This document shows positions 1 through 41,547 of a stretch of DNA of 41,547 nucleotides, piece by piece. The stretch's first letter is position 1. Every line of letters begins with the position of its first letter. The DNA comes from a bacterium. Its GTDB lineage: Bacteria; Vulcanimicrobiota; Vulcanimicrobiia; Vulcanimicrobiales; SCRA01. The translations under genes were made by a program, and so were the position numbers. The notes beneath the pieces are model-generated. The model had not been told where the DNA came from. It saw only the letters and a program-made list of their open reading frames with translations, and did not search any database. The stretch spans positions 1 through 41,547 of the forward strand of contig SCRI01000036.1 of the NCBI GenBank assembly GCA_004298675.1. Reading direction: 5' to 3'.

Positions 1-2129
1 TAGATGAAGTTGTGGTCCGGCGTCGTTGCCACAGTCGCGGGCCAGCCCCCGGCTTCAGCCCCCGTCGACATGTCCAGCGCGTGGAGTTGATCCTGTCCGT
101 CCGCCACGTACACGCGGTTGGTCTTGCGGTCGAACGTCGCGGTTCCCGCGATGCCGAAGGGAAAACTCGAGCAGATGTACGTGGTGGTGCCCAGATGCTT
201 CTGCCAGATGACCGCGCCGGTATCGGCATTGACGGCGCTGAACAGTCCCCCCTGTGTCCCCACGTACAGCACGTTTTGCGAGACGCCGCCGATCGAGACA
301 CCCTGCGCCAGTACGGGCTCGGCGATGATGGGCGTGCCGCCGAGAGCGAGCGACCAGATCTGGTGCAGATTGGCCACGTTACTCGTGCCGATGGTCGTCT
401 CGTTGGGATTATAGCCGGAACGCGCGAGGTCGAATCCGAAGGTCGACCAGTCGACGTACTTCGTGCTCGGCGGCGGCGAAGAGAGCGTGGCGTTGTAGTG
501 CGTCAGTACATCCGACGCCGAGAGCGCGCGATTGTAGATCGCTACCTCGTCCACCGTCCCAGCGTAGCCTGGATCGCTCAGACCCGCGTCGTCTCCGATC
601 GCGAAGCCGTGCGCGAGATCGTAGCCCACGATCGTCCCCGTGCGCGTTCCGCTAGCCACCGCGCTCCCATTGAGATAGAGTTTCATGCTTGTGCCGTCGT
701 ACGTCGCGACGATGTGGTAGGTCGTGTTCGTTTGCAGGGCGCCCGGTGACGAGAGGACCAGCACGCCGGAGGAAAGATTGATCTGCGCGTCGAGGTGCCC
801 GGAAGCAAAGTAGAGGTCGTACGGCGCGTAGACGGCGTCGCTGCCGTAGCTGAGCGGCACCGCGTACGTTTTAGGCACGCTCGTGAAGCGCAGTAGGCAT
901 TCGATGCTCACTTGGGTGCTTGGGCGCAACAGCGCATTAGGCGGGACGGCAACGATGCCCGCGCTGCTCTGCAGCCCCGAGAAGATCATGGCCGCGTCGT
1001 TTGACGTCTGCAGCAGGCCGGGCGCGCCCTTCGTCACCGAGGTGCCGATCGTTCCGTTGAGCGCGTTAGGTGAACTGTCGTGCGCAACGCTTCCGCTGCT
1101 TTCATCCAAGCGGTAGTAGGCGACCGGGTTGCTGGCGAGCACGGCCGCGGCATAGTTGCCACTTACGGGCACGGGCGTCGAAGTTGGTGTTGGCGACGGC
1201 GCTGGTGTGGCGCTAGGGCTCGGCGCCGGAGTCGGCGACGGCGATGGCGATGGCGACGGCGTGGGGCCGGGGGCCTGCGTTGCAGCCGCGTAGTGTGCTT
1301 GGACGCGCGCGGCTGTTAGCGGCTTGGCGTAGATCGCCACCTCGTCGATCGTGCCGGCATACGCCGGATCGCTGAACCCGGCGTCATCGCCGATCGCTAA
1401 TCCGTGCGTCGTGTCGTAGTCGATGAAGGTACCGGTCTTGGTGGCCGATGCAACGGGCGCTCCGTTGAGGTAGAGGTTCGCCGTTGTGCCGTCGTACGTT
1501 GCCACGACGTCATACGTGGTGTTGGTCTGCAGCGCGCTTGGCGTCGAGACCGTAAGTATGCCGGAGCTCAGTGCGAACTGCGCGAACAGCTTGCCGCCGG
1601 AAAAGTAGAGATCGTAGGGTGCGTAACTGGCATCGGTCCCGTATGAGAGCACGACCGTGTAGGTTGCCGGTGCCGCGCTAAACGAGATCAGGCATTCCAT
1701 GGTAACCTGCGACGTCACGCGAAAGGCTGTGTGCGGCGGCACCGCCACCACGCCAGCGCTCGTGCGCTGGCCGGGGAAACGCATAGCTGGATCGCTGCTG
1801 CTTGCGAGCAGCCCAGGCACGCCGGTCGTGACGCTCGAGCCGATCGTTCCATTGAAGCCGCTGGGCGAGCTGTCGAAAGCGACCGTGCCGGTGTCGTCGA
1901 GGCGATAGTAGGAGATGGGCCCGTCGCTTAAAACCGCCGTTGAGTACGCGTCACTGGAGACGGCGGCGGTGTGCAGCCGGCGCGTCCCTCGCGCGCCGGC
2001 TTTGTTTTGCTGCGGCGATAGCGAGCTCGCGCCCGCCGTGGGTGCCGGCGGCACAACTTGGTGTGAGGCCGGAGCGCAGGCACCCAGAAGTGCGCAGAAG
2101 AGGAGGCCCGAATATACACCAGGACGCAT
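1..2129 (-). CDS. Secreted lipoprotein with two LamG-like domains and a PQQ-type beta-propeller (3' end cut by window)
   Basis: About 709 codons are visible; the frame is open to the left window edge, so the C-terminus is missing. The ATG at 2129 opens a lipoprotein signal peptide with lipobox LGAC (Cys18). A first concanavalin-A/LamG-like domain spans roughly residues 70-280 (YYRLDD near its start, VDEVAIY near its end). A Pro/Ser/Thr linker of repeated PS units (about 283-315) leads to a second LamG-like domain (about 335-545) with the same landmarks. From about residue 555 the sequence resembles PQQ/quinoprotein-type beta-propeller repeats (WSTFGFDLARSGYNP, VYVADGQDQLHALD). LamG domains usually bind glycans or protein ligands, so I infer a surface-anchored binding or adhesion protein. 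No enzymatic residues are recognised. It is divergent from the gene at 2331, with a 201-base spacer. Confidence 0.85.
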   Translation of the reverse strand, partial: MRPGVYSGLLFCALLGACAPASHQVVPPAPTAGASSLSPQQNKAGARGTRRLHTAAVSSDAYSTAVLSDGPISYYRLDDTGTVAFDSSPSGFNGTIGSSVTTGVPGLLASSSDPAMRFPGQRTSAGVVAVPPHTAFRVTSQVTMECLISFSAAPATYTVVLSYGTDASYAPYDLYFSGGKLFAQFALSSGILTVSTPSALQTNTTYDVVATYDGTTANLYLNGAPVASATKTGTFIDYDTTHGLAIGDDAGFSDPAYAGTIDEVAIYAKPLTAARVQAHYAAATQAPGPTPSPSPSPSPTPAPSPSATPAPSPTPTSTPVPVSGNYAAAVLASNPVAYYRLDESSGSVAHDSSPNALNGTIGTSVTKGAPGLLQTSNDAAMIFSGLQSSAGIVAVPPNALLRPSTQVSIECLLRFTSVPKTYAVPLSYGSDAVYAPYDLYFASGHLDAQINLSSGVLVLSSPGALQTNTTYHIVATYDGTSMKLYLNGSAVASGTRTGTIVGYDLAHGFAIGDDAGLSDPGYAGTVDEVAIYNRALSASDVLTHYNATLSSPPPSTKYVDWSTFGFDLARSGYNPNETTIGTSNVANLHQIWSLALGGTPIIAEPVLAQGVSIGGVSQNVLYVGTQGGLFSAVNADTGAVIWQKHLGTTTYICSSFPFGIAGTATFDRKTNRVYVADGQDQLHALDMSTGAEAGGWPATVATTPDHNFI
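505..1925. repeat. Internal duplication encoding the two LamG-like domains
   Basis: Two copies of about 610 bases (roughly 505-1120 and 1313-1925) encode the paired LamG-like domains of the minus-strand lipoprotein. Both copies share the encoded landmarks YYRLD, SYGxDAxYAPYDLYF, LQTNTTY, VATYDGT, LYLNG, AIGDDAG and DEVAIY in the same order. They are separated by the Pro/Ser-rich linker at about 1190-1290. The copies have diverged at the DNA level, which indicates an old intragenic duplication rather than a recent one. Confidence 0.75.
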
Positions 2130-2330
2130 CGCGATGAACCTCGACGCTCGGCTTGCAGGCGGCCTTCCCAACTCTACCGGCAGATCGGCCGGGCACGCTA
2201 GGGATGTTTGGCTCTTCTGCATGGGCCATCATTGCTTGGAAGGAGCGGAAGGCGGCGCACGGTAAGGCACCGTAGAAAGCAGTGATCCGGGCGGCGATCC
2301 GGCGGCGTTGAAGGGACGGACATTCGAGAG

Positions 2331-3374
2331 ATGCAGGCGATCGTGTTGGTTGGCGGTGAGGGAACGCGCTTGCGCCCGCTGACCTACTCCGTGCCCAAGC
2401 CGATGGTTCCATTGCTGGGACGCCCCTTCATGGAGCACGTGCTGCTGCGGTTGCGCGATGCCGGCATCAACGAGGTCGTGTTACCAGCGTGCTACCTGCC
2501 GGAGGCGATTCAGCGTCACTTCGGTGACGGCGAGAAGTTGGGACTGCGTCTGCACTACGTGATCGAAGAGGAGCCGCTTGGCACCGCCGGCGCACTGAAA
2601 AACGTCGAGCGCTTCATCACCGGTCCGTTTTTCGTGTTCAACGGTGACGTGCTCACGAGCCTGGATCTGGGGGCCATGCTGGAGCAGCATCGTAACAGTG
2701 GCGGCATCGGGACGCTGCATCTCATCCCCGTCGAGGATCCCACGGCGTTCGGCTGCGTTGAGCGCGAAGCCGACGGACGGATCACGCGCTTCGTGGAGAA
2801 ACCCAAACCGCACGAGGTCACGACCAACTACATCAATGCCGGCACCTATCTGCTGGAGCGTGAGGTCCTCGACCGCATCCCCGCCGGGCGCAACGTCTCG
2901 ATCGAGCGTGAGACGTTTCCGCAACTGATCGCGGGAGCGCGCGCGCTCTATGCCTATGCCACGGAAGACTACTGGATCGACATTGGCAAACCGGAGAACT
3001 ATCTCAAGGCCAATCTCGACACGCTGCGCGGCACGATGCCGCTACGCACGCCCGGTCCGTCGCAGGAGGCCGCCGTCAAGCAGCCCTGCTTCGTGGGCAT
3101 CAATGCCCGCGTCGATCGGCAGGCGGAGGTGGGGCCGGGCGTGGTGCTCGGCCGCGGCTGCCGCGTCGCGGCGCATGCGCGCATTTACGAAAGCGTGCTT
3201 TGGGACGGCGTCGTCGTCGAGGAGGGGGCGTCGATCGAAGGGGCCATCATCGCCGGTGACGTGCGTGTCGGCGCAAACGCGCGCGTCGAGCGCGGCGCGG
3301 TCGTTGGGCACGGTCAGCGCATAGCGGCCGGTACGGTTGTGCCGCCCAACGCGCGCGTGCCGATGCCTGCGTAG
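2331..3374 (+). CDS. Sugar-nucleotide (mannose-1-phosphate guanylyltransferase-like) nucleotidyltransferase
   Basis: The protein has 347 residues. Its N-terminal Rossmann-like NTP transferase domain has the signature GGEGTRLRPLTYSVPKPMVP at about residues 8-27, an FNGDV metal/nucleotide motif near 103 and a VEKP motif near 155. After about residue 240 the repeats fit a left-handed beta-helix (VGPGVVLGRGCRV and similar hexads), as in bifunctional or oligomerising GDP-mannose and glucose-1-phosphate pyrophosphorylases. It should form an NDP-sugar from a sugar 1-phosphate and NTP in the cytoplasm. The sugar cannot be fixed from sequence; GDP-mannose is the best guess because a GT4 glycosyltransferase lies next. 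A purine-rich GAAGGGA lies upstream of the ATG. It is a second, separate member of the family encoded at 12971. Confidence 0.87.
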   Translation: MQAIVLVGGEGTRLRPLTYSVPKPMVPLLGRPFMEHVLLRLRDAGINEVVLPACYLPEAIQRHFGDGEKLGLRLHYVIEEEPLGTAGALKNVERFITGPFFVFNGDVLTSLDLGAMLEQHRNSGGIGTLHLIPVEDPTAFGCVEREADGRITRFVEKPKPHEVTTNYINAGTYLLEREVLDRIPAGRNVSIERETFPQLIAGARALYAYATEDYWIDIGKPENYLKANLDTLRGTMPLRTPGPSQEAAVKQPCFVGINARVDRQAEVGPGVVLGRGCRVAAHARIYESVLWDGVVVEEGASIEGAIIAGDVRVGANARVERGAVVGHGQRIAAGTVVPPNARVPMPA

Positions 3375-3580
3375 TTGTCTGCCTGAGCCCCCGGCTGCTC
3401 GAGGTTTCGCGGACGATCCAATCCGGGTAGAAACGTGCCAGGTAGAGCGCCCCCGCTTCCGGGGCAAAGCCAGCGGCCAAAAGCATCGCCGTTTCGCGCG
3501 CAGCCGGGTTTCGAGGCGTGCGCGCGGGCTTCGCCGTTCTACCCAGAGCCTCTTGAGGCAGAAAGAATTTGGAACGCAGG

Positions 3581-4918
3581 ATGACAGCCGATGCGTTGGG
3601 CGAGCTACTCGGGAACCTCCGCCGTGTCACGCGGCGAGCCGAGGTGCCGCCGGCGCTATTCCTTGGATCGTATCCGCCCCGCGAGTGCGGGATCGCGACC
3701 TTTATGCGCGATGTCCTCACCTCGCTGCAGCGTGTCTCGGGGATGCGCGGCGACGTGGTGGCCATCGATCCTGCGGGCGTCGAACGGCCGTACGGTGACG
3801 AGGTGGTCGGCGTGTTGCGCGATCGCGATCCAGCATCGTACCGGCGGGTCGTGCAGCTCGTCAACGAGCATCCAGCGCGTTTGCTCAACGTTCAGCATGA
3901 GTACGGCCTCTTCGGTGGTGAAGATGGCGAGATGCTGGTGGAAGCCCTCTCCGGGATCCACAAGCCCGTCGCGCTGACGATGCATACCGTGCTGCCCAAT
4001 CCGTCCGAACATCACCGTCAGGTCACGCGCGAATTGTGCGTGCGCGCGGATGTGGTGATCGTGCTCTCGCAGACCGGCCGCCGCATCCTTGAGGAGGTGT
4101 ACGGTTTGGAGCCGGCGCGTATCGTGGTGATCCAGCACGGAGTTCCCGACGTTGGCTTCATGCCGACCGACGCCTTGAAGGCGGAGTTGGGCTTTGGCGG
4201 CCGTCTGCTGGTCTCGACGTTCGGCCTGATCTCGCGGGGCAAGGGCCTAGAGTACGCGATCGACGCGCTGCCGGCGATCGTGGAGCGCCACCCCGAAGTG
4301 CTCTATCTGGCGATTGGCGAGACGCACCCTGAAGTGCGCCGCCAGGAAGGGGAATCGTATCGCGAATCGCTGCAGGAGCGCGTGGCCGAGCTGGGTTTGG
4401 AGCGCAACGTAGCGTTCGTCAACGAGTATCTCACGCTCGATCGGCTGATCACCTACCTGCGAGCTACCGACGTCTACTTGACGCCGTATCTGAATCCGGT
4501 GCAGATCGTCAGCGGAACGCTGGCTTACGCCATGGGCTTGGGGAAGGCGATCGTCTCGACGCCGTACCTGTACGCGGAAGAGTTGCTGGCGCATCGGCGT
4601 GGATACTTAGCTGGATTCCGCGATGCCTCTTCAATTGCCGTGCAAGTCAACCGGTTGCTCGACGATCCGGGTCTGCGCCGCTGCGTGGAGCGCCGCGCCT
4701 ATCGCTTCGGACGGCAGATGACTTGGCCGAACGTCGCCCGCGACTACGGGCGTCTCTTCGCCGAGCTTGCCGGAACCTCACGTCCCGTGTTCCCCCGCGC
4801 GCCCGTTCCGGCGGTTCCTCATCGCCCTGCGGTCACTCGCCCCAGTGTGGCGTCGGCGCTCTCGGCGCGGTTGGCTCCGGTGAGTTTGATCGAGAGGGAG
4901 CGGCGCGTCCACACGTGA
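3581..4918 (+). CDS. GT4-family glycosyltransferase
   Basis: A 445-residue GT-B glycosyltransferase. The N-terminal half carries YPPRECGIATFMRDV (about 19-33), typical of a GT4 subgroup. The C-terminal half has the donor-binding features STFGLISRGKGLEYAIDALP and a G-T-L-x-Y-A-x-G-x-G-K-A-I-V-S-T-P run near residues 305-325, where canonical enzymes carry an E-x7-E type motif. It probably transfers a sugar (mannose or glucose) from an NDP donor; the acceptor is unknown. The C-terminus is a low-complexity Pro/Arg/Val tail from about 400. The start is ambiguous: ATG 3581 is preferred, but TTG 3569, four codons upstream, has a better placed GAGG. The stop overlaps the GTG start of the next gene, implying translational coupling. 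Confidence 0.85.
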   Translation: MTADALGELLGNLRRVTRRAEVPPALFLGSYPPRECGIATFMRDVLTSLQRVSGMRGDVVAIDPAGVERPYGDEVVGVLRDRDPASYRRVVQLVNEHPARLLNVQHEYGLFGGEDGEMLVEALSGIHKPVALTMHTVLPNPSEHHRQVTRELCVRADVVIVLSQTGRRILEEVYGLEPARIVVIQHGVPDVGFMPTDALKAELGFGGRLLVSTFGLISRGKGLEYAIDALPAIVERHPEVLYLAIGETHPEVRRQEGESYRESLQERVAELGLERNVAFVNEYLTLDRLITYLRATDVYLTPYLNPVQIVSGTLAYAMGLGKAIVSTPYLYAEELLAHRRGYLAGFRDASSIAVQVNRLLDDPGLRRCVERRAYRFGRQMTWPNVARDYGRLFAELAGTSRPVFPRAPVPAVPHRPAVTRPSVASALSARLAPVSLIERERRVHT

Positions 4919-5979
4919 GCCCGGCGAGAAAGACACGCTTCCCCTCGCTCGAGCATCTGTTGCAGTTGAGCGACGACTGTGGCGTGATTCAGCACGCGAC
5001 CTACGACGTACCGAACCGCGAGACCGGCTACTGCGTCGACGATGTCGCGCGCGCATTCATCGTGGCCGCGCGCCTGTATCTCGAGGACGGGCGGCGCGAG
5101 GCGCGCGGGCTGGCCGCGCGCATGCTCTCGTTTCTGCACAACGCGCAGCTGCCCGACGGCCGTTTCCATAACTTCATGGGCTACGACCGGCGCTGGCTGG
5201 ACCAAGCCGGCGGAGAGGATGCCTTCGGGCGCGCGCTGTGGGCGCTCGGATGGGGCCTTTCGGTGCCGTCGGAGCGTGGCTGGCACCGGCTGTGCACCCA
5301 GATGCTCGAAAGCGCACTGCCGCACGTCCCGGAGCTCTACCACCTGCGGCCATGTGCGTACGCCGCGCTAGGCTTGGCGCAAGCGGCGCGGAGCGAGCTC
5401 GCAGCCGGACACGCGCAGATCCTGGAGATGTTGGGACTGCTGACCGAGCGGCTGCTGGCTGCGCGGGCCCGCTACGACAGCCAGTGGGCGTGGTTCGAGA
5501 CCACGCTGACCTACGCGAATGCGCGACTGCCGCAGGCACTGCTGAGCGCGGGAACGGTGTTGGCGCACGCGCGGGCGACTGCCGTGGGGCTCGAAACGCT
5601 CGCGTTTCTGGAGACGTTGACGATCGAGCGCGGCGTCTTCATACCGGTGGGTAACGAGGGTTGGTGTACGCGCGGCGGCCATCGCGCGCTTTACGCGCAG
5701 CAGCCGATCGAAGCGGGTGCGATGGTGGAGGCCGAACTCGCCGCCCATGCCGTGAGCGGCCTCGATCATCACCGCCGCACCGCCGGCGTGGCGTTCGATT
5801 GGTTCTTCGGTCACAATAGCGGCAGCGCGATCATGGTGCAGGGCGGGGGCTGCCGCGACGGACTGGAGCGCGGCGGACCCAATCACAACATGGGCGCCGA
5901 ATCGACGCTGTGCTATCTGATGGCAGCGATCGCGATGGCGGCGCACCCGGTGGCCGAACAGCGAGGGGTGCGCCGCTAG
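4915..5979 (+). CDS. Putative (alpha/alpha)6-barrel glycosidase-like protein
   Basis: About 354 residues if translation begins at the GTG that overlaps the upstream stop (GTGA). The sequence is mostly helical with Trp/Tyr/His-rich turns: DVPNRETGYCVDDVARAF (about 30-47), GRFHNFMGYDRRWLD (about 82-96), GRALWALGW and WAWFETTLTYANARLPQAL (about 184-202). This pattern resembles six-hairpin glycosidases and cellobiose-epimerase-like folds. Related proteins are commonly encoded beside GT4 glycosyltransferases, and here it is translationally coupled to one, so a joint role in making or trimming a glycan or compatible-solute glycoside is inferred. Candidate acid residues are Asp/Glu in GYCVDD and EDAFGRAL, but none can be assigned as catalytic. 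No signal peptide, so cytoplasmic. Confidence 0.65.
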   Translation: MSPARKTRFPSLEHLLQLSDDCGVIQHATYDVPNRETGYCVDDVARAFIVAARLYLEDGRREARGLAARMLSFLHNAQLPDGRFHNFMGYDRRWLDQAGGEDAFGRALWALGWGLSVPSERGWHRLCTQMLESALPHVPELYHLRPCAYAALGLAQAARSELAAGHAQILEMLGLLTERLLAARARYDSQWAWFETTLTYANARLPQALLSAGTVLAHARATAVGLETLAFLETLTIERGVFIPVGNEGWCTRGGHRALYAQQPIEAGAMVEAELAAHAVSGLDHHRRTAGVAFDWFFGHNSGSAIMVQGGGCRDGLERGGPNHNMGAESTLCYLMAAIAMAAHPVAEQRGVRR

Positions 5980-5998
5980 CCGAGCGAAGCCGCGTTCT

Positions 5999-8167
5999 GT
6001 GACCCCCCGCCTCGCCGAGTCCCTCAACGACATCCAGTATCAGGCCGTGCTCGCCACGGAAGGCCCCTGCCTGATCTTCGCCGGAGCAGGCTCCGGGAAG
6101 ACGCGCGTGCTGACGCATCGCATCGCCTATTTACTGGACGAGATCGGTGTGGAGCCCGAGCGCATCCTGGCCGTTACCTTCACCAACAAGGCCGCCGGGG
6201 AAATGAAGGAACGCCTCCTGCGCATGGCTGGGGCACGGGCGCGCGACCTCTGGATGGGAACCTTCCACTCGATCTGCGTGCGTATCTTGCGCCGCGACGG
6301 GCGGCGTATCGGCATCGCGCCGAACTTCGTCATCGCCGATGAGAGCGATCAGCGCTCGATCGTGCGCGACGTGCTCCACGAGCTCGACTTCGACGAGCGC
6401 CAACTCTCGCCGGGAGCCTGCTTGGCCGAGATCTCACGAGCCAAGAATCGCCTGGTCACCGTCGCGCAGTACGAGGAGGGAGCCACCTCGTTCCACGCCG
6501 AGCGGCTGGCCGCCGTCTACCGCGCCTACCAACAGCACTTGCGCCGCAACAACGCGCTGGACTTCGACGACCTCATCGGCTGTGCCATCGAGCTGCTGGA
6601 AGGCGACGAGCAGGCGCGCGAGCGCTACCAGGAGCGTTTCCGCTACGTCCTTGTCGACGAGTACCAAGACGTCAACCACGCTCAATACCGCTTGGTGAAG
6701 CTGTTGGGCGACAAATATAAGAACGTGACGGTCGTGGGCGACGACGATCAGTCCATCTACTCGTGGCGTGGCAGCGATTTCCAGCTTATCCTGCGCTTCG
6801 AGCAGGATTTTCCGGGGGCGCGCGTGTTCAAGCTCGAGCAGAATTACCGCTCGACCAGCACCATTCTGAACGCGGCCAACGAGCTGGTGGCCAATAATCG
6901 CACGCGTCATCCCAAGCGTCTGTTCACGGCGCGCGACGGCGGCGAGCCGGTGCTCTGCTACGCCGCAGAGAGCGAACGCGACGAGGCGCGCTACGTGACA
7001 GAGCGTATTCGCCGGATGGTGGCGGAGGAGGGCCGCGGCTATCACGAGATGCTCGTGCTCTACCGCACCAATGCGCAATCGCGCGTCTTCGAGGAGGCTT
7101 TTCTCGCCGACGGTATGCCGTACCGGGTGGTGGGCGGCGTCGGTTTCTACAATCGCCAGGAGGTCAAGGACGCCATGTCCTACCTCCGCTTCATCGCCAA
7201 TCCCGCCGATGCGATCGCGTTCAAGCGCATCGTCAACGTGCCGCGCCGCAGCATCGGGCAGACCACCGTCACACAACTCTTGTCCGCCGTCGAGGACGAT
7301 GGGCGGGTTGTCGGCGAGACGCTCGCGGACGAAGCCTTCCTGACGCGTGCCGTGGCACGTAAAGCGAAAGATCTGGCTCGCTTCGGAGCACTGATCGGCG
7401 AATTGCGAGCGCTGGTGGAGCAACGCAGCATCACGGAACTGCTGATCGAGGTACTCGAGCGTAGCGGGTATCTGCGCGAGCTTCACAACGAGCAGACGGC
7501 GGATGCGCGCGCGCGCGTCGAAAACCTGGAGGAGCTGGTCTCGGTGGCGCGGCAGTTCGAGGAGAACAACCGCGGCGCGACGCTGGACGATTTTCTCACC
7601 AACGTCGCCTTGATCACCGATCTCGATCGTATGGACGATCGGCACGATCGCGTGACGCTGATGACGCTGCACGCGGCCAAGGGGCTGGAGTTTCCGGCCG
7701 TCTTTCTCACCGGCCTGGAGGAGGGCGTCTTCCCCCATAATCGCGCCTTGGGCGATCAGCAGGAGTGTGAGGAGGAGCGGCGCCTGGCCTACGTTGGGAT
7801 CACGCGGGCGATGGAGCGCTTGACGCTTACCTACGCGCAGCGCCGCACGCTGTTTGGCAACACGTACGCCTATCCACCCTCGCGCTTCCTCGACGAGATG
7901 TCTTCGATCGAGCGGATTGGAAGCACGGCCTATGTGCCGCGGCCGCAGGGCGGACGTTGGCGCGACGTTGCGATGCCTGAGGTGGCGCCGGCGCCGGCGC
8001 TCGCGAGTGTCATGCGCGGTGACCGGGTCCGCCATCCCAAGTGGGGCGAGGGCACCGTGCGCACGTTGACGGGTGCGGGCGGTGACGCGCTGGTGACGGT
8101 GGACTTCACGAACGTAGGCAGCAAGATGTTGATGCTGAAGTACGCGCCGCTCGAGCGCGTCGAGTGA
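5999..8167 (+). CDS. pcrA: ATP-dependent DNA helicase PcrA/UvrD
   Basis: A 722-residue superfamily 1A helicase of normal length, starting at GTG 5999. Visible motifs are Q (LNDIQYQAV), I/Walker A GAGSGKT (29-35), Ia TFTNKAAGEMKER, II DEYQDVN, III GDDDQSIYSWRG, IV QNYRSTSTIL, V MTLHAAKGLEFPAVFL and VI EERRLAYVGITRA. The C-terminal GDRVRHPKWGEGTV segment is the Tudor-like domain typical of PcrA, which contacts RNA polymerase in characterised homologues. The protein should unwind DNA 3' to 5' in nucleotide-excision repair, remove stalled transcription complexes and support replication. The stop codon lies just ahead of dapB. Confidence 0.96.
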   Translation: MTPRLAESLNDIQYQAVLATEGPCLIFAGAGSGKTRVLTHRIAYLLDEIGVEPERILAVTFTNKAAGEMKERLLRMAGARARDLWMGTFHSICVRILRRDGRRIGIAPNFVIADESDQRSIVRDVLHELDFDERQLSPGACLAEISRAKNRLVTVAQYEEGATSFHAERLAAVYRAYQQHLRRNNALDFDDLIGCAIELLEGDEQARERYQERFRYVLVDEYQDVNHAQYRLVKLLGDKYKNVTVVGDDDQSIYSWRGSDFQLILRFEQDFPGARVFKLEQNYRSTSTILNAANELVANNRTRHPKRLFTARDGGEPVLCYAAESERDEARYVTERIRRMVAEEGRGYHEMLVLYRTNAQSRVFEEAFLADGMPYRVVGGVGFYNRQEVKDAMSYLRFIANPADAIAFKRIVNVPRRSIGQTTVTQLLSAVEDDGRVVGETLADEAFLTRAVARKAKDLARFGALIGELRALVEQRSITELLIEVLERSGYLRELHNEQTADARARVENLEELVSVARQFEENNRGATLDDFLTNVALITDLDRMDDRHDRVTLMTLHAAKGLEFPAVFLTGLEEGVFPHNRALGDQQECEEERRLAYVGITRAMERLTLTYAQRRTLFGNTYAYPPSRFLDEMSSIERIGSTAYVPRPQGGRWRDVAMPEVAPAPALASVMRGDRVRHPKWGEGTVRTLTGAGGDALVTVDFTNVGSKMLMLKYAPLERVE

Positions 8168-8181
8168 TGGAGGGAGGGACT

Positions 8182-8889
8182 GTGGGCGAGCGGATTCGCG
8201 TCGCCGTGGCGGGGTTGCACGGGCGCCTTGGAGCGGCGCTGGCAAGCGGGGTGCGCGCCGCACCGGACATGGAGTTGGCCGGCGGGTTGGTCCGGCAGCC
8301 TGCTGCGCCGGGCGAATATGCGGACGTTGCCGGCCTGTTGCGGGCCGAGCATCCCGACGTGCTGCTGGACTGCACCCGCCACCCGGATACCGTGGCCATC
8401 GCCACGGCGGCGCTTGCCCACGAGACGCCCGTGGTGATCGGAGCCACGGGCTGGAGCGAGCTGGAGCAGCGCCAACTGGCGGCTGCGGCGCTGAGCGCCG
8501 GTGTCGGCGTCATCCTCGCCCCCAACTTCTCGGTCGGGGCGGTGCTGGCGATGCACTTCGCGGCTCAGGCCGCGCGCTGGTTTGCCAAGGCGGAGATCGT
8601 CGAGCTCCATCACGAGGCCAAGCGGGACGCCCCCTCCGGCACCGCTGCCCTGACGGCCACACGGATCGAGGCGGTGAACGGCTCTCCGGTCCCGATCCAT
8701 TCCGTGCGCTTGCCGGGTCTGGTCGCCCATCAAGAGGTGCTCTTCGGCGGAATCGGCGAGGTGCTCACGCTTCGTCACGACTCTTTAGGGCGGGAGTCGT
8801 TCGTCGCCGGAGCCTTGCTGGCGCTTCGCAGGATCGGCGGCATGGCTGGCCTCACGGTCGGTCTAGAGAGGCTGCTCGGGCTCGAGTAG
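8182..8889 (+). CDS. dapB: 4-hydroxy-tetrahydrodipicolinate reductase
   Basis: DapB reduces hydroxy-tetrahydrodipicolinate with NAD(P)H in the diaminopimelate/lysine pathway. The dinucleotide loop reads GLHGRLG near the N-terminus instead of the usual GAxGRMG. The catalytic and substrate-binding stretch ELHHEAKRDAPSGTA is intact (about residues 137-151). The GTG at 8182 is chosen because a strong GGAGGGAG ribosome-binding site sits 5-8 bases upstream. Earlier in-frame starts (GTG 8164, ATG 8167) overlap the pcrA stop and would place that site inside the coding sequence. At 235 residues it is somewhat shorter than most DapB proteins. The other pathway genes asd, lysC and dapA follow after a structured leader. 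Confidence 0.93.
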   Translation: MGERIRVAVAGLHGRLGAALASGVRAAPDMELAGGLVRQPAAPGEYADVAGLLRAEHPDVLLDCTRHPDTVAIATAALAHETPVVIGATGWSELEQRQLAAAALSAGVGVILAPNFSVGAVLAMHFAAQAARWFAKAEIVELHHEAKRDAPSGTAALTATRIEAVNGSPVPIHSVRLPGLVAHQEVLFGGIGEVLTLRHDSLGRESFVAGALLALRRIGGMAGLTVGLERLLGLE

Positions 8890-8946
8890 GCGATTTTTTT
8901 TCGCTAGACTGTTGATTTAGGGCTAGCGCACCGGCTGATTTTTCGG

Positions 8947-9077
8947 TATCATGGCGCACATGCGCTCCGAGGTACGGGAGCCCGGACCGGCTCGGTCCGA
9001 ACCTTCAGCCCGGGCCGAGTGGCCCGGAACTTTCAAAGGATAAGGGTCCCCACGAACGTCAGTGAGTGGGGAGAGAG
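8947..9077 (+). promoter_or_regulatory. Structured 5' leader of asd-lysC-dapA with an SD-sequestering hairpin
   Basis: Three strong inverted repeats lie in order. Hairpin 1: CGGACCG 8983-8989 with CGGTCCG 8993-8999, enclosed by GAGGT 8969-8973 with ACCTT 9001-9005. Hairpin 2: CCGGGCC 9010-9016 with GGCCCGG 9021-9027, loop GAGT. Hairpin 3: TCCCCAC 9047-9053 with GTGGGGA 9066-9072. The right arm of hairpin 3 overlaps the GGGGAGAG ribosome-binding site of asd, so it could block translation. AAGG at 9036-9039 or 9042-9045 could compete for CCTT 9002-9005. TATCAT at 8947-8952 is a possible -10 box without a good -35. I do not recognise the lysine riboswitch, SAM, T-box or another known class. A ligand- or protein-responsive element controlling lysine synthesis is inferred. 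Confidence 0.5.
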
Positions 9078-10085
9078 ATGATGACGAATGTGGCAGTCGT
9101 CGGCGCCACGGGAGCCGTGGGTGAGACGATCCTGCGCGTGCTCGAAGAGCGCGCCTTCCCGGTAGAGCGCCTAGGGGCGTTCGCCAGCCGCGACCGCACG
9201 GCCGCGGTACAGTTTCGTGGCCAGACGCACGACGTCCAAGCGACCAGTTTCGAGCGCCTTGCTCCCTACGATGTGGTGCTCTTCGCAGGTGGGGACGACG
9301 CCAGCAAAGATCTAGGCCGCCGCTTGGCTGAGGCAGGCAAGCTGGTCGCCGATAACTCGTCAACGTACCGCATGCAGTCCGATGTGCCGCTCGTCGTCCC
9401 CGACGTCAACCCCCACGCGCTGCGCGCTGCGCGGCTGGCTCCGGTGGCCAACTGCTCCACGATCCAACTCGTGCTGGCGCTGAAGCCGCTGCGCGATGCG
9501 GCGGGTCTGCGCTCCGTGCGCGTGGCCAGTTACCAGAGCGTGAGCGGGGCCGGCCGCCCCGCGCTCGAGCGCTTGGAAGTCGAGGAGCGCGCGCTGCACG
9601 GCCCGCAGCCCGTGGACGCACAGACGCCGTTCCCCAGCGCCATCGCGCGCAATGTGATCCCGCAGATCGGCTCCTTCGACGACGCGGGCAACTGCACCGA
9701 GGAGACGAAGATCATCGAAGAGACGCGTAAGATCCTCGAACTTCCGGCTTTGCACGTCGCCGCCACCACGGTGCGCGTTCCGGTGCGTTACGCGCATAGC
9801 GAGGCCGTCTTCGTGGAGACCGAACGGGAGATCGCCGTCGAGGAGCTCGCAGCGGCGCTGGCCGCTCAGCCGGGGGTGAAGTTCGTGGCGGACGGCATCG
9901 TCACGCCGCGCGACGTTGAGGGGCAAGACACGGTCTACGTCGGTCGCCTGCGCGCCGAGGAGGGGAGCCGCCGCCACTTCCAAGTATGGGTGGTGGGCGA
10001 TAATCTGCGGATCGGCGCCGCCACCACCGCCGTGCGGTTGGCCGAGTTGATGCTGGCGGCTCGCCGCGCGGAGAGCGCGGCATGA
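9078..10085 (+). CDS. asd: Aspartate-semialdehyde dehydrogenase
   Basis: Asd reduces aspartyl phosphate to aspartate semialdehyde with NADPH, the branch point to lysine/diaminopimelate, threonine and methionine. The N-terminal nucleotide motif is VVGATGAVG. The catalytic cysteine lies in VANCSTIQL at about residue 125, followed by YQSVSGAGR. The base histidine is in RVPVRYAHSEAVFVE, where the common form is GHSE. About 335 residues, a normal length. ATG 9078 and ATG 9081 are adjacent; either fits the GGGGAGAG site. That site is part of a predicted hairpin, so expression may be controlled at translation. The 3' end overlaps lysC (ATGA), and four genes follow without a gap. Confidence 0.95.
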   Translation: MMTNVAVVGATGAVGETILRVLEERAFPVERLGAFASRDRTAAVQFRGQTHDVQATSFERLAPYDVVLFAGGDDASKDLGRRLAEAGKLVADNSSTYRMQSDVPLVVPDVNPHALRAARLAPVANCSTIQLVLALKPLRDAAGLRSVRVASYQSVSGAGRPALERLEVEERALHGPQPVDAQTPFPSAIARNVIPQIGSFDDAGNCTEETKIIEETRKILELPALHVAATTVRVPVRYAHSEAVFVETEREIAVEELAAALAAQPGVKFVADGIVTPRDVEGQDTVYVGRLRAEEGSRRHFQVWVVGDNLRIGAATTAVRLAELMLAARRAESAA

Positions 10086-11338
10086 CGGTCGAGGTGCAGA
10101 ACTCTGAGGGCATGGGCCAGACTCGTCCGCGTCTAATCGTACAGAAGTTCGGGGGAACTTCGGTAGCCAAGGACGACTTGCGCGACGTGGCCGCCTCGCG
10201 CGTGCTGGAGGCGCGCGTGCGTGGCTTCTGCCCCGTGGTGGTGGTCAGCGCGATGGGGCGCAACGGCGATCCGTATGCCACCGATACGCTGCTCTCGCTG
10301 CTGGGGCCGGCCAAGCCGTCGGCTAACCGCGATCTGATCGCCGCCGTCGGCGAGCTGATTTCGGCTGCCGTCTTCGCCGAGTTGCTCATCAAGTGGGGCG
10401 CGAAGGCCCAGGCGCTCAGTGGCGGGCAGGCGGGTATCATCGTCGACGATCGCTGGGGCGACGCGCAGATCATCGACGTGCGTCCCGAGCGCATTCTGGA
10501 ACTGACGGCCGAAGGGGTCATTCCGGTGGTCGCGGGCTTCCAGGGCATGACCCCCGAGGGCGCCATCGCCACGCTCGGACGCGGAGGCAGCGACTTGAGC
10601 GCGGTGGCGCTGGGCAGCACGCTGAAGGCCGAAGCCGTCGAGATCTTCACCGACGTCAGCGGCGTCATGTCCGGAGACCCCCGGCGTGTGGCCGGGGTCC
10701 ACGCCGTCGAGCGCATTACGTACGAGGAGATGACCGAACTGGCGGCCCACGGCGCCAAGGTCATGCACCACAAGGCGGCCTCGTGGGCGATGCAGACCAA
10801 GACGCCATACTCCGTAAAGGGCCTGCGGACCAATCTCGGCACGTTGGTGGATGACGCGGTGCCCATCGATCGCGACCGGCCGGTAACCGGTATCGCGGCC
10901 ATTCACGATCTGGCCTTCGTCCACATGATTTTAGGTGAGATCGAGGACCGCGAGAAGCTAGGTCAGCTCGAACTGGAGATTTTCGGGCGCTTGGCACGGT
11001 GCGGAATCTCGATCGACCTCATCAACGTTAACCGTGCCGGCGTCTTCTTCGCCGTCGAGAGCCGTAACTTGTCTATCGTGCGCGAGGAGCTACGCGAGTT
11101 GAACATGGCTGTGCGCGTGCGCGAGAGCTGCGCCAAGCTGTCCATCGTGGGCGCGGGCATGCGTGGAACTCCGGGCGTGATGTACCGCGTGGTGCAAGCC
11201 TTGGAGGCGCAGGGTGTGGAGATCATCCACTCCACCGACTCGAATATCACGATCTCGATCTTGGTGCGGGAGGAAGATGCCACCAAGGCCGAACAGGGTA
11301 TCCACGATTACTTCCACTTGGAAAGCGAACGACGATGA
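10082..11338 (+). CDS. lysC: Aspartate kinase (monofunctional, ACT-domain regulated)
   Basis: LysC phosphorylates aspartate, the first committed step of the aspartate family. The kinase domain begins with KFGGTSV (22-28) and continues with VVVVSAMGR, a G-R-G-G-S-D-L-S-A segment near 164-172 and an F-T-D-V-S-G-V motif near 188. Two ACT-type regulatory domains follow after about residue 265: FVHMILGEIEDREKLGQLELE is the first and LSIVGAGMRGTPGVMYRVVQ the second. There is no homoserine dehydrogenase domain. The 418-residue length fits monofunctional, feedback-inhibited enzymes; lysine and/or threonine inhibition is expected for the family but not shown here. ATGA overlaps at both ends link it to asd and dapA. 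Confidence 0.95.
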   Translation: MTVEVQNSEGMGQTRPRLIVQKFGGTSVAKDDLRDVAASRVLEARVRGFCPVVVVSAMGRNGDPYATDTLLSLLGPAKPSANRDLIAAVGELISAAVFAELLIKWGAKAQALSGGQAGIIVDDRWGDAQIIDVRPERILELTAEGVIPVVAGFQGMTPEGAIATLGRGGSDLSAVALGSTLKAEAVEIFTDVSGVMSGDPRRVAGVHAVERITYEEMTELAAHGAKVMHHKAASWAMQTKTPYSVKGLRTNLGTLVDDAVPIDRDRPVTGIAAIHDLAFVHMILGEIEDREKLGQLELEIFGRLARCGISIDLINVNRAGVFFAVESRNLSIVREELRELNMAVRVRESCAKLSIVGAGMRGTPGVMYRVVQALEAQGVEIIHSTDSNITISILVREEDATKAEQGIHDYFHLESERR

Positions 11339-12225
11339 ACGCAAGGCTGCTTACCGCGATGGTCACGCCCTTCGCGGCCGACGGGAGCGTCGATCTCGGT
11401 GAGGCCGGGCGCATTGCACGCTACCTCGTTGACCGCGGCAACGAGGGGCTCATCGTCGGCGGGTCGACCGGCGAGGGGCCGACGCTCGCCGATAACGAAC
11501 GCCTCGCGCTCTTTCGGGCCGTCAAGCAGGCGGTTCCGCAGGCGACGATCGTCGCGAATACCGGTGATAACAACACGGCGCACTCGATTGAGCTCACCCG
11601 TGCCGCCTCGGTTTCCGGAGCCGACGTTATCATGGCGACGGTGCCTGCATACAACAAGCCGACCCAGGAGGGGATGATCGATCACTTCCTGGCCATTGCC
11701 GCAAGCACCAATCTCCCCGTGCTGATCTACAACATTCCGGGGCGCACCGCCACCAATCTGCTGCCGGCCACGTTTGCCGCGCTCTGCGAGCGCGCCACCA
11801 ACGTGGTGGCCCTCAAGGAGTCCACGGGCGATTTCAACCAGTTCAATCGCCTGGTGACCTCCGTGCCCGCGCGCGTCCGGATCTACAGCGGCGACGACTA
11901 CTGCTTCTTGCCGGCGCTCTCCATCGGAGCGTACGGCTGCATCAGCGTGGCCGGGCATCTGTGCGCCGCCGAGATGCGGCGGATGATCGATGCCTACCTC
12001 GCCGGTGAGATCGGCAAGGCCGCCGAGATCCATCGCTCGCTCGTGCCGCTCTTCGAAGCACTCTTTTCCGTCAGCAACCCGATCCCGGTGAAGTGGGCGA
12101 TGGGTGAGCTGGGCTTCAACGTTGGCCCGTGCCGCCCACCGCTCTCGTCGATGCCGAGCGCGGCGGCGCAGCGGCTAGCGCCTCTGCTCGCGCGCTACGC
12201 GCCGATCGGCGCAGCCAAGGCATAG
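11335..12225 (+). CDS. dapA: 4-hydroxy-tetrahydrodipicolinate synthase
   Basis: DapA condenses pyruvate with aspartate semialdehyde. It is a TIM-barrel class I aldolase. The Schiff-base lysine is Lys161 in VVALKESTGD, the catalytic tyrosine is Tyr132 in LIYNIPGRT, and the pyruvate/proton-relay loop reads GGSTGEGPTL (about 42-51). At 296 residues it has the usual length. The start ATG overlaps the lysC stop, and the stop shares one base with the GTG of the next gene. With dapB, asd and lysC it supplies the early diaminopimelate pathway for peptidoglycan and lysine. The later dap genes are not in this window. Confidence 0.96.
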   Translation: MNARLLTAMVTPFAADGSVDLGEAGRIARYLVDRGNEGLIVGGSTGEGPTLADNERLALFRAVKQAVPQATIVANTGDNNTAHSIELTRAASVSGADVIMATVPAYNKPTQEGMIDHFLAIAASTNLPVLIYNIPGRTATNLLPATFAALCERATNVVALKESTGDFNQFNRLVTSVPARVRIYSGDDYCFLPALSIGAYGCISVAGHLCAAEMRRMIDAYLAGEIGKAAEIHRSLVPLFEALFSVSNPIPVKWAMGELGFNVGPCRPPLSSMPSAAAQRLAPLLARYAPIGAAKA

Positions 12226-12974
12226 TGCCGCCCCTGGAGATACTCGGTTGCCGCGTCGACGACGTCGACCTCGCGGAGGCCGCCGCGCGGATCGTCGCCT
12301 ATGCGCGCGATGGCGGGCACCACCGCGTCGTGACGCTCGGCACGGAGATGATCGTGTACGCGCGCCGCGACCCAGTCTATCGTGCCGTCGTCAACGCCTC
12401 CGATCTCGTGGTCGCGGATACGATCGGCGTGGTCTGCGCCTCGCGTCTGCATGGCGTGCCGTTACGCGGGCGCGTCGCCGGCATCGAGTTGTTGGAGCGC
12501 CTCTGCGAACTCGCCGCGCAAGAGCAGCTTCCCATCTATCTGTTGGGGGCCGCTCCAGATGTAGCGCGGGCCACGGCCGGGGTGCTGGCTGCGCGTCATC
12601 CCGGGCTGCGTGTGGCGGGGGCGCGCGACGGTTACTTCGCACCGGAGCAAGCTGCCGAGGTAGCCGCGGCGATCCGCGCCAGCGGGGCCCGCATCCTCTT
12701 CGCGGCCCTGGGTTTCCCCAAGCAGGAGCGCTTCCTCGCCGATTGGCTCGCCGCCAGCGGCGCAGGCGTCGGCATGGGAGTCGGCGGAAGTTTCGACGTG
12801 CTGGCTGGACGCCTGCCGCGTGCTCCGCAGGCGCTGCGCCGCTTGGGGTTGGAGTGGCTCTACCGGCTCGTGCGTGAGCCGCGCCGGTGGCGGCGCCAAA
12901 TGGCGTTGCCGCTGTTCGTCTGGCTCGCGGTGCTGGACCGTGTCGGGATCAAGAAAGGAACACGCGCTTCGTGA
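12225..12974 (+). CDS. WecG/TagA/CpsF family glycosyltransferase (GT26)
   Basis: GT26 enzymes add ManNAc or ManNAcA, or a related sugar, to a lipid-linked sugar acceptor during synthesis of teichoic acid, enterobacterial common antigen or exopolysaccharide. Visible hallmarks are VVTLGTEMIVYARRD, where most members have Asn in T-x-N-x-E; VADTIGVVCASRLHG; YLLGAAPDVA; and ALGFPKQERFLADW; plus a basic C-terminal tail, LEWLYRLVREPRRWRRQ, thought to help membrane association. About 249 residues, the family norm. The GTG at 12225 shares its G with the dapA stop. Its place in the lysine operon, followed by a nucleotidyltransferase, suggests joint expression of cell-envelope precursor pathways. Acceptor and sugar are not predictable. 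Confidence 0.87.
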   Translation: MPPLEILGCRVDDVDLAEAAARIVAYARDGGHHRVVTLGTEMIVYARRDPVYRAVVNASDLVVADTIGVVCASRLHGVPLRGRVAGIELLERLCELAAQEQLPIYLLGAAPDVARATAGVLAARHPGLRVAGARDGYFAPEQAAEVAAAIRASGARILFAALGFPKQERFLADWLAASGAGVGMGVGGSFDVLAGRLPRAPQALRRLGLEWLYRLVREPRRWRRQMALPLFVWLAVLDRVGIKKGTRAS

Positions 12975-13984
12975 AGGCCATGGTGCTCGCCGGAGGCAAG
13001 TCGACCCGCCTCTACCCGCTGACGCTGGCAACGCCCAAGCCCTTGGTCCCCGTCGCCGGCGAGGCCAACGTCGCGCACGTGCTGCGCTATCTGCGCAGCT
13101 ACGGCATCACCGAGGTGGCGATCAACGTTCACTACCACGCCCAGCAGGTTGTGGACCACTTCGGCGACGGCTCGGCTTACGGCGTGCGGCTGACCTATCT
13201 CCACGAGCGCGAGCTGCTCGGGAGCGCCGGCGCCGTGGAGCAGATGCGCGGGTTTCTGGGCGAAGACACCTTCGTGGTGGTGGGCTGCGACGACCTCACC
13301 GATCTGCGACTCGACCTGCTGATCGACGTCCATCGCCAGCGCGGGGCGCTGGCCACGATCGCCTTGGTGCATGCCGACGACGTTAGCCAGTATGGTGCGG
13401 TTTGCGTGGACGAGCGCGGGCGCATCCTCGAGTTCCAGGAGAAACCCGCGCCGGGTGAGGAGCGCAGCCATCTCGTCAACACCGGCATCTACGTCTTCGA
13501 GCCGGAGATCCTGGCGCGCATACCCGCGGGTGTCTTCGTCGATTTTGGCAAGGACGTTTTCCCCGCGCTGCTGCGCGACGGTGCGGCGTTCTACGGCCAT
13601 CGCAGCGACGACTATTGGTGCGACATCGGTACGCCCGGAGAGTACCGCCGCGCCACACGGGACGTGTTGGCCGGAGCGATCCGGCTGGATGGGAGGCGTA
13701 GCCTTGGCGTCGATCCCAGCGCCAGCGTCGCTCCCACCGCGCGCATCGAAGGCGACGTACTGATCGGTGCGCGCACGCGCGTAGGCGCCGGCGCGCGCAT
13801 CGTAGGGCCGACGGTGATCGGTGCCGATTGCGAGATCGGGCCCGGCGCGGAGTTGCGCGCGTGCATTCTCTGGGACCGCGTTCGCGTGGGCGAACAGGCA
13901 CGTCTGGACGACGTGATCCTCGGCCACGAGGGCAGCGTGCCCAAGGCTACGACGCTAGCCGCGGAGGTGCTGGCGGCGCCGTAA
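12971..13984 (+). CDS. Sugar-nucleotide nucleotidyltransferase with left-handed beta-helix
   Basis: About 337 residues from the GTG that overlaps the upstream stop (GTGA); ATG 12980 is an alternative. The signature is LAGGKSTRLYPLTLATPKPL, with Ser in place of the usual Gly/Asp before T-R-L. VGCDDLTDLRLD replaces the usual GD metal motif, and FQEKP is the later NTP-transferase motif. The C-terminal third has hexapeptide-like repeats (VDPSASVAPTARI, VLIGARTRVGAGARI, TVIGADCEIGPGAEL), as in glucose-1-phosphate thymidylyl- or mannose-1-phosphate guanylyltransferases. It likely supplies the NDP-sugar for the adjacent GT26 enzyme or the envelope. It ends only nine bases before the convergent permease gene. 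Confidence 0.85.
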   Translation: MKAMVLAGGKSTRLYPLTLATPKPLVPVAGEANVAHVLRYLRSYGITEVAINVHYHAQQVVDHFGDGSAYGVRLTYLHERELLGSAGAVEQMRGFLGEDTFVVVGCDDLTDLRLDLLIDVHRQRGALATIALVHADDVSQYGAVCVDERGRILEFQEKPAPGEERSHLVNTGIYVFEPEILARIPAGVFVDFGKDVFPALLRDGAAFYGHRSDDYWCDIGTPGEYRRATRDVLAGAIRLDGRRSLGVDPSASVAPTARIEGDVLIGARTRVGAGARIVGPTVIGADCEIGPGAELRACILWDRVRVGEQARLDDVILGHEGSVPKATTLAAEVLAAP

Positions 13985-13993
13985 TGACCCCGG

Positions 13994-15207
<1,214 letters not shown>

Positions 15208-15211
<4 letters not shown>

Positions 15212-15909
15212 GCCGCGGTCTCCACGATGCGTCCGTCGCGAAAGACGATCGTACGTTGCGTCTTGGCCGCGACGTCGGACTCGTGGGTGACGACCACGAT
15301 GGTAATGCCGTGCGTGCGATTGAGCTCGCGGAAGATCTCCATGACCTCGTCGCTGCTCTTGGTGTCGAGGTTGCCGGTCGGTTCGTCGGCTAAGATCAGG
15401 GCCGGCTCGCTCACGAACGCGCGCGCGATGGCCACGCGCTGCTGTTGCCCTCCCGACATCTCCCGTGGCCGGTGGGCCAGCCGGCTCTCGAGGCCCACGG
15501 CCCGTAGTGCCTCCTGGGCGCGGCGGCGACGTTCCTCCGGTGCGGCGCCGGCGTAGAGCAGCGGCAGCTCGACGTTCTGCAGCGCGGTCTGCTTCGGCAG
15601 CAGGTTGAAGCCTTGAAAGACGAAGCCGATGGAGCGGTTGCGAACTTCAGCCAGCTGATCGCTGGAGAGCCGCGACACGTCCCGTCCTTCCAGCAGGTAG
15701 ATGCCTGAGGTCGGCCGGTCCAGACAGCCGATCAGATTCATGAACGTGGACTTGCCCGAGCCCGAATGTCCCATGATCGAGAGGAATTCGCCGCGAGCGA
15801 TCTCCACGGAGACACCGTTCAGCGCCGCGACTTCAACCTCGCCCATGCGGTAGATCTTGGTGAGATCGCGCGTTTGAATGACGAGATCGTGCCCTCCGCT
15901 AGCGTCCAC
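15208..15909 (-). CDS. ABC transporter ATP-binding protein (MacB/LolD type)
   Basis: 233 residues. Walker [10 protein letters not shown] (about 48-56), Q-loop [11 protein letters not shown], signature [14 protein letters not shown], Walker [13 protein letters not shown] and an H-loop VVVTHESD are all present. The sequence follows the LolD/MacB/FtsE subgroup. The GTG start lies 11 bases inside the end of the membrane-fusion protein gene, and the stop overlaps the permease start. It energises the MacB-type permease at the inner membrane. Confidence 0.94.
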
Positions 15910-17287
15910 GCGTACCTCCGAACGGTGAAGTTGCGCGCGGACGATTGGATTGCAGCGCCGCCACGATTACGGAGTCGCCTGCAGCGACGTGTCCGGATGC
16001 GATCTGCACGTGCTCTCCGTCGGAGAGCCCGATCGTCACGGGCACGCGCACCGGTCTTCCCGCGCGCAGAAGCGTCAATGCCACGCGCGATCCCGGCGCT
16101 CCGGCAAGCGGCGCCGGTGTGGCGCCGCTCTCACGATAGAGCAGCGCCGCCGTTGGAACTATCAGCACGTGCTTGGCGGAGGCGACCGCGATCGAGACGC
16201 TCGCCGTCATGCCGGGAAGCAGCCGCTGCCGCTCGTCGTGCACGACGACGACCGCATCGTAGGTCACGACGCCTTGCGTCACGGTGGGATTCACACGGAC
16301 CTGGCGTACCGTCCCGCGGAAGATGACGTTGGGAAAGGCCGGGACGGTGATCGACGCCGGATCTCCCGCCCGCAGATTGCCGACGTCCGCCTCGTCCACC
16401 GAGACGTCGATCTGCATGTCCTTCAAGTTCGAGGCGATCACGAAGAGCGTGGGCGTCTGGAACGAGGCGGCTACCGTCTGGCCGACGCTGACGCCGCGCG
16501 AGACGACGATGCCGTCTATGGGACTGGTGATGGTGGCGCGTGAGAGGTTGTACTGCGCCTGTTCGAACTGCCCTTGGGCGGAGAGTATCTGCGAGCGTGA
16601 GGCTGCGGCTTGATGCGCGCTGGCACGCTGTTGCGCCTGCGCCGCCTGATACTGCGAGGCGGATGCGACGTGTTGCGCCCGCGCCACGCCCAGTGCGGCC
16701 TTGGCCGCCCGTAGCGCCTGCCGGTCGGCGGTGACGGCATTGGTGTCGGAATCCACCTGGCTCTGCGCGATGTAGCCCGCGCCTAGCAGAGCCTGGTCGC
16801 GCGCCAGCGTCGTCTGGTCGAGCGCCAGCTGCGACTGCGCTTTGCCGATGTTGGCGTGCGCCGTCTCGATATTGGCCTCCATCTGCTTCAGCGTGGCCTG
16901 GGCCGCGGCTACATTGGCGCCTGCTTGGTCCACCGCGCTGGCTTGGGCCGCGGCGTTGGCCTGTGCCGCGCCGAGCGCTCCCTGAGCCTGCGTGCCGGCG
17001 GCATTGAAGCTCGTGGGATCGAGCGTCGCGAGTACCTGGCCTTGACGCACGCGCGTGTTGTAGTCGACGAACAGTTTAGAGACGGTACCGGACACCTGCG
17101 TGCCTACGTCGACCACGGTCACGGGGTTCACGGTGCCGGTCTCCTGGACGTTGGATGCGACGTCGCCGTAGGCGACCGGGGCCGTCACGTATTTCGGCGC
17201 GGCGGCGCCGCTGCGTGAGTGCGCGATCAGCGCCATGAGCCCGGCGAGCACGAGCATGGCAACCGCGACGACCGTCTTTCTCTTCAC
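15899..17287 (-). CDS. Periplasmic membrane-fusion protein (MacA/HlyD family)
   Basis: About 462 residues from GTG 17287, chosen because GGGAG lies 4-5 bases upstream. An N-terminal signal anchor ([20 protein letters not shown]) is followed by a biotinyl-lipoyl half-motif [20 protein letters not shown], then a long Ala/Gln-rich helical hairpin (about residues 85-235), then the second lipoyl half-motif and beta-barrel ([20 protein letters not shown]), and a membrane-proximal domain. This is the usual MacA layout. It should bridge the MacB permease and, in diderm cells, an outer-membrane channel; none is encoded here. The hairpin is longer than in many HlyD proteins, which fits a tall periplasmic tunnel. 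Confidence 0.92.
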
Positions 17288-17366
17288 GCTCCCATTCTTT
17301 ACGCGCGACCTGGGATTTCTCGGTGAAGCGCTTGCGAAGTTGATGAAGGCGAGCAGTTGGACGGCA

Positions 17367-17948
17367 ATGGACGTGCTCGCCATCCTCTTTCCGGCGCGTT
17401 GCGGCGCCTGCGGCAGCCGCGGCGGCGGCCTCTGCTCGGAATGCGCGCGGACGCTCGCGCCCGAGCGCTTCGTGCTCGCCGGCCCCCCGCCGTTGCCGGT
17501 CCTGGCGCTCGGCCGCTACGCGGGCCCCTTGCGCCGCACGGTGCTGGCGATGAAGCGCGGGCGGCGCGACGTTGCGCTGGCGCTGGGCCGGCTCCTGGCC
17601 GCCGAGGCCGGTGCCACCGGCGGCGCCGTTGCGGCGGCGCCGACGTCGGCACGCCGCCGGGCGGTGCGTGGCTTCGACCAAGCCGCGCTGTTGGCGCGTG
17701 CGTTAGGGGGTTCGACGGTGCGGCTGCAGTTGGACGGCGCGAGCCAACACGGCGCCACGCGTGCCGAACGCCTGGCGCGCCGTGTGCGGTTCGCCGGTGG
17801 CGACGTGGTAGGGCGCCGCGTTCTCGTCGTGGATGACGTCTGCTCGACGGGCGGAACGCTGCTGGCGTGCGCGCGGGCGCTCTACGCGGCTGGTGCGGCG
17901 ACGGTGGAGGCGGTCGTGCTGGCGCGGGCGGAGCGTTCCCCGCGTTGA
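17367..17948 (+). CDS. comF: ComF family phosphoribosyltransferase-like protein
   Basis: About 193 residues. The N-terminal zinc finger has two Cys pairs (CGACGSRGGGLCSEC), then a type I phosphoribosyltransferase domain with the PRPP loop VLVVDDVCSTGGT near residues 153-165. ComF proteins are needed for late steps of DNA uptake in naturally competent bacteria, but many family members have untested roles. ATG 17367 is preferred since it gives the usual short leader before LFPARCGACG; ATG 17343 in the same frame is possible. It is divergent from the efflux operon with a spacer of about 79 bases and is followed after 16 bases by ribD. Confidence 0.83.
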   Translation: MDVLAILFPARCGACGSRGGGLCSECARTLAPERFVLAGPPPLPVLALGRYAGPLRRTVLAMKRGRRDVALALGRLLAAEAGATGGAVAAAPTSARRRAVRGFDQAALLARALGGSTVRLQLDGASQHGATRAERLARRVRFAGGDVVGRRVLVVDDVCSTGGTLLACARALYAAGAATVEAVVLARAERSPR

Positions 17949-17964
17949 GCGAAGCGGGACGGCG

Positions 17965-19071
17965 ATGCTTTCCGAGGACGATCTGCACCATCTGCGACAC
18001 GCTTGCACCCTGGCCGCCCGTGGCCTGGGTGACGTCTCCCCGAACCCGCCGGTCGGCGCGGTGCTCGTGCGCGACGGCGAGGTTGTCGGCGCCGGTTGGC
18101 ATCATGGTGCGGGTCTGCCGCACGCTGAAGTGGAGGCCTTGAGTCAGGCCGGTGAGCGCGCGCGGGGTGCGACGGCCTATGTCTCGCTGGAACCGTGCAA
18201 CCATTACGGGAGGACCGGGCCCTGCGCCCGGGCGTTGGCCGAGCGCGGCGTCGTGCGCGTCGTCTTCGGCGCACGGGATCCGAATGCGCGCGCGGCGGGG
18301 GGAGCCGAATATCTGCGCGGCGCCGGCATCGAGACGGTCGACGCCGGGCTACGCGAGGCGCAGCGCTTGATCGAAGCTTTCTCCGTTGCCGCGACGAGCA
18401 GCCGGCCCTACGTTGCGCTGAAGATGGCCGCGGCGGTGAACGGCGCGATCGCCGCGCGCGGTGGCTCACGCCGCTGGCTGACGGGCGAGGAGGCGCGCGC
18501 GCTCGTGCGTGCTCTGCGGATCGAGCACGATGCGGTGATGGTGGGTGCCGGTACGGTGCGTGTGGACGATCCGCAGCTGACCGTGCGCCCGGCGCATGCG
18601 CGCCGGGTACCGTACCGCCGGGTGGTGGCCTGCGAGCGCGATCCCATCCCGCTCGACCGGCGTGTGCTACGCGCTGACGAGGGCGTAGAAACGGTGATCC
18701 TGGCACCGCGCGCGCGGGCGGCGGCGTTCGCGGAGCTGGAGCAGGCGGCGCACGTTTGTTACGTGGAGGGCGAGGGGGAACGCTTGGACCTGGCGGCGGC
18801 GCTGGATGCGCTGAAGTCGATGGGGATTCAGAGCGTGCTCTGCGAAGGTGGGCCGACGCTGGCGGCCGGTCTACTTGCGCGGGGGCTGGTGGATCGTCTG
18901 CATTGGCTGACGGCGCCGGCACTGATCGCGGGGGCGCAAGCCGTACCCTCGCTTGCTGCGAGCGAGGAGTTGGATGTGTCCGGTTGGTGCTTCGACGAGG
19001 TGCGAGCGCTCGGCGACGATGCCTATCTCTCGGGGCGGCTGCGGACGGAGGAAGAATGTTCACGGGATTGA
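17965..19071 (+). CDS. ribD: Bifunctional riboflavin deaminase/reductase
   Basis: RibD deaminates diaminohydroxyphosphoribosylaminopyrimidine and reduces the ribosyl side chain. The N-terminal cytidine-deaminase-like domain carries HAEVEAL and EPCNHYGRTGPCARAL, the zinc-binding His and two Cys. The reductase domain starts near residue 147 with YVALKMAAAVNGAIAA, where most proteins have SLDGR, so the substrate loop is slightly unusual, then SRRWLTGEEAR and a V-G-A-G-T-V-R-V-D-D-P-Q-L-T motif. CEGGPTLAAGLL is the later NADPH-binding motif. 368 residues, a normal length. It overlaps ribE by 16 bases. No FMN riboswitch is seen upstream. Confidence 0.95.
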   Translation: MLSEDDLHHLRHACTLAARGLGDVSPNPPVGAVLVRDGEVVGAGWHHGAGLPHAEVEALSQAGERARGATAYVSLEPCNHYGRTGPCARALAERGVVRVVFGARDPNARAAGGAEYLRGAGIETVDAGLREAQRLIEAFSVAATSSRPYVALKMAAAVNGAIAARGGSRRWLTGEEARALVRALRIEHDAVMVGAGTVRVDDPQLTVRPAHARRVPYRRVVACERDPIPLDRRVLRADEGVETVILAPRARAAAFAELEQAAHVCYVEGEGERLDLAAALDALKSMGIQSVLCEGGPTLAAGLLARGLVDRLHWLTAPALIAGAQAVPSLAASEELDVSGWCFDEVRALGDDAYLSGRLRTEEECSRD

Positions 19072-19661
19072 TCGCGCATCAGGGGCGCGTGCGCGAACTG
19101 CGGCGGGAGGCCGGGGCGCGCCTGACGCTGCAGTGCCCTGCGCTGTGCGCGGAGGGGATCACCGTCAAAGATTCGATCGCAGTCAACGGCGTCTGCCTGA
19201 CGGCCGTCGAGGTCGATGCAGGTGGTTTCACGGCGGACGTGGTCCCCGAGACTCTCGTGCGATCGAATCTCGGAGCCCTCGTTCCAGGTGACGGCGTGAA
19301 CCTCGAGGCGTCGCTGCGCTTGGGCGATCGCCTCGGCGGCCACCTCGTCTACGGCCACGTTGACGCCTGCGTCGAGATTCTCGCGAAGGAGCGCGAGGGA
19401 CAGGGCTGGCGCGTTCGCCTTGCACGTCCGCGCACGTTGGCGCCGATGCTCGTGGAGAAGGCGTTCGTGGCTCTGGATGGCGTGAGCCTCACGATCGCCG
19501 CCGTGGGCGCCGATTGGTTTGAGATCGCGCTGATTCCCGAGACGGCGCGCCGGACGACGTTCGGAATCAAGGATACCGGGGGGATCGTCAACGTAGAAGT
19601 CGATCCATTGGCGCGCTACGCCGTGGCGGCCGTGGCAGAGATGATGGAGAGTAGGGCGTGA
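19056..19661 (+). CDS. ribE: Riboflavin synthase alpha chain
   Basis: About 201 residues. It begins MFTGLI, the hallmark of riboflavin synthase, and contains two lumazine-binding domains: first SIAVNGVCLTAV and second VALDGVSLTIAAV, with the linker motif RLGGHLVYGHVDA between them. It converts two 6,7-dimethyl-8-ribityllumazine molecules into riboflavin plus the pyrimidine precursor. GGAGGA just upstream of the ATG is a strong ribosome-binding site inside the end of ribD. The substrate is made by RibH, encoded about 3 kb downstream. The stop overlaps the GTG of a small membrane-protein gene. Confidence 0.95.
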   Translation: MFTGLIAHQGRVRELRREAGARLTLQCPALCAEGITVKDSIAVNGVCLTAVEVDAGGFTADVVPETLVRSNLGALVPGDGVNLEASLRLGDRLGGHLVYGHVDACVEILAKEREGQGWRVRLARPRTLAPMLVEKAFVALDGVSLTIAAVGADWFEIALIPETARRTTFGIKDTGGIVNVEVDPLARYAVAAVAEMMESRA

Positions 19662-19921
19662 GCAGTTTCCTCTGGACGGTGCGCATCATCGTCCTGGTCT
19701 TTGGAGTGATCGGTCTGATCACCGGGTGGTTCTTCTATGACCGGCTGCGCGAAGCCAACCCGCGCGTGGCTCCACGGCAACAGATGCTGTTGCTCTTCGG
19801 CGGCGTCGTCGTCTACGGCGCCTCGGCATTCTCACCGCTCCCGTGGGAGCTGTTAGGCGAGTTGGCGGGGTTGGCGATGATGCTGCCCGCGATCTTGTCG
19901 TCGCTGAGGAAGCGCACGTGA
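19658..19921 (+). CDS. Small three-segment membrane protein of unknown function
   Basis: 87 residues, not recognised. Hydrophobic segments are at about 4-26 (WTVRIIVLVFGVIGLITGWFF), 43-59 (MLLLFGGVVVYGASAF) and 63-80 (WELLGELAGLAMMLPAIL), with short polar ends. GTG start and GTGA overlap with ribE, and a GTGA overlap with the next gene, so it is translated as part of the rib operon. Nothing marks it as a known riboflavin transporter (RibU, RibM and RibN are larger). Function open. Confidence 0.75.
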   Translation: MSSFLWTVRIIVLVFGVIGLITGWFFYDRLREANPRVAPRQQMLLLFGGVVVYGASAFSPLPWELLGELAGLAMMLPAILSSLRKRT

Positions 19922-20364
19922 GCGGCGAAACGTTCGTGGTGCGGGACCGCGTTCGCTGGAGCGAGATCGACGGCGCCGAGATCATCTACTTCGGCGCCTA
20001 CGTACGCTTTATCGAGTTGGCGGAGACGGAGCTGCTGCGCGAGGCCGGCCTGCCCTACAGCGAGCTCTTCGATCGCTTCAACGTCTGGCTGCCGCGCGTG
20101 CATCTGGAATTTGATTTCTACGCGCCGGCGCACCTCGACGAGATGCTGGAGGTGCGCACCACGATCGAGCGCATCGGCCGCTCGAGCATCACGCTGCGTA
20201 TGGAGATCTGGAGCGCGGAGCGCGCGCGCCAATGCGCGCTGGCGACGATGGTGGTCGCGTGCGTCAGCCGGGGCACGATGGACTCGCAGCCCTTGCCTGA
20301 GGCGATCGTGACCGCGCTGGAGCCCTACCGCGTCACCGCCGGCAGTTCGCGCATAGACCCTTGA
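19918..20364 (+). CDS. Acyl-CoA thioesterase, 4HBT/YbgC hot-dog family
   Basis: About 148 residues, single hot-dog domain. The N-terminal motif VRWSEIDGAEIIYFGAYVRFIELAETE corresponds to the family signature with D-x-x-x-x-x-Y-x-x-Y, the acid being the Asp of EIDG. It should hydrolyse acyl-CoA thioesters in the cytoplasm; substrate unknown. The GTG start overlaps the upstream stop. The 3' end overlaps the convergent Fur-family gene by 32 bases, so the two transcripts can pair. Some hot-dog proteins are linked to riboflavin or menaquinone pathways, but nothing in the sequence shows such a role here. Confidence 0.85.
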   Translation: MSGETFVVRDRVRWSEIDGAEIIYFGAYVRFIELAETELLREAGLPYSELFDRFNVWLPRVHLEFDFYAPAHLDEMLEVRTTIERIGRSSITLRMEIWSAERARQCALATMVVACVSRGTMDSQPLPEAIVTALEPYRVTAGSSRIDP

Positions 20365-20728
20365 GGAGCAGCGCGGGGGAATGGACCTCCACGCCGTGCT
20401 CCAGCTCGAAGGGGCGCCAGAACTCCTCGGGGAGCGTGAAGTCGAGGTCGATCAGCGTGCCGCAGCGTTCGCACGCGAAGTGGCCATGCTCGCGCGTCTC
20501 GCGATCGTAAATCGTATACTTTCCGTCAACCGACGGAAACGCGCGGATCAGCTCGAGGTCGGTTAGGCGCTGCAGCGCGCGGTAGACGGTCGTGTACCCG
20601 ATCTTCGGGTTAGCGGCGCGCGCGCGCGTGTAGACATCGGCAACCGTCAGGTGCTGATGGTCGTTGCGGATGAGATCCAGAACCAGGCGGTGATTGCGTG
20701 GGAGCTTTGGCTCCGAAGTGGAAGTCAT
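20333..20728 (-). CDS. Fur-family transcriptional regulator (PerR/Fur-like)
   Basis: 131 residues. The winged helix spans about 10-75 with HLTVADVYTRARAANPKIGYTTVYRALQRL, the family recognition helix. The dimerisation half has HGHFACERCG (metal-site His plus first Cys pair), a DLDF stretch and a second Cys pair at the C-terminus (CANC), so a structural zinc site is expected. The regulatory metal (Fe, Mn or peroxide-sensing Fe) cannot be decided. ATG 20728 is preceded by a GGTGAA site. It is divergent from the HTH-RibBA gene, and its promoter region holds a palindrome shared by both genes. Autoregulation is typical of the family. Confidence 0.92.
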   Translation of the reverse strand: MTSTSEPKLPRNHRLVLDLIRNDHQHLTVADVYTRARAANPKIGYTTVYRALQRLTDLELIRAFPSVDGKYTIYDRETREHGHFACERCGTLIDLDFTLPEEFWRPFELEHGVEVHSPALLLKGLCANCRR

Positions 20729-20738
20729 ATTCACCGTG

Positions 20739-20767
20739 AAGGTAGCACGGTGGGACTTTGCTGTCAA
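20739..20767 (-). promoter_or_regulatory. Putative sigma70-type promoter of the Fur-family gene
   Basis: On the minus strand, TTGACA (20767-20762) and TACCTT (20744-20739) are separated by 17 bases, about ten bases upstream of the ATG at 20728. The -35 box is perfect, the -10 box moderate. The -35 lies on one flank of the shared palindrome. Confidence 0.5.
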
Positions 20768-20795
20768 ACGGCGAGTATTCCATACTCCTTGACAG
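20761..20795. promoter_or_regulatory. Candidate operator between divergent Fur-family and HTH-ribBA promoters
   Basis: The core is a perfect inverted repeat GAGTAT-TCC-ATACTC (20773-20787). It is flanked by a second inverted pair, CTGTCAA 20761-20767 and TTGACAG 20789-20795, which are the opposing -35 boxes. A dimeric regulator bound here would block both promoters. Candidates are the Fur-family protein and the XRE-type HTH on RibBA. The core does not closely match the E. coli Fur box or the B. subtilis PerR box, which favours the XRE domain or a divergent Fur-family specificity. Confidence 0.6.
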
Positions 20796-20818
20796 TTGTT
20801 AAGTAGCCGGCGTACGAT
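20789..20818 (+). promoter_or_regulatory. Putative sigma70-type promoter of HTH-ribBA
   Basis: TTGACA 20789-20794 and TACGAT 20813-20818 with an 18-base spacer. A start point 7-8 bases downstream would fall on or next to the ATG at 20826, giving a leaderless or near-leaderless mRNA. The GGAGG at 20821-20825 directly touches that ATG and is too close to serve as its ribosome-binding site. Confidence 0.5.
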
Positions 20819-20825
20819 GCGGAGG

Positions 20826-22265
20826 ATGGCGACCGAGTTTGCCCGCTCCCTCCGTGAAGCGATGGAGGCTGCCGAACTGACGGCGGCTGCTTTGGCACAG
20901 CGCACCGGCCTGACGGAGGCCGCGATCTCCTACTATCTCTCCGGACGGCGTCAGCCTTCCTATCCTTCGCTGCGTAAGCTGGCGAGTGCCCTGCCGGCTA
21001 TCGCCCCCGCAGCCCCCACCGACGAAAGAAGCCGCATGCATACCATCGAGGAGGCCATCGCCGAGATCCGCGCCGGCAAGATGGTGATCGTGCTCGACGA
21101 CGAGGATCGCGAAAACGAAGGCGACCTCATCATGGCCGCGCAGATGGTGACGCCCGAGGCCGTCAACTTCATGCGTAAGGAGGCCGGTGGGCTGATCTGC
21201 GTCCCGATGATCGGCAAACGCCTGGACGAATTGCAGATCCCCGCCATGGTGAACGACAACACCTCGCTGCACGAAACCGCGTTCACGGTCTCGGTCGAGG
21301 CGCGCGGCCGCACCACGACCGGAATCTCCGCACACGATCGCGCCGCAACGATCCAGACGTTGCTCGATCCCCACGCCAAGCCCTCCGACTTTCTGCGCCC
21401 CGGCCACACCTTTCCGTTGCGCGCGCGCGATGGCGGCGTGTTGGTGCGTGCCGCGCACACGGAGACCGCCGTGGATCTGGCGCGCTTGGCGGGCTTCTAT
21501 CCGGCAGGGGTGGTCTGCGAGATCATGCACGAGGACGGCACGATGGCGCGCCTGCCTCAGCTGGAGGTCTTCGCGGAGCGGCATGGCCTCAAGATCATCA
21601 CGGTGAAGGATTTGATTGCCTACCGGATGCGCAACGAGAAGCTAGTGCATCGCATCGCGGAGTTCGATCTGCCGACGACGTTCGGCCGCTTCCGCGGCGT
21701 GGCGTACGAGACGGCCATCGACGAGGTCTGCCACGTCGCGATGGTGATGGGCGAGATCGGCGACGGAAAAAACGTGTTGGTGCGTGTCCACTCCGAGTGC
21801 CTCACCGGCGATGCTCTGCATTCGATGCGCTGCGATTGCGCCGTCAATCGCGATGCCGCACTCTCGATGATCGCCAAAGAAGGGCGCGGCGTTATGCTCT
21901 ACCTGCATCAGGAAGGGCGCGGCATCGGCCTGGCCAACAAGCTGCGCGCTTATGCGCTGCAGGATCAGGGCATGGACACCGTCGAGGCCAACCGCGCGCT
22001 GGGTTTCCCAGACGACAAGCGCGATTACGGCTTGGGTTCGCAGATGCTGGTGGACCTGGGCATCAAGACGATGCGCATCGTCTCCAACAACCCGCGCAAG
22101 ATCCACGGCTTGGGCGGTTACGGCTTGGAGATCGTCGAGCGGGTGCCGCTCAAGACCGAGCCCACCGTCTTCAATGCGCGCTATCTCGAGACCAAGCGCG
22201 ATAAGTTGGGCCATCTGCTCGACGAGTATAACCAGCCCGCACAGCAAAGCGGGGGTACACGGTGA
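20826..22265 (+). CDS. ribBA: XRE-type HTH fused to bifunctional RibBA (DHBP synthase / GTP cyclohydrolase II)
   Basis: 479 residues. Residues about 5-57 are a Cro/CI helix-turn-helix (LREAMEAAELTAAALAQRTG, SYYLSGRRQPSYPSLRKLA). A short Pro/Ala linker leads to the DHBP synthase domain (about 74-275) with DDEDRENEGDLI and, near residue 210, HTETAVDL. The GTP cyclohydrolase II domain (about 285-470) has VRVHSECLTGDALHSMRCDC, with the zinc Cys residues, and HQEGRGIGLANK. It makes the two riboflavin precursors from ribulose 5-phosphate and GTP. ATG 21036 (Met71) would give a plain RibBA but has only a weak AAGAAG upstream, and the frame is continuous, so a fusion is favoured. The HTH could make it a repressor of its own promoter, where a palindrome lies. 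Confidence 0.9.
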   Translation: MATEFARSLREAMEAAELTAAALAQRTGLTEAAISYYLSGRRQPSYPSLRKLASALPAIAPAAPTDERSRMHTIEEAIAEIRAGKMVIVLDDEDRENEGDLIMAAQMVTPEAVNFMRKEAGGLICVPMIGKRLDELQIPAMVNDNTSLHETAFTVSVEARGRTTTGISAHDRAATIQTLLDPHAKPSDFLRPGHTFPLRARDGGVLVRAAHTETAVDLARLAGFYPAGVVCEIMHEDGTMARLPQLEVFAERHGLKIITVKDLIAYRMRNEKLVHRIAEFDLPTTFGRFRGVAYETAIDEVCHVAMVMGEIGDGKNVLVRVHSECLTGDALHSMRCDCAVNRDAALSMIAKEGRGVMLYLHQEGRGIGLANKLRAYALQDQGMDTVEANRALGFPDDKRDYGLGSQMLVDLGIKTMRIVSNNPRKIHGLGGYGLEIVERVPLKTEPTVFNARYLETKRDKLGHLLDEYNQPAQQSGGTR

Positions 22266-22735
22266 GGCGCGAGCGCGTCGAGCATGCACTGGAGGGCAGC
22301 GGCCGCGGCAAGCGCGTCGCGATCGTCTCGGCGCGCTTCTACGCGGACCTCGCCGATCTGCTGGAAGACGGCGCAGGCCGCGCGCTGATCGCCTCCGGCG
22401 TCTCCGTTGCCGACGTGCACCGCTACCGCGTACCGGGCTGTTTTGAGCTGCCGCTGGCCGCGCAGATGTTGGCTGCGCGCGACTACGACGCCGTGGTAGC
22501 GCTAGGCGTGGTGATTCGCGGTGAGACCCCGCACTTCGACTTCGTGGCGGGAGAGTGCGCGCGCGGCATCATGGACGTCGCGCTGCACACCGGGGTTCCG
22601 ATCGGCTTCGGCGTGCTCACCACCGAAACGCGCGCCCAGGCCGAGGAGCGTGCCGATCCCGAGCGCGGCGACAAGGGCTTCGAGGCGGCCAGCGCCGCAC
22701 TCAGCCTGCTGACGCTGCGGCCTGCGAACGTTTAG
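22262..22735 (+). CDS. ribH: 6,7-dimethyl-8-ribityllumazine synthase
   Basis: 157 residues. RibH joins the RibBA-derived dihydroxybutanone phosphate with the RibD-derived pyrimidine to give lumazine, the RibE substrate. Motifs are VSARFYADLADLLEDGA at the N-terminus, VPGCFELPLAAQML, GVVIRGETPHFDFVAGEC with the catalytic His, and FGVLTTETRAQAEERAD. GTGA overlap with ribBA indicates coupling. Its stop overlaps the stop of the convergent NRDE gene by four bases. Together with ribD, ribE and ribBA the set is complete up to riboflavin; no riboflavin kinase is present here. Confidence 0.95.
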   Translation: MRRERVEHALEGSGRGKRVAIVSARFYADLADLLEDGAGRALIASGVSVADVHRYRVPGCFELPLAAQMLAARDYDAVVALGVVIRGETPHFDFVAGECARGIMDVALHTGVPIGFGVLTTETRAQAEERADPERGDKGFEAASAALSLLTLRPANV

Positions 22736-23454
22736 CGCGGCAGAACGAACGAGTTAACGGGCACGAAGGGGCTGCTGCACGGCGCCCCTTCGGCCCAATG
22801 CCAGAGCGGTGTACCACGTTCGGGCTGCACGATCACGCTGGCGCTGCGCGTTCCGCGGCCGTCGAAATGGCGGCAGAGCGCGCCGGGCTCGGCGTGCGAG
22901 CGCAGCAACTCTTCCAGCGCCAGGGCGAGCTGCTTCGCGCCGTCCGGAGGACGCGCCGCCAGCGCCTCCAGCGCGGTGCGCGCCTCGCGCGCCCGCGCAT
23001 CGCCGTCGTCGTCCACATCGCGGCTGGCGACCACGTGGATACCCTCGCCCAACTCGCGCTCGTGCAGCGAGCGGCCGTCGAAGGTCAGGGCCACCGAACG
23101 CACACCATCGTCGAGCCAGAGCACGTGCGGGTTCACGCGCACCGCGGCGGCGCGTGCGAAAGTCAGCGCCTCCTCGAGCGAAGGGCGCTGCAGGGTCTCT
23201 AGCAGCAGCCGCCCGCGCGAGGGGCGGGCGTGGTCGTGCGGCGCGTCGGTGCGGTTGGTGATTCCGCCCATGAGGCGCGCTCCCGCGGCGAACCACGTGC
23301 CGCCGGCCGTGAGGTCGACGCCCCCCACCAGCGGTCCGCGCGCATCCAGCACCACGGGGCCGCGCGCGGGCCGGTCGTAGCGCTCGTCGCGGTTGGCCGC
23401 CACCGCCAGGTCGATGCCGGGGAAGACCCGGCGGGCAATCACTAGCGTGCACAT
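22732..23454 (-). CDS. NRDE (TANGO2-like) family protein
   Basis: 240 residues beginning MCTLVIARR, with the family's N-terminal Cys2 and the eponymous AANRDERYDRP motif (about residues 19-29). GGTWFAAG, GGITNRTDA and SRGRLLL follow, as in other NRDE/TANGO2-domain proteins of the Ntn-hydrolase-like fold. The conserved Cys2 could be an autocatalytic nucleophile after Met removal. TANGO2 homologues have been linked to heme trafficking in animals; the bacterial role is not established. It starts 33 bases from the divergent mtnA gene. Confidence 0.85.
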   Translation of the reverse strand: MCTLVIARRVFPGIDLAVAANRDERYDRPARGPVVLDARGPLVGGVDLTAGGTWFAAGARLMGGITNRTDAPHDHARPSRGRLLLETLQRPSLEEALTFARAAAVRVNPHVLWLDDGVRSVALTFDGRSLHERELGEGIHVVASRDVDDDGDARAREARTALEALAARPPDGAKQLALALEELLRSHAEPGALCRHFDGRGTRSASVIVQPERGTPLWHWAEGAPCSSPFVPVNSFVLPR

Positions 23455-23487
23455 TGCCGGGAGTTTCCGCACCCGGGCGTAGAAGGC

Positions 23488-24534
23488 ATGCGCGTGTCCG
23501 ACTTCAGCCCTCTGGCGTGGGACGGCGACGCCGTCATCTACATCGATCAGCGCGAACTGCCCGCGCGTGTGGTGCATCGCCGCGCCGCGACGACCGGCGA
23601 GGTCGTCGAGGCCATCGCTACCCTAGCCGTGCGCGGGGCGCCGCTGCTCGGTGCCTTTGGTGCCTATGGCGTGGCGCTGGCCGCGGCGGACGGCACGAGC
23701 GGCCAGGCCTTGCGCGAGCAGGCTCTGCGCATCCGCGCCGCGCGCCCCACGGCGGTGAACCTGATGTGGGCCGTGGACCGCATGCTGGAGGCAGCGGAGG
23801 CCGGCGCCGGCAGTGCGGCGCTGCTGGCGCAGGCGCAGGCGATCCATCGCGAGACGCGCGAGACCGACGCACGCATGGCGGCGTTTGGCGCGGAGTTGTT
23901 GCCTGCGCAGGGTGCCATCTTGACGCACTGCAACACGGGGCCGCTGGCCACGGGCGGCGCGGGCACCGCCCTGGGTGCGATCATCGCGGCACATCGGGCG
24001 GGTAAGCGCCTTCACGTCTACGTCGACGAGACGCGTCCGCTCTTGCAAGGGGCGCGGCTGACCACCTTCGAGCTGCGGCAGGCCGGCGTGCCGGCCACGC
24101 TCATCGTTGATGGCGCGGCGGCGGCCACGTTGCGCGACAAGAACGTGCAGGCGGTGCTGGTGGGTGCCGATCGCATCGCGCGCAACGGCGATACCGCGAA
24201 CAAGATCGGCACCTACGGTCTCGCGGTGGCGGCGGCGCATCACGGGATTCCGTTCTACGTGGTGGCGCCGCGCGCGACGTTCGACTTCACGCTGGCCTCC
24301 GGAGATGCCATCCCCATCGAGGAGCGCGCCCACGACGAAGTGCGCGCGTTGGGCGGGAAAGCCACCGCCCCCGCAGATATGGACGTGTACAACCCCGCTT
24401 TCGACGTGACTCCGGGCCACCTGCTGACGGCGATCGTGACGGAGTACGGCGTGCTGCAGCCGCCGTATCTGGAGTCGATCGCCACCCTCGAGCTGCGCCC
24501 GCGCCTGCTCCCACGAGCGGAAGAAGTGGGATGA
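23488..24534 (+). CDS. mtnA: S-methyl-5-thioribose-1-phosphate isomerase
   Basis: MtnA isomerises methylthioribose 1-phosphate to methylthioribulose 1-phosphate in methionine salvage. 348 residues, typical. AVRGAPLLGAFGAYGVAL is the N-terminal substrate-binding motif, THCNTGPLATGG holds the catalytic Cys (about 148), and VGADRIARNGDTANKIGTY holds the catalytic Asp (about 227). It is related to eIF2B regulatory subunits, but the Cys and Asp identify the isomerase. No other mtn gene lies here; some bacteria use MtnA alone in partial or alternative salvage. It overlaps holA by ATGA. Confidence 0.94.
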   Translation: MRVSDFSPLAWDGDAVIYIDQRELPARVVHRRAATTGEVVEAIATLAVRGAPLLGAFGAYGVALAAADGTSGQALREQALRIRAARPTAVNLMWAVDRMLEAAEAGAGSAALLAQAQAIHRETRETDARMAAFGAELLPAQGAILTHCNTGPLATGGAGTALGAIIAAHRAGKRLHVYVDETRPLLQGARLTTFELRQAGVPATLIVDGAAAATLRDKNVQAVLVGADRIARNGDTANKIGTYGLAVAAAHHGIPFYVVAPRATFDFTLASGDAIPIEERAHDEVRALGGKATAPADMDVYNPAFDVTPGHLLTAIVTEYGVLQPPYLESIATLELRPRLLPRAEEVG

Positions 24535-25499
24535 AGTACTTCGATTTTGTCGACAAGGAGCCGAAGATCCCGGCGCTGGTGGTGATCGGCGGAGGCGAGC
24601 CGATCCTGGCCGACGCGGCGGTCGAGCGGATCGTGTCGCGCCTGCTGCCGCCGGAGTCGCAGCCCATGAACCTGGAGCGGCTGCTGGCCCCGGAGGTGGG
24701 CGACTTCGAGCGCCTGCGCGAGTCGCTCTGCGCGATGCCGTTTCTGGCGGAGACGCGCGTGGTGGTGGTGCGCGAATGCCATCAACTGAAGGTGGAAGGG
24801 CGCCGCGCCCTGTGGAGCGTGGCCGAGCAGGCCCCGGCGGGCTCGACGCTGGTGCTGGTGGATCTGGAGATATCTACCGGCCGGGGCGGAAAGCGCCCGG
24901 ATCCCTTCACGACGCTGGCTGGGCGCTCGGCGCTGACGATCGACACGTCGACGCGCCGGGAGGACCGCGAACGCTATGCGCGCGAGCTGCTGGCAGCGCA
25001 GCAGGCCACCTTCGACGCGGCGGCGGTGCGCGCGCTGGCGGAGCTGGCAGACCTGGCCGAGTTGCGCAGCGACGCGGAGAAGCTCGCGCTGCTGGGGCGC
25101 AAGATTACCGCCAAGGACGTCGCCGCCGAGACGCTGACGCCGGTGGAGGCCAAGAGTTGGACGTTTGCCGACGCGCTCTTGGAAGGGAAGACGGAGCAGG
25201 CGTTGGCGATGGCCTACGAGCTGCTGCAGGACGACCCCAAGGGGGGTACGGCGCTCTGCTCGGCGCTGGCCTCCGCCTACCTCTCCACGTGGACACTCGC
25301 GCGCGGGGAGCGGCTCACGGGCCGGCTAGCCTGGAAAGCGCGCACGCTGGGACCGATCGCGCGCCGTTTAGGAGTGGAGCGCGCGAAGCTCGGTCACGAC
25401 CACTCCGTGCGCGCCTTCGAGGCACTGGTGACGGGCCGCTACGACGACGCGCGCCAACTGATTACCGTTCTCGTGGCAACGCTGCCAAAAGCGGGATAG
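24531..25499 (+). CDS. holA: DNA polymerase III delta subunit
   Basis: 322 residues. It resembles HolA: N-terminal ALVVIGGGEPILADAAVERIV, then NLERLLAPEVGDFERLRESLCAMPFLAETRVVVVREC, an AAA+-like domain without a Walker A, and the C-terminal collar helices (SVRAFEALVTGRYDDARQLI). In the clamp loader, delta opens the beta clamp. The length is normal. It is translationally coupled to mtnA, a functionally unrelated neighbour, so the pair probably shares only transcription. Confidence 0.88.
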   Translation: MKYFDFVDKEPKIPALVVIGGGEPILADAAVERIVSRLLPPESQPMNLERLLAPEVGDFERLRESLCAMPFLAETRVVVVRECHQLKVEGRRALWSVAEQAPAGSTLVLVDLEISTGRGGKRPDPFTTLAGRSALTIDTSTRREDRERYARELLAAQQATFDAAAVRALAELADLAELRSDAEKLALLGRKITAKDVAAETLTPVEAKSWTFADALLEGKTEQALAMAYELLQDDPKGGTALCSALASAYLSTWTLARGERLTGRLAWKARTLGPIARRLGVERAKLGHDHSVRAFEALVTGRYDDARQLITVLVATLPKAG

Positions 25500-25547
25500 G
25501 TGGACGGAGGGCCTTCTTGCCGGGTGTGAGAAAGGTGGGGGCGCCCC

Positions 25548-26972
25548 ATGGATAACACCACCTACGCCTCCCCGTTCTCTTGGCGCTACGGGCGCAGCGA
25601 GCTGCGGGCGCTCTTCTCCGAACGCGAGCGCCGTCGCCTGTGGCGCCGCGTCTGGATCGCTCTGGCCGAAGCGCAACGCGACGCGGGCTTGGTCAGCGAC
25701 GCCGAATTGGATGACCTGCGCGCCCATGCCGACGAGATCGACCTGCCCGCCGCTCTGGCTATCGAGCGGGAGATCGGTCACGATCTCATGGCTGAGATTC
25801 GTGTCTTCGCTGCACAGGCGAAAGTCGGCGGCGGGAAACTGCACCTGGGCGCGACCTCGATGGATATCGAGGACAACGTCGAGACCTATCGCATGCGCGT
25901 GGCCGTGGCGCTGCTGGGCGAGCGCCTGCAGGCGCTGCTGCGCGCGTTCGCTGCGGCGATCCGGCGCTACGCCGCCAGCGTCTGCATGGCATTCACGCAT
26001 CTGCAGCCTGCCGAGCCAACGACGATCGGCTACCGCTTGGCGGTCTACGCGCAGGATCTACTGATCGACGACGAGGGCCTGCGGAACCTCTTGGAGCGTT
26101 TGACCGCGAAGGGCATGCGCGGGGCGGTAGGAACCTCGGCCTCCTACGCGGCGTTGCTGGCGGGCACGCGGATGTCGCCGCAGGAGCAGGAGGAGAAGAT
26201 CCTCGCGGCCTTCGATCTGCGCGCACGCGACGTGGCCACGCAGACCTATCCACGCAAGCTCGACTATCTCGTGCTCTCCACGCTCGCGGGCCTGGGCGCG
26301 TCGCTCTCGAAATTCGCCGCCGACGTGCGTATCCTGAGCGCGCCGGGCTTCGGCGAGATGTTTGAGCCGTTCGGGCGCAAGCAAGTGGGCAGCTCGGCGA
26401 TGCCGTTCAAGCGCAACCCCGTCATGGCGGAGCGCATCGACTCGCTGGCGCGCCTCTTGCCCGGTTATGCCGGCACGGCCTGGCAGAACGCCGCCACCAA
26501 CTACCTCGAGCGTACGTTGGACGACTCGGCCAACCGCCGTACCACGTTGCCCGAAGCCGTGCTCTGCAGCGACGAGATCCTGGGACTGGCGCTGCGCATC
26601 GTCGAGGGGCTGCGTATCGACGAAGCGCGCGTGCGGGAGAACTTGCGGCGCTTTGGACCGTTCGCCGGTTCGGAGGCGGTGATGATGGCGGCCTCCAAGG
26701 CCGGCGGAGACCGTCAGGAGCTGCACGAAGTGCTGCGCGAGGCGGCGATGGTGGCGTGGGAGGCCACCGCGCGCGGCGAGAGCAATCCGCTCGCAAACCT
26801 CTTGGCCGACGATCCACGCATCACGCGCTGGCTCGATCCCGCCGAGATCCGCAGACACATGGACCCGAGCACGCACGTCGGCGACGCCGCCGAGCGCGCC
26901 CTACGTGTGGCGGAGCGCATCGAGGCGCTGCCGCCGTTTCCGCAACCGCAACCGAGAGAGATGACCATATGA
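25548..26972 (+). CDS. purB: Adenylosuccinate lyase
   Basis: PurB cleaves SAICAR to AICAR and adenylosuccinate to AMP. 474 residues. Landmarks are LGATSMDIEDNVETYRMR, FTHLQPAEPTTIGYR (catalytic His region) and the family signature GSSAMPFKRNPVMAE (flexible catalytic loop with Ser). It opens the purine operon; the next gene overlaps by ATGA. It supplies AICAR, the substrate of the two PurP proteins encoded at the operon's end. Confidence 0.95.
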   Translation: MDNTTYASPFSWRYGRSELRALFSERERRRLWRRVWIALAEAQRDAGLVSDAELDDLRAHADEIDLPAALAIEREIGHDLMAEIRVFAAQAKVGGGKLHLGATSMDIEDNVETYRMRVAVALLGERLQALLRAFAAAIRRYAASVCMAFTHLQPAEPTTIGYRLAVYAQDLLIDDEGLRNLLERLTAKGMRGAVGTSASYAALLAGTRMSPQEQEEKILAAFDLRARDVATQTYPRKLDYLVLSTLAGLGASLSKFAADVRILSAPGFGEMFEPFGRKQVGSSAMPFKRNPVMAERIDSLARLLPGYAGTAWQNAATNYLERTLDDSANRRTTLPEAVLCSDEILGLALRIVEGLRIDEARVRENLRRFGPFAGSEAVMMAASKAGGDRQELHEVLREAAMVAWEATARGESNPLANLLADDPRITRWLDPAEIRRHMDPSTHVGDAAERALRVAERIEALPPFPQPQPREMTI

Positions 26973-28240
26973 AAAAGGGCCGGCAAGTCGCCCACGGCAA
27001 GACCAAGGCGCTCTACGAGCATCCGGATCAGGCGGGGCTCTACATCGTGACCTCGGGTGACGACATCACCGCGGGCGACGGTGCACGCCACGCCGTCATC
27101 CCGGGCAAGGGGCGCATCGCGGCGAAGACGACCTCGCGCGTTTTCCGCATGCTCAATTTGTGCGGCTTGCCGACGCACTTCGTCAGCGGCGGCGAGGACG
27201 ACGACGACAACGAGATGGTGGTGCGCGCCTGCGGCATGATCCCGCTGGAAGTGGTGGTGCGTGGCGTGGCGGCCGGCTCGTACGCCAAGCGCTTCCCCGC
27301 GCTGGCACGCGGCTCGCTGTTGTTGCCGCGGGTGATCGAGTTCTTCTTGAAGGACGATGCGCGCCACGATCCGCAGATCAGCCAGGACGAGATCGTGGCG
27401 CAGGGGATCGCCAGCGCGGAAGAAGTTGCGACGATGGCGGAGATCGCGCGCCTGACCTACGAGATACTCTCGCACGCGTGGCGGCGGCGTAACGTGCTCA
27501 TGGTGGACATGAAGGTGGAGTTCGGCCGCGCGCTGGAGGACAAGCGCCTCTTGCTCGCGGACGTCATCGACAACGACGCCTGGCGCCTGTGGCCGCAAGG
27601 ACGCGAGGAGTTGATGCTGGACAAGCAGATCTTCCGTAACATCGTCGGCGAGCCGACGGCGGAGGATCTGGCGCGCGTGAAGCAGGCCTACGAATCGGTC
27701 TGCGAGCAGGTAGCGGGTTTCCCCGTGATGCAGCCGGCCATGGTGGCGATCGTGATGGCTTCCGAGGGCGAGCGGCCGCACGCCGAGCGCATCGAGCGCG
27801 CGCTGCAGAATCTCGGCGTGGGCCTGGTGCACCGCGTCGCCAGCGCCCAGAAGACGCCGGGATATCTGCTACAGCTGATTCAACAGACCGATGCCACGTT
27901 CTCGCGGTTGGTCTACATCGGAGTCTGCGGACGCAACGATACGTTGACGGGCATGCTCGACGCCTCGACCACCAATCCCGTGATCGCTTGCCCGCCGCCG
28001 TCCACGGAGCATGGCGGCCTGGACGTGCTGAGCGCGCTGCGCACGCCCGGAGGCGTGGCGAGCGTGACGGTTCTGGAGCCCGAGAATGCGGCGCTGGCCG
28101 CGGCCAAGCTGCTGGCGCTCGACGACACCGTCTTCTACGGGCGCGTGCTCTTGACGCAGGCGAACTATCGCGCCCAGGTGATGAACGCCGACATCGCTCT
28201 CAACAGCCAACCGCCGCAACAGCGGCCCGTGGTGGCGTAG
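26969..28240 (+). CDS. purC: PAICS-like fusion: SAICAR synthetase (PurC) plus PurE-type AIR carboxylase
   Basis: 423 residues, nearly the length of animal PAICS. PurC domain about 1-245: AHGKTKALYE, DDITAGDGARH, GMIPLEVVVRGVAAGSYAKR, FFLKDDARHDPQ, LADVIDNDAWRLWP. PurE domain about 255-415: MVAIVMASEGERPHAERIE, VASAQKTPG, IGVCGRNDTLTGML, VIACPPPS. The domain order, the KDDARHDPQ segment and the A/C-G-R-N replacing bacterial AGGAAH point to a class II (animal-like) carboxylase that needs no PurK. Odd points: the usual MGSxSD reads MASEGE and SAHK reads SAQK, so the PurE half may be altered or inactive. It makes SAICAR for PurB. Confidence 0.88.
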   Translation: MKKGRQVAHGKTKALYEHPDQAGLYIVTSGDDITAGDGARHAVIPGKGRIAAKTTSRVFRMLNLCGLPTHFVSGGEDDDDNEMVVRACGMIPLEVVVRGVAAGSYAKRFPALARGSLLLPRVIEFFLKDDARHDPQISQDEIVAQGIASAEEVATMAEIARLTYEILSHAWRRRNVLMVDMKVEFGRALEDKRLLLADVIDNDAWRLWPQGREELMLDKQIFRNIVGEPTAEDLARVKQAYESVCEQVAGFPVMQPAMVAIVMASEGERPHAERIERALQNLGVGLVHRVASAQKTPGYLLQLIQQTDATFSRLVYIGVCGRNDTLTGMLDASTTNPVIACPPPSTEHGGLDVLSALRTPGGVASVTVLEPENAALAAAKLLALDDTVFYGRVLLTQANYRAQVMNADIALNSQPPQQRPVVA

Positions 28241-28250
28241 AGAGCCTTCA

Positions 28251-30494
28251 ATGCTGGCGCTGAGCACCTCAGAGCTCGACCGAATCTCCGCGCTGATCGG
28301 CCGCGAGCCGACGTTGGTGGAGCTGTACGCGTTCGACGCCGGTTGGAGCGAGCATTGCTCCTATAAGTCCAGCCGCGCGCATCTGCGGCGCCTGCCCACC
28401 GAGGGCGCCGCGGTGCTGTTGGGGGTAGGCGAGGACGCCGGGGTCCTCGATCTTGGCGAAGTCGACGGCGTGCGTTACGGCGTGGTGGTGGCGCACGAGT
28501 CGCACAATCATCCCTCGCAAGTGGTGCCTTATGAAGGCGCGGCTACCGGCATCGGCGGGATCGTGCGCGACGTGCTCTGCATGGGCGGCACGCTGATCGG
28601 ACTGCTGGACCCGCTGCGCTTCGGGCGCGGGGATCTGGAAGGATACCCGCATCAGCGCTACGTGGCGCAGAGCGTGGTGGACGGCATCAGCGGCTACGGC
28701 AACGCCATCGGGGTCCCCAATCTCGGCGGCGATCTCTACTGGGACGAGTCGTTCGACGACAACTGCTTGGTCAACGTGGTGGCGTTGGGCTTGGTGCGGG
28801 CAGATGAAATCGTGCACTCGCGCGTCCCGGCGCACGCCGATGGCTGGAACCTCGTGCTGGTAGGCAAAGCCACGGATGCGTCGGGCTTCGGCGGCGCCGC
28901 CTTCTCGTCGCTGACGCTGGACGAGGAGCAGGCGGAGGCCAACAAGGGCGCCGTGCAGGTGCCCGATCCGTTCCTCAAGAGCGTGCTGATGCGGGCGACG
29001 TATCGTGTGCTGCGCGAGCTGCGGGCACTGGGCGTGCGCGACCCCGGCTTCAAGGACCTGGGCGCGGGCGGCGTGCTGGGCTGTTCGGCAGAGCTGGTGG
29101 CCGCGGGGGACATGGGCGCGGAGATCGACCTCGATGCGGTGCATGTCTCCGTGGAGGAGCTGCCCGCCGAAGTGATCGCTACCGGCGAGACGCAGGAACG
29201 CATGCTGTGGGCGGTTCCCGCCGGTGCCGCGACCCAGGCGTTGCTGCGCGTCTACAACGAGCAGTTTGGGTTGCCGCATGTCTCGCGCGGCGCGCGTGCC
29301 GCGGTGATCGGACGCGTGCGCGCGGACAAGCGCTACGTGATGCGCCGCCACGGCACCGTGGTGGTGGACGTGCCCGTCGACGTGCTGACCAGCGGCATCC
29401 GCTACGAGCGCGAAGTGGGCGTGGCGCCCAACCATGAGAGCGCCGATCCCGTGCTGCGCGGCGAGGTGGCGGCGTTGCTGCCGCGCGTGCTAGCGCACCG
29501 GGACGTCTGCTCGCGCGAGCCCTTGATCACGCACTACGATCGCGTGGTGCGCGGCACGACCGTGATTCCCGCGGGCCATGGTGACGCGGGGGTGATCGCG
29601 CCGATTCCAGGTTCGGCTCTCGGCGTCGCGGTCAGTGTCGACGGCAATCCGCGCTATGGGAAGCTGAACGCGCGCGTGGCCGGGGAGCTGGCTGTGTGCG
29701 AGTCCGTGCGCAATGTGGCGGCCGTGGGCGGCGAGGCGATCGGATTGACCGACTGCCTGAATTTTGGCGATCCCACCAAGCCGGCGCAGATGGGAGAGCT
29801 GGTGGAGGCGATCGAGGGCATCGGCGAGGCGGCGCGCGCGCTTTCCCTGCCGTACGTGAGCGGCAATGTCTCGCTCTATAACGAGAGCGCCTCCGGCTCG
29901 AGCGTGGCGCCCTCGCCCATCATCGCCTGCGTGGGCCGCGTGACCGACATCTCGCACAGCGCCGGCTTCGCGTTCAAGCGTCCGGATTCGGCGATCGTGC
30001 TGCTGGGCGCGCGCGGCGGCGCGCTGGGAGGCAGCGTGATCGTGGAGATCTGCGCGGGCCAAGGCGGCACGTTGCCGCGGGTGAACTTCGACGCGTTGCG
30101 CGGGGAGCTGTCCGCGTTGCGCGCTGGCTTCGACGATCTGACGGTGCGTGGCGCTCACGACGTCTCGGACGGCGGGCTGCTGGCTTGCGTGGCGGAGATG
30201 TGCATCGGTCCCGGCGGCCGCAACGGCATCGGTGCGCGACTGGATGCCCCCTCAGGCTGGGCTCCGGAGGTGCCGGAGCTGGCGGCGTGGTTCGGCGAGA
30301 CGGGCGGTTTTGTGGTGGAGGTGGCCGCGGAGTCCGCCGCGGCGTTCGTCGAGCGCGCGCGCGCTACCGGTGCGTATGCGGCCTGCATCGGCCGCACGCT
30401 GCCGGAGCCGTCGCTCGTTGCCGGCGCGACGACGTTTGCACTTGCCGACCTCGCCTCCGCCTGGCTGACCCCCCTCGAGGCCCTCTATGCCTAG
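28251..30494 (+). CDS. purL: Phosphoribosylformylglycinamidine synthase, small PurL subunit
   Basis: 747 residues, the size of the small PurL that needs separate PurQ and PurS. It converts FGAR to FGAM with ATP and ammonia. Landmarks are DAGWSEHCSYKSS with catalytic His35, VVAHESHNHPSQVVPYEGAATGIGG, FKDLGAGGVLGC in the first half, and NPRYGKLNA, TDCLNFGDPTKP and VSGNVSLYNES in the second AIRS-like half. Ten bases separate it from the PAICS-like gene and fifteen from purQ. The short length explains why a PurS-like partner is needed. Confidence 0.95.
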   Translation: MLALSTSELDRISALIGREPTLVELYAFDAGWSEHCSYKSSRAHLRRLPTEGAAVLLGVGEDAGVLDLGEVDGVRYGVVVAHESHNHPSQVVPYEGAATGIGGIVRDVLCMGGTLIGLLDPLRFGRGDLEGYPHQRYVAQSVVDGISGYGNAIGVPNLGGDLYWDESFDDNCLVNVVALGLVRADEIVHSRVPAHADGWNLVLVGKATDASGFGGAAFSSLTLDEEQAEANKGAVQVPDPFLKSVLMRATYRVLRELRALGVRDPGFKDLGAGGVLGCSAELVAAGDMGAEIDLDAVHVSVEELPAEVIATGETQERMLWAVPAGAATQALLRVYNEQFGLPHVSRGARAAVIGRVRADKRYVMRRHGTVVVDVPVDVLTSGIRYEREVGVAPNHESADPVLRGEVAALLPRVLAHRDVCSREPLITHYDRVVRGTTVIPAGHGDAGVIAPIPGSALGVAVSVDGNPRYGKLNARVAGELAVCESVRNVAAVGGEAIGLTDCLNFGDPTKPAQMGELVEAIEGIGEAARALSLPYVSGNVSLYNESASGSSVAPSPIIACVGRVTDISHSAGFAFKRPDSAIVLLGARGGALGGSVIVEICAGQGGTLPRVNFDALRGELSALRAGFDDLTVRGAHDVSDGGLLACVAEMCIGPGGRNGIGARLDAPSGWAPEVPELAAWFGETGGFVVEVAAESAAAFVERARATGAYAACIGRTLPEPSLVAGATTFALADLASAWLTPLEALYA

Positions 30495-30509
30495 CCGGAG
30501 GAAGCGGGC

Positions 30510-31265
30510 ATGAAGACCGCCGTCATCGTTTTTCCGGGCTCGAACTCCGAAGAGGAGACGTTGCGCGCGGCCCAGGCCGCGGGCGCCGACGCGCGCCTGG
30601 TCTGGTGGTTCGAAGGCCGCGCAGCGCTCAAGGGTTTCGAGGCGTTCATCCTTCCCGGCGGCTTTGCACACGAGGACCGCATCCGCGCAGGCGCCGTGGC
30701 GGCACGCGATCCGATCGTCTCTGCCGTAATCGATGCGGCGCAGCACGGCGCGCCCGTGCTGGGGATCTGCAACGGAGCGCAGATACTCGTGGAGACCGGT
30801 CTGGTTCCCGGCACCGGGGAGGCTGGCCGGCCCCAGGCCGCCCTGGCGCCGAACATCCAAGGGCACTACCTCGACCACTTCGCCGAGATCGAGCTGGCCG
30901 TCTCCCCGGAGCGCTGTATCTTCACGCGGCATCTCGCAGCGGGCGCGCGCATCCCGGCCTGGGCCAGCCACGGCGAAGGGCGCTTCCGCTTCCGCGATGA
31001 GCGCACGCGTGAGCGCGTGCGCGAAGAGCGGCTGGTGGTCTTCACCTACGTCGGCGGTGCCCCCAACGGCGCGGAGTTCGACTGCGCGGCGTTGACCAAC
31101 CCCACCGGCAACGTCTTGGCCGTCATGCCGCATCCCGAGCGCGCGGGTTGGCGTTACCAGCAGCCGGAACGCGTGCGCTTCGAGGCGCGCGGCGACCGGG
31201 CGGCCTATCTCGCACCGTACGGCGGCAGCCACCTCTTCTCGCTCTTCGCGCAGGTGCTGGCATGA
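30510..31265 (+). CDS. purQ: FGAM synthase glutaminase subunit
   Basis: PurQ releases ammonia from glutamine for PurL. 251 residues of a class I glutamine amidotransferase: nucleophile Cys87 in GICNGAQ, and the His/Glu of the triad in AVMPHPERAGWR. N-terminal VIVFPGSNSEEE and ILPGGFAHEDRIRAG match PurQ. GGAGGAAG lies upstream of the ATG. It overlaps the PurS-like gene by ATGA. Confidence 0.95.
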   Translation: MKTAVIVFPGSNSEEETLRAAQAAGADARLVWWFEGRAALKGFEAFILPGGFAHEDRIRAGAVAARDPIVSAVIDAAQHGAPVLGICNGAQILVETGLVPGTGEAGRPQAALAPNIQGHYLDHFAEIELAVSPERCIFTRHLAAGARIPAWASHGEGRFRFRDERTRERVREERLVVFTYVGGAPNGAEFDCAALTNPTGNVLAVMPHPERAGWRYQQPERVRFEARGDRAAYLAPYGGSHLFSLFAQVLA

Positions 31266-31711
31266 GTCTGGTAGCCGTCGCTATCGAATTGAAGATACCC
31301 GATAATACCGCGTTCACGGCGTACGATGCGCTGCTTTCCATGGGGTTGGACGAGTTAGGCGACATCAAGCGCAGCGATGTGTGGATCGTAGAGGCCGACG
31401 CGCTGCCGGCGGAGATTACGCATGCGATCCGGCGCACGGAGTTGATCTTCAACCCCAACAAGCACATGCTGCGCATGCTAAATTCCGACCGCCCGGCGAG
31501 CGGTGAGATCTGGGTAGCCGTACCCGGCCGCACCTACGAGCGCGAGCGGCGTCTGCTCGAGCAGGCCGGACTGCGAGCGGTGCGCAGCGTCGAAGCGTGC
31601 ACACGCTGGCTGCTGCTCGACAAGCGCGGTGCCCCGTGCAGCCGGGCGGTCCTAGAGCGGGCGCGAGACCTGCTGGCGAACCCGGCCTACCAGGACGCCT
31701 TGATCGCATAG
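31262..31711 (+). CDS. purS: PurS-like protein, apparently two PurS units in tandem
   Basis: 149 residues, against about 80 for ordinary PurS. The first half, VAVAIELKIPDNTAFTAYDA then LLSMGLDELGDIKRSDVWIVE, has the strand-helix-strand pattern and the A-L-x-S-M-G and D-I motifs of PurS. The second half repeats that order: EIWVAVPGR, YERERRLLEQAGL, AVRSVEACTRWLLLD, then VLERARDLLANPAYQDALIA. The last resembles the PurS C-terminal helix with its L-L-A-N-P-x-x-x-x-x ending. PurS dimers bridge PurL and PurQ in the FGAM synthase complex, so this looks like a covalent dimer. Position and overlap with purQ support the call. No other function fits better. Confidence 0.75.
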   Translation: MSLVAVAIELKIPDNTAFTAYDALLSMGLDELGDIKRSDVWIVEADALPAEITHAIRRTELIFNPNKHMLRMLNSDRPASGEIWVAVPGRTYERERRLLEQAGLRAVRSVEACTRWLLLDKRGAPCSRAVLERARDLLANPAYQDALIA

Positions 31712-31724
31712 CGAACAGGCGCGG

Positions 31725-32795
31725 ATGATGCTTTCCCCTCGCATTGCGGGACGCGCCGCTCAACAGCGTCCCGGAGAGTTTTATACCATTGCGACGCTCG
31801 GCAGCCACTCGGCGCTGCAGATTCTCAAGGGCGCGCATGATGAAGATTTCCGGACACTGGCCATCGCCAACGACGAAACGGCCAACCTCTACCGTTCGTT
31901 TTCGTTCGTGGACGAAGTCATCCAGATCGCCAAGTACGAAGATTTTCCGCAGCTCATGCACGAGCTCGAGCAGCGTAAGCTGATCATCGTGCCGCACGGC
32001 TCGTTTGTCGCGTACCTCTCGCTCGACGAGCACAAGAAGATGCGCACACCCTACTTCGGCAACAAGGCCGTGCTCGACTGGGAAGCCTCGCGCGAATTGC
32101 AGCGGCAGTGGCTCCAGCGTGCCGGGTTGAAGCTGCCGCGCCAGTTCAAGACGGGGGCGGAGATCGATCGCCCGGTCATTGTGAAGTTTTACGGAGCGCA
32201 GGGCGGCAAGGGCTATCTGTTCCTCAAAGACGCGCACGATTTCGAAGAGAAGGCGGCGCTCCTGGCGCGCCGCAACTACATCCTGCAAGAATACATCATC
32301 GGCGTGCCGCTCTATATCCACTACTTCTACTCGCCCTTGACCGGCAAGCTCGAGATCATGAGTATGGACCGGCGCTATGAGACCAACGTCGATTCGATCG
32401 GCCGCATCCCCGCCGTGGCGCAGAGCACGATGGACGTCTCGCCGTCGTACGTGGTGGTGGGTAACTCCCCGGTCTCGTTGCGCGAGTCGATGCTGGCGGA
32501 GGCATACCGCATGGGTGAGGAAGTGGTGCGCGTGAGCCGGGAGATCTGTCCGCCCAAGGGACTCTTCGGCGCCTTCTGTTTGGAGACGATCATCACGCCG
32601 GAGGCCGAATTCTATCTCATGGAGATCTCCGCCCGTATCGTCGCGGGGACCAATCTCTTCATCGACGGCTCTCCGTACTCGTATCTGAACTACGACGAGC
32701 CGATGTCGACCGGGCGGCGCATTGCTCGCGAGATCAAGAACGCGCTGCTCTCCAACTCGCTGGAGATGGTGCTCGACGACTCCGCGCTGGCGTGA
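31725..32795 (+). CDS. purP: PurP-type formate-dependent FAICAR synthetase (ATP-grasp), copy 1
   Basis: 356 residues, the archaeal PurP length. The family ligates formate to AICAR with ATP, giving FAICAR, in place of the folate-dependent transformylase of PurH. N-terminal domain: IATLGSHSALQILKGAHDE and IIVPHGSFVAYLSLDEH. ATP-grasp core: VIVKFYGAQGGKGYLF (about 146-161) and ILQEYIIGVPLYIHYFYSPL. C-terminal domain: MSMDRRYETNVDSIGRIPA, FLMEISARIVAGTN-like metal site (here YLMEISARIVAGTN), and SPYSYLNYDEPMSTGRRIAREI. The residues align closely with what I know of Methanocaldococcus PurP. ATG 31725 and 31728 are both possible. It overlaps the second copy by GTGA. Seen here in a bacterial pur operon directly after PurS. 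Confidence 0.9.
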   Translation: MMLSPRIAGRAAQQRPGEFYTIATLGSHSALQILKGAHDEDFRTLAIANDETANLYRSFSFVDEVIQIAKYEDFPQLMHELEQRKLIIVPHGSFVAYLSLDEHKKMRTPYFGNKAVLDWEASRELQRQWLQRAGLKLPRQFKTGAEIDRPVIVKFYGAQGGKGYLFLKDAHDFEEKAALLARRNYILQEYIIGVPLYIHYFYSPLTGKLEIMSMDRRYETNVDSIGRIPAVAQSTMDVSPSYVVVGNSPVSLRESMLAEAYRMGEEVVRVSREICPPKGLFGAFCLETIITPEAEFYLMEISARIVAGTNLFIDGSPYSYLNYDEPMSTGRRIAREIKNALLSNSLEMVLDDSALA

Positions 32796-33931
32796 TGTTC
32801 GACGTCGCCGCGGCGCTAGCCGGATACGATCTCGAGCGTCTGACGCTGGCGTGCGTGGGATCGCACTCCGCCCTCGACGTGTGCGCGGGTGCGCGCAAAG
32901 TGGGTCTGCGTAACCTCGTGATCACCGCGGCGGGCAGAGAGCAGACGTACGCGCGCCACTTCGCGGTGCGCGGCGACGGACGCGAGCACCGCGGCTGCGT
33001 CGACGAGACCCTGCAAGTCCAGCGCTTTCCGGATCTGCTGAAGCCGGAGGTGCAGGAGCAGCTGCTGCGCCGCAACGTGATCTTCGTCCCCAACCGCTCC
33101 TTTGAGGTCTACCTGCACCAGCGTTACTCCTACGACGAGATCGAACGCGGCATGCGCGTGCCGTTTTTCGGCAGCCGCACGCTGCTGCGGGCCGAGGAGC
33201 GCGGCGAGGACTCGAATCAGTACGCGCTGCTGGAGCAGGCTGGGATCCCGTACCCGCGGCAGTTCGAGCACCCCGATCGTATCGACCGCCTGGTGATGGT
33301 GAAGGCGCCGCACGCCAAAGTGAGCTTTGAGCGCGCGTTCTTTCTCTGCAGCTCGCGGGCCGAGTACGACGCGCAGGCGCAGCGGCTCAAGCTGGCCGGC
33401 GTCTTGAACGACGAAGGCCTGGCGGGGGCGGTGATCGAGGAGTTCGCACTCGGACCGACGGTCAATCTCAACTTTTTCCGCTCCAAGGTACTGGGCGAAC
33501 TGGAGCTGATCGGCACCGATACGCGCAGGCAGACCAATCTCGACGGGGTGCGCGCGCTCCTCGCGGAGCAGCAGGCGTGGCTGGGTTCGACACCGGTGAA
33601 GATGGAGGAGGCGGGGCACATTGCCACCACGCTCACGGAGTCGATGCTGGAGCGGGCGTACGACCTCGGCGAGCGTTTCGTGCGCGCCGCCGACGCCGCG
33701 TTTGCGCCGGGCATCATCGGACCCTTCGCGCTGCAGTGCGCGATCGTCTCGGGGCCGCCTAAGGACTTCGTCGTCTTTGACGTCTCGCTGCGCATTCCGG
33801 GCTCGCCTGGGACGCGCTACACGCCGTACTCGGCCTACTTGTGGGGGCGCGACATCGCCGTTGGGGAGCGCATCGCGATGGAGGTCGCGTGGGCGCGCGA
33901 GCAGCAACGCCTGCCCGACGTCCTGACGTAA
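32792..33931 (+). CDS. PurP paralogue, copy 2 (ATP-grasp)
   Basis: About 379 residues from GTG 32792 (ATG 32795 is equally possible). Same architecture as copy 1: LACVGSHSALDVCAGARKV, VIFVPNRSFEVYLHQR, MVKAPHAKVSFERAFFL, VIEEFALGPTVNLNFFRS, LIGTDTRRQTNLDG and GPFALQCAI. Several sites differ from copy 1: HGSF becomes NRSF, the ATP-loop GAQGGKGY becomes HAKVSFER, HYFYSPL becomes NFFRSKV, and the EMSAR-like metal motif becomes DVSLRIPGSPG. In some archaea a PurP2 paralogue of this kind accompanies PurP1. It may be a regulatory or complex partner, or an enzyme with changed substrate. Inferred from family knowledge only. Confidence 0.8.
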   Translation: MMFDVAAALAGYDLERLTLACVGSHSALDVCAGARKVGLRNLVITAAGREQTYARHFAVRGDGREHRGCVDETLQVQRFPDLLKPEVQEQLLRRNVIFVPNRSFEVYLHQRYSYDEIERGMRVPFFGSRTLLRAEERGEDSNQYALLEQAGIPYPRQFEHPDRIDRLVMVKAPHAKVSFERAFFLCSSRAEYDAQAQRLKLAGVLNDEGLAGAVIEEFALGPTVNLNFFRSKVLGELELIGTDTRRQTNLDGVRALLAEQQAWLGSTPVKMEEAGHIATTLTESMLERAYDLGERFVRAADAAFAPGIIGPFALQCAIVSGPPKDFVVFDVSLRIPGSPGTRYTPYSAYLWGRDIAVGERIAMEVAWAREQQRLPDVLT

Positions 33932-33968
33932 CGGAACGCCGCAGCCTGCGCGAACGTTGAGCGCGAAG

Positions 33969-36900
33969 ATGATCGAGACCAAGGTGCTCGTCCCGGCCTT
34001 GGGAGCGGCCTTTGTGCCCCGTCCGCGTCTGGAGACGCTGGGCGATCGTCTGCTGGAAGTCCCGCTGGCGCTCGTGACGGGCGGCGGGGGCTTTGGGAAA
34101 TCGACCGTGCTGTGCTCCTGGGCGGCGCGCGTGCATGCGTGCGCGCGCGTGGCTTGGCTCTCGCTCGAGCAGCAGGATGCCTCGCCCAGCGCCCTGGTGG
34201 AAGGCGTCGCCTGCGCTTTGCGCCGCGCGCTGCCCGAGCTCGGGGAGTCGGTGGAACGGTTGCTCGAGGACGGCGGTGCCGGGCCGGACGCCTTCGTTGC
34301 GCCGCTGGTGAACGAGCTCTACGCGCTCACCGAGGATCGCAGCGAAGAGGTCGTGCTCTTTCTCGACGATGTACAGTTCGTCTCCGGCGACGCGGAGTGT
34401 CTGGCCTTCCTCTCCGGCTTCCTGCGCGCGCTCCCGCCGCGCGTTCACGCGGCGCTGGCGTCACGCCGTGTGTTGACGTTCTCGCCGGTGGCGAAGCTGC
34501 GCGCCGCGGGGCGCCTGCTCGAAGTCGGCGAGGGTGAGCTGCGCTTCCGCGCGGACGAAGCCGCACCGCTCGTCGACGATGCACAGGCGGCCCATGCGCT
34601 GGTGGAGCGTACCGAGGGTTGGGCCATGGCGGTGCAGCTCACGGCGAGTTTGGGGCGCGATCGCGCGGGCAATAAGCCCGGAACCGCACTGCCGTCGCGC
34701 GAGGCGTTGTTCGAGTTCTTGGCGGAGGAGGTCATCGCCAGGCACCCCGCGACGTTACGCGGCGACCTCTACGCGCTGGCCCTTGCGCCGGTGATCGACG
34801 AGGTCACTGCATGCGAGCTGCTGGAGCGTTCCGACGGCGCGGCAACGCTCGAGGCCATCGCCGCCCGGGGGCTCTATCTGACGCGCGTCGACGCGCAGAC
34901 CTGGCGCTTCCATCAGTTGTTCCGGGAGTTTCTGCTGGCGCGCTTCCGGCGCGAGGAGCCCGAGCGCGAGCGCTCGCTGCGCAAACGCTACGCCGCGGCC
35001 TTGCGTCAAGGCGGCCGCAAGCTGGAGGCGTTGGGGCAGCTCATCGACGCCGGCGAATACCTGGAGATCGTCGACCTCGCCCAAGAGGCGCTGATCACGA
35101 TCCGCTTCTCCGATCGTTACCGGCAGATGCTGCACCTGCTGGCACAGGTTCCGGAGGCGGTCAAGCACGAGCGCCCCATGCTCTACCGTCTCTATGCGAT
35201 GGCGCTGCAGCGGAGCGGTGCTGCTTCTGAAGCGGGGAGGCAACTCGAGCGTTGCTACGCCGCGGCCATCGATATCGCGGACTATGCTACGGCCTGCAAA
35301 GCGCAACTCGAGTTGGGCCTGTATGCCGACCAGTTCCGCTTCCAGGGACACGGAGACTTCCGCAGGAGCCTCGCACATTTCAACCTGGCGTTCGAGATTG
35401 CGCAGCGTCCGGAAGTCGCGCAACGCCCGCTCTATCGAAAACTTGCGCACTGGCTGTTGGGCATGTCGCACGCCGCGCGCTTCGAGTATGACGAGGCTCT
35501 CCGCCACCTCGGTGTGGCGGAGGAGTTGGAGCGCGACGTGGAGCGCCACTCGAATTTGATTTTGGTCGATATCGCGCTGGTGCACGGCTGGCGCGGAGAT
35601 TGGCGCCGCGCCTTGGCGTACGCCGAGTTGGCCGAGGAGCTGTTTCGCACGGGCTCCGGTGAGCTCCATCTGGGCCATGCACTGGCCATGCAGGTGCGCG
35701 CCCACCTCTTCTTGCGAGAGGACCTTGCGCGGGTCGCCCAACTCGCGCGCGCGGCGTTCGATGCTTTTAAGACCGCGCAGCAGGACGAAGAGCTGGCGGG
35801 TGCGGCGTGCCTGGCGGGTGCGTGCGCGCTGGCGCAGACGCCCCCCGATATCGAAGCCGCCCTTGCCGCCGCCGATGACGCGGAGCGGCGGCTGGCGGCG
35901 CTGCCCAATCCGTCGGTGCGCTTCGATGCGGTCTTGCTGCGTGCCGAGGCGGCCATCGTCGCCGGCCGTCATGACGATGCCCGCCGCGCGTTGGACGAGG
36001 CGGCGACGGTGGCCGCGGCCAACGGCGACCGCCTCCAGCAGGCCATCGGCGTGCTCACGCGTGGGATCGCCGAGCTTGCGGCAAAGCATGAACGCGAGGC
36101 GCGCTCCCACTTCGACCAGGCGCGCCACGCCTTCCACGGCTTGCGGGATCGCTTCCGCGAGCTGGTTGCGGAGCTAGCGCACACGGCCTGCCGTATCCGT
36201 GACGGAGATGTGGAGCAGGAGGAGATCGGGTCGTTGCTGGCGCGGATCGAAGCCGAGCATCTCGGCTTCGCGGCGGCGACGACGCCCCGTTCGACGGCCG
36301 CCGTGCTCACGTGGTGTCTGGAAAACGGCTATCGGCTCGAGCATGCCGAGCGCGTGCTAGGCCCGTACGTGGCCGGCCATGTGGAGGGCATCGCTCGCGT
36401 TGCCGGCGACGAGCGCATGCAGCCGGCCGCGCGTGCCGCGGCGATCCGCGTGTTGGCACGCGTGGACGCGCTCGAGCAGCGGCCGCTGTTTGCGCGCCTC
36501 ACGCGCGATCGCGACCGGCTGGTGGCGGGGGCCGCGGAGGCGGTGGCCGGCATGCTGCCGGCCGGCGGCGTGCCGGCACTGGCGGTAGCCGTGGCCGGTA
36601 CGCTGCGCGTCAGCCTGGGAGAAGAACGCTTCGACGAGCATGCTGGCCGCTGGACGCGCAAGAAGGCCGTCGAGCTGCTGCGGCTCTTGGCGATCGCAGG
36701 CGGCGCAGTGACGAAGAGCGCGGCGCTGGAGGCGCTCTGGCCCGAAGCCGCCGGCAACGTGGAGACGTCGCTGCGGGTCACGCTGCACGCGCTGCGGCGA
36801 ACGCTGCAGCCCGGCAGCGACGGAGCCGGCGATTACGTGGAATACGACGGCTCGTACGTGCGTCTGCGGCGCGCCGCCAGCGCACCCAGCGACGTGGCGC

Positions 36901-37535
36901 TAGCCGAGCAGGCGCTCAAGCGCGGCCAGTATCTCGCTGCGCGCGGAGAGCTCGATGCCGCGCGGGCGGAACTCGAGCGCGTGGCGGTCCTGCTCAAAGA
37001 CGTGCCGGGCGAGGATGGTGCGCCGGCCTGGATGCGGCCCCACATCCGGCGCTGGCGCGAGTGGCTCGCGGAGGGATTGCGCGCGCGCGGCGCCCTCGAG
37101 CGTCAGGCGGGAGATGTGGACGGCGCGATGTCGGCCCTCACCGCCGCGCTTGCCGTCGATCCACTCGACGAGGAGAGCCTCTGCGCCGCGCTCGATCTGC
37201 TCCTGGAGCGCGGCGACGTCGAACGCGGGCGCAATCTCTTCCTGACGTACAAACAGCGCTTGGCCGAGGAGCTTGCGCTCACGCCGGGGCCCGATGCGCT
37301 GGAGCGTTATTCGAAGATCTTGGCCCGGCGCGCCGGCCCGCTGCGGGAGGCGCTCACGCCACGGGAGCTGGATATCTTGCGCTTGGTGGCGCGTGGCAAG
37401 GCCAATAAAGAGATCGCGGCGGCCTTGGGCATCGGCCTCGGCACGGTGGGCGGCGCGCTGACCAAGATCATGCGCAAGCTCAAGGTCGAGAGCCGGGCCG
37501 CCGCCGTGGCGGTGGCTGGGGGCCTGCTCCAGTAA
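33969..37535 (+). CDS. MalT-like STAND ATPase regulator with SARP-type wHTH and C-terminal LuxR HTH
   Basis: About 1188 residues. N-terminal LVPALGAAFVPRPRLE and Walker A GGGGFGKST (about 38-46), with Walker B-like VVLFLDDVQFV near 125-135 and a LuxR/MalT-type NTPase up to about 330. A TPR-like helical region runs to about 870. Next is a winged-helix/BTAD unit (wHTH about 880-967, WTRKKAVELLRLLA and ALEALWPEAAGNVETSLRVT; BTAD helices about 970-1115). The end (about 1128-1188) is a LuxR HTH, LTPRELDILRLVARGKANKE; the usual TVKxH segment reads TVGGA. Two DNA-binding units in one protein are unusual. It follows purP2 by 37 bases and precedes two lipoprotein genes, the likely targets. TTG 33957 is an alternative start. 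Confidence 0.88.
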   Translation: MIETKVLVPALGAAFVPRPRLETLGDRLLEVPLALVTGGGGFGKSTVLCSWAARVHACARVAWLSLEQQDASPSALVEGVACALRRALPELGESVERLLEDGGAGPDAFVAPLVNELYALTEDRSEEVVLFLDDVQFVSGDAECLAFLSGFLRALPPRVHAALASRRVLTFSPVAKLRAAGRLLEVGEGELRFRADEAAPLVDDAQAAHALVERTEGWAMAVQLTASLGRDRAGNKPGTALPSREALFEFLAEEVIARHPATLRGDLYALALAPVIDEVTACELLERSDGAATLEAIAARGLYLTRVDAQTWRFHQLFREFLLARFRREEPERERSLRKRYAAALRQGGRKLEALGQLIDAGEYLEIVDLAQEALITIRFSDRYRQMLHLLAQVPEAVKHERPMLYRLYAMALQRSGAASEAGRQLERCYAAAIDIADYATACKAQLELGLYADQFRFQGHGDFRRSLAHFNLAFEIAQRPEVAQRPLYRKLAHWLLGMSHAARFEYDEALRHLGVAEELERDVERHSNLILVDIALVHGWRGDWRRALAYAELAEELFRTGSGELHLGHALAMQVRAHLFLREDLARVAQLARAAFDAFKTAQQDEELAGAACLAGACALAQTPPDIEAALAAADDAERRLAALPNPSVRFDAVLLRAEAAIVAGRHDDARRALDEAATVAAANGDRLQQAIGVLTRGIAELAAKHEREARSHFDQARHAFHGLRDRFRELVAELAHTACRIRDGDVEQEEIGSLLARIEAEHLGFAAATTPRSTAAVLTWCLENGYRLEHAERVLGPYVAGHVEGIARVAGDERMQPAARAAAIRVLARVDALEQRPLFARLTRDRDRLVAGAAEAVAGMLPAGGVPALAVAVAGTLRVSLGEERFDEHAGRWTRKKAVELLRLLAIAGGAVTKSAALEALWPEAAGNVETSLRVTLHALRRTLQPGSDGAGDYVEYDGSYVRLRRAASAPSDVALAEQALKRGQYLAARGELDAARAELERVAVLLKDVPGEDGAPAWMRPHIRRWREWLAEGLRARGALERQAGDVDGAMSALTAALAVDPLDEESLCAALDLLLERGDVERGRNLFLTYKQRLAEELALTPGPDALERYSKILARRAGPLREALTPRELDILRLVARGKANKEIAAALGIGLGTVGGALTKIMRKLKVESRAAAVAVAGGLLQ

Positions 37536-37562
37536 CGCTGCGAGAACGGCTGCGCTGTAACG
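37532..37562 (+). promoter_or_regulatory. Tandem GTAACG motif upstream of first lipoprotein gene
   Basis: GTAACG occurs at 37532-37537 (overlapping the regulator's stop codon) and at 37557-37562, 25 bases apart, 43-68 bases before the lipoprotein ATG. The same hexamer pair stands before the second lipoprotein gene. Direct repeats two helical turns apart would suit a SARP/LuxR activator. The motif is short and could recur by chance. Confidence 0.25.
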
Positions 37563-37604
37563 TGAGATGGGCCGATGTTTCCAATGGTAAGGGAGTCGTA
37601 TCGC

Positions 37605-39842
37605 ATGCCGTTTTACCGCCTGGGCGCGCTCGCCGTCTGTAGTCTAGCCGCGTTACTGCTTGCCGCCTGCGGCGGGGGCGGAGGGGGTAGCGCCCCTGGG
37701 GCATCCTCCAGCCCGGCGCCGCAGCCCACGGCCAGCGCCAATGTCTATCAAGTGCGCTACATCATCGATGAGGACGGCTCGATCGGTCTGGAGATACTCC
37801 CCGCGGGTGGCCAGCCCGTAGCGCCTCCAGGCGGCCGGGTGGGGCAGCCGGATGCCGGCGCAATCATCACGTACCCTGACGGGTCGACGCAGACGGCCGA
37901 TGGCGGCGGCGACTTCGTTCCCGCGCAATCGGCCTACGCGCAGGCGAACCTACGCTCTCTGGAAATCAGCTCCGAGGCTCAGCCCTACGTCGTCGTGAGC
38001 GATCCGCAGGGCCAGGCCGCCCCCGCCGCGACCGAGGTGGCGGCGTACAACGGCGCCTCCATCGCGTCGGCTACGTTCGAGAGACGCCCCGCAAGCGCGC
38101 TGCGCCTGGCCGCCTCCGCCGCACCCGTGGTCTCCCTCGGCGGCGTACGGACGCTGCCCGCCGGCATCGCGCTCTTCACGAACGAGATCGCGACGCTGCA
38201 CGTCGAGGGCATCGATATCGACGGCCATCTCGCGTCGCTGCGCAACGCACAAGTGTCATGGAAGGCGGCGCAGGGAACGATCACGCCCGTCGGCGGGACG
38301 CGCGCCGCCGTCTACGCGCCGCCCGCGGCTAGCGGCGCCGTGCCGGCGCTCGACACCGTCACCGCCACGGTCGGTTTTCCGGGCTCGAGCCTGCAGTTCA
38401 CGGCCACCAGCCGCATTCAGATCTTTCCAGCCGGCGCGGGCGTGGTGCTCTCCGGTTCCGCGCCCGCAAATGCGGCGGCCCTCTTCGTACAGGCGGGCGT
38501 TCCGCGCGTCTTTCGCCCGTACTTCTGGCTGGCATCCGCCGGTGCCGCTGGTACCTATCGGCGTGCGGTTCCCGCGAACGTCGCCCTCAGCTCGGTTTTG
38601 GGCCTGCCCCTCTCCGCGAGTGCCGGCTTCGCCTACGTGGTGGCCGGCAACAGCCTCGCCCCTAATCCGGGCCAGCCCTCCCTGTTCACCAGCGGCGCCG
38701 CGGGAACCAGCGCCACCGCGAATCTGACACCGTCCTCGCCGCCGCTGACGTATATCGATACGGCGGGTTTGGCGCGCAACGCCATCCCGCCGCTCATCCC
38801 CTACCTGCGCGACGCCTACGCCGCGATCGCGGGGGCATCGGCACGTCACGTCTACGATGCCGACTCCGGCCTGCAGCCGCTGCTGGCCTCGCCGCCGCCG
38901 GCGGCCTCGCTGCCGTCACCGGCGATCCCGGCTTTGGTGAGCTCCGGCCTCTACTATCACTGGTGCTACCAGTGGCAGTCGAGCGGCGGCAGCGAGACGC
39001 TGGTGCTGGTGGAGAACGCCGGCAACTCCTGCAGCCAGGGTGGTAATGATGCCCTCACCATCACGCCTGCGGCCGCGGCCGGGGCGTACGCGTACGTGCA
39101 TCTCTATCTCGCGGCGGGGGCCTACGCCGTCGCCGGTCCTGGCCTCGACCCCACGGCTGGGGGCGCGGCTCTGCTAGCAGAGGCCGGGTCGTGGACGCAG
39201 ACCGTCACGCAGTCCGCGGGCACGCTCACCTCCGACGCGGCGACGGTGCAGGTGCAGTATTACAACCTTGGCCATCAGACGCTGGGCGTACCGGCCTTCG
39301 ACGAGACGGCAGCCTATCAATACACGCTGGGCAGCGGCACTCCGGCGCTGGCGACGGTGCGGATCACGAACGACACACTCAGCGATCACGGTAGCGGCGC
39401 CGTGCTGCAGACGTCCAGCCGCACCAAGACGCAGGTGAGCCCGCTGCACGGTCAAGGCGGCTGCGTTACCTCCAACGGCCAGCCCGTGAGCGGCGTTGTC
39501 TGTTACACCGTCAGCGGCTCGCTGACGCGCACGTATGGTGTGACGTCGGGAGCGTTCACCAAGAGCTTCGCCATCGCCGAGAAGCTGTACGGCGACGGCT
39601 CCACGAGCTCGACCTACAGCAGCCAGAATGTTGGCGACGCGAGCAGCGTGACGCTACCGTTCGCAACCTACGCCCAGCGCGAAGCCTCGGCGTGTTTGGT
39701 CTGCGCGGCCAACCCCGGCACGATCCTCGACGTCGACGGGTCGACACCGCTCGCGAACTTCACGATCGACCGGGCACGCCTGGTGCAGATGAATCTCCTA
39801 GGCGGCGGACAGCCCGTGGGGGCGTTTGCCTTTAGTCTGTAG
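37605..39842 (+). CDS. Large secreted lipoprotein of unknown function (paralogue A)
   Basis: 745 residues. A signal peptide with lipobox LAAC (Cys22) is followed by a poly-Gly tract and a Ser/Pro-rich spacer, then Ala/Ser/Thr-rich beta-type sequence. It shares with the next protein the stretches YPDGSTQTAD, LPAGIALFTNE and, near residue 400, IPPLIPYLRDAYAAI. Four Cys in the C-terminal half (YYHWCYQWQ, GNSCSQGG and near GGCVTSNG, VVCYTV) may form disulfides. No catalytic family is recognised. ATG 37605 is chosen because it yields a proper signal peptide with AAGGGAG upstream; ATG 37575 would add ten polar residues before it. Lipid anchoring at the cell surface or periplasmic face is inferred. 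Confidence 0.85.
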   Translation: MPFYRLGALAVCSLAALLLAACGGGGGGSAPGASSSPAPQPTASANVYQVRYIIDEDGSIGLEILPAGGQPVAPPGGRVGQPDAGAIITYPDGSTQTADGGGDFVPAQSAYAQANLRSLEISSEAQPYVVVSDPQGQAAPAATEVAAYNGASIASATFERRPASALRLAASAAPVVSLGGVRTLPAGIALFTNEIATLHVEGIDIDGHLASLRNAQVSWKAAQGTITPVGGTRAAVYAPPAASGAVPALDTVTATVGFPGSSLQFTATSRIQIFPAGAGVVLSGSAPANAAALFVQAGVPRVFRPYFWLASAGAAGTYRRAVPANVALSSVLGLPLSASAGFAYVVAGNSLAPNPGQPSLFTSGAAGTSATANLTPSSPPLTYIDTAGLARNAIPPLIPYLRDAYAAIAGASARHVYDADSGLQPLLASPPPAASLPSPAIPALVSSGLYYHWCYQWQSSGGSETLVLVENAGNSCSQGGNDALTITPAAAAGAYAYVHLYLAAGAYAVAGPGLDPTAGGAALLAEAGSWTQTVTQSAGTLTSDAATVQVQYYNLGHQTLGVPAFDETAAYQYTLGSGTPALATVRITNDTLSDHGSGAVLQTSSRTKTQVSPLHGQGGCVTSNGQPVSGVVCYTVSGSLTRTYGVTSGAFTKSFAIAEKLYGDGSTSSTYSSQNVGDASSVTLPFATYAQREASACLVCAANPGTILDVDGSTPLANFTIDRARLVQMNLLGGGQPVGAFAFSL

Positions 39843-39849
39843 ACCCTCT

Positions 39850-39878
39850 GTAACGGCGCGGTGGGCGCGCGTGTAACG
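39850..39878 (+). promoter_or_regulatory. Tandem GTAACG motif upstream of second lipoprotein gene
   Basis: GTAACG at 39850-39855 and 39873-39878, 23 bases apart, about 100 bases before the ATG at 39975. It matches the pair before the first lipoprotein gene. No clear -35/-10 boxes are visible. A shared regulator site is a speculation based on repetition. Confidence 0.25.
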
Positions 39879-39974
39879 CTCGTGGAGCGCCGCCCCCCTA
39901 CCCTGGCTCTAGCGAAGGCGACGGCGCGCATCAGGCGACGGACGCCGCACGTGAGCAAGGGAGAAACGATAACC

Positions 39975-41547
39975 ATGAAGGTCTACAAAACCGCAGGCGG
40001 CCTCTGCGTGCTGCTGGCTGCCGTGGCCCTCGCGGGCTGCGGCGGCGGTGGTGGCGGCGCTAGCCCCGTCGTCGGAGGCAGCGGCGGCGGCCCGGCCAAC
40101 AACGGCGTTCCCAATCCCGGTCCCGCGAACTCGGCGACCACCTATACCGTGTACTCGGGGACGCTGGGCTCACAGGCCGTGGTCGAAGTCGTTCCGCTCG
40201 GCCAGAGCGCGCCCGCGGGGCTGCAGGGTTCCAACGTCGCCCCCGGCGCCATCGTGGTCTACCCCGACGGCAGCACGCAGACGGCGGACACACTCGGCAA
40301 CTTCGACGCGTCGCAGTCGGCGTGGACGATGGCCAATCAGAACGCGCTAGCCGCCAATCCCAATCTCGAGCCCGAGGTGGTGGTGGTGGTACCGAGCAGC
40401 ACCACCCCGCCGGCCCCGGCCGATCTCGCCGTGGTGGCGTATGCGCCGGGCGCTGGGCAAGTGGTGACAGCCGGAGCCGCGGTGCACGTGCTGGGCACGG
40501 CGCGCGCGGCGTCGGCGGGCAGCGCCGCCGACTTCACGGGCGTGACTGTGTTCCCACACGGCATCGCCATGTTCGATAACGAGACGCGTACGTTCCATGC
40601 CATCGGCCAAGACTCCGACGGAGCCTTGGTGAGTTTGGGCGGCGCGAGCGTCCAGTGGAGCGTGGTGACGCCGCCCAACTGTCCGGCCGCGACTGGGAAG
40701 ATTGCGCCGGCGGGCAGCGACAACTCCAGCGCCACCTACACCCCGCCGGCCTCCGGCACGTTCCCCGCGGGCTGCCAGGACGAGGTGGTGGCCACGATCT
40801 CCAGCGGTGGAACAGCCTACCAGAGCTCGGGCAATGCTTTCTACTACGATCCCTCGCAGGGCGTGACGCTCTCCGGCACGCTGAATAATGCCAGCGGCCA
40901 GCCGCAGGGTGGTGCCGTGGTCGATCTCTACGGCGGCGGCCGCGAGTTCTATCATGGGAATCTCTTTGCCTTGACCGGCGCCAACGGTGCCTACACGCGT
41001 CTGGTCCCCGCGAACCGTACGCTCTATCCGGTGGCGGGCAACATCAGCGTGCAGAACAACAAGCCGCAGATCGCATACTTCGGTGTGAATCCGCCTTCGA
41101 TCGTCGTGGGCGCGCCCGGCAGCACCGTCTCCAACGAAACGCTAACGGAGAGCTCGGCCAGCTTCGTCAATCCGTTCAAACCGTTACCGCCGCTGGAGCG
41201 CGGGATCCGCGACGCGTACTACTTAGGGGCGGTGGCGCGCGCGAACTTCCCCTTCGGTGAGCCTGGAGCCAACGGTCAATTCGCGGCCAACAGTTTAGGT
41301 GCGCTTCTGGCTGCGCCGCAGTCCAACGGAACCGGCACGGTGCAGAGCGGGGCTTACACGGGTTGGACGTACGCCTGGGACGGCAACGGTGCCGTCGCGA
41401 CCTTCCTGCAGCCGCAGAGCCAACAAGGCGGCCGCCATCTGCTCCTGGTCACCGTCAACGCGCAGTACAACGGACAGCCGTGTCCGAGCGGCTACACCTG
41501 CTTCGCGTTCACGCGCTACTACAACCCGGCCGGCTTCACGGCGGCCA
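39975..41547 (+). CDS. Secreted lipoprotein (paralogue B), 3' end cut by window
   Basis: 524 codons are visible and the frame is open at the right edge. Signal peptide with lipobox LAGC (Cys22), then poly-Gly and a Gly/Pro/Asn spacer. Shared motifs with the upstream lipoprotein: YPDGSTQTAD near residues 96-105, FPHGIAMFDNETRTFHA, and LPPLERGIRDAYYLGA near 415. A carboxypeptidase-regulatory-like segment (VTLSGTLNNASGQPQGGAVVDLYGG, ANGAYTRLVPA) lies in the middle. AAGGGAGAA stands upstream of the ATG. It probably arose by tandem duplication. Function unknown; an envelope-exposed protein is inferred. Confidence 0.85.
   Translation, partial: MKVYKTAGGLCVLLAAVALAGCGGGGGGASPVVGGSGGGPANNGVPNPGPANSATTYTVYSGTLGSQAVVEVVPLGQSAPAGLQGSNVAPGAIVVYPDGSTQTADTLGNFDASQSAWTMANQNALAANPNLEPEVVVVVPSSTTPPAPADLAVVAYAPGAGQVVTAGAAVHVLGTARAASAGSAADFTGVTVFPHGIAMFDNETRTFHAIGQDSDGALVSLGGASVQWSVVTPPNCPAATGKIAPAGSDNSSATYTPPASGTFPAGCQDEVVATISSGGTAYQSSGNAFYYDPSQGVTLSGTLNNASGQPQGGAVVDLYGGGREFYHGNLFALTGANGAYTRLVPANRTLYPVAGNISVQNNKPQIAYFGVNPPSIVVGAPGSTVSNETLTESSASFVNPFKPLPPLERGIRDAYYLGAVARANFPFGEPGANGQFAANSLGALLAAPQSNGTGTVQSGAYTGWTYAWDGNGAVATFLQPQSQQGGRHLLLVTVNAQYNGQPCPSGYTCFAFTRYYNPAGFTAA

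Follow-up and report, generated by a model that had tools for sequence, protein, structure and literature searches.

An archaeal-type PurP pair of clusters I and II in the purine operon of Eremiobacterota that also encode PurH

The window, which is the whole stretch of DNA that was analysed (41,547 nucleotides), carries a bacterial purine operon of the order purB-purC/E-purL-purQ-purS-like, and the 3' end of this operon is formed on the same strand by two paralogous purP genes at 31725-33931. A preliminary description had placed two PurP paralogues at the close of the operon, and both open reading frames were found at these coordinates with PurP domains and matches to solved PurP structures. 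The features are as follows.

25548..26972, + strand, purB (TIGR00928 over cut-off)
26966..28240, + strand, purC-purE fusion, SAICAR synthetase plus AIR carboxylase domain (PF01259 and PF00731)
28251..30494, + strand, purL, small type (TIGR01736 and NF002290 over cut-off)
30510..31265, + strand, purQ (TIGR01737 over cut-off)
31262..31711, + strand, purS-like gene, 149 aa; product predicted to be a tandem PurS (fused dimer), its modelled fold matching FGAM synthetase; ATGA overlap with purQ
31725..32795, + strand, purP copy 1, 356 aa, cluster I (Ib-like) PurP, predicted formate- and ATP-dependent AICAR formyltransferase
32184..32219, + strand, ATP-loop region of copy 1, KFYGAQGGKGYL, residues 154-165, 11-residue loop
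32792..33931, + strand, purP copy 2, 379 aa, cluster II PurP-like paralogue, start at GTG 32792 or ATG 32795
33302..33349, + strand, altered loop of copy 2, KAPHAKVSFERAFFLC, residues 171-186, two residues longer than that of copy 1

Domains DUF1246 and DUF1297 occur in this order in both copies at scores far over the Pfam cut-offs (135 and 226 bits, and 119 and 176 bits, for DUF1246/DUF1297 in the two copies), and both proteins are members of the PurP family when membership is taken as both domains, in order, over curated cut-offs. The junction between the genes reads GCGTGATG, with a GTGATG overlap in which the start of copy 2 overlaps the TGA stop of copy 1. Scores against the NCBIfam formate--phosphoribosylaminoimidazolecarboxamide ligase models (PRK13278 series) lay below the cut-offs for copy 1 (best 381 bits, cut-off 580) and for copy 2 (best 233 bits, cut-off 556); these models appear to fit single archaeal lineages, and NCBIfam names were not taken as proof of function.

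The order of the operon is conserved across the class, and in many genomes unrelated genes are inserted between the two purP copies, varying by locus and including putative cytochrome bd genes and a gene for a conserved protein some 370 aa long; no conserved extra or non-purine partner gene was seen between or beside the copies in the class loci examined. Median identity to the window among ten class genomes was 79% for copy 1, 68% for purB, 67% for copy 2, 60% for PurH, 55% for purL, 55% for purC-E, 49% for purQ, and 38% for the purS-like protein. Copy 1 is the best-conserved protein of the operon, which is not what one would expect of a redundant relic.

Several neighbouring genes were also inspected. 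The frame at 31262-31711 has no PF02700 match, its orthologues in one family of the class (f3) score about 22 bits on this model, at the cut-off, and the class genomes tested yielded no canonical PurS. The predicted structure of the 149-aa PurS-like protein (pLDDT 97) consists of two fused beta-alpha-beta-alpha-beta halves that match part of the large FGAM synthetases, and its mid-region has a conserved FNPNKH motif. The PurC-PurE fusion is 424 aa long, homologous frames recur across the class, and the order of PurC followed by PurE is that of animal PAICS. A 1192-aa LuxR/BTAD-type regulator (33957-37535) starts within 26 bases of the end of copy 2; the same regulator follows the pair in one locus of the same genus (L032) and was absent from the other class loci examined.

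The two copies were assigned using the residues published in a 2011 survey of archaeal purine genes, in which cluster I has Asn at M. jannaschii position 258 together with a P-loop, cluster II always has His at 258 and a loop two residues longer, and both clusters retain the residues in contact with the formyl group, His27 and Arg314 (PMC3261824). Among 253 aligned sequences, Asn258 went with the 11-residue loop in 153/153 and His258 with the 13-residue loop in 99/99, and one row had Pro. Copy 1 matched P. furiosus PF1517 (E=1e-100, 52% identity) and M. jannaschii PurP (MJ0136; 1e-86, 43% identity) among solved PurP structures. By direct alignment it keeps H27, S94, N258, S266, R314, and the GAQGGKGY loop, and so bears the residue marks of cluster I (Asn258, a (K/R)GG(K/R)G-type P-loop, H27, S94, S266, R314), with the qualification that Q takes the first position of its loop, for which the published consensus gives K or R. 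Every hallmark motif that had been quoted for copy 1 was located in its translation, and every published AICAR- or formyl-contact residue that was examined is retained.

Copy 2 matched M. jannaschii PurP at 1e-54, and its predicted fold (mean pLDDT 92.8) has a TM-score of 0.92-0.93 to that protein, normalised by target. It has His at position 258, a 13-residue loop with ER.FF, and mostly lost P-loop glycines, which are the marks of cluster II; the formyl contacts H27 and R314 and the phosphate serines are retained, and the carboxamide contact is His. The set fixed in cluster II comprises, in copy 2 numbering, E180, R181, F183, N225, N227, Q247, H276, and D330, the ATP-grasp lysine K171 is also retained in the cluster, and ten positions are fixed to differing residues between clusters I and II. 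The ER.FF loop and the active-site set of copy 2 are fixed across bacteria and archaea. The altered ATP and metal motifs that had been ascribed to copy 2 are real changes, but they are the fixed alternative set of the whole archaeal and bacterial cluster II; because the split in loop length and residue 258 holds cluster-wide, the loop and metal-site differences are a trait of the family. A decaying copy was ruled out, with the motifs fixed over 99 sequences and conservation equal to that of purB.

In a tree with archaeal members, of the kind that the preliminary description had called for, the split between clusters I and II was fully supported, copy 1 fell inside cluster I and copy 2 inside cluster II, and both nested among archaeal, DPANN, and Peregrinibacteria sequences. 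By residue 258, loop length, and tree, the copies correspond to an archaeal PurP1/PurP2-type pair, as had been proposed. A single clade of Eremiobacterota and Peregrinibacteria was not rejected for cluster I (p 0.32) and was weakly rejected for cluster II (p 0.03). From the grouping of both copies with archaeal sequences we infer horizontal transfer, probably of the two genes as one unit.

The genome (3.03 Mb, 98.5% complete) was searched for purH, and one AICAR transformylase match was found (E=2e-88), which is a 523-aa PurH with both domains (574 bits against a cut-off of 402, NF002049). Key catalytic residues of both PurH halves are conserved in 19/19 class PurH sequences, which rules out that PurH is a relic with a decayed transformylase half. 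A divergent PurN-like transformylase is also present in the same genome, canonical PurT was not found in the class genomes tested, and formate-THF ligase was absent in 21 of the 22 class genomes tested. The proposal that PurP serves instead of the folate route is not supported, in view of a complete PurH with intact catalytic residues, the presence of PurH in 109 of the 117 class genomes, and the divergent PurN; one half of what had been named in advance as evidence against that proposal, a complete purH elsewhere in the genome, was found. Replacement of PurH by PurP in an M. jannaschii-like organisation, which would call for a genome without a PurH1 domain, is ruled out by the completeness and conservation of PurH, so that the archaeal pair must add a route or serve a second function.

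As a separate observation, the Asn of the KHxNPCG motif, which adjoins the catalytic Lys-His of PurH1, is replaced by Val, Ile, or Leu in 19/19 class PurH sequences, including that of the present genome (G000:C34:20231-21196, L001), and is retained in the other lineages tested. Upstream in the window and on the same strand (20796-22735) lie ribH and a RibB/RibA fusion with an N-terminal helix-turn-helix domain. The RibB and RibA reactions of riboflavin synthesis both release formate, and these genes are a possible formate source.

Gene inventories were based on family searches, and class counts were taken from genome tables. The class, whose phylum was recognised from named relatives as Candidatus Eremiobacterota, comprises three families and 117 genomes, with PurP in 111; at least two copies recur in 106 genomes, which places the pair far beyond chance. 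Six class genomes have no PurP match, and in five of them the neighbouring purS-like gene is absent as well; in these five the PurP locus is probably unassembled, because this neighbour is missing too, and for the same reason the view of PurP-less members as natural knock-outs is not supported for 5/6. Across the rest of the phylum, a PurP match was found in 1/32 genomes (G146, of another class), as a single copy that looks like archaeal contamination, judged from its gene neighbours by reading.

Pairs also occur elsewhere. PurP was over the cut-off in 12 genomes of a Patescibacteria sample (145 genomes), always as a pair (12/12), and most Peregrinibacteria loci carry purH directly upstream of the two genes; Woesearchaeota likewise carry pairs, most with a PurH-family gene. 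In Thermoproteota (61 genomes), PurP was found in 53, about 49 of them with pairs. In a set of 36 genomes from archaea and bacteria that bear the pair or are related to its bearers, 30 gave PurH-family matches and 2 gave PurO. Four Thermoproteota (G240, G202, G185, and G243; L198-L201) have a cluster II protein of about 460-490 aa and no cluster I match. The gene of G243 lies inside a purine cluster (purC, purF, purS, purL, purQ, purB) and that of G240 beside purC and purM, the names purF and purM resting partly on our reading. With about 94% of its genome read, G243 had no PurO, cluster I, PurN, or canonical PurT match, and its PurH is encoded by two open reading frames. Cluster II thus occurs in a purine cluster of a genome that has PurH but no cluster I match, and is therefore, at least there, independent of cluster I and not superfluous beside PurH. 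PurP has been called exclusive to archaea (PMC4177761), and no report of PurP pairs in these bacteria was found in the literature searched, which included few subscription papers.

The nearest characterised relative of copy 1 is PF1517 (cluster Ib; structures 2r84-2r87), with which it shares the P-loop, Asn258, and the substrate contacts; PF1517 comes from an archaeon without identified purO or purH2, whereas copy 1 belongs to an operon of a bacterium that encodes a complete PurH at another locus. MJ0136 (cluster Ia), a characterised FAICAR synthetase, has the same fold family and substrate contacts, but occurs singly, without cluster II, in an organism that closes the ring with PurO (PMC3261824). 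Archaeal cluster II proteins such as PF0421 and AF0256 resemble copy 2 in His258, in a loop two residues longer, and in pairing with cluster I; Eremiobacterota cluster II has GSPGT, whereas some crenarchaeal forms keep GGGTN. The Methanosarcinales show the same apparent redundancy, with PurH and typically two PurP-like genes (PMC3261824), but they are archaea and the operon setting differs. In Peregrinibacteria and DPANN Woesearchaeota the cluster I and II genes are neighbours, most with a PurH-family gene, as in Eremiobacterota, although these pairs fall in separate clades.

These data are best accounted for, with a probability of roughly 0.55 for the account as a whole, by an acquired pair that works beside PurH. 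The ancestor of the Eremiobacterota class would have gained a cluster I and cluster II pair, which became fixed in the purine operon on top of a complete PurH. Copy 1 would work alongside PurH1, probably as a formate:AICAR ligase: ATP would activate formate for the conversion of AICAR to FAICAR, so that the PurH1 domain is bypassed without folate, and the PurH2 domain would then close the ring from FAICAR to IMP. PurT beside PurN in E. coli offers an analogy (PMC3261824). Formate freed inside the cell could feed such a ligase, nearly all class genomes tested being without formate-THF ligase. Copy 2, in which the fold, the phosphate site, and the formyl contacts are preserved, is best read as a catalytically distinct purine enzyme or partner that would act at the same pathway stage, and its conserved distinct active site favours the second use of the paralogue that had been offered as an alternative. 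The chief caution is that PF1517, the nearest characterised relative of copy 1, was reported to be inactive as an AICAR formyltransferase (PMC3261824). A further point against this account is that, with PurH and PurN present, the pair is unneeded on paper. The alternatives below partly concern copy 2, and their probabilities hence overlap with that of the main reading.

A more specific proposition, put forward tentatively, is that cluster II PurP as a family may be an unrecognised purine enzyme with its own active site (ER.FF loop, His258, and the Asn-Asn-Gln-Asp set) in bacteria and archaea, acting at a step at or after AICAR, possibly as the missing crenarchaeal IMP cyclohydrolase. A role for copy 2 as GAR formyltransferase was considered and is not favoured, because PurN matches were obtained from the class, from the tested Woesearchaeota, and from the majority of the Peregrinibacteria tested; a caveat is that G243, which has cluster II only, gave no PurN match in the roughly 94% of its genome that was read.

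It is unlikely, though in keeping with strict pairing, adjacency, and the start-stop overlap, that copy 2 has no catalysis of its own and serves copy 1 as an obligate partner, with a hetero-oligomer as the active form. The published inactivity of PF1517 and of PF0421, each assayed singly, would then be accounted for (PMC3261824), but cluster II occurs without a cluster I match in G240, G202, G185, and G243, within a purine cluster in at least G240 and G243, and its active-site positions are fixed to other residues with no drift. Similarly doubtful is a pair that no longer formylates AICAR and instead converts a purine intermediate into some other nucleotide, formylated or ligated, for instance when folate or ZMP stress sets in. 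The presence of complete PurH and of PurN in the same genomes, the ten positions fixed differently between the clusters, and the reported inactivity of PF1517 as an AICAR formyltransferase (PMC3261824) would fit such a role; copy 1, however, has every published AICAR and formyl contact tested, and the flanks of the pair offer no conserved non-purine gene. Lower in probability is an IMP cyclohydrolase function for copy 2, by which the pair would form a complete folate-free module from AICAR to IMP parallel to PurH. Such a function was suggested for archaea, the pair-bearing crenarchaea being without purO and purH2 (PMC3261824), and it agrees with the H27, R314, and phosphate serines of copy 2, its loss of ATP-loop glycines, the His at the carboxamide contact, and the retention of cluster II in pairs in Patescibacteria and Thermoproteota. 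However, the PurH2 domain is intact in the PurH sequences examined from pair-bearing bacteria, the cluster II-only archaeon G243 also has PurH, and K171 and the acidic D330 of copy 2 would be odd for a cyclohydrolase. That the pair is a redundant leftover of gene transfer and now serves no purpose, which the completeness of PurH might suggest, is very improbable and was already disfavoured, with copy 1 topping the conservation of the operon, copy 2 equalling purB, and the pair present throughout the class.

The full archaeal PurP pair is thus a fixed feature of one bacterial class and is met again in Peregrinibacteria, usually in genomes that encode PurH too, and the simple view in which PurP replaces PurH falls for these organisms. 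If cluster II is a purine enzyme in its own right, the Eremiobacterota pair would be a second, folate-free route beside PurH. The question of cluster II PurP function becomes directly testable in bacterial proteins.
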